Made by a program: the position numbers and the translations under genes | The notes under the pieces: model-generated | What the model was told of the DNA's origin: nothing | Databases searched by the model: none | The model's input: the letters and a program-made list of their open reading frames with translations, nothing else | NCBI RefSeq assembly: GCF_025961475.1 | Contig: NZ_JAOQNS010000012.1 | Location: 124,001-188,000 of the forward strand | Source: Rhodobium gokarnense | GTDB lineage: Bacteria; Pseudomonadota; Alphaproteobacteria; Rhizobiales; Rhodobiaceae | Direction of reading: 5' to 3' | DNA: 64,000 nucleotides | Shown: positions 1 through 64,000 of the stretch, piece by piece | Layout of the letters: each line of letters opens with the position of its first letter | Numbering within the stretch: position 1 is the first letter of the stretch

Positions 1-1
1 C

Positions 2-535
2 GGTGCTGCCCCGGTCGGCCCGGAGACCAGTACCGTGACGCTCACCGTCAACGGCGAAAAGCACGCGTTGACCCTCGACAACCGCACGACGCTGCTCGAT
101 GCGCTGCGCGAGCATCTGCACCTCACCGGCACCAAGAAGGGCTGCGACCACGGCCAGTGCGGCGCCTGCACCTGCACGGTCAACGGCACCCGCGTCAATT
201 CCTGCCTCAGCCTTGCCGCCATGCATGACGGCGACAAGATCGAGACCATCGAGGGCATCGGCACGCCGGACAACATGGACCCGATGCAGGCCGCGTTCCT
301 GGAGCATGACGGCTTCCAGTGCGGCTACTGCACGCCAGGGCAGATCACCTCGGCCCGCGCCGTGCTTGAGGAAATCAAGGCCGGCATTCCCTCGCACGTC
401 ACCGACGACCTGACCGCCGCGATCGCCCTCACCGATGCGGAGATCCGCGAGCGCATGTCCGGCAACATCTGCCGCTGCGGCGCCTATTCCAACATCCTTG
501 CCGCAATTACCCAGGTCGCGGAGGAACAGTCGTGA
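2..535 (+). CDS. paoA: Aldehyde oxidoreductase [2Fe-2S] subunit (PaoA/YagT type), 5' end cut by window
   Basis: Small iron-sulfur subunit of a xanthine-oxidase-family aldehyde dehydrogenase, passing electrons from the molybdenum site to FAD. A GTG at 35 is the first start codon inside the window, but the frame stays open to the left edge and the extra residues ([11 protein letters not shown]) resemble the stretch after a Tat signal in E. coli PaoA, so the true start is probably upstream. Counting from that GTG, Cys37, 42, 45 and 57 form the plant-ferredoxin-type cluster ([10 protein letters not shown]), and Cys96, 99, 146 and 148 the second cluster (CGYC, CRC). The stop overlaps the next start by 4 bases (GTGA), indicating translational coupling. 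Periplasmic location is inferred from the family, since the signal peptide lies outside the window. Confidence 0.93.
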
Positions 536-1482
536 AAGCCTTTTCCTACGAAAAAATGACCGATCCGGCCAAGGCCGCGGCCCGCGCCGCCGAGGTCGAG
601 GGCGCAAAATTCCTCGCCGGCGGCACCAATCTGCTCGACCTCATGAAGCTTGAGATCGAGGCGCCGGTGCACATCATCGACGTCAACGGGCTCGGCCTCG
701 ACGAGATCACAGAGACCGAGGACGGTGGCTTGCGCATCGGCACGCTGGTGACGAACACCGCGCTCTCCGCCGATCAACGCATCCGCCGTGACTATCCGCT
801 GCTGACGCGGGCGATCGCCGCGGGCGCCTCCGGCCAGCTTCGCAACAAGGCGACGACCGGCGGCAACCTGCTGCAGCGCACGCGGTGCCCGTATTTCTAT
901 GACCCGGCCCAGCCCTGCAACAAGCGCGAGCCCGGCTCCGGCTGTGCGGCGCTCTCCGAAGGTGCGTTCTCGCGCCAGCTCGGCATCATCGGCACGTCCG
1001 ATTCCTGCATCGCGACGCACCCCTCCGACATGGCCGTTGCCATGCGGGCGCTCGATGCCACGGTGGAGACCGTGACGCCGACCGGCATGACGCGCCGCAT
1101 CGCGCTGGAAGACCTGCACGTCCTTCCTGGCGACACGCCCGACAAGGAGACGTCGCTCCTGCCCGGCGAGTTGATCACCGCAGTGACGCTGCCCGCCCCT
1201 GTCGGCGGCGAACAGAAGTATCACAAGGTGCGCGACCGGGCGTCCTACGCCTTTGCGCTCGTCTCGGTCGCCCTCATCCGCCAGCCGGACGGCAGCGGAC
1301 GTGTCGCGCTCGGCGGCGTCGCCCCGAAGCCCTGGCGTTCCCCTGAGGCCGACGCGGAGCTGCCGAACGGCGCGCGCGCGGTGATGGCGAAGCTCCTCGA
1401 CGGTGCCCGCCCCACGGAAGAGAACGCCTTCAAGATCACCCTGGCCGAGCGCACGCTCGCGGCCATGCTGGCAGAGGAGTAA
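532..1482 (+). CDS. paoB: Aldehyde oxidoreductase FAD-binding subunit (PaoB/YagS type)
   Basis: Middle subunit of the three-part molybdenum aldehyde oxidoreductase; it binds FAD and accepts electrons from the [2Fe-2S] subunit. 316 residues, normal for the family. The FAD-binding motif [13 protein letters not shown] lies near residues 25-37 and a second glycine-rich stretch ([17 protein letters not shown]) near 107-123. Extra cysteines at [21 protein letters not shown] and [15 protein letters not shown] match the additional [4Fe-4S] cluster known from E. coli PaoB. The GTG start at 532 overlaps the paoA stop. paoC follows after 4 bases, so the three genes are one operon in the order Fe-S, FAD, Moco. 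Confidence 0.94.
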
Positions 1483-1486
1483 TCCC

Positions 1487-3667
1487 ATGGAGTTCAATCA
1501 ACCGGCAGGAAAGAACCTCTTCGACACCGCCCGCGTGGTCGGCAAGCCGCTCCACCGGGTCGACGGGCCGCTGAAGGTCACGGGAACCGCGCCTTACGCC
1601 TATGAACGGCACGACGTGGTCGCGAAACAGCTCTATGGCTATCCCGTCGGCAGCGCCATCTCGCACGGGCGCATCCTCAGCATGGAGACGGAAGCCGCCA
1701 GGGCGGCGCCCGGCGTGCGCGCGGTCGTGACCACCCTCGACATCGAGCCGCTCGGCATCTGGAACTACAACGTTGCCCGCCTCTTCGGCGGCGACAAGGT
1801 GGAGCACTACCACCAGGCCATCGCCGTCGTCGTTGCCGATACGTTCGAGCAGGCGCGCGCCGCTGCCGCCCTCATCAAGACCGAGTATGAGGAAGGCGAT
1901 CCGGCCGATTTCGATCTCGACGCTGCCTTCGAGCGCGTTCAGGGATCGGGCGAGCCGGGCACCCTCGTCGGCGACGTGGAGGGCGCCTTCCGAAGCGCCG
2001 CGGCGGTCGTCGACCAGATGTACCGCACCCCGTCCCAGAGCCACATGATGATGGAGCAGCATGCGGCGATCGTCGACTGGTCGGACGGCGGCGAGATGAC
2101 CGTGTGGACCTCGAACCAGATGATCGAATGGAACCGGCAGTCGCTGGCCACCAATTTCGACATCGACCCTGACACCATCCGCGTGGAAAGCCCCTATGTC
2201 GGCGGCGGCTTCGGCGGCAAGCTGTGGCTGCGGGCCGACGAGGTGCTGGCCGCCATCGGCTCGCGCGCGGCCAAGGCGCCGGTCAAGCTGGCCCTGCCGC
2301 GGCCGTTCATGATGAACAACACCACCCACCGGTCTGCCACCGTCCAGCGCATCCGCCTCGCCGCTAATGCCGACGGCAAGCTGACCGGCATCTGGCACGA
2401 GGTCGCCTCGCACTCCCTGCCGGGCGGGCGCGGCGAGAACGCAACGGCGCAGACGCCGTTCTTCTACGCCGCGCCCAACCGCCGGGTGCAGCACCACATC
2501 ATCGAGATGTCGCTGCCGGAGGCCTCCGACATGCGCGCGCCCGGCGAAGCCTCCGGACTGATGGCGCTGGAAGTCGCGATGGACGAGATGGCCGAGGCGC
2601 TGGAGATGGACCCGGTCGAGTTCCGCATCGTCAACGACACAAAGGTCAACCCGTCCGATCCGGACCAGCCCTTTTCCGAGCGGCATTTCGTGGAATGCCT
2701 GAAGCGCGGCGCCGAGGCCTTTGGCTGGCAGGACCGCAACCGGACACCTGCCGGCAAGCGCGAGGGCCAGTGGCTGATCGGCCACGGCATGGCCGGCGCC
2801 TATCGCGGCGCGCCGACGCTGAACTCCGGCGCACGGGTGCGGCTTTCGGGCGGCAAGCTCGTCGTCGAGACGGACATGACCGACATCGGTACCGGCTCCT
2901 ACACCATCCTCGCCCAGACGGCGGCGGAGGTGATGGGCCTGACGGTCGAGGACGTGGAAATGCGCCTCGGCAACAGCGCCTATCCGGTCTCGTCCGGCTC
3001 CGGCGGCCAGTTCGGCGCGGCCAGCTCCACCGCCGGCGTCTATGCCGCGTGCCTGGCGCTGCGCGAAAAGATCGCCGAGCAACTGAAGGTCGAGGACCCG
3101 GAATTCCGCGACGGCCGGGTCATTGCCGGCGACACCGACACGGCGCTTGCCGACCTTGAGGGCGAGATCGTCGCGGAGGACACCATGACATTCGGCGATT
3201 TCAAGAAGGGCTACAAGCTGGCCACCTTCGGCGCCCATTTCGTCGAGGTGGCGGTCCATCGCGGCAGCGGCGAGATTCGCGTGCGGCGCATGGTGGCGGT
3301 CGCCGATTCCGGGCGCATCCTCAATCCGATCACGGCGCGCAGCCAGGTGATCGGCGGCATGACCATGGGCGTCGGCGCGGCGCTGTCTGAGGAAATGGCG
3401 CTGGATACGGGTCGCGGCATGTTCGCCAATCACGACCTTGCCGGCTACGAGGTCGCCGTCCATGCGGACATCCCCGAGCAGGAAGTGATCTTCCTGGACA
3501 CGGTCGACGAGATATCGTCGCCGCTGAAGGCCAAGGGCGTCGGCGAGTTAGGGCTGTGCGGCGTTGCCGCTGCGGTCGCCAATGCGGTCTACAACGCCAC
3601 CGGCGTGCGTGTGCGCGACTATCCGGTCACGCTGGACAAGATGATCGACCGGATGCCGGCCGTCTGA
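1487..3667 (+). CDS. paoC: Aldehyde oxidoreductase molybdenum-binding subunit (PaoC/YagR type)
   Basis: Catalytic subunit that binds the molybdenum cofactor and oxidises aldehydes to carboxylic acids. 726 residues from the ATG at 1487; the frame is open further upstream inside paoB, but that extension is unrelated to the family. Features seen: N-terminal GKPLHRVDGPLKVTGTAPY typical of the large subunit, the Moco-contacting YVGGGFGGKLW stretch, and near the C-terminus KGVGELGLCGVAAAVANAV, whose GVGE glutamate corresponds to the family's catalytic base. The dedicated Moco-insertion chaperone (PaoD/XdhC type) that often follows is not present: the next gene is on the other strand. Substrate is unknown; aromatic aldehydes are the usual PaoABC substrates. 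Confidence 0.94.
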   Translation: MEFNQPAGKNLFDTARVVGKPLHRVDGPLKVTGTAPYAYERHDVVAKQLYGYPVGSAISHGRILSMETEAARAAPGVRAVVTTLDIEPLGIWNYNVARLFGGDKVEHYHQAIAVVVADTFEQARAAAALIKTEYEEGDPADFDLDAAFERVQGSGEPGTLVGDVEGAFRSAAAVVDQMYRTPSQSHMMMEQHAAIVDWSDGGEMTVWTSNQMIEWNRQSLATNFDIDPDTIRVESPYVGGGFGGKLWLRADEVLAAIGSRAAKAPVKLALPRPFMMNNTTHRSATVQRIRLAANADGKLTGIWHEVASHSLPGGRGENATAQTPFFYAAPNRRVQHHIIEMSLPEASDMRAPGEASGLMALEVAMDEMAEALEMDPVEFRIVNDTKVNPSDPDQPFSERHFVECLKRGAEAFGWQDRNRTPAGKREGQWLIGHGMAGAYRGAPTLNSGARVRLSGGKLVVETDMTDIGTGSYTILAQTAAEVMGLTVEDVEMRLGNSAYPVSSGSGGQFGAASSTAGVYAACLALREKIAEQLKVEDPEFRDGRVIAGDTDTALADLEGEIVAEDTMTFGDFKKGYKLATFGAHFVEVAVHRGSGEIRVRRMVAVADSGRILNPITARSQVIGGMTMGVGAALSEEMALDTGRGMFANHDLAGYEVAVHADIPEQEVIFLDTVDEISSPLKAKGVGELGLCGVAAAVANAVYNATGVRVRDYPVTLDKMIDRMPAV

Positions 3668-3696
3668 TCGCTCGCTGCACCAGGTGCAACGATAGA

Positions 3697-3733
3697 CAAG
3701 GGGGGCGTTCGCCGGTCGGCGGGCGCCCTCTTG
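3697..3733. terminator. Hairpin between convergent paoC and Sel1-like gene
   Basis: CAAGGGGGGCG at 3697-3707 pairs imperfectly with CGCCCTCTTG at 3724-3733. The uridine tract is weak (TTGTTG). It lies 30 bases after the paoC stop and just before the end of the converging gene, so a shared terminator is likely but not certain. Confidence 0.45.
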
Positions 3734-3738
3734 TTGTG

Positions 3739-4008
3739 TCAGTGCGTGCGCAGCCACTCGCGGGCCGAGCGCTGGGCGTCGGCGATCTCGGCGGCCGACA
3801 GTTCTCCGGCGACCTCCTGGCGATACTGCACCGCCTCGCGCTTGCCCTTCATCGCCGCCAGGTTGAACCACTTGTGGGCGGAGACGAGATCCGGCTCGGC
3901 CTCGCGGCCGATGGAGCACATCATGCCGAGGCGGAAGAAGATGTCGCCGCTGGCATCGTCGTGACCCATCGCGGCAAGGTCGGCACTGTTGATTTCAAAT
4001 CGAGCCAT
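3739..4008 (-). CDS. Small Sel1-repeat-like protein
   Basis: 89-residue cytoplasmic protein without signal peptide or membrane segment. The central part (ARLGMMCSIG-like helix, then DLVSAHKWFNLAAMKGKREAVQYRQEV, about residues 40-66) resembles one Sel1/TPR-like helical repeat: the AHKWFNLAA core is the recognisable signature. Single-repeat proteins of this size are common in Rhizobiales and their function is unknown; protein-protein contact is the usual guess for the repeat. It converges on paoC and its upstream region carries a GANTC cluster. Confidence 0.75.
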   Translation of the reverse strand: MARFEINSADLAAMGHDDASGDIFFRLGMMCSIGREAEPDLVSAHKWFNLAAMKGKREAVQYRQEVAGELSAAEIADAQRSAREWLRTH

Positions 4009-4097
4009 CGAACACTACTCCCGTTTCATCAGTTCTCGATGTCGCTTCTATTGGGCTTCTGCCCGCGTTTGATGGGGTGAGTGTGCCCAAGGCCCTT

Positions 4098-4219
4098 GAA
4101 TCACGGGTTAATCTTTGAGCTTAATTTTTGAAAAACAAACCTAAAATGCTTCGTAAAATTTACGATGGATTCAGATTGAATCGCCGGAAAGCCGAAAGGA
4201 CTCAAGGCCTTGCCGATTC
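4098..4219. promoter_or_regulatory. Cluster of five GANTC (CcrM-type) sites
   Basis: GANTC pentamers begin at 4098, 4168, 4178, 4199 and 4215, five in about 120 bases, where roughly 0.4 would be expected in such GC-rich DNA. Four are in the form TTGAATC/GATTCA(A). They lie in the AT-richer space upstream of the Sel1-like gene (minus strand) and upstream of the orphan terminator (plus strand). GANTC is the CcrM methylation site in alphaproteobacteria; a regulatory role here is inference. Confidence 0.5.
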
Positions 4220-4290
4220 AATTCGAGCAATACCTGAAACCGACTGTTAAACATCGAACGATGAACCCCGCCGGCGGGGACGTTTTTTTT
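4150..4290 (+). ncRNA. Candidate small RNA ending in a strong orphan terminator
   Basis: A GC hairpin (CCCCG/CGGGG, 4266-4279) followed by eight T residues (4283-4290) is a textbook intrinsic terminator, yet no plus-strand gene precedes it: the upstream gene runs the other way. The AT-rich stretch at 4100-4165 could hold a promoter. The simplest reading is a small RNA of roughly 100-140 nt, with a poorly defined 5' end. The alternative is a terminated leader for the DUF2147 gene that starts 168 bases further on. The rest of 4291-4457 shows only a short direct repeat of GGTTCATGGCC. Confidence 0.4.
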
Positions 4291-4457
4291 CGCCGGCCAT
4301 CGCCCGAGGACGCCGCCGGTGCCGCCACAGTTTTGTCTGCAAGAAAGCTGATCATCCGGTTCATGGCCGGTTCATGGCCCGGCCCCTAGGGTCCGGCCCG
4401 ACAGAGCAACGGACCGTTGCCCCCCAGACATCCTCCTACACTTGCGGAGATACCGAC

Positions 4458-4922
4458 ATGATCGCACGCACCGCCTCCACCGCCGTCCTGGCCGCCGCCG
4501 CGCTTTTCGGCGCGCTGTCGCTGTCGCCGGCGCTCGCGCAACGGGGCGACGACGCCATCCTCGGCTTCTGGAAGACGCCGCACGGCGCCACCGTGGAGGT
4601 CACGACCTGCGCCACCGGCATCTGCGGCGACATCGTGGAGATGGACGCCCAGGACGGCGTGCCGGGTCCGCAAGTGCGGGACGTCAACCACCCGAACCCG
4701 GATCGCCGCGACCGCAAGCTCCTCGGCGCGCGCATCATGCGCAAGGTCGTCAAGACCGGTCCGAACGAGTGGAAGGGCCGTGCCTACCATCCCAAGCACG
4801 GCCTCAGGATGGCACCGACCATCACGCTGGTCGGCGACGGCCGCATGAAGCTGACGGCCTGTCTGAAGAAGGCGCCGTCGATCTGCCAGGACGAATACTG
4901 GCAGCGCGTCAACGGCTACTGA
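4458..4922 (+). CDS. Secreted DUF2147 family protein
   Basis: 154 residues with a clear Sec signal peptide (residues 1-27, ending SPALAQ). The mature part begins DDAILGFWKTPHGATVEV, the typical DUF2147 opening, and carries conserved pieces around WKGRAYHP and MKLTACL with two cysteine pairs (CATGIC, CLKKAPSIC). DUF2147 proteins are small periplasmic beta-barrel-like proteins of unknown function. ATG 4458 is chosen because the signal peptide starts there. It stands alone between a candidate small RNA and a convergent GST gene. Confidence 0.88.
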   Translation: MIARTASTAVLAAAALFGALSLSPALAQRGDDAILGFWKTPHGATVEVTTCATGICGDIVEMDAQDGVPGPQVRDVNHPNPDRRDRKLLGARIMRKVVKTGPNEWKGRAYHPKHGLRMAPTITLVGDGRMKLTACLKKAPSICQDEYWQRVNGY

Positions 4923-4947
4923 TCACGGAAAATAACGACAAAAAGAC

Positions 4948-4978
4948 AAGGAGCGGCGCCCGGCACCGCTCCTTTTTT
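4948..4978 (+). terminator. Intrinsic terminator of the DUF2147 gene
   Basis: AAGGAGCGG (4948-4956) pairs with CCGCTCCTT (4966-4974) over a 9-base loop, followed by a run of T. Convincing rho-independent terminator 25 bases after the stop codon. Confidence 0.88.
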
Positions 4979-4997
4979 CTTGCCTCGGGCGTGGGTG

Positions 4998-5705
4998 TCA
5001 GTCCCGCGCGCGCTGACCGAACAGCACCGACTGGGCGCCCTTGTCGGCGGAGAGATTGAATTTTTCCCGCTCCGCCTTGCCGACCGCCAGGCCGCGCTGC
5101 ACGGCCGGGCGGGCGTTCATGGCCTCGAACCAGCGCTTCAGGTGCGGGAAGTCGTCAATGTCCTGGCCCTGGTTCTCGTAGGGACGGATCCAGCCGAGTG
5201 ACGCCATGTCGGCGATGGAATAGTCGCCGGCGAGGTATTCCCGGTCGGCGAGGTGCTTGTTGATGACGCCGTAAAGCCGGTTGACCTCGTTGGTGTAGCG
5301 GTCGATGGCGTAAGGCACCTTTTCCGGCGCGTATTGACGGAAGTGGTGGGCCTGGCCGGCCATCGGGCCGAGCCCGCCCATCTGCCACATCAGCCATTGC
5401 TCGACCTCGACCCGGCCGCGCTCGTCGGCGGGGTAGAACCGGCCGAACTTGCGGCCGAGATAAAGGAGGATCGCGCCCGACTCAAAGACCGAGATCGGCG
5501 ATCCATCCGGGCCTTCCGGGTCGATGATCGCCGGCATGCGGTTGTTCGGCGAGATCGCCAGGAACTCCGGCTTGAACTGGTCGCCCTGGCCGATATTGAT
5601 CAGGTTGAGATTGTAGGGCGCGCCGAGCTCTTCCAGCATGATGGAGATCTTCCATCCGTTCGGCGTCGGCCAGTAGAAAAGCTCGATCGGTGTCGTCTGC
5701 TGCAT
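4998..5705 (-). CDS. Glutathione S-transferase, Nu/YfcG-like
   Basis: 235-residue cytosolic GST. The thioredoxin-fold N-terminal domain opens IELFYWPTPNGWKISIMLEELG, and NNRMPAIIDPEG carries the cis-proline; FESGAILLYLGRKFG is the glutathione-contacting serine segment. The helical C-terminal domain includes YLAGDYSIADMASLGWI, the usual N-capping motif. The pattern matches YfcG/YghU (Nu class), known for disulfide-bond reductase activity with glutathione. ATG 5705 is preferred over an upstream GTG because AGGGGAC lies just before it. It converges with the DUF2147 gene. Confidence 0.9.
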   Translation of the reverse strand: MQQTTPIELFYWPTPNGWKISIMLEELGAPYNLNLINIGQGDQFKPEFLAISPNNRMPAIIDPEGPDGSPISVFESGAILLYLGRKFGRFYPADERGRVEVEQWLMWQMGGLGPMAGQAHHFRQYAPEKVPYAIDRYTNEVNRLYGVINKHLADREYLAGDYSIADMASLGWIRPYENQGQDIDDFPHLKRWFEAMNARPAVQRGLAVGKAEREKFNLSADKGAQSVLFGQRARD

Positions 5706-5787
5706 CGTCCCTGTCCCCTTATGTCCAGCCACGCCGTGCGGCGCGTTCAGCGGCAGAGGATAGCGGGGGACGATGACATTTCCAGCC

Positions 5788-7623
5788 TCAGGCCGCCGTT
5801 TCCTCCATCACCCTTGCGGGAGCGCCGGTCTCCTCACCGACCGCGAGCGGGCCGGCGCCGGCGAGCACCTGGTGGAGCGCACGCGCCCGGCCGAGGACTG
5901 CCTCCGGCCCGGTTTCGGCCGGGGTCAGCAGGACGCGGCCCCTGGCGGCGGCGCGGCCGACGGAAGGCGCGGCGGTCAGCGAAATGACGACGGGGGCGAG
6001 CATCAGCGGCACCGCCACCGGCCACAGCCAGACCAGCAGCTTGGGGGCGAAGAACCAGGCGACGGCCATCGCCGCGGTGCCGGTCAGCATCATCCACCAG
6101 GTGGCCTTCAGGCCGGTCCACAGGCCGACCGAGCCGTCCGAGCGGTTGGCCGCCGGCCAGCCACTGTCGCGGCCGCTGAGCACCTGCAGAACCGAGCGGG
6201 TCTGGAACATCATGTTGATGGGCGCGACGATGCTGGACAGCACCAGTTCGATGACGGCGCTGGAGGCCATCGCCGCCTTGCCGCCGAACGGCTTCAGGTT
6301 CTCCTGGACGAGGCCGCGCCAGACGATGAGCGCCTTCGGCAGCACCAAAAGGGCGATGATGCCGAGCACCAGGATGATCGCCTTGTTGCGCTCCGGCTGC
6401 GGGAACACCGGCTGGCCGCTGCCCTCGATCGGGAAATAGACCGGCGCCGGCGCAACGATGACGGCCATCAGGCTGGCGATCAGGAACAGCGCCCACATCG
6501 GCGAGGCGAGATAGGAGAGGATCCCCTGCACCAGCGAGGTGCGGCTCCAATAGGGCATGCCGGGCGTGCCGATGATCTTGGAATGCTGCAAGTTGCCCTG
6601 GCACCAGCGGCGGTCGCGCTTGGCGTATTCCAGAAGGTTGGCCGGGGCTTCCTCATAGGAGCCGCCGAGGTCGGGATCGACGCGGACCTTCCAGCCGTTG
6701 CGGGCAAGGAGGGCGGCCTCGACGAAGTCGTGGCTGAGGACGTCGCCGCCGAAGGGCGGCTTTCCGGGCAGGGTCGGCAGGCCGCAGGAGCCGGCGAAGG
6801 CCTCGATGCGGATCAGCGCATTGTGGCCCCAGAACGGGCCCTGGCGGCCCTGCAGGGCGGCGATGCCGCGGGTGAAGATCGGCGCGTAGAGGGCGGCGGA
6901 GAACTGCAGCGCGCGGCCGAACAGCGACGACTGGCCGGTGACGACCGGCAGGGTCTGCAACAGGCCGAGCTTGGGGTCGGCGTCCATGCGCCGGACCATT
7001 TCAAGGATCGTTTCCGCGCTCATGACGCTGTCGGCGTCGAGCACCAGCATGGACCCGTAGGCGCCGCCGGAGGTCGTCACGAACGACTTGATGTTGCCGG
7101 CCTTGCGGCCGCTGTTTTCCGTACGGCGGCGATAGAAGATGCGGTTGCCGGCGCCGAACCGGGTCAGCACGTCGCGATAGAGCCGTTGCTCCTCTGCGGC
7201 CCGCTCCTCGTTGGTGCTGTCGGACAGGATGTGGAAATCGAACGCGTCGCCATGGCCGCTCGCGCGGATCTCCTCATACATGGCGAGCACGTTGGCAAAA
7301 ACCGCCGAAGCGTCCTCATTGTAGATGGGCATCAGGACGGCCACGCGCTGCTGCGGGCCGTCCCAGTCGTCGGGCATCTTGCGCGGCTCCATCGGGAAGA
7401 TGAGGCCGAGGAAAGCGGTGCAGGCGCCCCAGGCGAGCCAGCCGGTCGTCGCCGCCAGGAGCACGACGCGCACGGCATCGAGCACGTCGAACCCGTCGGA
7501 GGCGACGACGTCGAGGAACAGCCCCATGGCGATCGCCGTCAACACGACGGTCAGCACGACCGCGCCGAGGCGACGGATGTGGATCGAAATGGGTTCTGGC
7601 GTCGGCTGGAACGGGGCGCGCAC
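5788..7623 (-). CDS. opgH: Glucan biosynthesis glucosyltransferase H
   Basis: Inner-membrane family 2 glycosyltransferase that makes the beta-1,2-linked backbone of osmoregulated periplasmic glucans from UDP-glucose. 611 residues. Two membrane segments near residues 20-75, then the catalytic domain: MPIYNED (98-104), DAD (196-198), SHDFVEA (297-303) and the RDRRWCQGN product-binding motif (336-344), followed by about five more membrane helices. The best start is a GTG at 7623 (no nearby in-frame ATG). It is last in the opgG-unknown-opgH operon. Shorter than E. coli OpgH (about 850 aa) because it lacks the long N-terminal extension. Confidence 0.94.
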   Translation of the reverse strand: MRAPFQPTPEPISIHIRRLGAVVLTVVLTAIAMGLFLDVVASDGFDVLDAVRVVLLAATTGWLAWGACTAFLGLIFPMEPRKMPDDWDGPQQRVAVLMPIYNEDASAVFANVLAMYEEIRASGHGDAFDFHILSDSTNEERAAEEQRLYRDVLTRFGAGNRIFYRRRTENSGRKAGNIKSFVTTSGGAYGSMLVLDADSVMSAETILEMVRRMDADPKLGLLQTLPVVTGQSSLFGRALQFSAALYAPIFTRGIAALQGRQGPFWGHNALIRIEAFAGSCGLPTLPGKPPFGGDVLSHDFVEAALLARNGWKVRVDPDLGGSYEEAPANLLEYAKRDRRWCQGNLQHSKIIGTPGMPYWSRTSLVQGILSYLASPMWALFLIASLMAVIVAPAPVYFPIEGSGQPVFPQPERNKAIILVLGIIALLVLPKALIVWRGLVQENLKPFGGKAAMASSAVIELVLSSIVAPINMMFQTRSVLQVLSGRDSGWPAANRSDGSVGLWTGLKATWWMMLTGTAAMAVAWFFAPKLLVWLWPVAVPLMLAPVVISLTAAPSVGRAAARGRVLLTPAETGPEAVLGRARALHQVLAGAGPLAVGEETGAPARVMEETAA

Positions 7624-7665
7624 GGTGGTCCTGAAGTCCTGATGTCTGAATGGGAGATGCGCGCC

Positions 7666-8034
7666 TTAGCGGGCGCGCACCCGGATGCGGCGCCAGGACA
7701 GCACCGGAACGGAAATCTCCCGCGGCTGCCAGCCGAGTTCCTGGGCCGGCATCACCATCGGCGCACGCGGCGGCGGCATGTCGAGCGCCGCCTCGATGGC
7801 CCTGATGGTGCCGTCTTCGGCAGTACCGGTCGCCACCGCATAGGCGTCGACGTCCTCAAGGCCGAGGCGGCCGGCCGCGTCGTGGATCATCTCCGGGGCC
7901 GCAGACGGCGCCAGGTCACCGCGGCCAAGCCGGGCGAGCCAGACACCATAAGCGACCGCTTCGGTCCGCTCTGCCGCGTCGGGAAGACGGGCGACATCGG
8001 TCTCGGGCGGGGTGTCAATCTCCAGAAGGGTCAT
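7666..8034 (-). CDS. Small protein between opgG and opgH, function unknown
   Basis: 122 residues, no signal peptide or membrane helix, proline- and alanine-rich. The ATG at 8034 overlaps the opgG stop (ATGA), so it is translationally coupled to opgG; opgH follows 42 bases later. The C-terminal third is basic (LSWRRIRVRAR). I recognise no domain. Its fixed position inside the glucan operon suggests a role in glucan synthesis or its control, for instance linking the periplasmic and membrane parts, but the sequence does not show this. Confidence 0.8.
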   Translation of the reverse strand: MTLLEIDTPPETDVARLPDAAERTEAVAYGVWLARLGRGDLAPSAAPEMIHDAAGRLGLEDVDAYAVATGTAEDGTIRAIEAALDMPPPRAPMVMPAQELGWQPREISVPVLSWRRIRVRAR

Positions 8035-9596
8035 TCTACACTCCATTGATAAAGCCAGGTTTCGCTCAAACGAGCGTCCTCGAAAGTCAGATAGGCACGC
8101 AATTCCACCGGATCGTCGCTGGAGCGGCGCACATCGGCGATGAGGCGCCAGCAGTCGTCATGCGGCATCCGCTGGACGACCGTGGAAACGATCTCGGCGT
8201 TCGAAGCCTCCAGATGCGGCTTGACGGCCGCATCCGTCGGCAGGTTGGAAAGCACGCCGCCGCGGAAATCGACGACGAACTTGCGCATTTCCGGGTCGAT
8301 CTCCAGGCCGGCGACGCCGCCGTGCCCGGTGTGGGTCGCGATGACCTCGGCAAGGTCGGTGGCGCCGGTGCGGTCGCCCCAGCGCATGCGGTAGCGGTAT
8401 TCCCTCTCGTCGCCCGCCTCCGGCTCCTTGGCCGGCTGCCAGAAGGCGACGATGTTGTCGTTGGTCTCGCTGTCGCTGGGGATTTCGGCGAGGACCACCC
8501 GGCCCTGCCCCCAGTCGTTGAGCGGCTCGATCCAGGCCGTCGGGCGCCGTTCGTAATGCGCCTCAAGGTCCTGGTAGTTGCCGAATTCGCGGTCGCGCTG
8601 GGCAAGGCCGAAGCCCTTGGGATTGGCGACGCGGAAGAAGCTGACGCGCAGCGATCCCGGATTGCGCAGCGGCCGGACGGCCTGCTCGTCATTGCCGTTG
8701 AGGATGACCAGCGTGTCGCTGTCATGCACTTCGGGGCGGTAGTCATCGAAGCCACGGTCGTCGTTTTCCCCGAACAGGTACATACTCGTCAGGGGGGCAA
8801 CACCCAGACGGTCGATCCGGTTCCGGAAAAAGAGTCGGGCCGTGACGTCGACGACGGTTTCATCGCCCGGCGTGATCTCGAAAGCATAGGCGCCGGTGAC
8901 GCGCGGGCTCTCAAGGCTCGCCCACAGGCGGATGGTGCGCTCGTCGACGCCCGGCGGGGCTATGTAGAACGCGGTGAAGGCAGGAAACTCCTCCGGCTCC
9001 GACGACGCCGTGTCGATGGCAAGGCCGCGCGACGACAGGCCGTAGACCGACTGCCGCCCGAGGGCGCGGAAATAGCTGGCGCCGAGGAACGCGACGACCT
9101 CGTCCATATAGTCCGGCCGCTTCAGCGGATAGTGCAGGCGGAAGCCGGCAACGCCCGGCATCTCGAAATTGTCGAACTCGGTCTCGTCGAGCGGCGCGTC
9201 GTAGCGGAAATCGTGGCCGGAAAAGGCGACCGGATCGGCCCGTCCGTCGCGCACCTCGTAGATCGTCACCGGCTGCTTGAACAGCCAGCCGGGATGGAAG
9301 GCCTGGAGCTGGTAGCGCGCGCCGGTACCGCGCCACAGGGAATGGTCGGGACGGAAGCGGATCGCGCGGTGCTGGTCATAGGTGAGCGACTGCACCTTTT
9401 CCGGCAACGGCGATTCCGGCTTTTTCCATGCCTCCTTGGCCTTTGCACGCATGTGCTCGGTCAGGATATCGAACGAGAAGGCCTCGCCGGCCTCCGGCCT
9501 GGTCGTGGCCGCCCATGCATGGGAAAGCGGGAGCGACATGCCCCCGGCCAGACTCAAAAAGCTAACGCTGGACTGCAGGAACCGGCGACGGTCCAT
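8031..9596 (-). CDS. opgG: Periplasmic glucan biosynthesis protein OpgG/OpgD
   Basis: 521-residue exported beta-sandwich protein needed for periplasmic glucan formation together with OpgH. The N-terminus MDRRRFLQSSVSFLSLAGG is a twin-arginine-type signal, as in OpgD; cleavage is likely after SHAWA. Family landmarks include FRPDHSLW, YDAPLDETEFDNFEMPGVAGFRLHYPL, SSRGLAIDTAS and YERRPTAWIEPLNDWGQG. A GTG at 9605 in the same frame is an alternative start, but ATG 9596 puts the arginine pair in the usual place. The operon position with opgH favours calling it opgG despite the Tat signal. Confidence 0.92.
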   Translation of the reverse strand: MDRRRFLQSSVSFLSLAGGMSLPLSHAWAATTRPEAGEAFSFDILTEHMRAKAKEAWKKPESPLPEKVQSLTYDQHRAIRFRPDHSLWRGTGARYQLQAFHPGWLFKQPVTIYEVRDGRADPVAFSGHDFRYDAPLDETEFDNFEMPGVAGFRLHYPLKRPDYMDEVVAFLGASYFRALGRQSVYGLSSRGLAIDTASSEPEEFPAFTAFYIAPPGVDERTIRLWASLESPRVTGAYAFEITPGDETVVDVTARLFFRNRIDRLGVAPLTSMYLFGENDDRGFDDYRPEVHDSDTLVILNGNDEQAVRPLRNPGSLRVSFFRVANPKGFGLAQRDREFGNYQDLEAHYERRPTAWIEPLNDWGQGRVVLAEIPSDSETNDNIVAFWQPAKEPEAGDEREYRYRMRWGDRTGATDLAEVIATHTGHGGVAGLEIDPEMRKFVVDFRGGVLSNLPTDAAVKPHLEASNAEIVSTVVQRMPHDDCWRLIADVRRSSDDPVELRAYLTFEDARLSETWLYQWSVE

Positions 9597-10007
9597 CAGT
9601 AACACCCCCGACTAAATTTCGCCCAAGCAGGGGTTGAAAGCCCCTTGCAGCCACTAGCGTAGAGCCAAGAATGCGGCGAAAACACGAAACGAAGTACCAG
9701 CAGAACGTCGGAACACGGATTTGGTTCCGATTCTTTGCGAGCTAAATTGTTGCAGTGCCATATAGTGAAATCCGGTTTCATTACAACAGGGTGACGGATT
9801 TCGAGATTGCTGCCGCCTGCGCTGCGAAAGGAGCGGCGCGCGCTGCGGCGGGCGGCCGCGCCCCCGAAAAACCGGGTCCTGTGAAAACTACTTATTATTC
9901 CGTAGGATATTTCCGACCAAAACGCGGCCGGGGTGCCCGCGCGTGGTGCACGCGACAGGCTATCGGCGGCGTGCGGGGCGCGCCGAAACGGCCCCGCTTG
10001 CGGCCGA
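9597..10007. other. Noncoding spacer upstream of opgG
   Basis: About 410 bases between the opgG start and the gatB stop. The part nearest opgG is less GC-rich and probably holds its promoter. A GC hairpin without a T-run lies just after the gatB stop. No gene, RNA or repeat is seen. Confidence 0.5.
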
Positions 10008-11492
10008 TCAGTCGATGCCGATCTTCTTCTTCAAGAGCTCGTTGACAGCCTGCGGGTTGGCCTTGCCGCTCGAGGCCTTCATCACCTGGCCGACAAACCA
10101 GCCGACGAGGCCCGGCTTTTCGCGTGCCTGCTCGACCTTCTCCGGATTAGCGGCAACCACCTCGTCGACGACCTTCTCGATGGCGCCGAGGTCGGTGACC
10201 TGCTTCATGCCGCGGTCTTCGACGATTGCCGCCGGGTCGCCGCCCTCGGCCCAGACGATCTCAAAGACGTCCTTGGCGATCTTGCCGGAGATGGTGCCGT
10301 CCTTGACGAGGTCGATGACGCCGCCGACCTGCTCGGCCGAGACCGGGCTTTCCGAAATGTCCCGGCCTTCCTTGTTGAGGCGGCCGAACAGCTCGTTGAT
10401 GACCCAGTTGGCGGCCTGCTTGGCGTCGCGCCCCTTGGCCACCTTTTCGAAGAAGTCGGCGGATTCCCGGTCGACGACGAGGATGTCGGCGTCATAGGGC
10501 GACAGGCCGTAGTCGGCGATGAAGCGGGCGCGCTTTTCGTCCGGCAGTTCGGGCAGGCCGACCTTCAGGGCCTCCACATAGGCGTCGTCGAACTCCAGCG
10601 GCAAAAGGTCCGGGTCCGGGAAGTAGCGGTAGTCGTGCGCCTCCTCCTTGGAGCGCATCGACCGGGTCTCGCCCTTTGACGGATCGAACAGGCGGGTTTC
10701 CTGGTCGATCGAGCCGCCGTCTTCAAGAATGCCGATCTGGCGGCGCGCCTCGTATTCGATGGCCTGCCCGGCGAAGCGGATGGAGTTGACGTTCTTGATC
10801 TCGCAGCGGGTGCCGAAGCCCTCGCCGGGCCGGCGTACCGAGACGTTCACGTCGGCGCGCAAATTGCCCTTTTCCATGTCGGCGTCGGACGAGCCGATAT
10901 AGCGCAGGATCGTGCGCAGCTTGGAGATATAGGCCTTGGCCTCGTCGGAGGAGCGCATGTCGGGCTTGGAGACGATCTCCATCAGCGCGACGCCCGACCG
11001 GTTGAGGTCGACATAGGATTTGGAGGGGTGCAGGTCGTGGATCGACTTGCCGGCGTCCTGTTCCAGGTGCAGGCGCTCGATGCCGATGCGGATCTCCTCG
11101 CCGCCGTCCATTTCCAGGATAACCTCGCCCTCGCCGACGATCGGCTGCTTGAACTGGGAGATCTGGTAGCCCTGGGGCAGGTCCGGATAGAAGTAGTTCT
11201 TGCGGTCGAAGACGCTCTTGTTGTTGATCTGGGCCTTCAGTCCCAGGCCGGTGCGGATCGCCTGCTTGACGCATTCCTCGTTGATCACCGGCAACATGCC
11301 GGGCATCGCCGCATCGACCAGCGAGACGTGGTCGTTGGGGCTGGCGCCGAACTCGGTCGCCGAGCCGGAAAAGAGCTTCGCCTCGGACTGCACCTGGGCG
11401 TGGACTTCCAGGCCGATGATGATTTCCCAGTCGCCGGTGGCGCCCTTGACGAGGTTCTTGGGATTGGTGTTGCGGGTATCGACGAGGGTCAT
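10008..11492 (-). CDS. gatB: Aspartyl/glutamyl-tRNA amidotransferase subunit B
   Basis: Kinase/tRNA-binding subunit of the GatCAB complex, which converts Glu-tRNA(Gln) and Asp-tRNA(Asn) to their amides. 494 residues, full length. The cradle domain starts [12 protein letters not shown] and includes the signature [13 protein letters not shown]; the helical and YqeY-like tail domain ends [17 protein letters not shown]. gatA and gatC are not adjacent, as is common in this group. The window also has gltX, consistent with a non-discriminating glutamyl-tRNA synthetase feeding this pathway. Confidence 0.97.
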
Positions 11493-11626
11493 TGCCGAGC
11501 CTTGATCAGAGTCGTTCGGTGGGTCTCTCGCTTTCCTTTAGCGCAATGCGGCCCGGTGGGAAAGAACGACGCTTGACCGGCGCAACCGGCGGGCGTATTT
11601 CAGCGGCCATTCCCTTTGGAGCCTTT

Positions 11627-11653
11627 ATGCGCCTCGACAAGACAGCCCGGTAA
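11627..11653 (+). CDS. Possible 8-codon ORF before an orphan terminator
   Basis: GGAG at 11618-11621 precedes ATG 11627; the frame reads MRLDKTAR and stops at TAA 11653, two bases before a terminator hairpin. No upstream plus-strand gene exists. It may be a leader or mini-gene, or chance; length alone gives no coding statistics. Confidence 0.25.
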   Translation: MRLDKTAR

Positions 11654-11655
11654 GA

Positions 11656-11683
11656 CCCCGCCCGAAAGCGCGGCGGGGGTTTT
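11656..11683 (+). terminator. Orphan intrinsic terminator
   Basis: CCCCGCC (11656-11662) pairs with GGCGGGG (11672-11678), then GTTTTC. No recognisable plus-strand gene lies before it, so it may end a short untranslated or mini-gene transcript starting after 11493. Confidence 0.55.
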
Positions 11684-11863
11684 CTAGAAACGGCACGGCA
11701 CCTGGCCGGGCCGAAGGGTTGTTTGTGGGCTTTTTCCGATCCCCACACCGATCCCGTCCGTCCGACCGGCGATGCGCCCGGGCGTTCTTTCCGCGTCTTT
11801 TTCCGACCGACCCCGGCGCCGTTCCCGTGCCTTTCCGACAAAGGCTTACCGGGATGTGTTCCG

Positions 11864-12124
11864 ATGAACATTTCAAGGACCGAACAGCGGATCCTGCACG
11901 CCCTCGCCCAGGGCGGCCGGATCCGCGTCATACGCGACGATAACGATAAGAAAATCGTCGACGTCGACTGCCTCAACCGCGACGGCTGGCGCCTTGCCGA
12001 CTGCAAGCTCGACACCTTCCGACGGCTGAAGAAGCGGCGCCTGATCCTCTCCAAGGGCGGCAAGCCCTACGAGATCTCGCCGCTCGGCATCCGCACGGTG
12101 CGAGCACAGCTCGACAATCGGTGA
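11864..12124 (+). CDS. yjhX: YjhX family protein (UPF0386)
   Basis: 86 residues. Matches the UPF0386/YjhX family end to end: [20 protein letters not shown] at the start, [18 protein letters not shown] in the middle and [12 protein letters not shown] at the end. In E. coli YjhX is listed as a toxin paired with YjhQ (a GNAT acetyltransferase). Here a GNAT gene on the opposite strand ends 277 bases away, an arrangement reminiscent of but not equal to that pair. The winged-helix-like sequence suggests nucleic acid binding. ATG 11864 is chosen from the family alignment. Confidence 0.88.
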
Positions 12125-12142
12125 GATGGCGAAACGAGGAGA

Positions 12143-12170
12143 CCCCGGGCGTCCGCGCCCGGGGCTTTTT
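12143..12170 (+). terminator. Intrinsic terminator of yjhX
   Basis: Nine-base-pair stem CCCCGGGCG/CGCCCGGGG (12143-12164) with a 4-base loop, then CTTTTT. Strong terminator 18 bases after the stop. Confidence 0.9.
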
Positions 12171-12200
12171 CTTTTGTTTGGGAACGACCCGGGACGCCTC

Positions 12201-12392
12201 ACACTCTCCCCGTCACCCCGGCCGCCGAGCCGGGGCCTAATGCCCGTCTCTGCACGGTATGCCCGTCCGGGCAGGAATGCGGCGAGCGCGCGGGGCGAGG
12301 CCGTGTTCGATCCGCAACGGGCTACGGATTCGACAGGGGCAATAGGCCCCGGGTCTCCGCTTCGCTTCGCCCGGGGTGACGGGGAGAGTGTG
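12201..12392. repeat. Palindromic intergenic repeat, family R1 copy A
   Basis: Bounded by a perfect 21-base inverted repeat (12201-12221 with 12372-12392; outer part ACACTCTCCCCGTCACC). The interior holds GGGGCAATAGGCCCC, shared with the other R1 copies near 20.7, 36.7 and 45.3 kb. There is no coding capacity, so it is a MITE- or REP-like passive element. It fills the space between yjhX and the GNAT gene. Confidence 0.8.
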
Positions 12393-12400
12393 GGGGCGCC

Positions 12401-12862
12401 TCAGTCCAGTTCCAACGTCAAAAACACCGTCAGCGGGCCCGCCGTGTAATCCCCGAAGGCGTCGCGCTCGGTGAAGCCGGCGCTGCGGTAGAGGGCGACG
12501 GCGGGGGCGAAGGCCGCGAAGGAGCCGGTTTCGAGGCTGAGGCGGCGGTAGCCGCGGGTTCTGGCTTCGGCGACGATGTGGGCGAGCATTTTCTTCGCCA
12601 GCCCCCTGCCCCGGTGTCTTTTCACCGTGTGCATGGATTTGACCTCGCCATGTGCGGCATCGAGTTCCCTGAGCGCCCCGCAGCCGAGAAGCTCGGCGCC
12701 GTCCCACATGCTCCAGAAGGTGATCGAGGGGTGCCGGAGCGCTTCCACGTCAAGGGCGTGCCGGGCCGCCAACGGCGTCGTTTCGACCGCAAAAGCCATG
12801 TGATCGGCCAGCAGTTGCAGGATTTCCGGCCCCTCCAGCGGGTCTTGTCGTATCTCGACCAT
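12401..12862 (-). CDS. GNAT family N-acetyltransferase
   Basis: 153 residues, a single GNAT domain. The acetyl-CoA motif is VKRHRGRGLAKKMLAHIV (about residues 80-97, an R-x-x-G-x-G/A loop), with GAELLGCGALRELD as the preceding beta strands and LYRSAGFTERDAFGDY near the C-terminus. The size and layout fit small amine acetyltransferases (PanZ/YjhQ-like group); substrate unknown. It starts 12 bases after the TerC gene on the same strand and probably shares its transcript. The upstream frame continues open inside terC, but only residues from ATG 12862 match the fold. Confidence 0.88.
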   Translation of the reverse strand: MVEIRQDPLEGPEILQLLADHMAFAVETTPLAARHALDVEALRHPSITFWSMWDGAELLGCGALRELDAAHGEVKSMHTVKRHRGRGLAKKMLAHIVAEARTRGYRRLSLETGSFAAFAPAVALYRSAGFTERDAFGDYTAGPLTVFLTLELD

Positions 12863-12873
12863 CGACCGCTCCC

Positions 12874-13677
12874 TCAGGCCGGCTTCACCGGCTTGCCGCG
12901 CTCGATGTCGGCCTGCATGCGCAGCTTCTTCTGGTAGCGGGATTGGACGATGTCGATGACGACCATGACGCCGATGACGAAGTAGAAGGTCGACTTGGCC
13001 ATCGGTTCCACGACATAGCCGAAGAGGTGCAGGTGGCCGAGATGGCCGCCCTCGGACAACAGCATGACGCCGACGATGAACAGGATGAAGAGGCCGAGCA
13101 CCTCGTACATGCGGTTCTTCTTCAGGAATTCCGACACGTAGTCGGCCAGAAAGATCATCATCAGGCCGGAGATGACGATGGCCGCCGCCATGATCCAGAA
13201 CACCTTGGTGAGCGCCAGGGCGGAGAGGATGGAATCGAAGGAAAAGACGAGATTCATGGCGACGATCCAGGTGATCGCGCTGGCCACGGAGCGCGGCGTG
13301 CGGGCCTTGTGGTCGCCGATCTCCTCGATGATCAGCATGTGGGAGATCTCCTTCATCGCCGTGTAGATGATGAAGGCGCCGCCGACCAGCACGATGATCG
13401 TGTGGACGTTGAACGAGCCCTCGACGATGCCCGGCCAGTTGATGCTGGCGAACGGCTCCTGGAAATACTGGATCGCCCGCATGACCACGAAGAGCAGGAT
13501 CAGGCGCAGGACGATGGCGATGCCGATGCCGGCGCGGCGCACGAAGGCCTGGCGGTCGAGCGCCACCCGCTTCGATTCGATCGAGATGTAGAGCAGGTTG
13601 TCGAAGCCGAGCACGGCCTGCAGCAGCACCAGCATGGCCAGCGTGAACCAGGCGTCGATCGAAAAAAGGCCTTCCAT
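12874..13677 (-). CDS. TerC family integral membrane protein
   Basis: 267 residues with about seven membrane segments. Typical TerC landmarks: LLQAVLGFDNLLYISIESKR near the start, with the conserved acidic residue inside the membrane, and ITWIVAMNLVFSFDSILSAL in the middle. The family (YgaP/Alx/TerC) includes manganese exporters and tellurite-resistance proteins, with the buried aspartates binding metal. ATG 13677 follows GAGGGA; an upstream extension in the same frame lacks family similarity. The product is cytoplasmic-membrane; substrate unproven. Confidence 0.92.
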   Translation of the reverse strand: MEGLFSIDAWFTLAMLVLLQAVLGFDNLLYISIESKRVALDRQAFVRRAGIGIAIVLRLILLFVVMRAIQYFQEPFASINWPGIVEGSFNVHTIIVLVGGAFIIYTAMKEISHMLIIEEIGDHKARTPRSVASAITWIVAMNLVFSFDSILSALALTKVFWIMAAAIVISGLMMIFLADYVSEFLKKNRMYEVLGLFILFIVGVMLLSEGGHLGHLHLFGYVVEPMAKSTFYFVIGVMVVIDIVQSRYQKKLRMQADIERGKPVKPA

Positions 13678-13782
13678 TCCCTCGTCTCCCCATCGGCAAA
13701 ATGACGGAGAAAAACCCACCACAGTTCCCGCAAGGGGGCAAGTCGGCTATAGGCCGGTCACCGACTTTCCCGGAGGGTGCGC

Positions 13783-14361
13783 ATGAAGACGTGGTTCGCA
13801 GCGAGATCGCCGGCTTTTTACTGGATCGCCGGCGCGGGGCTGATCGCGCTGACGGCGGCGATCCTTCTTGCCATGGGCCGCAACCCGATCTGCACCTGCG
13901 GCACGGTGAAGCTCTGGCACGGCGTGGTCATGTCCTCGGAGAACTCCCAGCACCTCTCCGACTGGTACACGCCCTCGCACATCATCCACGGCATGATCTT
14001 CTACTGGCTGACGGGGCTCGCCCTGCCCGGCTGGCGGATCGGCGCCCGCGCCCTTGTCGCCATCGTCATCGAGGCCGCCTGGGAGATCTTCGAGAACTCC
14101 GACTTCATCATCAACCGCTACCGCGAGGCGACGATCTCGCTCGACTATTTCGGCGACAGCGTCATCAATTCCCTCAGCGACCTGGCCTTCATGCTCCTCG
14201 GCTTCTATCTGGCGCTGAGGCTGCCGGTGGCCGTCACCATCGCTCTCGCCATCGTCTTTGAGATCGTCGTCGGCCTCGTCATCCGCGACAATCTCACGCT
14301 CAACGTGCTGATGCTGGTCTATCCCATCGATGCGGTGAAGAGCTGGCAGAGTGGTCTTTGA
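13783..14361 (+). CDS. DUF2585 (UPF0314) membrane protein
   Basis: 192 residues with about five membrane segments. Recognised by [32 protein letters not shown] and [18 protein letters not shown], characteristic of the UPF0314 family found mainly in Rhizobiales. Function unknown. ATG 13783 follows GGAGG by seven bases; a GTG six bases earlier is possible but would crowd the ribosome site. It is divergent from terC, sharing a roughly 105-base promoter region, and converges on pssA. Confidence 0.88.
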
Positions 14362-14368
14362 TAGAAAC

Positions 14369-14457
14369 GGACATTGACCGGAACCGCTAGAAGAACCGGC
14401 AAGGCCTCGTTCCTCACATCATCCGAGCGCCTTGAACCGAAGGTCGTCAATGCCCGT
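14369..14457. repeat. About 90-base element, family R4 copy 1
   Basis: Similar along its length to 38567-38655. The left end ACATTGACCG and right end GTCGTCAATGCC are near-inverted; the conserved inner block is TCCGAGCG. It abuts the pssA stop codon. Both copies sit just downstream of minus-strand genes. No coding content. Confidence 0.6.
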
Positions 14458-15299
14458 CAGGAGCCCTTGCCCTTCGCCTTGCCCGCTGCCTTCTCCGTGT
14501 CGCGGGCCATCCGCCGTCGATAGTCGTGCCAGGCGACCGGAAGCGTCACCAGATAGGCAAGGACGCCGAGCGACAGCATGACGAAGGGATAGGAGACGAC
14601 GAGAGCCACCGTCATCACCACGGCGACCAGCAGCGGCAGAACCACGTTGCGGTGGACCCGGGCGCCGATCCGCTTGCCGGAATAGGTCGGCAGGTTCGAG
14701 ACCATCATGAAGGCGGTGAAGAGGATGTGGAGGATCACCGGCACGACGATATAGACGTCGGCGGGGATGAGGCCGAGGAGTGCCAGATAGACCGGCAGGA
14801 GCACGGTCAGGGCACCGGCCGGCGCCGGCATGCCGACGAAGAAATCCACCTGCCAGGGTCTTCGGTCAGCGCCATCGTCGAGGGAGACATTGAAGCGGGC
14901 GAGCCGCAGGGCCGCGGCGATCGCGAAAATGAGGACGACAATCCAGCCGAGCCCGCGCGCCTCGTTCAAGAGCCATATGTAGAGGATGATCGCCGGGGCG
15001 ACGCCGAAATTGACGAAGTCGGCGAGCGAGTCGAGTTCTGCGCCGAAGCGCGAGGTGCCCTTGAGCAACCGGGCGACACGGCCGTCGACGGCATCGAGCA
15101 GGGCTGCGAGCAGGATCGCGGCGATCGCCCAGCCGAAGCGGCTCTCCAGCGCCATGCGGATGGCTGTGAGGCCCGAACAAAGGGCGAGCAGCGTCACCAC
15201 ATTGGGCAGGATCACCCGCAACGGCAGGCGTCGGAAGCGGTAGCGCCTGGAGCGGCGCCGGCGGCCGGGGTCGAAGGGGGGGAACAGCCAGTCCATCAT
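14457..15299 (-). CDS. pssA: CDP-diacylglycerol-serine O-phosphatidyltransferase
   Basis: Membrane enzyme that joins L-serine to CDP-diacylglycerol, giving phosphatidylserine. 280 residues; a basic N-terminus (RRRRSRRYRFRR) precedes about eight membrane segments. The CDP-alcohol transferase motif is complete: DAVDGRVARLLKGTSRFGAE with Asp69, Asp72, Asp90 and Asp94 in the D-x2-DG-x2-AR-x8-G-x3-D-x3-D pattern. A second ATG at 15296 is equally plausible. It starts 12 bases after the psd stop, so psd-pssA form one operon making phosphatidylethanolamine. Confidence 0.95.
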   Translation of the reverse strand: MMDWLFPPFDPGRRRRSRRYRFRRLPLRVILPNVVTLLALCSGLTAIRMALESRFGWAIAAILLAALLDAVDGRVARLLKGTSRFGAELDSLADFVNFGVAPAIILYIWLLNEARGLGWIVVLIFAIAAALRLARFNVSLDDGADRRPWQVDFFVGMPAPAGALTVLLPVYLALLGLIPADVYIVVPVILHILFTAFMMVSNLPTYSGKRIGARVHRNVVLPLLVAVVMTVALVVSYPFVMLSLGVLAYLVTLPVAWHDYRRRMARDTEKAAGKAKGKGS

Positions 15300-15311
15300 C
15301 GGTGCCCTGCC

Positions 15312-16019
15312 CTAGTCGATCCGGCTGGAAACGGGCGCCTGGGTGCGGCCGGTGAGGTCGGCAAAAGGCGTCTCGCCGGCAATTGCCCGCTGGCCTTCCG
15401 AGACGAGCGGGCGCACGCCGTCCGGCAGATAGACGTCGAGCCGCGAGCCGAAGCGGATGAGGCCGAAGCGCTCGCCGATCTCCACCGTCTCGCCCTCTTT
15501 CTTGAAGGAGACGATGCGCCGTGCCACGAGGCCGGCGATCTGGACGACGCCGATCCGAGTGCCTGCCGCCGTCTCGATGATGAGGCCGTTCCGCTCATTG
15601 TCCTCGCTCGCCTTGTCGAGGTCGGCGTTGAGGAAGATGCCGCCCTTGTAGGCGACGCGTGCCAGCCGCCCGCCGACGGGGGCGCGGTTCACATGGACAT
15701 CGAAGACGCTCATGAAGACGGAGATGCGGGTCAGCGGCTTTTCGGAAAGGCCCAGCTCCGGCGGCGGCGTCGCCGGACCGATGAAGGAGACGCGGCCGTC
15801 GGCCGGCGACACCACCATGCCCTCGGCAACGGGCGTCACGCGCTTTGGGTCGCGGAAGAAATAGGCGACCCAGCCGGTGAGGATGAGGCCGATCCAGAAG
15901 ATCGGCGTGACGAACCAGCCGATCAGCAGCGTTGCGGCGCCGGCAATGGCGATGAACGGACGGCCTTCCGGATGGATCGGCGTCAGCGTCTTGGAAATCG
16001 TGTCGATCAGCGAGGACAT
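15312..16019 (-). CDS. psd: Phosphatidylserine decarboxylase proenzyme
   Basis: Decarboxylates phosphatidylserine to phosphatidylethanolamine. 235 residues, the short type found in Rhizobiales. One membrane anchor near residues 24-52, then the catalytic part with [18 protein letters not shown] and the self-cleavage site RFGSR (Gly191-Ser192), where the serine becomes the pyruvoyl group. The start is ATG 16019; the frame is open far upstream but the extra residues are arginine/proline-rich noise. Immediately upstream of pssA on the same strand; the two enzymes act in sequence. Confidence 0.95.
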
Positions 16020-16114
16020 GGGCGGTCTAGGGGCTCCCTTCGTCCGGACGGCATTCCTGGGCCACGCCGGCGCACCGGTTTGCCATGGCGGACCGCCCTT
16101 GTGAAGGCCGCTCC

Positions 16115-18067
16115 TCAGCGCGACATGCGTTCGGCGTCCGGCTCGTGGGCCGCATCGCGGTCGCGATCCCGGTCCGGATCGGCCTCCTCGCCGGCCTTGG
16201 CGAGGGCATATTCCTCTTCCTGGGCGATCCGCAGCCGCTCCTCGGCCTCGTCGGCCTCGCGCTGGCGCTCCCACATGGAGGCGTAGAGCCCGTTCTTGTC
16301 GAGGAGCGCGCCGTGGGTGCCGCGTTCGACGATCGTTCCAGCTTCAAGGACGACGATCTCGTCGGCGCCGACCACGGTCGACAGGCGGTGGGCGATGACG
16401 AGGCTGGTGCGGCCGCGCGAGACGGTGTCGAGCGCCGCCTGGATTTCCCGTTCGGTGTGGGTGTCGAGCGCGGACGTGGCCTCATCAAGGACCAGGATCG
16501 GCGGCGCCTTCAAGATGGTGCGGGCGATGGCCACGCGCTGCTTCTCGCCGCCGGAAAGCTTCAGGCCGCGCTCGCCGACCTCGGTGTCGAAGCCCTGCGG
16601 CAGGGTCTCGATGAAGCCGGCGATCTGGGCCATCCGCGCGGCCTCGTGCACCTCTTCCTCGGTGGCATTGGCGCGGCCGTAGCGGATGTTGTAGCTGATG
16701 GTGTCGTTGAAGAGGACGGTGTCCTGGGGGACCATGCCGATGGCGGCCCTGAGGCTCGCCTGGTGCACGTCGCGCAGGTCCTGATCGTCGATCAGGATGG
16801 CGCCGCCGGTGACGTCATAGAAGCGGAACAGCAGCCGGGAAATGGTCGACTTGCCGGCGCCGGATGGGCCGACGATCGCCACCGTCTTGCCGGGCGGCAC
16901 CTCGAACGAGACGTTCTTCAGGATCGGCCGCTCGGGATCGTAGTGGAACGAGACGTTCTCGAAGCGGATGGCGCCGGCGGCAACATTCAGGTCCGGCGCG
17001 CCCGGCTTGTCGACGATCTCCGGGGCGACGCCGAGGAGATTGAACATCTCCTCGATGTCGGTGAGTCCCTGCTTGATCTCGCGATAGACCGTACCGATGA
17101 AGTTGAGCGGCATGAAGAGCTGGATCAACAGGGCGTTGATCATGACGAAGTCGCCGACCGTCTGGGTGCCGTTAAGGACGGCGAGCGCCGACAGCACCAT
17201 GCAGATGACCATGCCGGTGGTGTAGATCACCGACTGGCCGGCATTCAGCCAGGCGAGCGAGGTCAGCGTCTTCACCGCGGCCGTCTCGTAGCCGGACATG
17301 GAGCGGTCGAAGCGGTCGGATTCCAGCTTCTCGTTATTGAAATACTTGACCGTTTCGAAATTGAGCAGGGAGTCGATCGCCTTGGAGTTGGCGTCGGTGT
17401 CGGACTCATTCATCTCGCGCCGGATGGCGATCCGCCAGTCGGAGGCGCGGATGGTGAAATAGATGTAGATAGCCACCATCACGGCGATCACGGCGACATA
17501 GGAGACCGAGAACTGATAGGCGATGACGGCCGCCATCAGCGTCAGTTCCAGGATCGTCGGCAGGGTGTTGAGGATGGTGAAGCGGACGATGACCTCGATG
17601 CCCTTGATGCCGCGCTCGATGACCCGCGACAGGCCGCCGGTGCGGCGCTGCAGGTGGAAGCGCAGGCTGAGCTGGTGCATGTGCACGAAGGTCTCGTTGG
17701 CGAGCCGGCGCACCGCGTGCTGGCCGACCTTGGCAAAGACCGCGTCGCGAAGCTGGTTGAAGCCGATCATCATGATGCGGCCGACGCCGTAGGCGACGAC
17801 CAGCATCACCGGCACGGCGAGAAGGCTCGCAGTCTCGCCGCCGGCCTTTCCGAGGGCGTCCGTCGCCCATTTGTAGCTGTAGGGCACCAGCACGGTGATG
17901 ATCTTGGCCATCACCAGGAAGACGATCGCGATCAGCACCCGGGCCTTCAGGTCGGAGCGGGAGTGCGGCCAGATATAGGGCCACAGGTTGCGCACGGTGC
18001 GCACGGCCGATTCCGGGGCGGCGTTGGCGCTGTTGGTGCGCCGTGTGCTTGAGGCGGCCATGGTCAT
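16115..18067 (-). CDS. Atm1-type ABC half-transporter
   Basis: 650-residue fused membrane/ATPase half-transporter expected to act as a homodimer. Six membrane helices between about residues 45 and 330, with the Atm1-family stretch [18 protein letters not shown]. ATPase motifs: Walker [10 protein letters not shown] (400-408), signature LSGGEKQR (504-511), Walker B ILVLDEAT (524-531), H-loop His560. The tail is highly charged ([11 protein letters not shown]). Bacterial Atm1 relatives export glutathione conjugates and metal-glutathione species. ATG 18067 lies after AGGGGG and is preferred to an upstream in-frame start. Likely first gene of the strand run leading into psd-pssA. Confidence 0.93.
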
Positions 18068-18386
18068 GCCGACGGCCCCCTCGAACCGGACGCCAAACGG
18101 GCGGGGAAAAAGCGGGACAACGCCGGGCGCGCTAGCGGCGACCGGCCGCGGGTGTCGCGGAAAATAGGGTTCAAACTGGAGGCCTCGCAGAGGTGACAAA
18201 GCGGCGGGCCACCAGGCGCCGCCGCTCTGCCGAGGTGTTTCGGCGCCCGGCCCGCTTCACTTTCAGCGTTCGGACCCGCGCCGGGAGAGCTTCATATTCA
18301 ACAGCCCTGAACTATGCCGGCGCGCGGAAAAATCAAGCACGCACAGGCGCGCATGCTCCGCCGTCAGACCGCCAGGGCGGGTCGGA
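18068..18386. other. Noncoding spacer
   Basis: About 320 bases between the ABC transporter start and the end of the LysM gene. Presumed promoter of the transporter; no gene, repeat or clear hairpin with a T-run is visible. Confidence 0.4.
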
Positions 18387-19748
18387 TCAGTTGGTGCTCC
18401 AGCCGACGTCGCCTTCCGGAACCATGAAGACCTGGCCCGGATAGATCAGGTCCGGATTGCGGATCTGTTCCTTGTTGGCGGCGTAGATGGTGGTGTAGCG
18501 CACGCCCTCGCCGTAGCGCCGGCGGGAGATGCGCCAGAGATTGTCGCCCTTGCGGATGATGACGGAAGGCACCTTGGCGATCGTGATGCTGCCGGCGTCC
18601 CCTTCCGTGCCGCCGGAGGCGATTTCCAGCGGCGTCAGCACGACGGCGTTCTCGTCCTTCTGGAACGGCACCTCGGCGCGGGCGACGACCGTGCCGGCCT
18701 CGTCGGCGACCTGATCGGCGCGGACCCGGTGCTGGCCGGTGGCGAGATCCTTCGGCGCCTCCAGCAGCCAGCGGCCATCGGCATTGGCCTTGGCCGTGCC
18801 GACGAACTCGTCCTCCACATAGACCCGCACATCGGCGTCGGGCTCGGCGGCGCCGGCGACGAACAGCCTGCCGCGCTCGGTCTCCACCGCTTCGACGGTG
18901 ACGGTCTTGGCCGACGCACCTGCAACGCTTGCCGGTGCCTCAGGCGTGTCAGCCGGTTCGGCAAGTGCGATCTGCGGCGCGGACGGTTGCTCTGCCGCGC
19001 CGGACGGCGCGGCCTCCCCCGTCGTGGGTTCGGCGCTCGCGGCCTCCTGCCCGGCCGGCTCCGCGGGCGCAGCCGGCTCGGCCGCCGCCACCTCGGTGCC
19101 GGGTTTTGCCTTCGGCTTCTGCAGCACGCGGGCGGGCTCGCCGGGCTTGCTCATGACGACCAGCAGCTCCTCGGCGTCGTCCTCGGGGATCGACACGGCG
19201 ATGCGGTCGTCGGATTCGGTCTCCTCCGGGTCGTCCTCGGATTTCTTTGAGGAAGCGGAGAGGTCGTGGTCGCCGGGCTCAAGCGGTTTTTCCAGAACCA
19301 TCGACCAGGCGCCGGTCGGGTCGGCGACGGTCTTGCCGACGACGGTGCCGTTGGAGAGGACCGCGACAATGGCGCCGGGCTCCGACTGGCCGGCGACGAC
19401 GGCATCGCCGGTCGGCTCGACGCGGACGATGTCGAAGCTCGGCTTCTTCTTCGGCGGCGATGCGGCGGGCGTCTCGGCGGTCTTTGCGTCCGGCTCCGGC
19501 GCGCGCGCCTCGGTGATGGTCCCCTTCGCCGCGCCCGTATCGGCCGGCGCGGCCTTTTGCGGCGCCTCGGCGGTCTTGCCGCTGCCCGGGGTGGCGGTGC
19601 CCGCATCGGAGGTGAGCGGGGCCGGCGTCGTCTGCGGGCTTCCGGTCAGGCGGTCGATATCGATGACGCCGGTGGCGACCAGCGCGCCGACGGTTGCCGC
19701 CGTGCCGCCGACGGCGATCGCGGACCAGATCAGGGCAATTTTCGACAT
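18387..19748 (-). CDS. LysM domain protein with Ig-like repeats
   Basis: 453 residues. An N-terminal membrane anchor/signal (residues 4-28) is followed by a long Ala/Pro/Glu-rich linker, an Ig-like module (FDIVRVEPTGDAVVAGQSEPGAI, about 105-175), another low-complexity stretch, a second Ig-like module (about 290-360) and a C-terminal LysM domain (IRKGDNLWRISRRRYGEG ... NPDLIYPGQVFMVP, about 398-445). LysM binds peptidoglycan, so the protein probably sits at the inner membrane and reaches into the cell wall. This architecture is common in Rhizobiales; exact role unknown. Monocistronic. Confidence 0.9.
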   Translation of the reverse strand: MSKIALIWSAIAVGGTAATVGALVATGVIDIDRLTGSPQTTPAPLTSDAGTATPGSGKTAEAPQKAAPADTGAAKGTITEARAPEPDAKTAETPAASPPKKKPSFDIVRVEPTGDAVVAGQSEPGAIVAVLSNGTVVGKTVADPTGAWSMVLEKPLEPGDHDLSASSKKSEDDPEETESDDRIAVSIPEDDAEELLVVMSKPGEPARVLQKPKAKPGTEVAAAEPAAPAEPAGQEAASAEPTTGEAAPSGAAEQPSAPQIALAEPADTPEAPASVAGASAKTVTVEAVETERGRLFVAGAAEPDADVRVYVEDEFVGTAKANADGRWLLEAPKDLATGQHRVRADQVADEAGTVVARAEVPFQKDENAVVLTPLEIASGGTEGDAGSITIAKVPSVIIRKGDNLWRISRRRYGEGVRYTTIYAANKEQIRNPDLIYPGQVFMVPEGDVGWSTN

Positions 19749-19981
19749 CGGAGTTCCGTTGGTTGGCGCGCCGCCGGCACCCGTCCCGGCCGATCCTTCA
19801 TCCGATCGCCGGGGTCGCCGACAGCGGCGCGAATCGTTGTCGCTTCGGCGAAGTCGGTCTCCCCTTGATCGATAAACCGGAAATCTGCCGATCGCAAGGC
19901 ACGGCGCAGTATGCTAGGGCCGTCGCAGCGCGCGGAACGAGCCCCTTGACGGCGCACCGAGCGGGTGCGAAGGGACGTTTC

Positions 19982-20593
19982 ATGGCCGAGATTCGAAGCA
20001 TATGCGTCTATTGCGGGTCCGCCGACGGCGTCAACCGCAGCTTTCACCATGCCGCGACCGAGCTCGGCCGGCTGTTCGCCGAGGCCGGCATCCGCCTCGT
20101 CTATGGCGGCGGCTCGATCGGCCTGATGGGCGCGGTCGCCAAGTCCGTGATCGCCAATGGCGGTGCGGTCACCGGCATCATCCCGGAATTCCTCAACAAG
20201 CGCGAGATCATGCTGGATGCGGTCGACGAGCTCATCGTCACCGCCGACATGCACGAGCGCAAGCGGCTGATGTTCGAGCGGTCCGAGGCGTTCGTGGCGC
20301 TGCCCGGCGGTATCGGCACCCTGGAGGAGGTCGTCGAAATGATGACCTGGGCCCAGCTCGGCCAGCACGAGAAGCCGGTTCTGCTCGCCAATATCGGCGG
20401 CTTCTGGGACCCGCTGATCGACCTTTTGGCGCACATGAAGGCCGCCGCCTTCATCCGCCCGCCCTACAATGTCGGCTACCTCGTCGCCGACCATGTCGCC
20501 GACATCGTTCCGCGGCTCGCCGAGGCCGTGCGCGAGACGCCCCAGGCGGCCCTCGACCGGGCCGGCGATCCGGACGCGATCAAGAGGTTGTAA
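19982..20593 (+). CDS. LOG family protein (cytokinin riboside 5'-monophosphate phosphoribohydrolase type)
   Basis: 203 residues. Rossmann-like fold with ICVYCGSADG at the start, LVYGGGSIGLMGAVA (39-53) and the catalytic PGGIGTLEE motif (108-116), plus the conserved MHERKRLMFE segment. LOG proteins hydrolyse nucleoside 5'-monophosphates to base and ribose-5-phosphate; bacterial members act on AMP or cytokinin nucleotides. ATG 19982 is chosen because the family alignment begins there. Divergent from the LysM gene; followed by an R1 repeat. Confidence 0.93.
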   Translation: MAEIRSICVYCGSADGVNRSFHHAATELGRLFAEAGIRLVYGGGSIGLMGAVAKSVIANGGAVTGIIPEFLNKREIMLDAVDELIVTADMHERKRLMFERSEAFVALPGGIGTLEEVVEMMTWAQLGQHEKPVLLANIGGFWDPLIDLLAHMKAAAFIRPPYNVGYLVADHVADIVPRLAEAVRETPQAALDRAGDPDAIKRL

Positions 20594-20618
20594 GGGCGCC
20601 CTCCGTTACATCGCCCTT

Positions 20619-20803
20619 CACTCTCCCGTCACCCCGGGCGGGGCGAGGCCTCGACCCGGGGCCTATTGCCCGCCTCACCACGGTGTGCCATCTCGATTTG
20701 TCACCTGACCGTCAATCGCGCCACGGCCTCTTGTTCCCGACGACCGGCATACCGCGTTGACGGGGGCAATAGGCCCGGCTCAAGGCCGGGGTGACGGCTG
20801 AGT
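20619..20803. repeat. Palindromic intergenic repeat, family R1 copy B
   Basis: Left end CACTCTCCCGTCACCCCGGG, right end GGCCGGGGTGACGG. It shares GGCATACCGCGTTGA and GGGGCAATAGGCCC with the copies at 36.7 and 45.3 kb. Ends are less perfect than copy A. Noncoding; lies between the LOG gene and rarD. Confidence 0.75.
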
Positions 20804-20856
20804 GGTGGGCGAGCGGGAGAGTACGAAGTTCCAAAGCGCCTGCTGCCGGCGCCATG

Positions 20857-20899
20857 TGGATCGCCGCGTCGGCCTGTCGGCCTCCTCGCGATGACGGCA
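20857..20899. repeat. Short repeat, family R3 half-copy
   Basis: GGATCGCCGCGTCGGCCTG and the following TCGGCCTCCTCGCGATGAC match the left half of the palindromic element at 47412-47490. This type of sequence (ending ATTGCGAGCGGAGCG in full copies) is a common dispersed palindrome in proteobacteria. Confidence 0.6.
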
Positions 20900-20928
20900 G
20901 AGTTACCGAAGAAACCACATCGCCCCAT

Positions 20929-21858
20929 TCACACCGTCTTGACCGGCTCCGGCGGCCTTCTCTTGCGCCAGGACGCAAGCGTGAAAACCGCAAGGGCGAC
21001 CCAGATCAGGGCAAAACTCGCAAACCGCTCCGGCGACAGCGGCTCGCCATAGACGAGGACGGCGAGCGCGAACTGGATCGAGGGCGCCAGATATTGCAGG
21101 AGGCCGACCACCGTCAGGGTCAGCCGGCGGGCGGCAAAGGCAAAGAGGATCAACGGCAGCGAGGTGACGATGCCGGTACCGAGGAGCAGTGCCACGTCCA
21201 CCGGACTGTCGGTGAAATGGCCCGTGCCGGTCGCCTCCAGCCAGACGACATAGGCGATGCCGACGGGCAGGATCAGCATTGTCTCGATGAAAAGGCCCGG
21301 CGAGGCGCCGACCGGGGTCAGCTTGCGGACATAGCCATAGGCGGCGAAGGAGCAGGCGAGGAACAGCGAAATCCACGGGAAGCCATGCAGCGTCGTTGCC
21401 TGAATGACGATGGCAACGACGGCAAGGCCGATGGCGATGCGCTGGCCAGTGGAGAGCCGCTCGCCGAGCAGCAGGAAGCCGATCATTACCGAGACCAGCG
21501 GATTGATGAAATAGCCGAAGCTGACCGCCAGCACCTGATTCTGGGCGATCGCCCAGACGAAGACCAGCCAGTTGATGCCGATGATCGAGGCCGAGAGCAA
21601 CAGGCGCAGCAGGACCCGCCGGTCGCGCAGCGCCAGCAAGACCTCGCCCACACGCCCGAAGGCGACGAGGAACAGACCGACGAAGAAAACCGTCCAGACG
21701 ATGCGGTGGGCGATCACCTCGCTGGCCGGCACATGGGCCAGCCATTTGTAGAAGATGATCGAAAAGCCCCACAGCACATAGGCAGTCACGCCGGACATGA
21801 ATCCGGCGCGAATGCTGTCTGCCTCGCTGCCCGGCGCTCCCGCCGTGCCGACCGCCAC
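20929..21858 (-). CDS. rarD: RarD/EamA family transporter
   Basis: 309 residues with ten predicted membrane helices in two EamA halves. RarD landmarks: AYVLWGFSIIFYKWLAHVPASEVIAHRIVWT at the start, SFGYFINPLVSVMIGFLLLGERL and GLLQYLAPSIQFALAVLVYGE. RarD proteins were linked to chloramphenicol sensitivity; the transported compound is unknown. The GTG at 21858 is preferred because it lies 4 bases after the cimA stop and supplies the short hydrophilic lead normal for RarD; ATG 21798 would cut into it. Co-transcribed with cimA. Confidence 0.88.
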   Translation of the reverse strand: MAVGTAGAPGSEADSIRAGFMSGVTAYVLWGFSIIFYKWLAHVPASEVIAHRIVWTVFFVGLFLVAFGRVGEVLLALRDRRVLLRLLLSASIIGINWLVFVWAIAQNQVLAVSFGYFINPLVSVMIGFLLLGERLSTGQRIAIGLAVVAIVIQATTLHGFPWISLFLACSFAAYGYVRKLTPVGASPGLFIETMLILPVGIAYVVWLEATGTGHFTDSPVDVALLLGTGIVTSLPLILFAFAARRLTLTVVGLLQYLAPSIQFALAVLVYGEPLSPERFASFALIWVALAVFTLASWRKRRPPEPVKTV

Positions 21859-21862
21859 CGGG

Positions 21863-23497
21863 TTAGGCCGAGGCGGCGATCGGACGGACCTCGCCCCTGG
21901 TCTTCTGGATGAGCTGGTAGACGACGGAGTCCACCAGCGCCTGGAACGAGGCATCGACGATGTTCGACGAGACGCCGACCGTGAACCAGCGATCGCCGGT
22001 GCCGTTGTCGCGGCTTTCGATGAGGACGCGGGTGACGGCGCCGGTGCCTCCGTTGAGGATACGGACCTTGAAGTCGACCAGTTCCAGGTCCTCGATCAGC
22101 GGCTGGTAGGGCCCGAGGTCCTTGCGCAGCGCGATGTCGAGGGCGTTGACGGGACCGTTGCCTTCGGCCACCGACATGAACAGCCGATCGCCGACCTCCA
22201 CCTTTACCACGGCCTCCGAGACGGTGATCAGCTCGCCGATGGCATTGAAGCGGCGCTCGACCATGACGCGGAAGCTCTTGATGTCGAAGAATTTCGGCAC
22301 CTCGCCGAGGACCCGGCGGGCGAGCAGCTCGAAGGACGCATCGGCCGCCTCATAGGCATAGCCGGTGGACTCGCGCTCCTTGACGATGCGCAGGAGCTCA
22401 TCGAGGCGGCGGTCGCTCTTGTCGACGGCGATGCCGAGGCGTTCCAGTTCGGCCAGAAGGTTCGACTTGCCGGCCTGGTCGGAGACCAGAACGCGGCGCT
22501 TGTTGCCGACCGTCGACGGCTCCACATGCTCGTAGGTCTTGGGGTCCTTCAGCAGCGCGGAGGCGTGGATGCCGGCCTTGGTGGCAAAGGCCGACGAGCC
22601 GACGTAAGGAGCGTGGCGGTCCGGCGCCCGGTTCAGCATCTCGTCGAAGACGTGGGAGACGTTGGTGAGGTCGGCGAGCGCGGCATCCGTGATGCCGGTC
22701 TCGAAGCGGTCGGCATATTCCGGCTTCAGCTTCAGGGTCGGGATCAGCGAGGTGAGGTTCGCGTTGCCGCAGCGCTCGCCGAGGCCGTTGAGGGTGCCCT
22801 GGATCTGGCGAACGCCGGCGCGCACGGCGGCCAGCGAATTGGCGACGGCCTGCTCCGTGTCATTGTGGGCGTGGATGCCGAGATGGTCGCCGGGGATGTG
22901 CTCGATGACGGTCGTCACGATCTCCTCGACCTCGTGAGGCAGCGTGCCGCCATTGGTGTCGCACAGGACGACCCAGCGGGCGCCGGCCTCATAGGCCGCC
23001 CTGGCGCAGGCGATGGCATAGTCCGGATTGGCCTTGTAGCCGTCGAAGAAGTGCTCGCAGTCGACCAGCGCCTCCTTGCCAACCTCGATCGCAGCTTCCA
23101 CGGACTGGCGGATGCCCTCCAGGTTCTCCTCGTTGGTGGTGCCGAGGGCGACCTTGACGTGGTAGTCCCAGGATTTCGCCACGTAGCAGATGGCATCGGA
23201 CTTGGCATCGAGGAGGAGCCGGAGGCCCGGATCGTTGGAGACCGAGCGGCCGGCGCGCTTGGTCATGCCGAAGGCGGTGAAGGCCGCCTTTTTCGTGCGC
23301 TTTTTCTCAAAGAACGCGGTGTCGGTCGGGTTGGCGCCCGGATAGCCGCCCTCCACATAGTCGACGCCGACGCGCTCCAGGAGCTCTGAGATGGCGATCT
23401 TGTCTTCCAGCGAAAAGTCGATGCCGTTGGTCTGTGCGCCGTCCCTCAGGGTGGTGTCGAAGAGGTAGAGGCGTTCCTTGGTCGCTTGGCTGGTCAT
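21863..23497 (-). CDS. cimA: Citramalate synthase
   Basis: Condenses pyruvate and acetyl-CoA to (R)-citramalate, entering isoleucine synthesis without threonine. 544 residues. N-terminal TIM barrel: LYLFDTTLRDGAQTNG, the metal ligands in GIHAHNDT (about residues 213-220) and GTLNGLGERCGNANL. The C-terminal LeuA-dimer-type regulatory domain (about 400-540) would bind the feedback inhibitor. Length and the KERLYLFDTTLRDGAQ opening fit CimA rather than 2-isopropylmalate or homocitrate synthase. Upstream member of an operon with rarD; the GFA gene stops 3 bases before its start. Confidence 0.92.
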   Translation of the reverse strand: MTSQATKERLYLFDTTLRDGAQTNGIDFSLEDKIAISELLERVGVDYVEGGYPGANPTDTAFFEKKRTKKAAFTAFGMTKRAGRSVSNDPGLRLLLDAKSDAICYVAKSWDYHVKVALGTTNEENLEGIRQSVEAAIEVGKEALVDCEHFFDGYKANPDYAIACARAAYEAGARWVVLCDTNGGTLPHEVEEIVTTVIEHIPGDHLGIHAHNDTEQAVANSLAAVRAGVRQIQGTLNGLGERCGNANLTSLIPTLKLKPEYADRFETGITDAALADLTNVSHVFDEMLNRAPDRHAPYVGSSAFATKAGIHASALLKDPKTYEHVEPSTVGNKRRVLVSDQAGKSNLLAELERLGIAVDKSDRRLDELLRIVKERESTGYAYEAADASFELLARRVLGEVPKFFDIKSFRVMVERRFNAIGELITVSEAVVKVEVGDRLFMSVAEGNGPVNALDIALRKDLGPYQPLIEDLELVDFKVRILNGGTGAVTRVLIESRDNGTGDRWFTVGVSSNIVDASFQALVDSVVYQLIQKTRGEVRPIAASA

Positions 23498-23500
23498 GTC

Positions 23501-24010
23501 CTAGTCCTTCTGACCTTCGGTCCCGTTCGCAGGGGGCGTCCAGGTCTCGGTATCCCGGTCGGGATGCTGGTAACTCGTCACTGTGTCGAGGAACGGGGCT
23601 GCTTCCCTATCGTCCTCGGTGCGCCTTTCGGGCAGCGCGGGAATCCCGTCGACAAAGGGCAGCTTTGCCTCGATGCCGAACTGAACGGTCGGCATAATTT
23701 CAACCGGACGGTCGAAGGCGCCGATCGCAAGCGCCAGGCCGTCCGGGGCCTCATAGGTGAGCGGCGTGCCGCAGTCGGGGCAAAAGCCGCGGGTGGCGTG
23801 GTTGGAGCTCCGGAAGCGCTTCGGCTGCCCCCTCGTCCAGGTGACGCGGTCCGCATCGACGCTGACGAGCGGGGCGTAGAAATGGCCGAACGCCTTCTGG
23901 CACATGCGGCAATGGCAGATCGAGGCCTCGCCGAGCGGACTGTCGACGCGGAACCGCACGGCGCCGCACTGGCAGCCGCCCGTCGAGGTATTTTCCGCGT
24001 TCTGGCTCAT
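23501..24010 (-). CDS. GFA family protein (CENP-V/GFA zinc fold)
   Basis: 169 residues. All zinc-binding cysteines of the GFA fold are present: Cys13/15 (GGCQCGAVRF), Cys32/34/37 (CHCRMC) and Cys77/80 (CPDC). GFA proteins are named after a glutathione-dependent formaldehyde-activating enzyme, but most have no proven reaction and may bind glutathione adducts. The tail after about residue 120 is proline-rich and ends GTEGQKD. The start ATG 24010 follows from the fold. Part of the same-strand run cysS-VOC-GFA-cimA-rarD. A second GFA paralogue lies at 38.0 kb. Confidence 0.9.
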   Translation of the reverse strand: MSQNAENTSTGGCQCGAVRFRVDSPLGEASICHCRMCQKAFGHFYAPLVSVDADRVTWTRGQPKRFRSSNHATRGFCPDCGTPLTYEAPDGLALAIGAFDRPVEIMPTVQFGIEAKLPFVDGIPALPERRTEDDREAAPFLDTVTSYQHPDRDTETWTPPANGTEGQKD

Positions 24011-24032
24011 CGTTTCGGTCTTTCGTCGGCGC

Positions 24033-24431
24033 TCACTCGGGCGCGTGGCACACGGCTTCGATGTTGTGCCCCTCCGGGTCGAGGACGAAGGCGCCGTAGT
24101 AGTTCGGGTGGTAGTGGAGCCGGAGGCCCGGCGCGCCGTTGTCGGTGCCGCCGGCGGCCAGAGCCGCTTCATAGAAGGCGTCGACCAGGGCACGGCTCTC
24201 CGCGCCGAAGGCGATGTGCTGGATCGGCGTCTGCCGGCCGGTTCCCATCAGCCAGAAGAACGGCTTGCCGTCGACGCCGAGGCCGGCGCCATCGAAGGAG
24301 CCGGTCATTTCCGCGGTCACTTCCATGGCCAGCGAAAAGCCGAGCGGAGCGAGCGCTTGCGCATAGAACGCCTTGGCGCGCTCGTAGTCGGCAACGTTCA
24401 GCGAGATGTGGTCGATCACGTGGTGGCTCAT
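24033..24431 (-). CDS. VOC family (glyoxalase-like) protein
   Basis: 132 residues, two beta-alpha-beta-beta-beta modules. It begins [28 protein letters not shown], the classic VOC opening with the metal-ligand histidine (His8), and ends [16 protein letters not shown], with the second-half glutamate. [19 protein letters not shown] supplies another ligand histidine. The closest general class is glyoxalase/bleomycin-resistance-like; substrate unknown. Its ATG overlaps the cysS stop (ATGA), so it is translationally coupled to cysS. Confidence 0.92.
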
Positions 24432-25807
24432 CGCCGTACCTCCCAGGTGGTTCCCTCCGGCCCGTCCTTGAGGACGATGCCGCTTGCGGCAAGGTCGTCG
24501 CGGATGCGGTCGGCCTCGGCAAAGTCTTTCCCGGCGCGCGCCGTCCGGCGGGCCTCGATGAGGCGCTCGATTTCGCTTGCATCGACCTCCGGCTCGGCGG
24601 CGGTGCGGGCGGTCCAGTCGCTCGCGGTCTCTTCCAGAAGGCCGATGAGGTTGGCGCTTGCCTTCAGGGACGCCGCCCCCTCCCCGCCCTTTGCCGCGGC
24701 GCGAAGGCCATGGAGCGCGGCGATCGCCTTCGGCGTGTTGAGGTCGTCGGAGAGCGCGGCAACGACCTCCGCGTCGGGCTCGGCCGCCGGAGCGGCATCG
24801 CCGATAGCATCGTACCACCCATCGAGGATCTTTGCCGTCTCGGTGAGCCCCTTTGCCGTCCAGTCGATGGGCTGGCGATAGTGCGTACGCAGCATGTTGA
24901 GGCGCAGGACCTCGCCGGGCCAGTCCTTCAACAGGTCGTGGATGGTGATGAAGTTGCCCAGCGACTTCGACATCTTCTCGCCTTCGACCTGCAGGAAGCC
25001 GTTGTGGAGCCAGTAATTGGCCATCACGTCGGTGCCGTGGCAGCAGCGCGACTGGGCGATCTCGTTCTCATGGTGCGGGAACTGCAGGTCGATGCCGCCG
25101 CCATGGATGTCGAATTCCTTGCCGAGATGCTTCCAGCTCATCGCCGAGCATTCCAGGTGCCAGCCCGGACGGCCGCGGCCCCAGGGGCTGTCCCAGCCGG
25201 GCTCGCCGTCCGCCGACGGCTTCCACAGGACGAAGTCCATGGCGTCCTTCTTGTAGGGCGCGACCTCGACCCGGGCACCGGCCTGCATCTCATCGAGGGA
25301 CCGCCGCGACAGCCGCCCGTAATCGTCCATGGACGGCACGTCGAAGAGGACATGGCCGTCGGCGGCGTAGGCGTGGCCGTTTTCCACCAGCTTCTCGACC
25401 ATCGCGATCATTTCCGCGATGTGCTCCGTCGCCCGTGGCTCGACGGTCGGCCGCAGCACGTTGAGGGCGTCGATGTCCTCGTGGTAGACGCGCGCGGTCT
25501 CTTCGGTCAACTCGCGGATGGAGATGCCGCGTTCGGCGGCGCGGGCGTTGATCTTGTCGTCGACGTCGGTGATGTTGCGCACATAGGTGACGTGGTCGGC
25601 GCCATAGAGGTACCGCAAGAGCCGGAAAAGGACGTCGAAGACGATGGCCGGGCGCGCATTGCCGATATGGGCGAAGTCGTAGACCGTCGGCCCGCAGACA
25701 TACATGCGCACATTCGCCGGATCGATCGGCGAAAACGCTTCCTTTTCCCGGCTCAACGTATTGTAGAGCTTCAGGCTCCTGGCGCCGGTATTGTGCCCGT
25801 CTGGCAT
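24428..25807 (-). CDS. cysS: Cysteinyl-tRNA synthetase
   Basis: Class I synthetase charging tRNA-Cys. 459 residues, complete. HIGH motif as HIGN (47-50), KMSKS intact (KMSKSLGN), zinc ligands including Cys38 (VCGPTVYD) and the GWHLECSAM and HHENE segments. The C-terminal anticodon-binding region ends WEVRR. First gene of a tightly packed minus-strand run through rarD. Housekeeping gene; no unusual features. Confidence 0.97.
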
Positions 25808-26028
25808 GACTCACCCCTTGCCGGCTGACCGGGGCGTTCGCTTTTCGTCATGGAGTCGAAGGAACGGCCGCAGCCAGCGTGATCGCTAGCCGTCGATAAT
25901 CTTGCAGATAATGCAGGTCGCCGAAGTCGGCGTGGCCGTGTTCATAGCCATCGTTTTGCCGATTTCGCGGTCAAGGTCAAGGCGCAATTGCCGCAGTGTC
26001 ACCTTTGGTCGCTCCGTGGCACTAATAC

Positions 26029-26043
26029 TTAACGTGGTGTTAA
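26029..26043. promoter_or_regulatory. CtrA-type binding site TTAA-N7-TTAA
   Basis: TTAACGTGGTGTTAA is an exact match to the full CtrA consensus of alphaproteobacteria (TTAA, seven bases, TTAA). It lies 97 bases before the ATG of the small membrane protein gene, a plausible promoter position. The rest of 25808-26139 shows no gene; the cysS promoter lies on the other side. Confidence 0.6.
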
Positions 26044-26139
26044 CTGCCATGAACGATTCCTGAATGGCGATCTCAGCGCGAATTCAGGCGCGGTGCGCTA
26101 TCCCTTCCGGCGTTCACTGCGTATCAGGAGGTCCAGCAG

Positions 26140-26421
26140 ATGTCCGTTCGAGCCGCCCACGCGATGCCGACATTCTCGTCCGAAAGTCCCGTTCATGTGC
26201 TTGCGCGCGGCGAGCGCCGGCGCGGCGCGCGCGCCAGCGACTTTGCCAGGATCGCGCTCGTCGCCATCGTGTTCGCCGCGTTCTTCGCCGGGCCGGCGGC
26301 CTATGTCTCCATGGCCGACAAGGGCAACGCGCAAAAGACCTTCGCGGAGGCGCAGAGCGCCGTCTGCCAGACCTCCCAGGACCAATGCGGCGACATCGTC
26401 GGCTCCATCAAGAAACCCTGA
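26140..26421 (+). CDS. Small single-pass membrane protein
   Basis: 93 residues. Arginine-rich cytoplasmic N-terminus (RGERRRGARASDFAR), one membrane segment (about residues 37-57, IALVAIVFAAFFAGPAAYVSM) and a short outer domain with two cysteines (VCQTSQDQC), spaced as if to form a disulfide. A strong ribosome site (AGGAGG, 26126-26131) lies eight bases before the ATG. No family recognised. The upstream CtrA site suggests cell-cycle or polar-development control, which is inference. Confidence 0.82.
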   Translation: MSVRAAHAMPTFSSESPVHVLARGERRRGARASDFARIALVAIVFAAFFAGPAAYVSMADKGNAQKTFAEAQSAVCQTSQDQCGDIVGSIKKP

Positions 26422-26427
26422 CGCAAA

Positions 26428-26461
26428 ACGGAGCCCGGTGTCCCGGACGCCGTCTCTTTTT
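26428..26461 (+). terminator. Probable terminator of the small membrane protein gene
   Basis: ACGG...CCGT with an inner CCCGG/CCGG pairing at 26428-26453, followed by CTCTTTTT. The stem contains mismatches. Confidence 0.45.
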
Positions 26462-26493
26462 CCCATTGAAAATTCGATACGCCGGGGCCCCGC

Positions 26494-27009
26494 TCAGTCG
26501 TCGACCCAGTCGGAGCAGCGCGGCGCGGGCTGGTCGCCCCAGGGCATGATCGGCACGGTCGAGGTGGAGTTCTTCGGCGAGCCCTCGATCAGCTTGTCGG
26601 AATAGACCAGATAGACGAGCACGTTGCGCTTCAGGTCGCAGCCGCGCACGATGCGCATCTTCTTGAAGAACAGCGAGCGGCGCTCGCGGAACATCTCGTC
26701 GCCCTGGTCGAACTTCTCCTTGAAGGTGATCGGGCCGACCTGGCGGCAGGCGAGCGATATGTCCGAGACCTCCTCGGCAACGCCCAGCATGCCCGAGACG
26801 CCGCCCTTTTCCGGCACCGAATAGTGGCAGGCGACGCCGTCGATCAGCGGGTCGTCGAGGCCGTAGACCGCCAGCTTGTGGTCCGGCGTCAGCATCTTCC
26901 AGACCGTCGACTTCTTGAAGATCAGGTCCGGCTCGGCGGCAAGCGCGGGGGCGGCGACCGCGGCGGCGACAATGGCGGCCAGCAGTCCCTTCATCATGTG
27001 TCGAAACAT
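26494..27009 (-). CDS. creA: CreA family periplasmic protein
   Basis: 171 residues with a Sec signal peptide (residues 1-25, ending APALAA). The mature part opens EPDLIFKKSTVWKMLTPDHKLAVYGLDDP and includes GVACHYSVPEKGG and FFKKMRIVRGCDLKRNVLVYLVYSDKL, the standard CreA pattern with its cysteines. CreA is widespread in proteobacteria and of unknown function. ATG 27009 is chosen because the signal peptide starts there; the frame upstream is open but not protein-like. Ends against the small membrane protein gene. Confidence 0.9.
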   Translation of the reverse strand: MFRHMMKGLLAAIVAAAVAAPALAAEPDLIFKKSTVWKMLTPDHKLAVYGLDDPLIDGVACHYSVPEKGGVSGMLGVAEEVSDISLACRQVGPITFKEKFDQGDEMFRERRSLFFKKMRIVRGCDLKRNVLVYLVYSDKLIEGSPKNSTSTVPIMPWGDQPAPRCSDWVDD

Positions 27010-27170
27010 GGACAATCCTCTCTTGATGGAAATCACTGCAAGAAGAACCGATCGGCGCGCAACCGGTTCCCTTTTCCCGCAATTCCATATGGGACCGCCC
27101 GGTGACGTTTGCGAGACGGGGCCGTTTTTCGAGCCAAGCGACGCGTTGACGCCCCGTCCGCGCCGGTCGC

Positions 27171-28121
27171 CTAGCCCTGCAATTCGGCCCACATCTCCTG
27201 GTCGCGCTCGGCCGTCCAGATGCGCGGATGGGCGATGCCGGAGGCCTCGTCATAGGCCCTGGCGACGTTGAAGGGCAGGCAGTGCTCGTAGATGGCGTAG
27301 GAGCCGAAGCGCGGGTCCATCTCCGCCCGGCAGGCCTCGAACGCCTCCTTCAGGGTCATCTTCTTGGCCACCGCGGACGACACCGAACCGTAAAGCGCGG
27401 CGAGGAAATCGCGGGTGAGCGCGACAGCCTCATGGACCTGGTCGGACGAGGTCAGCGCATCGCCCCTGCCCGGCACCAGCGCCTTGGGGTTCATCTGGGC
27501 GAGGCGCTCCAGCGTCTTCGGCCAGTCCTGAAGGTGCGCGTCGCCGCAATAGCAGGCGGAGTGGTATTCGACGAGGTCGCCGGAGAACATGACGTCGGAA
27601 TCGGGCACCCAGGCGACGATGTCGCCCATGGTGTGGCCGCGGCCGAGATGGATCAGCCGCACCTCGCGGGTGCCGAGAAAGACCGACATGGAGGTGGCGA
27701 AGGTCGCCGTCGGCCAGGTGAGACCCGGAATGCTCTCGGCATTCTGGAAGAGGCGCGGGAAGCGGCCGAATTCGGAGTCCCAGTCCTCCTGGCCCCGCTC
27801 CACGATCAGCGAGCGGGTGAGGTCCGAGGCAATCGTCTCGGAGGCATGATAGGCGGAGGCGCCGAGTACGCGCACGGCGTGATAGTGCGACAGCACCACA
27901 TATTTGACCGGCTTGTCGGTGACCGAGCGGATCTTCTCGATCACCTTGTCCGCCATCGCCGGGGTCGCCTGGGTGTCGATGACCATGACGGAATCATCGC
28001 CAATGATGACGCCGGTGTTGGGGTCGCCCTCTGCCGTGAAGGCATAGAGGTCGCGGCCGATCTCGGTGAAGCTGACGTTCTTTTCTTCCATGTCGCCGAC
28101 GGAGGCGAAGGCTTTGGCCAT
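27171..28121 (-). CDS. MBL-fold protein lacking part of the zinc motif
   Basis: 316 residues of metallo-beta-lactamase fold. Where active members have H-x-H-x-D-H, this one reads SHYHAVRV: His79 and His81 are kept but the Asp and third His positions are Val83 and Arg84. Later landmarks remain (LGRGHTMGDIVAWVP, MFSGDLVEYHS, a histidine and aspartate expected to bind metal). It could bind one metal ion or none. Last gene of the hmgA-fah-MBL run, 49 bases after the fah stop, so it probably works in or near homogentisate breakdown, perhaps hydrolysing a thioester or lactone. The start has AAAAGGAAAAG before it. Confidence 0.88.
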   Translation of the reverse strand: MAKAFASVGDMEEKNVSFTEIGRDLYAFTAEGDPNTGVIIGDDSVMVIDTQATPAMADKVIEKIRSVTDKPVKYVVLSHYHAVRVLGASAYHASETIASDLTRSLIVERGQEDWDSEFGRFPRLFQNAESIPGLTWPTATFATSMSVFLGTREVRLIHLGRGHTMGDIVAWVPDSDVMFSGDLVEYHSACYCGDAHLQDWPKTLERLAQMNPKALVPGRGDALTSSDQVHEAVALTRDFLAALYGSVSSAVAKKMTLKEAFEACRAEMDPRFGSYAIYEHCLPFNVARAYDEASGIAHPRIWTAERDQEMWAELQG

Positions 28122-28170
28122 GGGGCTTTTCCTTTTTATGGGTATCAGGCGAGCCTGTGGCGGCTTCTGC

Positions 28171-29199
28171 CTATTCTGATCTGTTCCGGACGTACTGAAC
28201 CGCCGTCTGGTCGATGGCGCCGAAGATGCTGTTGTCCTTGTCGTCGCGCATCTCGATCCGGACACGGTCGCCGATGCGCATGAAGGGGGTCGAGGGCTTG
28301 CCGTCGGCGATGGTCTCGATCATGCGGATCTCGGCGATGCAGGAATAGCCGACGCCGCCTTCCTTGACGGGGCGTCCGGCGCCGCCGTCGACGTCGCGGT
28401 TGGACACCGTGCCCGACCCTATGACGGTGCCGGCGGCGAGCGGGCGCGTGCGGGCGGCGTGGGCGATCAGCCGCGGGAATTCGAAGGTCATGTCGACGTC
28501 GCAGCGCGGGCGCCCGAAGATCTCGCCATTGTAATCGACCCGCATCGGCAGCGTGATCTTGCCGCCGTCCCAGGCCTCGCCGAGGGCATCGGGCGTGACG
28601 GCAACGGGCGAGAAGCTTGATGAGGGCTTCGACTGGAAGAACCCAAACCCCTTGCCGAGTTCGCCCGGGATGAGGCCGCGCAGGCTGACGTCGTTGACGA
28701 GCATGATCAGCTTGATGTGGCCGGCCGCCGCCTCTTCGGAGACGCCCATCGGCACGTCGTCGGTGACGACCGCGACCTCGGCCTCGAAGTCGAGGCCCCA
28801 GGCCTCGTTGACAAGCGGGATCGCCTCGCGCGGGCCGATAAAACTGTCGGAGCCACCCTGGTACATCAGCGGGTCGGTCCAGAAGCTCTCCGGCAGCACC
28901 GCGCCGCGGGCCTGGCGGACGAGCTGGACGTGATTCACATAGGCCGAGCCGTCGGCCCACTGATAGGCGCGCGGCAGCGGCGACAGGCACGCCTCCTCGT
29001 CGAATTCCATGCCCTCGATCTGGCCGAGGAGCAGCCGGTCGGCGAGGTCCGCAAGGCCGGGCTCTGCCGCAGCCCAGTTGTCGAGGGCGGCCTGCAGGGT
29101 GCCGGCAACGGCGCCTGCGGGGGTGTAGCGGGAAAGATCGTCGGTGACGACGACGAGCTGGCCGTCGCGGGTTCCGTCTCTGAGGCTTGCGAGTTTCAT
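28171..29199 (-). CDS. Fumarylacetoacetate hydrolase family protein
   Basis: 342 residues. Its position beside homogentisate dioxygenase and maleylacetoacetate isomerase makes fumarylacetoacetase the likely function: cleavage to fumarate and acetoacetate, the last step of tyrosine/phenylalanine breakdown. Metal-binding features of the FAH fold are visible: LDFEAEVAVVTDDVP (acidic ligands), KLIMLVNDVSLRG and SGTVSNRD. The N-terminal domain is the shorter bacterial type. Cytosolic. Second gene in the minus-strand operon. Confidence 0.9.
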   Translation of the reverse strand: MKLASLRDGTRDGQLVVVTDDLSRYTPAGAVAGTLQAALDNWAAAEPGLADLADRLLLGQIEGMEFDEEACLSPLPRAYQWADGSAYVNHVQLVRQARGAVLPESFWTDPLMYQGGSDSFIGPREAIPLVNEAWGLDFEAEVAVVTDDVPMGVSEEAAAGHIKLIMLVNDVSLRGLIPGELGKGFGFFQSKPSSSFSPVAVTPDALGEAWDGGKITLPMRVDYNGEIFGRPRCDVDMTFEFPRLIAHAARTRPLAAGTVIGSGTVSNRDVDGGAGRPVKEGGVGYSCIAEIRMIETIADGKPSTPFMRIGDRVRIEMRDDKDNSIFGAIDQTAVQYVRNRSE

Positions 29200-29273
29200 C
29201 GGCTACCAATGCTGTTTCTGGATCGGGCGGAGGACACCCGCGGAATGCGCCGGGAGGGCGTTTCGTTCCGTTT

Positions 29274-30443
29274 TTACTCGGCGGCGTTGGGGCGCGCCGG
29301 GGGGCGGACCGGGCCGTCTTCGACGTTCCAGGAGCGGGCATAGTCCTTGAACTCCGTCGCCTGCGCCCCGGCACCAGGCGTCAGCGGATCGCGGGTGTCG
29401 ATCATCACCGCATATTCGTCGGTCATCGGCTTGGCCTGCTCGTACATGCGCGACAGGGCCTTGGGGTGCGGGCCGTGGGTAAAGCCGCAGGGGTGGAAGG
29501 TCATCATGCCCGGATGGATGTTGTCGCGGCTGAAGAAGTCGCCGTCATGGTAGAAGATGACCTCGTCATAGTCGTCATTGTTGTGGAAGAACGGCACCTT
29601 GAGGGCGCCCGGGTCGGTCTCGAAAGGCCGCGGCACGAAGGTGCAGATGACGAAGCGGCCGGCGACCCAGGTCGAATGGGCCGACGGCGGCAGGTGGTAG
29701 CGGTGGGACATCAGCGGGCGGATATCCGTCACGTTCAGCCGCACCACGGAAAGGTCGCCGTGCCAGCCGACGGCATCGAGCGGATTGAACGGGTAGATGA
29801 CGGTCGAGACCTCGCCCATGCGCTTGATGAGGACGTGCCACTCGTTCTCGTCCTGCTGGGCCTTGAAGGCCTCGTCGATCACAGGCGTGTCGAGGATCGC
29901 CTCGTCATAGACGGCGTGCCGGCCGACCATGCCGCGGTCGGGCGTGCGGTAGGTGGTGCCGGTGGCCTCCACGGCGAGCAGCATCACCGGCGCGTCGGGC
30001 ACGATGCGCCACATGGTGGAGCGCGGCAGCACGACGTAGTCGCCCTTGGCAAAGCGCAGATGGCCATAGTCGCAATAAAGCGAGCCACTGCCGGCGTGGA
30101 TGAAGAGAAGCTCGTCGCCGTCGCCGTTGCGCAGGAGATAGTCCATCGGCTTGGTCACCCGCCACAGCCGGATCAGCGTCGAGGCATTGGAGAGCACCGC
30201 CGGTGCGTCCCAGAGCGTCTCACCGCACTCCGTCAGCGTGTTGAGGTCGAAGGCGCGCGGGCGCAAGGGGCCCGACCAATTGGTCCAGCCGGTCGGCGCG
30301 TGGCGGTGATACATCATCGTCGCCGGGCCGAAAAAACCTTCCTTGCCGAGCTCGCGCTCGAAGGTTCCCTCCGGCAGGTCGACATGGGCCTGGCGCGACG
30401 CGGCACCCTCGATGCGCGGAAACGAGATGTAGTTGGACGACAT
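29274..30443 (-). CDS. hmgA: Homogentisate 1,2-dioxygenase (bacterial short type)
   Basis: Opens the homogentisate ring to maleylacetoacetate using Fe(II) and oxygen. 389 residues, shorter than the about 430-residue classical enzyme, so homology rather than length supports the name. The C-terminal cupin holds the iron-binding region: NNDDYDEVIFYHDGDFFS and HPGMMTFHPCGFTHGPHPKA. Start ATG 30443 (MSSNYISFPRIEG); the frame continues upstream without similarity. First gene of the operon, divergent from a MarR regulator across about 220 bases. No 4-hydroxyphenylpyruvate dioxygenase is in the window. Confidence 0.88.
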   Translation of the reverse strand: MSSNYISFPRIEGAASRQAHVDLPEGTFERELGKEGFFGPATMMYHRHAPTGWTNWSGPLRPRAFDLNTLTECGETLWDAPAVLSNASTLIRLWRVTKPMDYLLRNGDGDELLFIHAGSGSLYCDYGHLRFAKGDYVVLPRSTMWRIVPDAPVMLLAVEATGTTYRTPDRGMVGRHAVYDEAILDTPVIDEAFKAQQDENEWHVLIKRMGEVSTVIYPFNPLDAVGWHGDLSVVRLNVTDIRPLMSHRYHLPPSAHSTWVAGRFVICTFVPRPFETDPGALKVPFFHNNDDYDEVIFYHDGDFFSRDNIHPGMMTFHPCGFTHGPHPKALSRMYEQAKPMTDEYAVMIDTRDPLTPGAGAQATEFKDYARSWNVEDGPVRPPARPNAAE

Positions 30444-30662
30444 TGTTCCCTCCCTTTTGCCCTCATTGCCTGGCCCGTTGTTTCGCTGGGCCCTTGGTTC
30501 CCGCCGGTCTCTGCCGGCGCTGGCGCGCAGCCCCACAGGGCGCGGCGGCTTGACGCACCCCGATAATTAGTTTCGACTGTAACCAATGTCAATGCGCGCG
30601 GAGTTGCGCGTTTTTGCTCTGTCGCTTAGGAAACGTCCAACGACCCAAAAACGAGGCGACAC
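30444..30662. promoter_or_regulatory. Divergent promoter region between hmgA and marR
   Basis: Shared control region of the two halves of the homogentisate module. An AT-richer segment at 30562-30590 (GATAATTAGTTTCGACTGTAA) is the likely promoter/operator area for the MarR protein. No perfect palindrome was found by eye. Confidence 0.45.
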
Positions 30663-31208
30663 TTGACCAGGGGAACACGTGACGCGCCCGGCACAGGCCG
30701 GGCCGCCGACGATGGCTTGCGGCTGGAATCCTTCCTGCCCTACCGGCTGAACGTTGCCGCCGAGACCGTCAGCCTGGCGCTGTCGCGGCTCTATGCGGAG
30801 CGCTACGGCATCGGCATTCCGGAGTGGCGGGTAATCGCCACCCTCGGCCAGTACCAGACGATGACGGCCAAGGACGTCGGGCTGCACAGCCAGATGCACA
30901 AGACCAAGGTCTCGCGGGCCGTCGCCTCGCTGCTCCGCAAGGGCTTCATCGAAAAGCGCGCGAACCCGCTCGACAAGCGCGCTACCTTCCTGTCGCTGAC
31001 GGCAAAGGGCGATACGACCTATGCGGCACTGGTGCCGCTCGCCCGGGCGTTTTCCGAACGGCTTGCGGCGGAACTGCAGGCGAGCGACATTGCGGTGCTG
31101 GAAACGGCGTTGCAGCGCCTCGGCGAGACGGCGGCACGGGTCGCCGAGGAGATCGCCGGCGAAGACCGGCCGGCCTCCGGCGAGGCAAAACGCGAGGCAC
31201 GGCCATGA
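30663..31208 (+). CDS. MarR family transcriptional regulator
   Basis: 181 residues with a winged-helix domain about residues 35-130: WRVIATLGQYQTMTAKDVGLHSQMHKTKVSRAVASLLRKG is the helix-turn-helix and GFIEKRANPLDKRATFLSLTAKG the wing. The likely start is TTG 30663 with GAGGCGAC just upstream; there is no ATG before residue 66. Its stop overlaps the maiA start (ATGA). Divergence from hmgA and coupling to maiA point to control of homogentisate catabolism with a pathway intermediate as ligand; this is inferred from context. Confidence 0.9.
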   Translation: MTRGTRDAPGTGRAADDGLRLESFLPYRLNVAAETVSLALSRLYAERYGIGIPEWRVIATLGQYQTMTAKDVGLHSQMHKTKVSRAVASLLRKGFIEKRANPLDKRATFLSLTAKGDTTYAALVPLARAFSERLAAELQASDIAVLETALQRLGETAARVAEEIAGEDRPASGEAKREARP

Positions 31209-31840
31209 AGCTCTACAGCTATTACCGTTCGTCGGCGGCCTACCGGGTGCGCATCGCGCTGGCGCTGAAGGGCCTTTCCTACGACTACCGGCCGGTGCAC
31301 CTCGTCGCCGGAGGCGGCGAGCACCTGACGCCGGAATATGCCGCGATCAATCCGCAGAAGCGGGTGCCGACGCTGGAGTTGGACGACGGTACGTGCCTGA
31401 TCCAGTCGCTGGCGATCCTGGAATATCTGGACGAGCGCTATCCGGAGCCGCCGCTGCTGCCCACCGACGCCGAGACCCGGGCGAAATGCCGGGCGATAGC
31501 CGCGATCATCGGCTGCGACATCCATCCGCTCAACAACAGCTCGACCCTTGCCTATCTGAAGGGCCCGTTCGGCCAGGACCAGGACGCCGTGACGACCTGG
31601 TACGCGCACTGGGTCCACCAGGGATTTTCCGCCATCGAGCAGCTTCTCGGTGAGGCGCCCTTCTGCTTCGGCGAGGCGCCCGGCATGGCCGACCTCTATC
31701 TGGTGCCGCAGGTCTTCAATGCGCGGCGGTTCAAGGTCCCGCTCGACGCCTTTCCGAAGATCGTCGCGATCGACAAGCGCTGCGCCGACATCGAAGCCTT
31801 CAAGGCCGCCCATCCGGACGTCCAGCCCGATGCCGAGTAG
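31205..31840 (+). CDS. maiA: Maleylacetoacetate isomerase
   Basis: GST-zeta-class enzyme that isomerises maleylacetoacetate to fumarylacetoacetate with glutathione. 211 residues. The signature SSAAYRVRIAL (residues 9-19) carries the active-site serines, followed by NPQKRVPTLELDDG with the cis-proline, QSLAILEYLDE, and HPLNNSSTLAYL typical of the zeta class. Translationally coupled to the upstream marR gene. It completes hmgA-maiA-fah, the lower homogentisate pathway. Confidence 0.94.
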   Translation: MKLYSYYRSSAAYRVRIALALKGLSYDYRPVHLVAGGGEHLTPEYAAINPQKRVPTLELDDGTCLIQSLAILEYLDERYPEPPLLPTDAETRAKCRAIAAIIGCDIHPLNNSSTLAYLKGPFGQDQDAVTTWYAHWVHQGFSAIEQLLGEAPFCFGEAPGMADLYLVPQVFNARRFKVPLDAFPKIVAIDKRCADIEAFKAAHPDVQPDAE

Positions 31841-31979
31841 CCGCGGTATACGGTGCCCGTAAAGAACGGTTTACCGCGTTTTCCGCCTTTAATTGCGCGC
31901 CGGCCCCGCTGCCGGCATACTTCCCCCATCGACATTGGCCGAATTGTCCAATGGCGTGGCGTTGCCGGACGGCATGCGA

Positions 31980-32010
31980 CGGACCCTGGGGTAGGATCCG
32001 GCGCGTTTTT
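31980..32010 (+). terminator. Possible maiA terminator
   Basis: CGGA.CCT/AGG.TCCG hairpin at 31980-32000 with one mismatch, followed by GCGCGTTTTT. The remaining space 31841-32093 likely also holds the promoter of the DUF2865 gene. Confidence 0.4.
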
Positions 32011-32093
32011 GTGTCTTTCCCGACTAGGGGACGATCGCGACCGAACGGCCGCCCGTGGGTATGAAGTAACGCGTTCGGGACGGGACCCGGAAT

Positions 32094-33365
32094 ATGTCGA
32101 TCGACCGGCCACTGGCCTTTCTGCTTGCAGGCGTCGTCGCCGCAACGGCGCTCGGCGCGCTGTCGTCCGAGGCGGCGGCCCAGCGCGCCAGTTGCGCCCG
32201 GCTGGAAGCCCAGCTCGCCCGGGCGGAAGCGGCCGGCGCGCGCGGCCAGTCGCGCAAATTCGACAAGTGGAACCGGGCCGTCGGCAAGCAGCGCCAGGCG
32301 CTGAAGCGCGCGCGCTCCCAGGCACGGCGCGGCCGCTGCACCGGCAGCCTGTTCGGCCAGCCGCAGGCGGGCTGCAACGCGCTGATGGTCAAGATCGACC
32401 GCATGGAAGCCAATCTCGCCAAGCTGGAACGCGGACGCGATCGCCATGCCAGTGGCGGCGGCGGCCGCAAGACGGCGCGCATTCGCGCCAAGATGCGCCG
32501 CATCGGTTGCGGCCGGGCGGCAACGCGCGAGGCCCGTGCCGGCGACGACGGCCGCTTGCGGGTGTCCTCGTCCGAGCCACGCAGACGCGGTCTCCTCGGC
32601 CTCCTCTTCGGCGGCCAGCGGAACGAGCGCTCTTCGGCGAGGGTCCGCGCCGTGCGGCTTGAGGACGAACGGAGCGGGCGCTGGCAGGCGGGCACGGACC
32701 GGGTCACCGACCGCTGGACGTTCGAGGACGAAAACGCCGACGGCGAGTCCTTCGGCCAGCGGCGCTACCTGCCGGGGTTCTACGGCAACTACCGGACCCT
32801 CTGCGTGCGCACCTGCGACGGCTACTACTTCCCGATCAGCTTCCGCACCACCCAGGAAAAATTCGCCCGCGACCAGGCGGTCTGCGCGGCGATGTGCCCG
32901 TCGGCCGATGTCCGGCTCTATGTGCACCGCAATCCGGGCGAGGAATCGGAAGACATGATCTCGGTCGACGGCGAGCCCTACACCGAGCTGCCGACCGCCT
33001 TTGCCTATCGCGACAGCTTCAAGCCGGAATGCACCTGCGGCCAGATCACCAGCACGCTGAAGAAGATCCCGGTCCATGGCGACGGCACGGGGCTGCGCGA
33101 GATTACCCTTTCCGGCGAATCCTTCCAGGGCCCGGACGAGAGCATCTTCCGCGAAAGCCTGCCGGCGGTGAAGACCGCCCGCGTACCCGACCCGAAACTG
33201 CCTCAGGACACCGACCCGGACACGATCTTCAATCTTGAGGGCGGCTTCACGGATGTGCTGGCACAGCGCGCCGAAGAGCTGAAGGCCGGCAAAGCGGACG
33301 AGGCGGAGGCTGCCCCCGTCAAGCGGGTCCGCCAAGTCGGGACATCGTTTTTCGCCGACCAATGA
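32094..33365 (+). CDS. Exported DUF2865 family protein
   Basis: 423 residues with a signal peptide (residues 1-29, ending SEAAAQ). Then a basic coiled-coil-like section rich in Arg/Lys (about 30-190), followed by the conserved DUF2865 domain: [32 protein letters not shown] and KPECTCG, with paired cysteines. Rhizobiales periplasmic protein of unknown function. The last 47 bases overlap the 3' end of gltX on the other strand, an unusual convergent overlap. A weak acidic tail ends the protein (KADEAEAAP). Confidence 0.9.
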
Positions 33366-34689
33366 GCGGCAAGAGCCGGGCAAGCTCCGGGCCGTGATCG
33401 AGGCCGGTGAGCGCCAGCCGCAGCGGCATGAAAAGCGGCTTGCCCTTGCGTCCGGTTTTTTCTTTCAGTGCCGACGTCCATTGCTTCCAGGTCGTCTCGT
33501 CCCACGGCTCTTCCGGCAGCAGGTCCAGCGCGTCGCTCAGGAACGGGTGATCCTCTTCGGCGACGACCGGATCGATGCCGCCATCCACCACCTGCCGCCA
33601 GTCCGCAACATCTGAAAAGACCTCCAGATTGCCGCGCACCGCGTCCCAGAAGGGTTCGCCTTCGGTGATGCCGAGAATGGCGAGCCGGTCGGAGACCTCC
33701 GCATAGTCGAGGCCGTGCAGCATGCGGGCGTTGAGGCTTTTCAGCTCCTCCGGATCGAAGCGGGCCGGCGCCCGCGAGATGCCGTCCAGGTCGAAGATGC
33801 CGGCAAGCTCGTCGAGGGATGCCACCGGAGCAACCGCATGGGAGGTGCCGATGAGGACGGCGTGGGCGGCGACCGCCAGCGGCTCGTAGCCGGCCTCGCG
33901 GAGCGCGCCGATGGAGAGGGAGCCGAGGCGCTTCGACAGCCCCTCCCCGCTTGCCGTCGTGAGCAAATTGTGGTGGCCGAAGCGCGGCGGGGTCGCGCCC
34001 AGCGCCTCGAACAGGCAGAGCTGCACCGCCGTGTTGGTGATGTGGTCGTCGCCGCGCAGGACCTCCGTCACGCCGCAGTCGATGTCGTCGACGATGGAGG
34101 GCAGCGTGTAGAGATAGCTGCCGTCCTCGCGGATCAGCACCGGGTCGGAGAGCGAGCCGATGTCGACGCTCTGGGGACCGCGGCAGAGATCGTCCCAGGC
34201 AATGTCCCGGCGGGCGATCTCGGCCGGATCGCCGTCGTAGTTCGGTAAGAGGAAGCGCCAGTGGGGCTTGCGCCCCTCCGCTTCCAGCGCCGCCTTTTCG
34301 GCGTCCGTCAGCTTCAGGGCGGCGCGGTCATAGACCGGCGGCTTGCCCTGCGCCCGGCGCAGGCGCCGGCGGCGCTCAAGCTCCTCCGGCGTCTCGTAGC
34401 AGGGATAGATGAGGCCCGCCGCCTTCAGCTTTTCCGCGGCGGCGTCATAGGTGGCAAGCCGCTCGGACTGGCGGATGGTCCGGTGCGGCGCGATGCCGAG
34501 CCAGCGCAGGTCCGTCTCGATCGCCTCGGCGAATTCGGGCCGGGAGCGCTCCTTGTCGGTGTCGTCGAAGCGCAGGAGGAAGGTGCCGTTGGTCCTGACC
34601 GCCTCCAGCCAGTTGATGAGGGCGGTGCGGGCATTGCCGATATGGATATGGCCGGTCGGCGACGGCGCGAAGCGGACGGTAGCGCTCAT
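33319..34689 (-). CDS. gltX: Glutamyl-tRNA synthetase
   Basis: Class I synthetase, 456 residues. HIGH motif as HIGN (16-19) in [17 protein letters not shown]; the KMSKS loop reads EGLSKRLGS, normal for GluRS. This is the shorter of the two GltX types usual in Rhizobiales. With gatB present it is presumably non-discriminating, or the partner that charges tRNA-Gln with glutamate. Its start overlaps the nadE stop (ATGA), so nadE-gltX are coupled, and its end overlaps DUF2865 by 47 bases. Confidence 0.95.
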
Positions 34690-36395
34690 GACGTGGCTTT
34701 CGGGCCTTTGGCCGTCGCGCCGTTGCGGTCGCGGAACCGGTTGGTGATCGGATAGCGGCGGTCGCGGCCGAAATGCTTCCTTGTCACCTTGACGCCCGGC
34801 GCCGCCTGGCGGCGCTTGTACTCGGCGACATAGAGCAGGTGCTCGACGCGGTGGACGAGGTCGCGGTCGTGGCCCCTTGCGACGATGTCGTTTACCGGCA
34901 TTTCGTTTTCCACGAGCGACTGCAGGATGTCGTCGAGCACCTCATAGGGCGGCAGGGAATCCTGGTCGGTCTGGTTCTCGCGCAGCTCCGCCGTCGGCAC
35001 CTTGGTGATGATATTCTTCGGGATCACCTCGCCCGCCGGCCCGAGCGCGCCCTTCGGAAGGTACTCATTGCGCCAGGCGGCAAGGCGGAACACCTCGGTC
35101 TTGTAGAGGTCCTTGACCGGATTGAAGCCGCCATTCATGTCGCCGTAGAGCGTGGCGTAGCCGACCGAGACCTCCGACTTGTTGCCGGTGGTCACCACCA
35201 TGGAGCCGAACTTGTTGGAGACGGCCATCAGGAGCGTACCGCGGGTGCGCGACTGGATGTTCTCCTCCGTCACGTCCGGATCGCGGCCGGCAAAGAGCGC
35301 CGACAGGGCGTCGGAAAACCCTTCCACCGGCTCGGCGATCGGCACGATGTCGTAGCGCACACCGAGGGCCTCGGCGCAGGCCGCCGCATCGTCGAGGCTT
35401 TCCGACGAGGTATAGCGGTAGGGCATCATGATGCAGTGGACGCGGTCCGGCCCCAGGGCATCGACGGCCATTGCGGCGCAGACGGCGGAATCGATGCCGC
35501 CGGAAAGGCCGAGGACGACGCCGGGAAAGCCGTTCTTTTCCACATAGTCGCGAAGGCCGAGGACGCAGGCGTTCCAGTCGGAGGCGGCGCGGTCGAGGAG
35601 CGGGTCCATCGGCCCCTCCACGCAGCGCCAGGGAGCGTCCCCATCCTTCTTCCAGACGGTGAGCGCGACGACCTCCTCGAAGTCCGGCATCTGGAAGGCG
35701 AGCGAGCGGTCGGCATGGAGGCCGAAGGAGGCCCCGTCGAAGATCAGCTCGTCCTGGCCGCAGATCTGGTTGAGATAGACCAGCGGCAGGCCGGTCTCGA
35801 CGACCCGGGCGACGATCACCTGCAGGCGCAGGTCGGTCTTTTCGTGCCAGTAGGGCGAGCCGTTCGGGACCAGCAGCATTTCCGCGCCGGTCTCCATCAG
35901 GCACTCGCAGACCTCGTCGGTCCACACGTCCTCGCAGATCGGCACGCCGAGCGAGAGGCCGCGGAATTCGATCGGCCCCGGCAGGCCCCCGGCGGCAAAG
36001 ACGCGCTTTTCGTCGAAGACGCCGTAGTTCGGCAGGTCGACCTTGTAGCGGGTGGTGACCACCCTGCCCTCGTCAAGCAGGCAGACGGCGTTGTAGAGGC
36101 CGCCCTCGTCGCGCCAGGGCGAGCCGATCAGCATCGCCGGACCGCCGTCGGCGGTGTCCTTGGCAAGGTCCCGCACCGCCGCCTCGCAGGCCTCGATGAA
36201 GGCCGGCTTCAGCACCAGGTCCTCCGGCGGATAGCCGGCAATGAACAGCTCGGTATAGAGCACCATGTCGGCGCCCATGGCCGCCGCCTCGGCGCGCGCG
36301 GCCCGCGCCTTCGCCGCATTGCCGGCGATGTCGCCGACGGTCGGATTGAGCTGGGCGAGCGCTAAGCGGAAGGTGTCGGTGATCGGTTGGGTCAT
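34686..36395 (-). CDS. nadE: Glutamine-dependent NAD+ synthetase
   Basis: Last step of NAD synthesis: amidates deamido-NAD using glutamine. 569 residues. The N-terminal nitrilase-type glutaminase domain carries the Glu49-Lys118-Cys154 triad ([22 protein letters not shown]); the C-terminal synthetase domain carries the PP-loop LSGGIDSA (296-303) and [18 protein letters not shown]. Cytosolic homo-octamer by family. Translationally coupled to gltX. Full length and unremarkable. Confidence 0.96.
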
Positions 36396-36502
36396 GGTCC
36401 CCGTTTAGCGCGGGGCGCGGGACGGGACAATGGGATTCGGGGGTGGGTGCGTGGCGTGGCGGGCTCATGGCCGTTAGCGGGCGGTGATCAGTCGCGGTTT
36501 GG

Positions 36503-36625
36503 TTTTGCGCTCACGGCCGAGCGCTCCCTACGCTCGCTGGCCTCCGCGGGGGCGGCCTGACCGGCCGGCGGGCGGTTGCCCTTGCGAGCCCTGCGGGCTC
36601 GTCGTTGCTCACACCAGCGCAAGAC
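36503..36625. repeat. Dispersed repeat, family R2 copy 1
   Basis: Shares GCGCTCACGG, CCTCCGCGGGG and CTTGCGAGCCCTxxGGGCTCG, in the same order, with 53655-53765. Both copies are followed directly by an R1-type sequence beginning GACTCCG-CGTCAT. Noncoding. Confidence 0.65.
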
Positions 36626-36810
36626 TCCGTCGTCATGCCGGGCGGAGCGAAGCGGAGACCCGGTATCCAATGCCCGTCTCGAAACGGTAGTCCGTCGCCG
36701 TTCAGGGTAGGACGCCACTCCACGCAAAAAACGAAGAATCCCAGCCGGCGGCATACCGCGTGGATAGGGGCAATAGGCCCCGGCTCAAGGCCGGAGTGAC
36801 GGGAGGGTGT
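36625..36810. repeat. Palindromic intergenic repeat, family R1 copy C
   Basis: Left end CCGTCGTCATGCCGGGCGG, right end CCGGAGTGACGGGAGGGTGT. The interior GGCATACCGCG and GGGGCAATAGGCCCCGG are as in the other copies. Joined to an R2 copy on its left. Confidence 0.75.
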
Positions 36811-36866
36811 CTGGCTGGCGAAAAGGCAATCAAGCCAGTCGCGTCGGGGACCGTTGGTGAGGAAGT

Positions 36867-37123
36867 GAGTCAACGGGCTCACAATCCGATTCAGGCGCGA
36901 GCGGCACCATGAGACGCTGATTCAATTGGTTCACAAATCGATTCAACGCGGGCCCGGCCCCTTGAAGAACTGATTCAAGAAGGCGGCGCAAAACGCCGGT
37001 TTTACGCCGCCAAAACCTTCAGAAAGTGATTCAAGAGCGGGCGAAAAGGCGAGTCGTTTGAATCCCTTGCCGCCCGCTCCTGAGGCGCCGATTCATATGG
37101 TTAACAAATCGATTCAACTTCGG
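36867..37123. repeat. GATTCA repeat array (CcrM-site cluster) at a dioxygenase 3' end
   Basis: Ten GANTC sites in 249 bases (starts 36867, 36888, 36919, 36940, 36972, 37028, 37051, 37060, 37090, 37111), seven of them GATTCA. About one would be expected. A 42-base unit recurs at 36911 and 37082 (core ACAAATCGATTCAAC), and a second unit begins TGATTCAAGA at 36971 and 37027. Spacings of 21, 31, 21, 32 and 62 bases are near whole helical turns. The last unit supplies the end and stop codon of the minus-strand dioxygenase gene. Confidence 0.75.
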
Positions 37124-37940
37124 TCGAAATGCCGGCCGTTTCCGCAGCGGTGCCGAAGGCAAAGCAGTCCATGGCGAGGGCGCCGTACTGCGCGGAGGAA
37201 TGGATGCGGCGGCCGATGACGTCCGGACCCGCAGCGCCGAGGGCAACGAAGATCGGCAACAGATGCTCGTCGGTCGGGTGGTTCTGCAGCGCGAAGGGCG
37301 CCTTTTCCCGGTAGTCGAGGAGGTCGTCGACGGCACCGGCAGCAAGGCGGTCGGCGAACCAGTCGGCGAAGCCCTTGACCCAGTCATGGGCCGGCCCGCC
37401 GAGATCGTCGCGGCCGTGCCGGAACGCCTCGCGCAGATTGTGGGTGAGCGCGCCGGTGCCGACGACAAGGACGTCCTCGTCGGCGAGCGGGGCCAGCGCC
37501 CGACCCATGGCGAGGTGGTGGGCCGGGTCCTCGTAGGGCTGCACGGAGAGCTGGACGACCGGCACGTCGGCGTCCGGGAAGAGCAGCTTCAGGGGCACCC
37601 AGGTGCCATGGTCGTAGCCGCGGTCGCGGACCTGATCGACGGGCAGGCCCGCGGCGGCAAGGCGTCCGGCGATGTCGCTCGCGAGCGCCGGGTCGCCCGG
37701 GGCCGGATAGACCATCTCGTAGAGCCGCGCATCGAAGCCGCCGAAGTCGTAGATCATGCCCGGCGCATCGTCGACGACGACGGCGGGCCGGCGGGTCTCG
37801 AAATGGGCCGAGACGGAGACGATGGCGCGCGGCCGCGGCAGGCTCTCGGCAAGAGCCTTCAGGTGGTCGCGGGCGGGGGTGTCGCGCAGCACCAGGTCGG
37901 GGGCGCCGTGGGAAATGAAAAGCGGCAACTGGCGGGCCAT
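37101..37940 (-). CDS. LigB/DODA-type extradiol dioxygenase (YgiD-like)
   Basis: 279 residues of the class III extradiol dioxygenase family, closest in pattern to 4,5-DOPA dioxygenase YgiD. Probable metal ligands: His10 (PLFISHGAP), His47 (SVSAHFE), the GYDHGTWVPLKLLFP histidine and GTGALTHNLRE. The substrate is probably a small catechol; proteins of this group are often annotated only from fold. The final codons (EVESIC, stop) lie inside the GATTCA repeat array, suggesting the 3' end was shaped by the repeat. Monocistronic. Confidence 0.9.
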   Translation of the reverse strand: MARQLPLFISHGAPDLVLRDTPARDHLKALAESLPRPRAIVSVSAHFETRRPAVVVDDAPGMIYDFGGFDARLYEMVYPAPGDPALASDIAGRLAAAGLPVDQVRDRGYDHGTWVPLKLLFPDADVPVVQLSVQPYEDPAHHLAMGRALAPLADEDVLVVGTGALTHNLREAFRHGRDDLGGPAHDWVKGFADWFADRLAAGAVDDLLDYREKAPFALQNHPTDEHLLPIFVALGAAGPDVIGRRIHSSAQYGALAMDCFAFGTAAETAGISTEVESIC

Positions 37941-38032
37941 GGCAGAATCCTCATGGGATCAATGGAAGCGTTCCGCCTTCAGATAGGATGCAGCCCGGCC
38001 TTCTACCAAACCCCGGGATGTGAAAACATCGT

Positions 38033-38500
38033 TCACCGGGAAGGGCCGCCCTCCCCGTCCCGACCGGTCGGAGTGGTCATCGCGGCCCGCTCGTCGGCGT
38101 CAATGGTCACGTCATATTGCGGCAGGCCGTCGCCGATCTCGTAGTAGTCGCCCTTGTCGGCAACGAAGATGTGGGCGACCGTCGAAAGCCCGGTCGGGGC
38201 ATCGAGGGTGCCGGCAAAGACCGACATGGTCTCGCCGCCCGCCGGCTCCCAGAAGAGCTGCGAGCCGCAGGTCCGGCAGAAGCCGCGCCGGGCCGTGTCC
38301 GACGCCGAATACCAGGTGAGGTTTTCGGCGCCGGTAATCGTCAGGGCGTCCATCGGGACCTGCGTCGCCGAGACGTAGTGGCCGGACTGCTTGCGGCACT
38401 GGCTGCAGTGGCAGGCGACAACCTGGCGCGCCGGGCCGGCGATCTCGTAGGTGACGGCACCGCACAGGCACGAGCCGGTGCGCTTGTCCGTGGTGTCCAT
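38033..38500 (-). CDS. GFA family protein (second paralogue)
   Basis: 155 residues. Complete zinc-cysteine set: Cys11/13 (GSCLCGAVTYE), Cys30/32/35 (CHCSQC) and Cys75/78 (CRTC). The middle part (TGAENLTWYSASDTARRGF ... GSQLFWEP) follows the canonical GFA pattern more closely than the 23.5 kb paralogue. Reaction unknown; may bind glutathione adducts. Stands alone between an extradiol dioxygenase and the DAHP synthase gene on the same strand. Confidence 0.92.
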   Translation of the reverse strand: MDTTDKRTGSCLCGAVTYEIAGPARQVVACHCSQCRKQSGHYVSATQVPMDALTITGAENLTWYSASDTARRGFCRTCGSQLFWEPAGGETMSVFAGTLDAPTGLSTVAHIFVADKGDYYEIGDGLPQYDVTIDADERAAMTTPTGRDGEGGPSR

Positions 38501-38528
38501 GTCCGTATCCCCCTTCGTGACGAGACAA

Positions 38529-38555
38529 AGGGCGCGATCGTCAGGACCGCGCCCT
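38529..38555. terminator. Hairpin between aroG and GFA gene
   Basis: AGGGCGCG (38529-38536) pairs with CGCGCCCT (38548-38555). T-rich on the plus side (CTTTTAG) and weakly so on the minus side (TTTGTC). For minus-strand transcription it lies between aroG and the GFA gene. Confidence 0.5.
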
Positions 38556-38566
38556 CTTTTAGTCGA

Positions 38567-38655
38567 ATGGCATTGACCGCGACGGATGGTGCCAGCGGAA
38601 GGGCCGTCTTACCCATATCCTCCGAGCGTTCAGACCGGAAAGTCGTCAATGCCGT
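38567..38655. repeat. About 90-base element, family R4 copy 2
   Basis: Partner of 14369-14457. Left end GGCATTGACCG, right end AGTCGTCAATGCC form an imperfect inverted repeat; the shared inner block is TCCGAGCG. Lies just downstream of the DAHP synthase gene on the minus strand. Confidence 0.6.
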
Positions 38656-38668
38656 TCGGAGTGCACGC

Positions 38669-40051
38669 CTATTGGGCCGCGATGTGGCGCTCCGGATGGG
38701 TGTCGCGCTCGCGCTTCAAATTCTCCGCGATCAGGAAGGCCAGCTCCAGCGCCTGGTCGGCATTCAGCCGCGGGTCGCAATGGGTGTGGTAGCGGGCCGA
38801 CAGGTCGTCGTCGGAGATCGCCTTGGCACCGCCCGTGCACTCCGTCACGTTGGAGCCGGTCATCTCGATGTGGATACCGCCGGCGTGGGTGCCTTCGGCG
38901 CGGTGGACGGCGAAGAAGTTCTCCACCTCGGCCAGCACACGGTCGAACGGCCGCGTCTTGAAGCCGGAATTGGCCTTCACCGTGTTGCCGTGCATCGGAT
39001 CGCAGGACCACAGCACCTTGCGGCCCTCGCGCTCCACGGCGCGGATGAGCTGCGGCAGGTGGTCGAACACCTTGTCGGCGCCGAAGCGCGAGATCAGCGT
39101 CAGCCGGCCCGGCTCGTTGGCCGGGTTGAGGACGTCGATCAGCCGGATCAGGTCCTCCGGGTCGAGCGAGGGCCCGCATTTCAGGCCGATCGGGTTCTTC
39201 ACGCCGCGGGCGAACTCGATATGGGCGTGGTCGATCTGGCGGGTGCGGTCGCCGATCCAGATCATGTGGCCGGACGTGGCGTAGTACTCGCCGCTGGTGG
39301 AATCGATCCGGGTCAGCGCCTGCTCGTAGCCAAGAAGAAGGGCCTCGTGGCTGGTGAACAGGTCGGTGGAGCGGAGCTGCGCGGTGCTGTCCGGATCGAC
39401 GCCGCAGGCGCGCATGAAGGCCAGCGTCTCGGTGATGCGGTCGGCGATCACCTGGTAGCGGCTCGACTGCGGGCTGCCCTTGACGAAGCCCAGCGTCCAC
39501 TGGTGCACGTGGTCGAGATTGGCATAGCCGCCCTGGGCGAAGGCGCGCAAGAGGTTCAGCGTCGCCGCCGCCTGGCGGTAGGCCATGACCATGCGCCGCG
39601 GATCGGGCTCGCGGGAGTCCGCGTCGAAGGCGATGTCGTTGACGATGTCGCCGCGATAGCTCGGCAGCTCCAGCTCGCCCTGGGTCTCGAAGGCGGCGGA
39701 GCGGGGCTTGGCGAACTGGCCGGCGATGCGGCCGACCTTCACCACCGGCGAGGCGGCGGCATAGGTGAGCACGACCGCCATCTGCAGGAAGACGCGGAAG
39801 AAGTCGCGAATCCCGTCGGCATGGTGTTCGGCGAAGCTTTCGGCGCAATCGCCGCCCTGGAGCAGGAAACCGTGGCCACTGGCGACCTGAGCGAGTGCCG
39901 CCTTCAGTTTGCGGGCCTCACCTGCAAAAACCAGCGGCGGAAAGGTCGACAGAAGCTTCTCGACCTCGGCAAGGCTCTCCTTGTCCGCATAGTCCGGCAT
40001 CTGCTGGACCGGTTTTTCGCGCCAACTTGCAGGGCTCCACTGGGTATTCAT
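38669..40051 (-). CDS. aroG: Class II 3-deoxy-7-phosphoheptulonate synthase
   Basis: First enzyme of the shikimate pathway: condenses phosphoenolpyruvate with erythrose-4-phosphate. 460 residues of the plant-like class II family: [17 protein letters not shown] start, [11 protein letters not shown], the metal/substrate segment [11 protein letters not shown], and [21 protein letters not shown] near the end. The start overlaps the stop of a 31-codon upstream ORF (ATGA), and no good ribosome site lies directly before it, hinting at coupled translation. Cytosolic; feedback control by aromatic amino acids is typical of the family but cannot be judged here. Confidence 0.95.
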
Positions 40052-40143
40052 CTCAAGGTCCGTCCGAATGAATTGATCGGAATGCGCGCGGGGGCCGTTT
40101 TTTCCTTCGGAACGGCATTTCGTCGCGCCGCGCGGTTATACAC
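40048..40143 (-). CDS. Candidate 31-codon leader ORF coupled to the DAHP synthase
   Basis: GTG start at 40143 with AAAGGAGG at 40151-40158, a seven-base spacing: one of the best ribosome sites in the window. The frame runs 31 codons (begins [15 protein letters not shown], ends SFGRTLR) and its TGA overlaps the aroG ATG. The peptide is basic with one Tyr and one Phe, so it is not a classical attenuation peptide. The sequence GCCGTT...AACGGC inside it can form a hairpin. Likely function would be translational coupling or control of aroG. Confidence 0.5.
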
Positions 40144-40249
40144 AGGCGGACCTCCTTTGGCCACACCTGCGGGGCGAAAACGCCCTTGTCCGGCGCCGGC
40201 ATTCGCCGCCGCGCCAGCGTCTTTCGCACCCGTGTCGATCGAGCGGACC

Positions 40250-41155
40250 CTAGACCCGCCGTCGATGCGCCGCCGACGGTGTCGTCAGCGCAATGAAGAG
40301 TGCCCCGGCGACGATCAGCGCCGCGCCAACGAGCGCAGTCAGGCTGAGGCCGACGCCGAAGAGCAGGAAATCATAGACCGCGGCGAACACGAGCACCATG
40401 TAAAAAACCGGTATCACGAGGCTGGCATCGCCGAGCCGCATGGCCTGGATGAACAGCGCCTGGGCCGACACCATGACGGTGCCGAGGGCGGCGAGCAGCA
40501 TCCATTGGGAGGGCGCTGGCGCGGTCCAGACCGTTGCCGCGGCGAGCGCCGAGACGGTGGCGCCGATGGCGTTGTTGATGAGGAGAATGCGCAAGGGCGG
40601 CTCGCTGCCGCTGAGGCGCTTGATGAAGATCGCCTCCGTCCCCATGAAGGCGGCGGCGGCGAGCGCCAGGAAGGCGGACGGCCGAAACGCCTCGGTGCCC
40701 GGCTGCAGCAGGATCAGCGCCCCGGCCATGGAGAGCGCTGCGCCGGCCCATTTGCGGATCTCCGAACTCTCCTTCAGGAGCAGGACCGCGAGCGCCATGG
40801 TGACGAGCGGGCTGAGGAAGCTGATGGCCGTTGCCTCGGCCAGCGGCATGCGGGCGGCGGCGGCGAACATCGAGGTGATGCCGAGCCAGCCGCACAGCGA
40901 GCGGCCGACATGCCAGCGCCAGCGGGCGCCGACGAAGTCGGGCCGTGCGGACGGGCGGAGCGCGATGACGACGAGGAGCGCCAGCAGCGCGAAGGCGAAG
41001 CGGCCGGCGCTGACCTGCAAGGGATGGAGGCCGGCGATGCCGGGCTCGCCGACGCCGAGCACCTTGGCGATCAGCGTCGTGACGCCGACCAGCGCCGCCG
41101 AGCCGGCCATCGCCAGCATGCCGCGCGCGGTGTCGCGGAAGGTATCGGTCGTCAT
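40250..41155 (-). CDS. EamA/DMT family transporter
   Basis: 301 residues, ten membrane helices in two EamA halves. Landmarks: GLHPLQVSAGRFAFALLAL, MPLAEATAISFLSPLVTMALAVLLLKE (the conserved first-half end) and DASLVIPVFYMVLVFAAVYDFLLFG in the second half. Family members export metabolites or amino acids; substrate unknown. The gene starts MTTDTFRDTARGML and is monocistronic, separated from aroG by about 200 bases that also hold the leader ORF. Confidence 0.9.
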   Translation of the reverse strand: MTTDTFRDTARGMLAMAGSAALVGVTTLIAKVLGVGEPGIAGLHPLQVSAGRFAFALLALLVVIALRPSARPDFVGARWRWHVGRSLCGWLGITSMFAAAARMPLAEATAISFLSPLVTMALAVLLLKESSEIRKWAGAALSMAGALILLQPGTEAFRPSAFLALAAAAFMGTEAIFIKRLSGSEPPLRILLINNAIGATVSALAAATVWTAPAPSQWMLLAALGTVMVSAQALFIQAMRLGDASLVIPVFYMVLVFAAVYDFLLFGVGLSLTALVGAALIVAGALFIALTTPSAAHRRRV

Positions 41156-41380
41156 TCAGGATGTCCCGGCAGAACAGGTCGGTGGCAGGCGCGCACCGCG
41201 ATGCGACCATTCGATCGCCGGCGCGGTCTGCGTCCCAGGAAGCATGGCGAACGCCGCCAGCAATGGGCGGTGCACCCTACTGTCCGGTTTCGGATGCCGC
41301 AACCATGTCCGACGCGCGCGCCGGCCCGGCTGGCGGGGGGCGGCGCATCGGCTCGATGCGGGGTGGGCGCGCCGCCGCGG

Positions 41381-41857
41381 CTAGCCGGGGATATCCAGCT
41401 TCTGCGTGCCGTTGGCGCCGACGACCTCGATGCCGTCCGTGCCGCGGTAGTCGGTAACGTCGATCCAGATGGCGTAGGTCACCGGCATCTCCAGGCAGCC
41501 GTCTTCGACACACCCCACGACCTCGATCGCCCAGTAGTCCGGCGGCTGGACGTACACCATCGGTCGGAGCTGGATCACCATGTTCTTGCACGGCATGACG
41601 CCTGAAACCATCAAGAACCAGGTGCCCGGGACGTCGCCCGGCCAGACCTCCGAATACCCGAACGGTGCCAGCGAACAGAACGCCGTCGCCGTCGCCAGAT
41701 CGGCCTCGGACAGATCGATCCTCTTCCAGGGCATGGATGCGCTGCGGCCCTCGGCCATGGTGTTTGCCTCCCAAAGCAGGTGCCTGCGTTTCGGATCCGC
41801 GCCGCCCGGCCCTGCCGAGGCGGTCACGCCATCTACAATTTTTGATTGTAATTTCAT
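41381..41857 (-). CDS. Hypothetical protein
   Basis: 158 residues, no signal peptide or membrane helix, four cysteines and many tryptophans (SEVWPGDVPGTWFLMV, QPPDYWAIEVVGC). The even spread of beta-prone segments suggests a small beta-sandwich. I do not recognise the family. The ATG at 41857 has AAGGG six bases upstream; the first dozen codons are markedly AT-rich (AAA TTA CAA TCA AAA ATT) compared with the rest. ATG 41758 is an alternative start. It lies alone between EamA and the ccpA terminator. Confidence 0.7.
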   Translation of the reverse strand: MKLQSKIVDGVTASAGPGGADPKRRHLLWEANTMAEGRSASMPWKRIDLSEADLATATAFCSLAPFGYSEVWPGDVPGTWFLMVSGVMPCKNMVIQLRPMVYVQPPDYWAIEVVGCVEDGCLEMPVTYAIWIDVTDYRGTDGIEVVGANGTQKLDIPG

Positions 41858-41920
41858 TGATATCCCTTTTTTGTCGTGCCGACAATTGCAAGAAACCGCG
41901 GCGTGGTGGCCGACGCGACA

Positions 41921-41960
41921 AAAAAACGGGCCCGCACGCCTTGGAAAAGCGTGCGGGCCC
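41921..41960 (-). terminator. Strong terminator of ccpA
   Basis: A perfect 12-base-pair stem (41928-41939 with 41949-41960, GGGCCCGCACGC/GCGTGCGGGCCC), read on the minus strand, is followed by a seven-T run (41920-41926). About 100 bases after the ccpA stop. Confidence 0.92.
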
Positions 41961-42067
41961 TTGGGTGTCTCCTTCCGGCCGAGCGGGTGGGGAGGCGCGG
42001 GCGCCGGAGGGAGGACCGGGGTGCGCCCGGGACCGGAGACTGTCCCGGGCGCGGTCTCATCAACTCC

Positions 42068-43129
42068 TTACTTGGCGATCATGGCTTCTGGACGCGGCGT
42101 GTCGGCGGTTTCCACCGGCAGGACCGGATAGGTCACCGTCGGCATTTCGCCGGTCAGCGTCTTCAGGAACGCGGTGATGGCCTTGGTTTCTTCCGGGGAC
42201 AGATCTTCGCCGAGCTGGGCGGTGCCCATGATGGCGACGGCCTGTTCCAGATCCCAGACCATGCCGGAATGGAAGTACGGAGCGGTCAGGGCGATGTTGC
42301 GCAGCGGGCCGGCGCGGAAGACGTATTCCTCGTCCGCCGTCTGGGTCACGGCAAAGCGACCCTTGTCGTTGGCCGGCAGGATGTCGGCGCCCGGCTTCTC
42401 CACGACGCCGAACGGATAGTAACCGTCGCCGCCGACATTGACGCCGTTGTGGCAGGAGGCGCAGCCCTTGGACATGAAGAGCTGGAGGCCTTCCTTCTCC
42501 TCATCGTTGAGGACGGCGACATTGCCTTCCAGGAACTGGTCGAAGCGCGAGGCGGGGGTGATCAGGGTCGCCTCGAAGGCCTCGATGGCCTTGGCCATGT
42601 TGTCGAAGTTGACCGGATCGGCCTCGCCCGGGAAGGCGCGGGTGAAGCGCTCGACATATTCCGGCAGGCTCTTCAGGGTGGTCTCGACGCGCTTCGGCGT
42701 GGAGGCCATCTCGACGCCGGCCTGGACCGGGCCCTTGGCCTGGGCCTTCAGGTCTTCGGCGCGGCCGTCCCAGAACTGGGCGATGTTGAAGACGGCGTTG
42801 AGAACGGTCGGCGCGTTGCGCGGGCCCTTCTGCCAGCCATGGCCGATCGAGGTCTCCAGGTTGTCGTCACCGCCCATGCCGAGATTGTGGCAGGTGTTGC
42901 ACGAGATCAGGCCCGAGGAGGAGAGCCGCGGATCGAAGAAGAGCATCTTGCCCAGCTCGACCTTCTCATGGGTGACGGCGTTGTCCTTGACCGCAGGTAC
43001 TACCGACGGAATCGGCTTGAAATACTCCTTGGCCTCATTCAGCAGAGCATCGTCTGCCAGAGCTACCGAGCCTGCTGCGAGCATGGTGGCGGCAAATACC
43101 GCGCACAGCCCCGTGGCTTTCCCGAACAT
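42068..43129 (-). CDS. ccpA: Di-haem cytochrome c peroxidase
   Basis: Periplasmic enzyme that reduces hydrogen peroxide with electrons from cytochrome c. 353 residues with a signal peptide (residues 1-25, ending VALA). Two c-type haem sites: CNTCH (77-81) and CASCH (223-227). Family features: ELGKMLFFDPRLSSSGLISC, FWDGRAEDLKAQAKGP and FHSGMVWDLEQAVAIMG. A good ribosome site (AAGGAGACGAC) precedes the ATG, and two Irr-box-like sequences lie upstream. Monocistronic with its own terminator. Confidence 0.95.
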   Translation of the reverse strand: MFGKATGLCAVFAATMLAAGSVALADDALLNEAKEYFKPIPSVVPAVKDNAVTHEKVELGKMLFFDPRLSSSGLISCNTCHNLGMGGDDNLETSIGHGWQKGPRNAPTVLNAVFNIAQFWDGRAEDLKAQAKGPVQAGVEMASTPKRVETTLKSLPEYVERFTRAFPGEADPVNFDNMAKAIEAFEATLITPASRFDQFLEGNVAVLNDEEKEGLQLFMSKGCASCHNGVNVGGDGYYPFGVVEKPGADILPANDKGRFAVTQTADEEYVFRAGPLRNIALTAPYFHSGMVWDLEQAVAIMGTAQLGEDLSPEETKAITAFLKTLTGEMPTVTYPVLPVETADTPRPEAMIAK

Positions 43130-43181
43130 TGTCGTCTCCTTGTTTGGTTGCGAATTCGCATACGCTTGCGGACGGTGTGAT

Positions 43182-43198
43182 ATTAGAACCCTTCCGAA
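43182..43198. promoter_or_regulatory. Irr-box-like (ICE) site 1
   Basis: ATTAGAA-CCC-TTCCGAA resembles the iron control element TTTAGAA-N3-TTCTAAA (11 of 14 positions). It lies 53-69 bases upstream of the ccpA start and overlaps a possible -10 region. Irr senses haem status in Rhizobiales. Confidence 0.4.
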
Positions 43199-43227
43199 CT
43201 GAACGCATTGAGGGACCGCATTGACAC

Positions 43228-43244
43228 CTTAGAAACGTTCGAAT
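43228..43244. promoter_or_regulatory. Irr-box-like (ICE) site 2
   Basis: CTTAGAA-ACG-TTCGAAT also matches 11 of 14 ICE positions, 46 bases upstream of site 1. The rest of 43245-43527 is AT-richer and holds a half-site TCTAGAA at 43294 but no gene. Confidence 0.4.
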
Positions 43245-43527
43245 AAACTCCATAAACATCTACTTCAGCTATGTATTTCGATTTCATAATGGTTCTAGAA
43301 AGTGTTCATATGTCGCAGTCATTTCTTGCCATAACTGGCCCGTTTCCTGCTTAACCCTGGGCTGTAGCCGTGCCGTCCACCGATGTGAGCCCGCGCGCCT
43401 CGCAGCCGCCGCAACAGATCCCGCGGGCGCCGATATGCCATGCCTGCGGCGATCCGGAATTCGCCCGTCGCTTCAACGGGATATGCGGGCAAATTCGTGG
43501 TGGCGGCAGGCTGCCGTTTGTTGCACC

Positions 43528-44679
43528 ATGGCGAGCATGACGTCGTCCGAGCCCAGCTTCACCGTCGGAATCGAGGAGGAGTACCTCCTCGTCGACCGCA
43601 AAACGCGGGCTCTGGCCAGCGATCCGCCCGCCGATCTGCTGAAGGCGTGCCAGGATTCACGCCCCGGCGCCGTCAGTCCGGAGTTCCTGCGCTGCCAGAT
43701 CGAGATCGGAACGCCCGTCTGCGAGACGATGAAAGACGCCAGGCGTGAACTTTCGCGCCTGCGGCGGATGATCGCGGAGAACGCGGCGGAGTTCGGTCTG
43801 GCCCCGATTGCCGCCTCGACTCACCCTTTCGCGGAATGGGACCAGCAGTCCCACACCGACAAGGAGCGCTACAACGAACTGGCCAAGACCATGCAGGTGG
43901 TGGCGCGGCGGCTGCTGATCTGCGGCATGCATGTCCATGTCGGGGTCGAGGACGAGGCGCTGCGCATCGACCTGATGTCGCAACTCACCTATTTCCTGCC
44001 GCACCTGCTGGCGCTGTCGACCTCGTCGCCGTTCTGGCGCGGCCGCGACACGGGGCTGCGGTCCTACCGGCTCTCCGTCTTCAACGAACTGCCGCGTACG
44101 GGCCTGCCGGACACCTTCGCCAGTCCGAGCGAATTCCACCGCACCGTCGACATCCTGGTCGAGGCCGGCTTGATCGAGGACGCGACCAAGATCTGGTGGG
44201 ACCTGCGCCCCTCCGCGCGATTCCCGACGCTGGAAATGCGGGTCAGCGACGTCTGCACGCGGCTCGACGACGCACTCGCCATCGCCGCCCTGTTCCGGTG
44301 CCTGACCCGGATGCTGTGGCGGCTGAAGGGCAAGAACCAGCGTTGGCGGCAATATCCGGGCTTTCTCATCGACCAGAACCGGTGGCTCGCCCAGCGCGAC
44401 GGCATCACCGGCGAACTGGTCGATTTCGGGCGCGGATGTTGCGTGCCGTTTTCCGATCTTCTCGATGAAATCCTGGAGCTGACCCGCGAGGACGCCGAGC
44501 ATTTCGGGTGCCTTGCCTCTGTCGAGCACGCCCGCGCGATCATCGCCGACGGCACCTCGGCCGACCGCCAGCTCGCCGTCTACAACGGCGCCATCGAGGC
44601 CGGCGCCAGCACCCAGGAGGCGCTGGAGGCCGTCGTCGACCACCTCATTGAGGAAACGCTGGCCGGCTGCGAGCGATAG
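43528..44679 (+). CDS. Carboxylate-amine ligase (YbdK/GCS2 family)
   Basis: 383 residues of the glutamate-cysteine ligase type 2 family. It begins [17 protein letters not shown] (the GIEEE active-site strand) and includes [12 protein letters not shown] and [18 protein letters not shown], the metal/ATP-binding segments. YbdK of E. coli has only weak gamma-glutamyl ligase activity, so the true substrate is open. ATG 43528 or 43537 could be used; an upstream in-frame extension is arginine-rich and unlike the family. Divergent from ccpA; convergent with ogt, 11 bases apart. Confidence 0.9.
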
Positions 44680-44690
44680 GGGCGCTTGCC

Positions 44691-45146
44691 CTAGAGCAGC
44701 AGCGAATAGGCGCCTTCCAGCTTCAGAAGCCGGATTTTCGTCTCCACGCCGCCCGCCCCGGAGAATCCGCCGAGGCCATGGCTGCCGACGACGCGGTGGC
44801 AGGGAATGATGACCGGTATCGGATTGGACCCGCAGGCCTGGCCGACGGGCTGTGCGGCCACGCCGAGGTCCCTGGCGATGTCCCCGTAGCTGCGGGTTTC
44901 GCCGAAGGGAATGGCGCGCATTGCCGAATAGACCTGCTGCTGAAAGGCGTTGCCGGCCGGAGCCAGCGGCAGGTCGAACGCCGTCCGCCGGCCCTCGAAA
45001 TACCCGGCGAGCTGGCGCAGGGCTTCTTCCAGAACGGCTGTGCGTTTTCCTTGCGCTTCTGCATCCCAGATGACGCGCGTGATCCGGCCGTCCTCCTCCG
45101 CCACACCGAGGCGGCCGACGGGCGTATCAAGGGTCGCGATGTTCAT
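44691..45146 (-). CDS. ogt: Methylated-DNA-[protein]-cysteine S-methyltransferase
   Basis: Suicide repair protein removing methyl groups from O6-methylguanine. 151 residues. The active-site motif IPCHRV has Cys116 as methyl acceptor; the helix-turn-helix arginine region (AMRAIPFGETRSYGDIARDLG, about 76-95) and the VGQACGSNPIPVIIPCHRVVG core are intact. Short N-terminal domain, so Ogt rather than Ada. ATG 45146 was chosen over an upstream extension without similarity. Confidence 0.94.
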   Translation of the reverse strand: MNIATLDTPVGRLGVAEEDGRITRVIWDAEAQGKRTAVLEEALRQLAGYFEGRRTAFDLPLAPAGNAFQQQVYSAMRAIPFGETRSYGDIARDLGVAAQPVGQACGSNPIPVIIPCHRVVGSHGLGGFSGAGGVETKIRLLKLEGAYSLLL

Positions 45147-45242
45147 ATCCCGAGATGCCTCCCTATGCGCACTACGCAACGCCACTCTAGACAGCGTCGC
45201 TCCGCCCGCAATGGCGTTGCAGTTCTCAAGCAACCAGCCAAC

Positions 45243-45430
45243 CACCGTCATCCCGGCCGGAGCGCAGCGGAGAGCCGGGATCCGTTGCCCCTCTCGACGC
45301 AGTAGCCCGCATCAGGCCTTGGCGCGGCCGAACCCGGAGCATATGCCCTCTCTCGCGAACCGACGGCATACCGCGTTGAGATGGGCAATAGGCCCCGGCT
45401 CGGGGGCCGGGGTGACGACCGAGGGTGTGG
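45243..45430. repeat. Palindromic intergenic repeat, family R1 copy D
   Basis: Left end CACCGTCATCCCGGCCGGAG, right end GCCGGGGTGACG plus GAGGGTGTGG. The interior GGCATACCGCGTTGA and GGGCAATAGGCCCCGG are as in copies B and C. Lies between ogt and the aminotransferase gene; noncoding. Confidence 0.75.
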
Positions 45431-45503
45431 CAAGCGCAAGTGGATCCAAAAGAACTCGACCATGCCCCCAACATCTGCTGGACCGCCAAGCCCCCTTCCC
45501 GGA

Positions 45504-46679
45504 TCAATCGTCCCGCACCGCGCGGCAGAACGCCTCGATCTCTGCTTCCGTATTGTAATAATGGACCGAGGCGCGCACGAGGGCATCGAACCCTCGGCGC
45601 GGCAGGTCCAGTTGGGCGGAGCGGGCCTGGCTGTGGGTGACGTTGATCGAGCGCTTCGACAGCCGCTGGCGGGTGTCGGCCGGCGCCTCGCCCGCCTTCA
45701 GGAAGGTGACGATGCCACATTTCTCGGCGCCGAGGTCGTGCACCGACACGCCGGGGATGTTTTCAAGCTCGCGCCGGAGCGTATCGGCCAGCATCTTCAC
45801 CCGCGCCTCGATCGCCCCCATGCCGAGTTTTGCGGCATAGCGGGCAGCGACGCCGAGGGCGATCTGGCCGGCGACGTAGCGCTCCCAGTTCTCGAAACGC
45901 TTTGCGTCCGGCTTCCATTCGAAGCTCTCCGCGTCGAGCCAGTCGGCGGCGGCGAGATCGACGAAGGGCGGCTCAAGCTCCGGGATCGCGGAACGGTCGA
46001 CCCAGAGGAAGCCGGTGCCGCGCGGGCCGCGGAGGTACTTCCGCCCGGTCGCCGACAGCATGGTGCAGCCGATTTCCTTGACGTTCACATCGAGCTGGCC
46101 GACCGACTGGCAGGCATCGAGCAGGTACGGAATGCCGAAGCGGCGGGCGACGTCGCCGACGGCCGCGGCCGGATTGACCAGCCCGCCCTGGGTCGGCACG
46201 TGGGTGATGGCGATCAACCGGGTCTTCGGCGCGACCATGTTCTCAAGGACGGCGACGTCGATCTGGCCGTGCTCGTCGTCCGGTACGACGTCGATCTCGA
46301 TGCCGGCGCGGTCCTTCATCTGCAGGAAGGCGACGTAGTTGGAGACGTATTCGGAGCGGCAGGTGATGATCCGGTCGCCCTCGCGGAACGGGACGGCGTA
46401 GAACGCCATGTCCCAGGCGCGGGTGGCGTTCTCGACGAAGGCCACCTCGCCCGGCTCGCCGCCGATGAGGTCGGCGATCGCCGGATAGAAGTCCGCCACC
46501 TTGGCCGCCGCCGCGCCCGCCGCCTCATAGCCGCCAATCATGGCTTCCAGGTCGATATGCGTCTTGATGGCCTCGACGACGGCGCAGGTCGGCAGGGCCG
46601 ATCCGGCATTGTTGAAATGCAGCACCATCTCCGCGCCCGGCGTCTCGGCGCGCAGGCGATCAATGTCGAGTTCCGGCAT
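45504..46679 (-). CDS. Class V aminotransferase family protein
   Basis: 391 residues, PLP-dependent fold type I. It opens [12 protein letters not shown], the usual cofactor-phosphate region; [14 protein letters not shown] contains the Asp that binds the pyridine nitrogen; [19 protein letters not shown] carries the PLP lysine (about residue 214). The family includes cysteine desulfurases, isopenicillin-N epimerases and selenocysteine lyases. A conserved catalytic cysteine of desulfurases is not obvious, so the reaction is open. Divergent from the GGCT-like gene. Confidence 0.88.
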
Positions 46680-46813
46680 GGTCTTCCCTCCCCGTCAGTC
46701 GCCACCTTCCGTTAGTCGATTCCGAGAGCGGGTCAACACCCTTGATGCTGCGCGCCGCTTCGTTACGGTGAGGCGTCTGTCCGCAGTTCCCCTTCCCCAA
46801 GAGCATCCTGACC

Positions 46814-47404
46814 ATGACCTACATGATCGCCGTCTTCGGCTACGGCTCCCTCGTCAACCAGGCGACCCTGCCGGCCGGGACGACCAGCATGCCCGGCACG
46901 CTTTCCGGCTTTCGGCGCGCCTGGCGGATCGCCGGCAAGACGCCGATCGGCCATACCTGCGGCCTCACCGCGGAACCGGAGGAAGGCTCGACGATCCGCG
47001 GCACGCTGATCCTTTATCCGCGCTCCGAGCTTGCCGACCTCGACGAACGCGAGTGGCGCTACGACCGGCACGATCTCGACCTTGAGGCCTTCGCGCCAGA
47101 CGGCGATGCCGCCGAGGTGCCCGAGATGCGCATCGTCTACCGGGTGAAGCCGGAGCACGAACGCTGGGGCGACGAGGAGCATCCCGTGATCCAGAGCTAT
47201 GTGGATTGCGTGCTGCGCGGCTATTTCGAGCGCTGGGGCGTCCTCGGCGTGCGCCATTTCGTGGAGACCACCGCCGGCTGGCACATACCGATCCGGCGCG
47301 ACCGTGCCGCGCCGCGCTACCGCCGCGCCGTGCGGATCACGGCCGAGGAGGAAGCCCTCTTCGACCACGTCCTTGCCGAAGCCGGCGCGCGCTGGATCGA
47401 CTGA
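46814..47404 (+). CDS. Gamma-glutamylcyclotransferase-like protein
   Basis: 196 residues. The N-terminus IAVFGYGSLVN is the GGCT-fold nucleotide/substrate loop (YGSL), and EEGSTIRGTLILYPRSELADLDEREWRYDR contains the family's acidic catalytic region. GGCT enzymes cleave gamma-glutamyl amino acids, or glutathione, to 5-oxoproline. This member is longer at the C-terminus (FERWGVLGVRHFVETTAGWHIPI) and could act on another substrate. ATG 46814 was chosen; followed by an R3 palindrome. Confidence 0.8.
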   Translation: MTYMIAVFGYGSLVNQATLPAGTTSMPGTLSGFRRAWRIAGKTPIGHTCGLTAEPEEGSTIRGTLILYPRSELADLDEREWRYDRHDLDLEAFAPDGDAAEVPEMRIVYRVKPEHERWGDEEHPVIQSYVDCVLRGYFERWGVLGVRHFVETTAGWHIPIRRDRAAPRYRRAVRITAEEEALFDHVLAEAGARWID

Positions 47405-47411
47405 AAAGGAA

Positions 47412-47490
47412 CTGGATTGCCGCGTCGGCCTTTCGGCCTCCTCGCAATGACATCGGTTATTGTCATTGCGAGCGGAGCGAAACAATCCAG
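47412..47490. repeat. REP-like palindrome, family R3 full copy
   Basis: CTGGATTG (47412-47419) and CAATCCAG (47483-47490) are terminal inverted repeats; inside, GCAATGACA (47444) faces TGTCATTGC (47461). The left half recurs at 20857-20899. A common kind of dispersed intergenic palindrome that can form a long hairpin. Confidence 0.75.
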
Positions 47491-47569
47491 TGCAGCCGTC
47501 TACTACCAGTGCCGCTCGGGTTAAAAATGCAGCCCTGCGACAACCAACGCAGACCGAAATGGTCGACCG

Positions 47570-49507
47570 CTATTTCGCCAGCGGCTTCCTGAGGCGGATG
47601 GTGTCGATCTCGGTGCCGGCCAGATCGTCGAAGCGCTTTTCGCGCGAGCGGTCGGAAAAACCGCGGGTGCGGAAGAACCGCAGCGCGCGGCGGTTGCCGG
47701 CGAAGAGATCGAGGTCGACGTGTTTGGCGCCGGTCGCGGCAACGCCTTCCTCGAGCGCTGCCAGCAGCGCCTCGCCGGCACCGTTCGCCCAGGCGCTCGG
47801 CGCCACCCAGATCTCGCTGATATCCCCTTGCCGTGCGGCAACGATGGCAAAGCCCACCGGCTCGCCGTCGAGGGTCGCGACCAGCACCGGGCCGCCGGCC
47901 GATGCCAGGAGGTGCTCGAACGGCCTTTCGTCGCGCAGCCGCCTCCAGGCGTCGCCGGCGAGCTGCGAGCCGATCGAGGCCTGCCAGGAATGCATGCCGA
48001 TCTTGGCGAGGATCGCGAAATCGGTCTCGCGCGCCTCGCGCACGTCAATGCCGGTCGCCGCCTTCACCGCCTCGCCGGCGCCGGCCGATCCCGCGACCGC
48101 TTCGCCGACGCCTGCGGCAGCCGCGTGGGCCTGCGACGCACGGTAGCGCTCGCTCGGCTCGCGCATGGTGACGAGTTCCTCGGCCGCCGTCGGGTGGACG
48201 GCGACGGTGCGGTCGAAATCGGCCTTGGTGGCGCCCATCTTGATGGCAATGCCGAGAAGCTGGGCCATCTCGCCGGCGTCCGGGCCCATGACGTGGACGC
48301 CAAGCACGGTGTCGCTGGCGGCGTCGACGATGACCTTCATCAGCATCCGCTCGTCGCGGCCGGTGAGCGTGTGCTTCATGGCGCGGAAGCGGGCGCGATA
48401 GATGTCGACGGCGTCGAAGCGGTCGCAGGCTTCGTCCTCCGAGAGCCCGACGGTGCCGATCTCCGGCTGGGAGAACACGGCCGTCGCGATATTGGAGTGG
48501 TCGACGGTGACGTTCTTGGCGCCGAACACGGTGTCGGCGAAGGCATGGCCCTCGCGGATCGCCACCGGGGTCAGGTTGACCCGGTCGGTGGCATCGCCGA
48601 CGGCGTAGATCGAGGCAACGGACGACTTCGACTGGGCATCGACGACGACGGCGCCGTTCCTGGTCAGTTCGACACCGGCCTCTTCAAGGCCGAGCCCGGC
48701 CGTCGCCGGGCGCCGGCCGATGGCGTACATGATCTGGTCCGCCTCGATGGTGCGGCCGGCTTCCGTCTGGCCGACCAGCCCGCTCCCGCCCTTCTCGATG
48801 GCGGTGAAGCGGTCGCCGGTGATGACGTCGATGCCCTTCTTTTCCATCTCTTCGTGGAGCAGCGTGCGCAGGTCCATGTCGAAGCCGCGCAGGATCTCCT
48901 CGCCGCGATAGAGCAGCGTCGTCTTGGCGCCGAGGCCGGCGAAGATGCCGGCGAACTCCACGGCGATGTAGCCGCCGCCGACCACCGTTACCCGCTCGGG
49001 GAAGTCCTCCAGATGGAAGGCCTCGTTGGAGGTGATGGCGTGCTCTATGCCGGAGACAGAACTGTCGAGGAAGGGCGCCGCGCCGGTCGCAATCAGGATG
49101 TACTTGGCGGAAACCGTGCGGTCGTCGGCCAGGAGCCGGACCTCGTTCGGGCCGGCGACGACCGCCCGGCTCAAGACGATTTCGACGCCGGAGCGTTCCA
49201 GGTTGGCGAGATAGACCTTGTTGAGCCGGTCGATCTCGCGGTCCTTGTTGGCGATCAGCGTCTTCCAGTCAAAGGCCGTCGCGCCGACCGACCAGCCGAA
49301 GCCGGCGGCGTCCTCGAATTCCTCGGCGAATTTGGAGGCATAGACGAACAGCTTCTTCGGCACGCAGCCGCGGATGACGCAGGTGCCGCCGACCCGGTAC
49401 TCCTCGGCGATGGCGACTTTGGCCCCGTATCCCGCAGCGATCCGCGCGGCCCGCACGCCGCCCGATCCGGCCCCGATGACGAAAAGATCGTAGTCGTAGC
49501 CGCCCAT
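47570..49507 (-). CDS. gor: Glutathione reductase fused to a GNAT acetyltransferase domain
   Basis: 645 residues, one uninterrupted frame. Residues 1-456 are a full glutathione-disulfide reductase: FVIGAGSGGVRAARIAA, redox pair Cys43/Cys48 (GGTCVIRGCVPKK), the NADPH site VVGGGYIAVEFAGIFAGLG, AVGDATDRVNLTPVA, and the catalytic HPTAAEE near residue 438. An Ala/Gly linker follows (457-486). Residues 487-645 form a GNAT domain: IDVREARETDFAILAKIG, ISEIWVAPSAWANGAGEALLAALEEG (acetyl-CoA loop, degenerate: no clear Q/R-x-x-G-x-G/A) and ALRFFRTRGFSDRSREKRFD. Usual Gor length is about 450-460. Likely third gene of rpiA-DUF2059-gor. The role of the GNAT part is unknown. Confidence 0.9.
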   Translation of the reverse strand: MGGYDYDLFVIGAGSGGVRAARIAAGYGAKVAIAEEYRVGGTCVIRGCVPKKLFVYASKFAEEFEDAAGFGWSVGATAFDWKTLIANKDREIDRLNKVYLANLERSGVEIVLSRAVVAGPNEVRLLADDRTVSAKYILIATGAAPFLDSSVSGIEHAITSNEAFHLEDFPERVTVVGGGYIAVEFAGIFAGLGAKTTLLYRGEEILRGFDMDLRTLLHEEMEKKGIDVITGDRFTAIEKGGSGLVGQTEAGRTIEADQIMYAIGRRPATAGLGLEEAGVELTRNGAVVVDAQSKSSVASIYAVGDATDRVNLTPVAIREGHAFADTVFGAKNVTVDHSNIATAVFSQPEIGTVGLSEDEACDRFDAVDIYRARFRAMKHTLTGRDERMLMKVIVDAASDTVLGVHVMGPDAGEMAQLLGIAIKMGATKADFDRTVAVHPTAAEELVTMREPSERYRASQAHAAAAGVGEAVAGSAGAGEAVKAATGIDVREARETDFAILAKIGMHSWQASIGSQLAGDAWRRLRDERPFEHLLASAGGPVLVATLDGEPVGFAIVAARQGDISEIWVAPSAWANGAGEALLAALEEGVAATGAKHVDLDLFAGNRRALRFFRTRGFSDRSREKRFDDLAGTEIDTIRLRKPLAK

Positions 49508-49595
49508 GGGGGCCTCCTTACTGGCCGGACCGGAAGACCGGTCCGGCACGCATTACGCAAAACCTACTGAAAACGGGGACGCGCCCTAGCGGCGC

Positions 49596-50132
49596 CTATT
49601 CGGACTTTTCAGGCGCGGACGCGGCGATCTTTTCCATTTCCTTCTGGGCCTTTTCCAGCATGTCGATGCCGAGCTGGTTGCGGTATTCCCGGGCCGCGCC
49701 GATCGACAGGGTCGACAGCTCGGCCGACTTCTCGGCCAGCTTGGCGCCGACCGGCGAGGTGTAGAATTTGGTGATCTCTTCCAGCTCTTCCTTGGTGAAG
49801 CGGCGGGCCCAGATCTCCTCGATCATCTTGTCGAGTTCGACGCGCTTGCCGGCCATGGAGAGCGCGACATCGTTGACCATGGCGTCGATCTCGCGGGCGA
49901 ACTCCGGATTCTGGCGCACGAGCTGCTGCTTGGTCTGGTCGGCGACGATCGGCAGGATCTCGTCGAAGCCGTAGTTGGAGCGGGTCGCCTCGACCGCGGC
50001 TTCCGCGGCCTTCAGGTGCTCGGGAGCAAAGGTTTCGTCCTGGGCGGCCGCCGGCGTCAGGCGCAGGGCACCGACGACGAGCATGACGGCCAGCGCCAGC
50101 GCGGCGGTGCCGACAGTTTTGGAAAGGGTCAT
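49596..50132 (-). CDS. DUF2059 periplasmic protein
   Basis: 178 residues with a signal peptide (residues 1-30, ending TPAAAQ). The helical DUF2059 domain follows: ILPIVADQTKQQLVRQNPEFAREI and EEIWARRFTKEELEEITKFYTSPVGAKLAEKS, the latter being the family signature. Function unknown. Fixed between rpiA and gor in many Rhizobiales. The start ATG 50132 follows GGAGATAGAC. Distances (44 bases to rpiA, 88 to gor) fit a three-gene operon. Confidence 0.92.
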   Translation of the reverse strand: MTLSKTVGTAALALAVMLVVGALRLTPAAAQDETFAPEHLKAAEAAVEATRSNYGFDEILPIVADQTKQQLVRQNPEFAREIDAMVNDVALSMAGKRVELDKMIEEIWARRFTKEELEEITKFYTSPVGAKLAEKSAELSTLSIGAAREYRNQLGIDMLEKAQKEMEKIAASAPEKSE

Positions 50133-50176
50133 GTCTATCTCCGTTCGGTGACGGTGCGTGCCGTCATGTGGATCTC

Positions 50177-50866
50177 TCAGGCTTTCAGGCATTCGGTGCC
50201 ATCGGGACCCGCCACATAGGCGGCGTCCGCAATGCCGATGAACAGCCCGTGCTCGACCACGCCCGGAATGGCGCCGAGCGATTCGCTCAACGCTTCTGGC
50301 GCGGCAATCTGGCGAAAAGATGCATCGAGGATGTAATGCCCGCCATCGGTGATGAAAGGGGCCTCCTTGCCGCCGCGCAGGACGATCTCGCCGGTGAGGC
50401 CGAGAGCCGAGGCGTTCGACATGATCGACCGCCGCGTCGACTCCAGCCCGAAGGGCACGACCTCGATCGGCAGCGGGAAGGCACCGATCATGCGCACCAG
50501 CTTGGAGCTGTCGGCGATCACCACCATGCGGGCGGAGGCCGTGGCGACGATCTTTTCACGCAGGAGCGCCCCGCCGCCGCCCTTGACCAGGCGCAGATAG
50601 CGATCGAGTTCGTCGGCGCCGTCGACGGTCAGGTCGAGTTCGGGCGTCTCGTCGAGGGTGGAGAGCGGAATGCCGAGTTCGCCGGCAAGCTCGGCCGTGC
50701 GTTCCGAGGTCGGCACCGCCAGAATGTCGAGGCCGGCGGCGACCTTTTCGCCGATCAGCCGGGTGAAATGGTCGGCCGTCGAGCCGGTGCCGAGGCCGAG
50801 CCGCATGCCGGACTGCACTTCGGCGAGCGCAGCTTGAGCAGCGGCGCGCTTGAATTCGTCGCTCAT
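50177..50866 (-). CDS. rpiA: Ribose-5-phosphate isomerase A
   Basis: Interconverts ribose-5-phosphate and ribulose-5-phosphate in the pentose phosphate pathway. 229 residues. Conserved: [11 protein letters not shown] (phosphate loop), [10 protein letters not shown] (catalytic acids) and [13 protein letters not shown] (lysine and catalytic glutamate). ATG 50866 rather than a GTG nine bases earlier. First gene of the operon with DUF2059 and gor. The pathway makes NADPH, the electron donor of Gor, a sensible pairing. Confidence 0.95.
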
Positions 50867-51008
50867 TAGGATCACACGCTCCCGAATGTGCCGTTCCCCG
50901 TCGGCCGCTGATTAGCATGGCCGGCGCCGGGCGCCAAGTTATCGCGAAGGGATGCGGCCGGCGCGGATGCTGCGCCGGCCGGCCGGTATTACAGTGCCTG
51001 CAGGCGGA

Positions 51009-52451
51009 TCAGAGGCCCGCCATCAGCATGTATTTGATCTCCACGAACTCCTCGACGCCGTGCGAGGAGCCTTCGCGGCCGATGCCCGACTGCTTGACGC
51101 CGCCGAACGGGGCCACCTCGGTGGAGATGATGCCGGTGTTGATGCCGACCATGCCGTAATCCAGACCCTCGCCGACGCGCCAGACGCGGCCGATGTCCCG
51201 GGCGAAGAAATAGGCCGCCAGGCCGAACTCGGTATCGTTGGCCATGGCGACGACCTCGTCCTCCTCGGAGAAGCGGAACAGCGGCGCGACGGGGCCGAAG
51301 GTCTCCTCGCGGGCGACCATCATGGAGGGCGTGACGCCGGTCAGCACGGTCGGCTGGAAGAAGGTGCCGCCGAGGGCATGGCGTTCGCCGCCGGTGACCA
51401 CCTTGGCGCCCTTGCCGAGCGCGTCGGCGATGTGCTCCTCGACCTTTTCCACGGCCGCCATGTTGATCAGCGGGCCCTGGACGACGCCTTCCTCGGTGCC
51501 GGTGCCGACCTTCATTTCCTTGACCTTGGCCGACAGCTTTTCGGCAAAGGCGTCGTAGACGGCGTCCTGGACGTAGAGGCGGTTGGCGCAGACGCAGGTC
51601 TGGCCCATGTTGCGGTATTTCGAGGCGAGCGCGCCTTCCACGGCGGCGTCGAGATCGGCGTCGTCGAAGACGATGAAGGGGGCGTTGCCGCCGAGCTCCA
51701 GCCCGACTTTCTTGATGGTCGAGGCGGCCTGCTCCATCAAGAGCCGGCCGATCTCGGTCGAGCCGGTGAAGGTGATCGCCTTGACGTCCGGGTTGGAGGT
51801 CATCTCGCCGCCGATCTTGGAGGCCTTGCCGGTGACGACATTGAAGATGCCGGCGGGGATGCCGGCGCGCTCGGCGAGTTCGGCCAGCGCCAGCGCGGAG
51901 AGCGGCGTCTCGCTCGCCGGCTTGACGACGATCGGGCAGCCGGCGGCGAGCGCCGGGGCGGCCTTGCGGGTGATCATCGCGGCCGGGAAATTCCACGGCG
52001 TGATCGCGGCGACGACGCCGATCGGCTGGCGGATGCAGACGATGCGGGCATCAGAACGGAAGGACGGGATGGTCTCGCCGTAGATGCGCTTGGCCTCTTC
52101 GGCGAAGAACTCGATGAACGAGGCGGCATAGACGATCTCGCCGGCGGCCTCGGTGAGCGGCTTGCCCTGCTCACTCGTCATCAGGAGCGCAAGGTCGTCC
52201 TTGTTCTCCAGCATCAGGTCGAACCAGCGGCGCAGGACCGCGGAGCGCTCCTTGGCGGTCTTCTTGGCCCAGGCCGGGAACGCGGCTTTCGCCTTGTCGA
52301 TCGCCTCGCGGGTCTCCTCGGCGCCAAACTCGGGCACCTTGGCGAGTTCGGCGCCGGTTGCCGGATCGGTGACGGCCATCGCCGGCTCGCCGACCCACTG
52401 ACCGTTGACGTAGCACTGCTCCTTCAGCAGCGACGGATCTGAAAGCCGCAT
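51009..52451 (-). CDS. gabD: Succinate-semialdehyde dehydrogenase
   Basis: NAD(P)-dependent oxidation of succinate semialdehyde to succinate in GABA breakdown. 480 residues. TPWNFPAAMITRKAAPALAAG (cofactor), catalytic Glu252 (LELGGNAPF) and Cys286 in RNMGQTCVCANRLYVQ, where the CVC pair is the GabD redox-switch type. A strong ribosome site (AAGGAGG) precedes ATG 52451; the upstream open frame is noise. No GABA aminotransferase is nearby, so the substrate could also be glutarate semialdehyde (DavD-like). Confidence 0.93.
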   Translation of the reverse strand: MRLSDPSLLKEQCYVNGQWVGEPAMAVTDPATGAELAKVPEFGAEETREAIDKAKAAFPAWAKKTAKERSAVLRRWFDLMLENKDDLALLMTSEQGKPLTEAAGEIVYAASFIEFFAEEAKRIYGETIPSFRSDARIVCIRQPIGVVAAITPWNFPAAMITRKAAPALAAGCPIVVKPASETPLSALALAELAERAGIPAGIFNVVTGKASKIGGEMTSNPDVKAITFTGSTEIGRLLMEQAASTIKKVGLELGGNAPFIVFDDADLDAAVEGALASKYRNMGQTCVCANRLYVQDAVYDAFAEKLSAKVKEMKVGTGTEEGVVQGPLINMAAVEKVEEHIADALGKGAKVVTGGERHALGGTFFQPTVLTGVTPSMMVAREETFGPVAPLFRFSEEDEVVAMANDTEFGLAAYFFARDIGRVWRVGEGLDYGMVGINTGIISTEVAPFGGVKQSGIGREGSSHGVEEFVEIKYMLMAGL

Positions 52452-52800
52452 CTCGATTTCCTCCTTGAATGACTGTTTGGCCGCCGAGGCCCGGAACACC
52501 GGCGGCGCGCAATGGTGGCTGCCGGCGGGACGATCGGCGGTTCGGTCCGGGACGATCCCGGAGAAGCGGAAAGCGGCGGCGTGCGGCGCGCCCGTCGGGG
52601 ACCGCATGCCGTCATGATCGGCGGCACGATAGTGGAAAGTCAGAACGGCGTCGATAGGTTCCGAACGGGCGTGGCAAGGGTTGCCGGAGCGACGCCGGGG
52701 CCCCATTGTATAAACCATTCCCGGATCGCAAGGACCGGCCCGCTGGCCGCGTCCCATCCAAAGCTTCCTCTCAAGGCCGCCGAGAACAGAGACAGAAAAA
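52452..52800. other. Noncoding spacer
   Basis: About 350 bases between divergent gabD and gph, containing their promoters. No repeat, hairpin or conserved site recognised. Confidence 0.4.
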
Positions 52801-53487
52801 ATGCCGAAACCGCCCGTCCTTGCCATCGATCTCGACGGCACGCTGATCGAGACCGCCCCCGACCTGATGGGGACCCTCAACGTCATCCTCGACCGCGAGG
52901 GGCTCGCCCCCGTCAGCCTCCAGCAGGTGCGCGGCATGGTTGGCCAGGGCGCCAAGATCATGCTGCAGCGCGGCTTTGCCGCCCATGGCGAGACGCTGGA
53001 AGGCGAGCGGCTCGAAACCCTGTTCGAGGCCTTTCTGGAGCACTATGCGGAACATATCGCGGTCGAAAGCCACCCCTTCCCCGGCGTCGTCGCGGCGCTT
53101 GAAGGGTTTCGCGCGGAAGGCTGGAAGCTGGCCGTGTGCACCAACAAGCTGGAGGCCCTCACCCGGCGGCTGCTCGACGAGCTCGACCTGACGCGGCTGT
53201 TCGACGCGATCGGCGGCCCGGATACCTTCGGCGTGCGCAAGCCCGATCCGCAGCACCTCATCAAGACCATCGACGCGGCCGGCGGCGAGGCGACCAACGC
53301 CATCATGGTCGGCGACTCGGCCGCTGACATCAACGCGGCGAAGAACGCCTCCGTGCCTGTCGTCGCCGTCGACTTCGGCTATACCGACATTCCAGTTTCC
53401 GAGCTTGGGCCCGACCGGATCATCTCCCATTTCGACGAGCTTGCCGGAGCCGTTTCGGAACTGCGCGCGGCAATGACGGCCGGCTGA
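52801..53487 (+). CDS. gph: Phosphoglycolate phosphatase (HAD family)
   Basis: 228 residues. HAD motif I DLDGT (Asp10, Asp12), motif II VCTNK, motif III KPDPQH and motif IV MVGDSAADINAA are all intact, with a small helical cap domain between I and II. Hydrolyses 2-phosphoglycolate formed in DNA repair or RuBisCO side reactions; family specificity can be broader. Near rpiA as in many relatives. Upstream of tRNA-Val. Confidence 0.92.
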   Translation: MPKPPVLAIDLDGTLIETAPDLMGTLNVILDREGLAPVSLQQVRGMVGQGAKIMLQRGFAAHGETLEGERLETLFEAFLEHYAEHIAVESHPFPGVVAALEGFRAEGWKLAVCTNKLEALTRRLLDELDLTRLFDAIGGPDTFGVRKPDPQHLIKTIDAAGGEATNAIMVGDSAADINAAKNASVPVVAVDFGYTDIPVSELGPDRIISHFDELAGAVSELRAAMTAG

Positions 53488-53574
53488 GGCGGCAGCGGGG
53501 CGACCATTCGGCCGGCGTGCACTGCAAAGGCTTGACTTCCCCGGGGGCCAACCCTTAAATCCGCGCACCCAATC

Positions 53575-53649
53575 GGGCGGTTAGCTCAGCGGGAGAGCAC
53601 TCGCTTCACACGCGAGGGGTCACTGGTTCAATCCCAGTACCGCCCACCA
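53575..53649 (+). tRNA. tRNA-Val (anticodon CAC)
   Basis: Full cloverleaf including encoded CCA: acceptor GGGCGGT/ACCGCCC, D-arm AGCTCAGCGGGAGAGC, anticodon arm CTCGC-TTCACAC-GCGAG with CAC, T-arm with GGTTCAATCC. Decodes GUG valine codons. Confidence 0.95.
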
Positions 53650-53654
53650 TTGTT

Positions 53655-53822
53655 TTCGCTCACGGTCAATTCGCTTCGCTCACGACCTCCGCGGGGCCTC
53701 GCACCGGCTCGGGCGCGCGGTCGCGCTTGCGAGCCCTTTGGGCTCGGCAGGGCCTGCATGAGACTCCGACGTCATCCCGGCCGTAGCGAAGCGGAGAGCC
53801 GCGATCCATTGCCCATCGCACC
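53655..53822. repeat. R2 copy 2 followed by partial R1 (copy E)
   Basis: 53655-53765 matches the R2 copy at 36.5 kb (CGCTCACG, CCTCCGCGGGG, CTTGCGAGCCCTTTGGGCTCG). From 53765, CCGACGTCATCCCGGCCG begins an R1-like left half, ending near ATTGCCCATCGC without the right half. It follows the tRNA directly; no integrase is present. Confidence 0.65.
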
Positions 53823-53879
53823 ATTGTAGCCCATCACGGTTCCTGGCCGGCTTCTCTTACGTCAGGTATTGGTGCTCGT

Positions 53880-54251
53880 TCAGCGCTTCCATCCGCGCCA
53901 CAGCGCACGAGGGTTTTGCGCTGCGATCGCCAACAGCCCGCCGGCGATCGCCCAGTTCTTGACCATGATCGTGACCTGCCAGGGATCGGCGCGGAGCTGC
54001 CAGTGGAACCAGCTCGTGAACAGGCAGTAGGCGGCGAGCGCCAGCGCCCAGAGCCGGATCTGCGGCCCGGAGACGAGGCAGATCGCGGCAATGAGATTGA
54101 ACAGCGCGACCGGCCAGACCAGCCACGTTGGCAGGCCGATGCCGGCGATCATCTGCTGCACGGGAGCCGGGTCGAGGACCTTCTGGACCGCGCCGCCAAG
54201 GAATAAAAGAGCGATCAGGACGCGGCCGGAGATGCTGAGAAAGCTGTTCAT
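53880..54251 (-). CDS. DoxX family membrane protein
   Basis: 123 residues with four membrane helices. Opens ISGRVLIALLFLGGAVQKVLDP, the DoxX signature with its charged Lys and Asp, and ends with a short basic tail (WRGWKR). DoxX proteins are small inner-membrane subunits linked to quinone or thiol redox processes; the role of this one is unknown. Monocistronic; its promoter lies in 54252-54402, facing the next gene. Confidence 0.9.
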   Translation of the reverse strand: MNSFLSISGRVLIALLFLGGAVQKVLDPAPVQQMIAGIGLPTWLVWPVALFNLIAAICLVSGPQIRLWALALAAYCLFTSWFHWQLRADPWQVTIMVKNWAIAGGLLAIAAQNPRALWRGWKR

Positions 54252-54402
54252 TGTCCCCTATCTGCAGCGTCGAGCCGCCCCGGCAAGTCCCATGCAGGAA
54301 GCCTCACCGGCATCGCAACGATTCCCCTAGCACTCATTCGGTTTTTTGAATTAATCTTCCCGGACAAGACAAACAAAAAAACCAACCGGGGGGAAACCGA
54401 CC

Positions 54403-54780
54403 ATGAGGACGAGGTTTCTTGTGACGTTTGCGGTGCTGTGCGCCGCGCTCTTGATGGTGTCCGACGTCGCGTCGGCGGCGGCCGAGACGCTGACATGGCG
54501 GGTGCGCAGCGAGCATCCGAACACCGTGGCCGTGGAGTTCTATTCCCAGGACCGCAACACGGCCTGGCCGGGCGACGGCGAGGTCTATCTGATCCGCGAC
54601 TGGGACATCCACACCTATTCGCTCAACTGCCGGCGCGGCGAATCCATCTGCTACGGCGCCTGGGTGCGCAACCGCAGTTCGACCTATTGGGGCGTCGGCA
54701 AGGACAATGCCAGGGGATGCCAGCGCTGCTGCTATGTCTGCGGCGGCGGACGCACCAAGACCCAGGTGCTCAATCCCTGA
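54403..54780 (+). CDS. Small secreted cysteine-rich protein
   Basis: 125 residues with a signal peptide (residues 1-25, ending VASAAA). The mature part is rich in Trp, Tyr and Cys: SIDWD-like YLIRDWDIHTYSLNCRRGESICYGAWVRN and a closing ARGCQRCCYVCGG with four clustered cysteines, enough for disulfides or metal binding. No family recognised, although similar short exported proteins occur in Rhizobiales. A good ribosome site (GGGGGGAAACC) precedes the ATG. Confidence 0.78.
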   Translation: MRTRFLVTFAVLCAALLMVSDVASAAAETLTWRVRSEHPNTVAVEFYSQDRNTAWPGDGEVYLIRDWDIHTYSLNCRRGESICYGAWVRNRSSTYWGVGKDNARGCQRCCYVCGGGRTKTQVLNP

Positions 54781-54822
54781 CGCGCACCGGGCCGTAACGG
54801 GCATCGGGCCAGGAACAGAAAA

Positions 54823-54847
54823 GGGGCTCCGCGGACCGCGGAACCCC
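54823..54847 (-). terminator. Hairpin between convergent small secreted-protein genes
   Basis: GGGG-TTCCGCGG/CCGCGGAG-CCCC long stem (one mismatch, tight centre). On the minus strand it is followed by TTTTCTG. Ends the 54908 gene and may serve both. Confidence 0.6.
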
Positions 54848-54907
54848 CCGTTGCCCCAGACATGCGGCGACCGGTGCATGCCGGCGCCGTCCGGGCGGTG
54901 CTTGCGG

Positions 54908-55186
54908 CTACTGCCACCAGCACTGTTTCTTGACGACGACGACCCGTTCGTCGAGGTCCGCGTCGTAAACGGTCGTCGGCAGGTTCTGGCAGACCCGGTA
55001 GCGCACCATGCCGGGGGCGCGGGCGCCTTCGACCCAGGGACCGCCGCGGGCTTCGTCGCGGTCGAGTTCTTCCAGCATGGCGCGGTCGGCGCCGGTGTCG
55101 CGCCTACCGGCGGAGGCGGAGGTGGCAACGGCCGCAGAGCCGGCGATGGTCAGGGCGATGATGGCCAGGGTGGTCTTCTTGAACAT
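54908..55186 (-). CDS. Small secreted protein
   Basis: 92 residues with a signal peptide (residues 1-26, ending TSASA). The mature part is short and charged (RRDTGADRAMLEELDRDEARGGPWVEG), with two cysteines (VCQNLP, KKQCWWQ) that may pair; it ends in Trp-Trp-Gln. No recognised family. ATG 55186 follows AAAGGAAACTCCG. Converges with the cysteine-rich protein gene. Confidence 0.75.
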   Translation of the reverse strand: MFKKTTLAIIALTIAGSAAVATSASAGRRDTGADRAMLEELDRDEARGGPWVEGARAPGMVRYRVCQNLPTTVYDADLDERVVVVKKQCWWQ

Positions 55187-55324
55187 CGGAGTTTCCTTTC
55201 GTCGCTGTTCCCTCGAGGACCTGCCCCATCGGCGTCGCCTCGTTGTCCCCAATATGCGGATAGGCGCCGGCGCCGACTGTGACGGCCGTCACGGTTTTGA
55301 GGGTTCGTCGCAAGGAAAAGAAAA

Positions 55325-55545
55325 ATCCGCGGAAGCCGGTGGCTTCCGCGGAGGAGTTAGTCCGGCCGCTCGCAGAAGAAGGGAGGCTGCGACCGTCGAC
55401 AAACAGAGAGGAACCCCGATAGGCCTCGGGACAGCTGCATCAGGACATCCAGGAGGATCGCCGCCGGCTTCCTCGGAACCCAACCTTCCGCGGAAGGAAC
55501 GCTCCGGCCATCGATCCGCTACGCCACTTGATGGATTCTAATATA
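55325..55545 (-). ncRNA. Candidate structured small RNA
   Basis: A perfect stem (TCCGCGGAAGCC at 55325-55336 with 55340-55351), followed on the minus strand by TTTTTCTTTTCC, is a strong terminator, but no gene precedes it on that strand for about 400 bases. Upstream are further hairpins (CCCGA/TCGGG near 55425-55441 and the palindrome CCTTCCGCGGAAGG near 55491) and unpaired CCTCC-rich stretches, the look of an alphaproteobacterial sRNA. The AT-rich block 55545-55600 could be the promoter. 5' end uncertain; 55187-55324 and 55546-55748 show nothing else. Confidence 0.4.
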
Positions 55546-55748
55546 AGCGATTACTCAAATAAGAATAGTGTATTTCTGCAACAATGTTAAGCCCAGGTTG
55601 CGCGAACCGCTCGTATTTCCGGGGGAATACAATCTATACGCGATCACCCGTTGCAGGAAGGGCACATGACCGCCCTGCGGTTGCACCGTTCTTGACGGAA
55701 AACCGGCCGCTTCCGCGACATTCCCGAGGCGTTTTTGGAGCGCGCGAC

Positions 55749-56261
55749 TCAGGTCGCGGCGGCCTGGCGGATGGCCTTTGCGCTGTCGCCGCGGCCGGGC
55801 ACGACGGGCGCGCCCTCGGCAGCGTCCTCCTCCAGGCCGAGGCCGGAGCGCAGCGGACCCGGCGAGGCGATGAGGTCGGCGAGCGTATAGCCGTCGAGCA
55901 CCGACAGGAAGGCATCGAGCCCGCGCTGCAGGATCGCCTTCAGGCGGCAGCACCCGGCGATCGGACAGGTGTTGGTGCCGTCGTCGAAACACTCCACGAG
56001 GCACAGATTCTCTTCCGTCACGCGGATCACGGCGCCGACATTGATGTCCTCGGGCGCCGCCGACAGCCGGACACCGCCATTGCGGCCGCGGACCGTCTCG
56101 ATGACGCCAATATGCGACAGGCATTGCGCGATCTTGGTCAGGTGGTTTTCCGAGATCCGGTAGGCCTTGGCGATGTCGGCGATGCGCGACACCGGCCGAT
56201 CGGACAGCGCGCAGAACATCAAGAGCCGCATCGCATAGTTCGAATGATGTGTGAGGCGCAC
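55749..56261 (-). CDS. Rrf2 family regulator, NsrR-like
   Basis: 170 residues. Winged-helix N-terminus MRLTHHSNYAMRLLMFCAL (GTG start), recognition helix SENHLTKIAQCLS and wing VRGRNGGVRL. Three iron-sulfur-cluster cysteines in the Rrf2 pattern: Cys91, Cys99 and Cys104 (ECFDDGTNTCPIAGCCRLK). The CRLK and GYTLADL segments match NsrR (nitric-oxide sensor) better than RirA or IscR. The C-terminal tail (about 145-170) is extra and disordered. Divergent from the SLAC1/TehA channel gene. Confidence 0.9.
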   Translation of the reverse strand: MRLTHHSNYAMRLLMFCALSDRPVSRIADIAKAYRISENHLTKIAQCLSHIGVIETVRGRNGGVRLSAAPEDINVGAVIRVTEENLCLVECFDDGTNTCPIAGCCRLKAILQRGLDAFLSVLDGYTLADLIASPGPLRSGLGLEEDAAEGAPVVPGRGDSAKAIRQAAAT

Positions 56262-56299
56262 TGGTTCTGGACTCCTGAACCCATTCCGATGGTTGTATA

Positions 56300-56309
56300 A
56301 ATGAGCATT
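56300..56309. promoter_or_regulatory. Short palindrome upstream of the NsrR-like gene
   Basis: AATGAGCATT (AATG/CATT with 2-base centre), 39 bases before the regulator's start. Possible autoregulatory operator. Confidence 0.3.
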
Positions 56310-56407
56310 AACGGCGCCGCTTTAGCCGGTGTCAAACGCGTTTGGCAGTTTGGGCGCAGAATCCGGAAAAACGGGACGTAAGGTCGCAATAAACTGGGTT
56401 GGAAATT

Positions 56408-56417
56408 GCTAATTAGC
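56408..56417. promoter_or_regulatory. Palindrome GCTAATTAGC in the divergent region
   Basis: Perfect 10-base palindrome between the NsrR-like gene and the SLAC1/TehA gene, about 105 bases before the channel ATG, in an AT-rich stretch. Candidate operator. Confidence 0.35.
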
Positions 56418-56521
56418 ATTGATTTCGATCATAGGGCCCCTGTAAACGACGCATATTAGCGACCTCGAATGGACCCGAGTCGCCATCTCCGAAACATGGC
56501 CCGACACATGGAGTGACCCGG

Positions 56522-57490
56522 ATGGAAGCGGTGAATAACGGTGCGCGATTGATACATTTCCCGGTTTCCTTTTTCGCCGTGGTCATGGGCCTGTCCGGCC
56601 TCACCCTTGCGGTGGAGCGCATGGAGGCGACCCTCGGCGTGCACCATGTCTGGAGCCTCGGCTTTGTCGTCGTCTCCGTCGCCGCCTTCATCATCATCGG
56701 CGCGTTCTATCTGACCAAGCTTTTGCGGCACCGGGCCGCGGTCATCGCGGAATGGAACCATCCGGTGCGCATCGCCTTTTTCCCGGCGATCACCATCGGG
56801 CTGATCCTGCTGGCGACGGCGCTCCGCCCCTACCAGGCGGACGTCGCGCGCATCCTCTGGTTCATCGGCACCGCCGGCCATCTCGGGGCGACGCTTGCCG
56901 TGATCTCGACCTGGATCGGCCACCGCTCCTTCGAGACGCCGCACATCAACCCGGCCTGGTTCATTCCCGCCGTCGGCAACGTCATCGTGCCGGTCGCCGG
57001 CACCGAATTCGGCTATACGGAAATCTGCTGGTTCTTCTTTGCCATCGGGCTCGTCTTCTGGGTCATCCTCCTGGTGCTCGTCTTCAACCGGCTGATCTTC
57101 CACCACCCGCTGCCGGAGCGGCTCTACCCGACGCTGGTCATCCTGATCGCGCCGCCGGCCGTCGCCTTCCTTGCCTATATGAAGCTGACCGGCGGGCCGA
57201 TCGATGCCTTTGCGCGCATCCTCTATTACGCCGGCCTGTTCTTCACGCTGCTCGTCACCATGCAGCTCGACCGGCTGGCGCGCCTGCCCTTCGCCATGTC
57301 GTGGTGGGCCTATTCCTTCCCGATGGCGGCGATCACCATCGCCACCTGGGTCTATGCCGCGGGAACGCGGTCGGGATTCCACACCGGGCTCGGCTTTGCC
57401 CTTTTCGCCATCCTGTCGGCGATCATCCTGATCCTGCTCTACCGCACCACGAAGGCCATCGCCGGCGGCGAGATCTGCCAGCCGGAATAG
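56522..57490 (+). CDS. SLAC1/TehA family anion channel
   Basis: 322 residues, about ten membrane helices. The opening HFPVSFFAVVMGLSGLTLAVERME is the TehA/SLAC1 signature (first helix with the conserved Phe gate region); GTEFGYTEICWFFFAIGLVFWVILL and YSFPMAAITIATWVY follow the family. Such channels pass anions (chloride, nitrate, tellurite-linked). ATG 56522 rather than a GTG nine bases earlier, with GGAG upstream. Divergent from the NsrR-like regulator, which may respond to nitric oxide and control it. Confidence 0.92.
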   Translation: MEAVNNGARLIHFPVSFFAVVMGLSGLTLAVERMEATLGVHHVWSLGFVVVSVAAFIIIGAFYLTKLLRHRAAVIAEWNHPVRIAFFPAITIGLILLATALRPYQADVARILWFIGTAGHLGATLAVISTWIGHRSFETPHINPAWFIPAVGNVIVPVAGTEFGYTEICWFFFAIGLVFWVILLVLVFNRLIFHHPLPERLYPTLVILIAPPAVAFLAYMKLTGGPIDAFARILYYAGLFFTLLVTMQLDRLARLPFAMSWWAYSFPMAAITIATWVYAAGTRSGFHTGLGFALFAILSAIILILLYRTTKAIAGGEICQPE

Positions 57491-57615
57491 CGGTCCGCTC
57501 CCCTTCCCCGATGCCGTTCCGGCGCGTGGACCGTTCGTGATAGGCTGGGGCCTTTCCGGTTTCGCGTCGCGCCACATCTTCTGGTGCCGGACGACATCAT
57601 GGATGGAGGCAAGGC

Positions 57616-58173
57616 ATGGGTATTCTGACACGGGCGACCGCGGCGATTTTCGGGCTGTTGATGAGCGTGCCGGCCGCGCTCGCCAATTCCGGCCTGCCGC
57701 ACGCGCACTATGCCGGCCAGCAGGACCGGGCCGTCAGCACGCTCTCGGCCGAGGACATCGAGGCGCTCAAGGCCGGCGCCGGCTGGGGGCTGGCGCGGCC
57801 GGCCGAATTCAACGGCTATCCCGGCCCGCGCCACATCCTCGACATGGCCGACGAGCTGGCGCTTAGCCCGGAGCAGCGCGACGAGATCACGGCGCTGTTC
57901 GATAGGATGCAGGCCGATGCGCAGCGCCTCGGGCCGGACCTGATCGCTGCGGAAACGGCCCTCGACGAGGCGTTCCGGGCCGGCACCATCGACGCGGAGA
58001 CGTTGCGGGCGCGGGTCGCGGCGGCCGAAGAAGCGCGCAGCAGGCTGCGCGTCGTCCACATGGAGGCGCACCTTGCGGCAACGCCGCTTTTGACGCCGCA
58101 CCAGCGCCACCTCTACAACACGCTGCGCGGCTATGCCGGCAGCGCCCACGACATGCACCACCCGCACCAGTGA
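57616..58173 (+). CDS. Spy/CpxP-like periplasmic metal-sensor protein
   Basis: 185 residues with a signal peptide (residues 1-23, ending PAALA). A helical hairpin rich in Leu/Ala/Glu (LALSPEQRDEITALFDRMQADAQ ... ATPLLTPHQRHLYNTLRGY) with two LTP/LSPEQ-type motifs, as in the Spy/CpxP/ZraP superfamily. Histidine clusters at both ends (LPHAHYAG and HDMHHPHQ) suggest metal binding. Good ribosome site (GGAGGCAAGG). First gene of a tight operon with a cupin and a LysE exporter. Confidence 0.85.
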   Translation: MGILTRATAAIFGLLMSVPAALANSGLPHAHYAGQQDRAVSTLSAEDIEALKAGAGWGLARPAEFNGYPGPRHILDMADELALSPEQRDEITALFDRMQADAQRLGPDLIAAETALDEAFRAGTIDAETLRARVAAAEEARSRLRVVHMEAHLAATPLLTPHQRHLYNTLRGYAGSAHDMHHPHQ

Positions 58174-58190
58174 CGGGCACGGAGCCTTCC

Positions 58191-58502
58191 ATGAGCCTCA
58201 TCGACTGGCGCGACTTTTCGGGGACCACGGCGTGGGACGCGCTGGACGTTGCCGAGATCGAGGGGGCGACGGTGCGCGTCCACTGGACCGACGCGCCCTA
58301 TCGCTGGCACGTCAATGACGGCGAGGAGGTTTTCGTGGTGCTTTCCGGCACGGTCGACATGAAGCTGCGCGAGGGCGGCGTGGAGAAATCCGTCCGCATG
58401 ACCGCCGGCGACATCTTCCATGCCGGCGTCGGCACCGAGCATGTCGCCCATCCGCTGGAGCCCTCGCGCATTCTCGTCATAGAAAAGAAAGGCAGCGTCT
58501 GA
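58191..58502 (+). CDS. Small cupin domain protein
   Basis: 103 residues, a single cupin barrel. Histidine ligands in YRWHVNDGEEVFVVLSGTVDMKL (motif 1) and GDIFHAGVGTEHVAHP (motif 2). Likely binds one metal ion; enzyme or storage function unknown. GGAG lies seven bases before ATG 58191; an earlier GTG overlapping the previous stop is possible. Between the Spy-like and LysE genes in one operon; the LysE ATG overlaps its stop. Confidence 0.87.
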   Translation: MSLIDWRDFSGTTAWDALDVAEIEGATVRVHWTDAPYRWHVNDGEEVFVVLSGTVDMKLREGGVEKSVRMTAGDIFHAGVGTEHVAHPLEPSRILVIEKKGSV

Positions 58503-59131
58503 TGTCCGCGTTTCCCCTGGAAGGTCTTGTCGTCGGCTGGGTCGCGCTGCTCGCCGCGGCCGCGGCGCCGGGCCCCAATCTTCTGGCCGTTGCCTCCAGT
58601 GCGCTCGGCAGCGGGCGCCGCTTTGCCCTTGCCGTTGCCGCGGGCGTTGCCGCCGGCACCTTCTTCTGGGCGCTTGCCGCCGTCCTTGGCCTCACCCTCG
58701 TCTTTTCCGCCTATCCCTGGTCAACCGACGTCCTGCGTATCGCCGGCGGGCTTTATCTCGTTTTCGTCGGGGCCCGGGCGATCCGGGCCGGCCTTGCCGG
58801 CAACGCGGCCCTGATGCGCAACGGCGCGGCTTCGGCCGGCATGGGAAAATCGTTCCTGCGCGGCTTCGTCGTCGTCGCCACCAATCCGAAGGCGATGCTG
58901 CTGTGGACGTCGATCGCGGCCCTCGTCGTCGTGCCGGGCATGCCGCTTGCCGTCGCCGTGCTGTTCGCCGGCGTCTCGATGGCAATCTCGTTCGCCGTCT
59001 ATGCCGTCTATGCGCTGATGTTCTCGCTGCCGCGCCTGCGCGCCGGCTATCGCGGCTTCGCCAACCAGCTCGAGATCGCCTTCGGCGCCGTCTTCTGCCT
59101 GTTCGGCGCGCGCCTGCTGGCGAGCCGCTGA
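58502..59131 (+). CDS. LysE/RhtB family exporter
   Basis: 209 residues with about six membrane helices. LysE landmarks: AAAAPGPNLLAVASSALGSGRR (the PGP motif near residues 23-25) and GFVVVATNPKAMLLWTSIAALVV. Exports amino acids or related small solutes; substrate unknown. ATG shares one base with the cupin stop (TGATG), so it is translationally coupled. Ends against a second LysE gene on the other strand, 15 bases away. Confidence 0.9.
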   Translation: MSAFPLEGLVVGWVALLAAAAAPGPNLLAVASSALGSGRRFALAVAAGVAAGTFFWALAAVLGLTLVFSAYPWSTDVLRIAGGLYLVFVGARAIRAGLAGNAALMRNGAASAGMGKSFLRGFVVVATNPKAMLLWTSIAALVVVPGMPLAVAVLFAGVSMAISFAVYAVYALMFSLPRLRAGYRGFANQLEIAFGAVFCLFGARLLASR

Positions 59132-59146
59132 GGCGCGTCCGTCACC

Positions 59147-59779
59147 TCACCGTTCGCTCAGCGCCAGCTTGACGCCGAGCGCCAGGAACAGGGCGCCGAG
59201 GCCGCGGTCGAGCCACAGGCCGATGCGGTCGTTGTTCCGCAGGGCACGCACCAGGCGCGCTCCTGCCAATACCAGCGGCGGCTCGATGAAGGCGGCAATC
59301 ACGATGATCAACATTCCGTGCAGGAAGAGCTGGGCTGAGGCCGGGCCGCTGCCGTCGACGACGAATTGCGGCAGGAACGCCAGAAAGAAAATGCCGACCT
59401 TGGGATTGAGCAAGGAGACCAGAACACCTTGCCGGTAGATCGCGGCGATCGGCTTTTCCGTGGCGGATTCGGCAACGAAGCCGCCACCGGAGGAGCGCAG
59501 TGCCGCGATGCCGAGCCAGACGAGATAGGCGGCCCCGGCCCACTTCACCACGGTGAACGCCATCGCCGAGGTGGCGAGCACCGCCGAAAGGCCGAGCGCG
59601 GCCATTAGCACATGCCCGAAAGCCCCGGTCCAGATGCCGAACATGGCCGCAAATCCGCCCTTGCACCCGCCTCGCGCGGTCTGGCCCAGGATGAAGGCGA
59701 AGTCGGGTCCCGGCGACAGGTTGAGCAGAACCGCGGCGGTCAGAAATGCCGACCAATGCAACAGCGTGTAATCGAACAT
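59147..59779 (-). CDS. LysE/RhtB family exporter (second)
   Basis: 210 residues, six membrane helices. LLNLSPGPDFAFILGQTARGG (PGP near 23-25) and GVLVSLLNPKVGIFFLAFLPQFVV, closer to the RhtB type than its neighbour. The two convergent LysE genes differ throughout, so they are not a recent duplication. Monocistronic; its promoter lies in the 275-base region shared with yceI (59780-60054), where no clear operator was found. Confidence 0.9.
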   Translation of the reverse strand: MFDYTLLHWSAFLTAAVLLNLSPGPDFAFILGQTARGGCKGGFAAMFGIWTGAFGHVLMAALGLSAVLATSAMAFTVVKWAGAAYLVWLGIAALRSSGGGFVAESATEKPIAAIYRQGVLVSLLNPKVGIFFLAFLPQFVVDGSGPASAQLFLHGMLIIVIAAFIEPPLVLAGARLVRALRNNDRIGLWLDRGLGALFLALGVKLALSER

Positions 59780-60054
59780 CGGGGGCTCCTTGGGCCGGAA
59801 CGCGGCTGGGCCGGCGGGGTTGGGCGCGGCCGCGCCCGGGCGGGTATCCGGACAGATCGTGCTTGCCTAGCCCAATCTCCGGGCGCCGGCAAACACCGGC
59901 TAATTGTTAACAAAGCCAAGCACACGAATTCGTGATCGACTGTTATTGTTTCATGAAATTGAACAGTCAATCCACGCCGGTCTTATTGATGGCGGACCGC
60001 AAGGGTGCCACCTACCGCAGACACGCAACCGTTCCCTTCCAGGAGGTACCCCGC

Positions 60055-60642
60055 ATGATCCGCAACACCGCCCTTGCCGCCGTTACCGCCCTCGCCCTTT
60101 CCGGCGCGTTCGCCACCACCGCGTTCGCCGAGCCGGTCGACTACGCCTTCGACAAGACCCACGCCAACATCACGTTCACCATCAACCATCTCGGTTTTTC
60201 CACCGCCCATGGCCGCTTCAACACCTTCGACGGCACGCTGACGATCGACGAAGAGGAGCCGGCGAATTCGGCCGTCGACGTGACCATCGCTACCGACAGC
60301 CTCGACACCTTTTACGACAAGCGTAACGAGCACCTGAAGAGCAAGGACTTCTTCAACGTCGCCGAATTTCCGGAGATGACCTTCAAGTCGACGTCCGTGG
60401 AAAAGACCGGCGATGACATGCTGAAGATGACCGGCGACCTGACCATGCTCGGCGTCACCAAGCCGGTGACCCTTGACGTCACGGTGCCCAAGCTCGGCGC
60501 ACACCCGATGAGCGGCGCCAAGGCCGTCGGCTTCCATGCGACCGGCACCATCAAGCGCTCCGAATGGGGCATGACCACCTTCGTGCCGGCGGTCAGCGAC
60601 GAGGTCGACATCGTCATCGACCTGGAAGCCGCGCAGAAATAA
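60055..60642 (+). CDS. yceI: YceI family periplasmic lipid-binding protein (1)
   Basis: 195 residues with a signal peptide (residues 1-25, ending TAFA). A YceI lipocalin-like barrel: VDYAFDKTHANITFTINHLGFSTAHGRF, MTFKSTSVEKTGDDM, LTMLGVTKPVTLDVTV and FHATGTIKRSEWGMTTF. YceI proteins bind isoprenoids such as ubiquinone or polyprenyl chains. Excellent ribosome site (AGGAGG). First of a yceI-cytochrome b561-yceI set, suggesting quinone-linked electron transfer at the inner membrane. Confidence 0.93.
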   Translation: MIRNTALAAVTALALSGAFATTAFAEPVDYAFDKTHANITFTINHLGFSTAHGRFNTFDGTLTIDEEEPANSAVDVTIATDSLDTFYDKRNEHLKSKDFFNVAEFPEMTFKSTSVEKTGDDMLKMTGDLTMLGVTKPVTLDVTVPKLGAHPMSGAKAVGFHATGTIKRSEWGMTTFVPAVSDEVDIVIDLEAAQK

Positions 60643-60767
60643 CTGTCATCGAACATCGGCCGCGATGCCGTAAAGATTGACAGACGGGCGGCGCTGCCCT
60701 CCTCTCCTTCCCCCAGGAACGGGTGGCGCCGTCCGACCCTTTCGTCTTGGAACCGAGGCTTTCGACC

Positions 60768-61355
60768 ATGCTGCGCAACACGACATCCGGTTACGGCCTT
60801 GTGGCCATCGCGCTCCACTGGCTGATCGCGGCGATGATCGTCGCCATGATCGTGGTCGGCATGTATATGAGCGGTCTGGAACTCTCCGATCCCAACAAGT
60901 TCCAGCTCTACCAGCTCCACAAGTCTTTCGGGCTGACGCTGCTCGGCCTCGTCGTCATCCGGCTCGTTTGGCGCTTCTCCAACCCGACGCCGCGGCTACC
61001 CGCCACCCTGCCCGACTGGCAGAAGGTCGGCGCGCATCTCACGCACGTGGCTCTCTATTTCCTCCTCATCGCCATGCCGCTGTCCGGCTGGCTGATGGTG
61101 TCGGCCTCAACGCTCGGCATCCCGACGCTCTATTTCAATCTCTTCCAGGTGCCGCACCTGCCGGTGCCGGGCTTCCTCGGCGAGCCGGCAGCGGCCGAAG
61201 CGACCCTGAAGGAGGTGCACGAGCTGCTCGCCTATCTCCTCATCGTCGTCGTCGTCCTGCACATCGCCGCTGCGCTCAAGCACCATTTCGTCGACCGCGA
61301 CGACATCCTCACCCGGATGGTGTCGACCGGCCCCGGGCGCTACGGTATCCGCTGA
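60768..61355 (+). CDS. cybB: Cytochrome b561 family protein
   Basis: 195 residues, four membrane helices. Haem-ligating histidines in ALHWLIAAMIV (His17), LHKSFGLTLLGLVVIRLVWRF, HLTHVALYFLLIAMPLSGW and VVLHIAAALKHHFVDRDD. Transfers electrons from quinol, possibly to superoxide or oxygen as in E. coli CybB. Between two yceI genes; ATG 60768 gives a family-normal N-terminus (MLRNTTSGYGLVAIALHW). It may use quinone held by the YceI proteins. Confidence 0.92.
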   Translation: MLRNTTSGYGLVAIALHWLIAAMIVAMIVVGMYMSGLELSDPNKFQLYQLHKSFGLTLLGLVVIRLVWRFSNPTPRLPATLPDWQKVGAHLTHVALYFLLIAMPLSGWLMVSASTLGIPTLYFNLFQVPHLPVPGFLGEPAAAEATLKEVHELLAYLLIVVVVLHIAAALKHHFVDRDDILTRMVSTGPGRYGIR

Positions 61356-61383
61356 CCCAGACCAGAAAAACGACGGAATTCCC

Positions 61384-61974
61384 ATGATCCCTTCCTCCTT
61401 CCCGCTGTCCCGCGTCAGGCGCCTTGCCGCCGCGGTCCTCGTTGCCGGCTCGTTCGGCGCCGCCCTTGCCGGCCCTGCCCTTGCGGCCGATGGCTGGATC
61501 GTCGACCCCGCAAAGAGCACGGTCGGCTTCACCGCGACCCAGGCGGGCGAGCCGTTCAAAGGCACCTTCAAGGCATTCCAGGCCGACATCACCTTCGATC
61601 CGAACGACATGAACGCCGGCAATGTCGACGTCGTCTTCGACACCACCCAGATCGAGACCGGCGATGCGCAGAAGGACGCCAACCTGCCGACGCCGAACTG
61701 GTTCAACGCCAAGGCCCATCCGATGGCGACCTTCACGGCGTCGAACTTTTCAAAGACCGGCGACGACAGCTACGTGGCCAAGGGCGAGCTGACGATCCGC
61801 GACATCGCCAAGCCTGTCACCCTGCCCTTCACGCTGACCATCGACGGCAACACCGCCAAGATGTCCGGCGAGACCACCGTCAAGCGCACCGACTTCGGCA
61901 TCGGCACCGGCGTCCCGGTGGAGATGATCGGCGACGATGTCGTCGTCACCGTCTCGCTCACCGCCACCAAGTAG
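61384..61974 (+). CDS. YceI family periplasmic lipid-binding protein (2)
   Basis: 196 residues with a signal peptide (about residues 1-34, ending PALAA). DGWIVDPAKSTVGFTATQAGEPFKGTFKAF, FDTTQIETGDAQKDANL, LTIRDIAKPVTLPFTL and KRTDFGIG are the YceI pattern, but diverged from the first copy. It lies 28 bases after cybB on the same strand, so the cassette is yceI-cybB-yceI. The DAQKD segment suggests a different pocket entrance from copy 1; ligand unknown. Confidence 0.92.
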   Translation: MIPSSFPLSRVRRLAAAVLVAGSFGAALAGPALAADGWIVDPAKSTVGFTATQAGEPFKGTFKAFQADITFDPNDMNAGNVDVVFDTTQIETGDAQKDANLPTPNWFNAKAHPMATFTASNFSKTGDDSYVAKGELTIRDIAKPVTLPFTLTIDGNTAKMSGETTVKRTDFGIGTGVPVEMIGDDVVVTVSLTATK

Positions 61975-62020
61975 CGGCCGCCGCCGTCGGACCTCCCCGT
62001 TTCGAGTTCCACCGCATTTA

Positions 62021-62046
62021 GACCCATGCGCAGCGGCGCATGGGTT
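62021..62046. other. Stem-loop upstream of fumA
   Basis: CCCATGCGC (62023-62031) pairs exactly with GCGCATGGG (62036-62044) over a 4-base loop, with two more weak pairs outside. There is no T-run, so it is more likely a 5'-UTR or operator palindrome than a terminator. About 82 bases before the fumA start. Confidence 0.4.
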
Positions 62047-62127
62047 GGCGCGGCGCCATCGCTGGTCTACATACCGGACATCCCCTCCCCGCCAGACCGG
62101 GACAAGAATTCCCTGGGAGATATTCCA

Positions 62128-63843
<1,716 letters not shown>

Positions 63844-63874
63844 GCGGCGCCGAATCATTGCACCGAAGTTGACG

Positions 63875-63899
63875 TCCGGCGCCTCGACCAGGCGCCGGA
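63875..63899 (+). terminator. Probable fumA terminator hairpin
   Basis: TCCGGCGCC (63875-63883) pairs perfectly with GGCGCCGGA (63891-63899), 31 bases after the stop; followed by only a weak pyrimidine tract. To the right edge (63900-64000) an ATG at 63939 is open to the end but too short to judge. Confidence 0.5.
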
Positions 63900-64000
63900 T
63901 ACCCGCTTTCTTCCCGCAATCGTTAACAGAACCTTGCCATGGCGGTTACGCGAGGCGCGTGCGGGCGCCCGAAGGCGTGCGTCACCGTGTCCTGTCGACA

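Follow-up and report, generated by a model that had tools for sequence, protein, structure and literature searches.

The window, a stretch of 64,000 nucleotides from Rhodobium gokarnense, contains a single open frame in which a glutathione reductase (Gor) is followed by an Ala/Gly-rich linker and a GNAT acetyltransferase domain. Genes for a DUF2059 protein and RpiA lie upstream of it, and a gene for a weakly gamma-glutamylcyclotransferase-like protein (hereafter GGACT-like) lies on its other side (Table 1).

Table 1. Coordinates of the fused gene, its parts and its neighbours in the window
Feature	Position	Strand	Basis or remark
Fused gene gor-GNAT	47570..49507	minus	645 aa, open frame from ATG 49507 to TAG
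Glutathione reductase part, residues 1-456, redox-active GTCVIRGCVPKK	48140..49507	minus	TIGR01424, Pyr_redox_2, Pyr_redox_dim
Ala/Gly-rich linker, residues 457-486, fast evolving	48050..48139	minus	pLDDT, dN/dS
GNAT domain, residues 487-645	47573..48049	minus	PF00583, AF2, VIA-align, residue tables
Shine-Dalgarno-like AAGGAGG ahead of the gor ATG	49513..49519	minus	Read from the sequence
DUF2059 protein, upstream of the fused gene, start codon uncertain	49596..50192	minus	PF09832, E 9e-12
rpiA, upstream of the fused gene	50177..50875	minus	TIGR00021, 256.1 bits over 126.4
Weakly gamma-glutamylcyclotransferase-like protein (FGYGSLVN)	46814..47404	plus	PF06094 GGACT, 22.8 bits, exactly at cut-off

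The fused protein and its parts

Pfam matches in the fused protein are Pyr_redox_2 at residues 6-320, Pyr_redox_dim at 340-448 and Acetyltransf_1 (PF00583) at 523-617, the last with an E-value of 1.1e-12 and 48.7 bits (cut-off 20.7). The NCBIfam model TIGR01424 scores 665.7 bits over residues 4-449 (667.1 bits when the whole genome is searched), which is above its cut-off of 606.05 and bears out the initial annotation of residues 1-456 as a complete glutathione reductase. The genome search gave no second Gor above this cut-off, and the fused protein is therefore the only recognised Gor of the genome. Both the redox-active Cys pair and the C-terminal His-Pro...Glu-Glu are present in the Gor part, and C43, C48, H438, P439, E443 and E444 are invariant in the 19 rows of the alignment made for the fold, which leaves out the stand-alone GNAT row and the Gor row L097. 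Judged by its model score and conserved residues, the Gor part is a true glutathione reductase.

The GNAT domain that the initial annotation placed at the C-terminus, from its layout, is recovered by the PF00583 match and by structure prediction. The AF2 run on residues 480-645 alone gave the GNAT strand-helix order with a mean pLDDT of 82.2 and a pTM of 0.78, values that rest on three aligned rows only, and the same part is poorer in the full-length model (pLDDT 58-77 per block of ten). As modelled, the C-terminal part is a true GNAT fold. Its closest solved chain is 2fiw from Rhodopseudomonas palustris (VIA-align Z 18.6, 154 aligned residues, rmsd 3.0, 26% identity), which is also the best match in a sequence search of the PDB (E 9.3e-7) and whose title carries no substrate name. 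Since the top eight chains (Z 18.0-18.6) mix kinds as different as PaiA, YjaB and an Ard1, and 979 of the 999 aligned chains score a Z of at least 8 against the domain, the structure cannot discriminate the substrate. Nor did any NCBIfam subfamily model exceed its cut-off for the GNAT domain or its stand-alone relatives, hence these models name no substrate. RimI (TIGR01575) is the best-scoring of them for the fused domain and also for three stand-alone relatives. Identity with RimI was rejected at 36.7 bits, far under the cut-off of 86.4, and identity with the mycothiol synthase MshD (TIGR03448) at 12 bits against 163.1.

The existence of a linker between the two parts fits the full-length AF2 model, in which residues 458-483 have a pLDDT below 50. 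Between the window and R. orientis, the linker has a dN/dS of 0.27 and an identity of 70%. A search of the linker for a tandem repeat found none, and an origin from repeats was rejected. As for translation starts inside the fused gene, all five fused genes described below have ATG448, which follows a GAGGAA-like stretch at a distance of about 9 nt and is encoded by AEELVTM, residues that are conserved in Gor regardless of fusion. A GTG stands at the start of the GNAT domain (V489 or its equivalent) in four of the five, without a clear ribosome site. A free GNAT could be produced from either start, going by these codons. The promoter scan at the locus gave no promoter, and the one terminator-like site found (47553-47534) compares with a mean of 2.5 in shuffled sequences.

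Genomic setting

Of 80 surveyed gor loci, 72 have rpiA upstream and 37 have DUF2059 there. Because rpiA is this common, the rpiA-gor order carries no information on the fusion. The initial annotation had taken an rpiA-DUF2059-gor operon as a link between NADPH supply and thiol reduction, and this reading is dropped, as the arrangement is ordinary for the group. RpiA itself produces no NADPH.

In the three genomes of the window's genus, the GGACT-like gene and the fused gene converge. In all 18 Cohaesibacter loci, which carry a separate GNAT gene behind gor, it is found 14-242 nt past the GNAT stop on the same strand, and 17 of the 80 surveyed loci have a relative downstream of gor. None was seen within the short flanks of the loci from family f49 and from the metagenome-assembled genome (MAG) G078. 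The assignment to the family is weak: three of eight members match Pfam at E 0.01, the Cohaesibacter copy gives no match at that threshold, and a search of the PDB up to E 0.1 gave no match. All eight rows of its alignment share FGYGSLVN and E80. Tentatively, this neighbour may tie the gor-GNAT unit to glutathione breakdown.

Two further features were observed on this side of the fused gene. A palindromic dispersed repeat of about 80-90 bases lies at 47412-47491, between the fused and the GGACT-like gene, with at least 44 matches in the genome including itself (40 of 151 candidates scored), which are 73-100% identical and in some cases half-length. A class V aminotransferase-fold PLP protein is encoded on the minus strand at 45504-46679. 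The SufS and EgtE models are nearest to it at 172 bits each, under both cut-offs, and it could be a C-S lyase or a cysteine desulfurase-like enzyme. A relative is found downstream of gor in 12 of the 80 loci, mostly in Stappia and Roseibium.

Distribution of the fusion and of the separate gene pair

The fusion is present in five genomes of two families. Besides the window, these are R. orientis DSM 11290 (G002, locus L039, assembly contig NZ_NPEV01000003), with 93% identity to the window protein over residues 1-644, and G001, G050 and G086 with 71%, 61% and 59%. Family searches found it in 3/3 genomes of the window's family and in 2/2 of family f49 (G050 and G086), and a whole-protein search of 61 genomes returned full-length partners in G002, G001 and G050. 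Of 397 sampled genomes of the order, 79 had a GNAT match at E<=1e-8. An open frame of at least 600 aa, the length needed by Gor plus GNAT, occurred among these matches in the five fused genomes only, and these frames contain Gor. The class sample had a Gor match in 219 of 385 genomes; among the matches listed, the window's own is the only one that runs through the GNAT part. The view that there is no standard Gor-GNAT architecture therefore holds in the sampled genomes, which show the join in five only.

A separate GNAT gene was found directly behind gor in all 18 Cohaesibacter genomes examined and in MAG G078. Relative to the gor stop, a GNAT start codon lies at -8 to +89 nt in 17 of the Cohaesibacter genomes. 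In the remaining one (G366, locus L167) the gor frame is interrupted, and the gor and GNAT matches are about 44 nt apart. At this locus the best gor match has 55% identity over residues 48-457 with one stop, and the GNAT frame is open. At two loci (L150 and L151) only one stop codon, TAG or TAA, separates gor from the GNAT gene, and both genes lie in the same frame. Relatives in which the two parts are separate genes, which the initial annotation had considered as a sign of a false join, thus do exist, but they stand side by side and in other genera, and the reading of the join as an artefact falls.

Among the 20 genomes of the family to which G084 belongs, the 18 members of genus g70 (Cohaesibacter) have the GNAT gene behind gor. 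In G378 no gor match reached the threshold, and G045, which belongs to a different genus, has gor but no GNAT gene behind it. Likewise, G037 and G112, relatives of MAG G078, have no GNAT behind gor. By profile, the 80 surveyed loci comprise one fused gene (L039), one with a separate GNAT (L049, Cohaesibacter celericrescens) and 78 with neither, L058 and L073 offering less than 1 kb downstream.

The separate genes are distant from the fused domain, with 25-32% identity for the Cohaesibacter copies. A search with the fused domain gave a match at E<=1e-8 in 11 of 17 sampled Cohaesibacter genomes, one in each and always the gor neighbour, and no match at this threshold in the other six. Five of the 18 Cohaesibacter neighbours were missed by tblastn at 1e-7 and detected only by the profile, which was made from fused and neighbouring copies together.

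Active-site residues of the GNAT domain

The acetyl-CoA loop of the fused domain reads WANGAG at residues 573-578. It had been described as lacking a clear motif, which overstates the change: the G-x-G is intact, and motif A (Q/R-x-x-G-x-G/A) is altered just at its first residue, which is W in place of Q/R. This W is found in all five fused copies and also in the unfused G078 copy; in the 18 Cohaesibacter copies, Q or H stands there instead.

The suspicion of a weakened catalytic signature is, on the other hand, strengthened by a second site. Among the noted residues N605, R607, F611 and F612 of the fused domain, position 612 is Tyr in the stand-alone neighbours. A Tyr in motif B of GNATs is a frequent catalytic general acid. 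This motif-B Tyr (FY..GF) is absent from all five fused copies, with F in four and L in one, whereas it is kept in all 19 stand-alone gor neighbours. Among 22 unlinked GNATs, a set that excludes seven long or gappy rows (six of the eight GNATs from the window's own genome and L146), 18 have Y and 4 have F. Because the Tyr is not universal in GNATs, F612 lowers the claim of canonical catalysis and not that of the fold. Moreover, the five fused copies represent two lineages at most, so the absence of the Tyr does not amount to five independent losses. The fusion accompanies an altered active site, but F alone is no proof of lost activity.

Selection and origin of the fusion

A comparison of the window with R. 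orientis gives a dN/dS of 0.105 for the Gor part and 0.138 for the GNAT part. For distant pairs, the values are 0.52-0.87 for GNAT versus 0.19-0.45 for Gor. The method of calculation ignores codon bias, which lowers dS in such GC-rich genes. Purifying selection on the GNAT part is firm for the close pair of the window and R. orientis only.

The fused GNATs form one clade in the full GNAT tree (support 99/97) and, with weaker support, in a reduced tree that drops seven unlinked rows with long branches or gaps (80/37). A single clade of all gor-linked GNATs is not rejected (p 0.334). In the Gor tree, from which L167 was left out as too short, the two fused families fall in separate places. Constraining the five fused Gor parts to a clade was rejected at a p-AU of 0.043, which changed to 0.0002 with G078 added and to 0.0096 with all linked copies.

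The fusion very probably arose by the joining of neighbouring genes: a GNAT gene downstream of gor would have been joined to it by loss of the intervening stop. Since Gor parts from the two fused families fail to group, the history may comprise two fusions of one ancestral gene pair that was lost many times, or a transfer of the 3' part between lineages; it is also possible that the Gor tree misleads.

Proposed function and alternatives

Both parts of the protein belong to known families, and what is new is their combination and the conserved gene pair. No description of a Gor-GNAT fusion or pair appeared among the titles and starts of abstracts listed from the open-access literature. We know of no acetyltransferase-fold partner of glutathione reductase. 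A conserved gene pair that has turned into a fusion is good guilt-by-association evidence, and on this evidence a protein of the acetyltransferase fold would work together with Gor. This raises the question of whether one protein brings together the chemistry of acetyl-CoA and that of glutathione.

We read the GNAT part as a putative tethered accessory domain of glutathione metabolism, either an unusual acetyltransferase or an acetyl-CoA-binding regulator. Of the two, acetylation of an amine from the glutathione pool is our preferred reading, and an acetyl-CoA-sensing regulator comes second. The thiol-linked substrate and the acetyl-CoA sensor suggested in the initial annotation are speculative. 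The C-terminus of Gor helps to build the glutathione site at the dimer interface. The flexible linker of about 30 residues would hold a GNAT on every Gor subunit near this site, where the GNAT would bind acetyl-CoA via the kept G-x-G loop. The acetyl group would then go to glutathione or to a gamma-glutamyl or cysteinyl derivative, in a transfer that may be slower in the fused form or proceed without Tyr as the general acid. Taken as a whole, this explanation (joined neighbours, a tether and acetylation of a small molecule) has slightly less than an even chance of being correct. That the substrate of the GNAT is a small molecule with an amino group, drawn from the glutathione pool, is a tentative proposal that we hold with less confidence. 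It is rather doubtful, though conceivable, that Rhodobium, Cohaesibacter and their relatives have a hitherto undescribed gor-GNAT-cyclotransferase branch of glutathione metabolism in which the reductase-tethered GNAT N-acetylates glutathione or a derivative, or in which the acetyl-CoA level switches the reductase.

The regulator could be a degenerate, non-catalytic GNAT that binds acetyl-CoA or CoA and adjusts the activity of Gor to the carbon and redox status of the cell. Such a sensor might explain why the fused copies have lost the motif-B Tyr that the 19 stand-alone neighbours keep, why motif A has changed from Q/R to W in all five with the G-x-G kept, and why the GNAT part is under purifying selection between the window and R. 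orientis. However, F also occurs in 4/22 unlinked GNATs, so that F alone does not mark a dead enzyme, the W of motif A is shared with the unfused G078 copy, and the AF2 model, a monomer with a low-confidence linker, gives no structural sign of contact between the domains. We consider this alternative unlikely.

Somewhat less probable still is a neutral fusion, in which loss of the stop left the working of both proteins unchanged (with some GNAT perhaps also made alone) and the tether has no role of its own. The neighbour state with a single in-frame stop is what such an event would start from, and the linker is variable and fast-evolving. ATG448 and its GAGGAA-like stretch in all five fused genes would also suit a GNAT made alone, though the Gor residues AEELVTM encode this codon anyway. 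Against neutrality, the join is kept in five genomes of two families, and among gor-linked GNATs the loss of the Tyr is confined to the fused copies.

The GNAT might instead acetylate protein, at a lysine or an N-terminus, and perhaps modify Gor itself from on board. RimI is the top NCBIfam model for the fused domain and for three stand-alone relatives, and Ard1, RimI and Naa50 are among the best 50 chains of VIA-align. Yet every RimI score is far under the cut-off, the mixture of PaiA, YjaB and an Ard1 among the top eight chains makes the fold indecisive, and a narrow search of open-access literature gave no report of Gor acetylation; we regard protein acetylation as improbable. An assembly or sequencing artefact, a frameshift or a one-off missed stop has practically no chance of being the explanation; nothing was found in its favour, and it is ruled out by the same frame in the window and four other genomes, including R. 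orientis on NZ_NPEV01000003, and by the GNAT dN/dS of 0.14 between the window and R. orientis.

Comparison with known systems

The Gor part shares the common features of alphaproteobacterial Gor (TIGR01424): full length, a score over the cut-off, the redox Cys pair and rpiA upstream. The unfused Gor frames (129 examined, some genomes twice) end at residue 449-474, except for the interrupted L167, whereas the window protein continues into the GNAT. Compared with the GNAT superfamily and 2fiw, the fused domain has the same fold and G-x-G loop, and differs in having W for Q/R in motif A and F for Tyr in motif B and in being fused to Gor.

RimI provides the best NCBIfam model for the fused domain, yet the score is far below its cut-off. 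Mycothiol synthase MshD is a tandem GNAT that acts on a low-molecular-weight thiol. It resembles the role proposed here in being a GNAT of thiol metabolism, but the GNAT of the window is not a member of its family (12 bits), and we know of no MshD fused to a disulfide reductase. The stand-alone GNATs of Cohaesibacter and G078 share with the fused domain the position behind gor and the matches to GNAT models, but differ from it in being separate genes, in keeping the motif-B Tyr and, in Cohaesibacter, in having Q or H in motif A.
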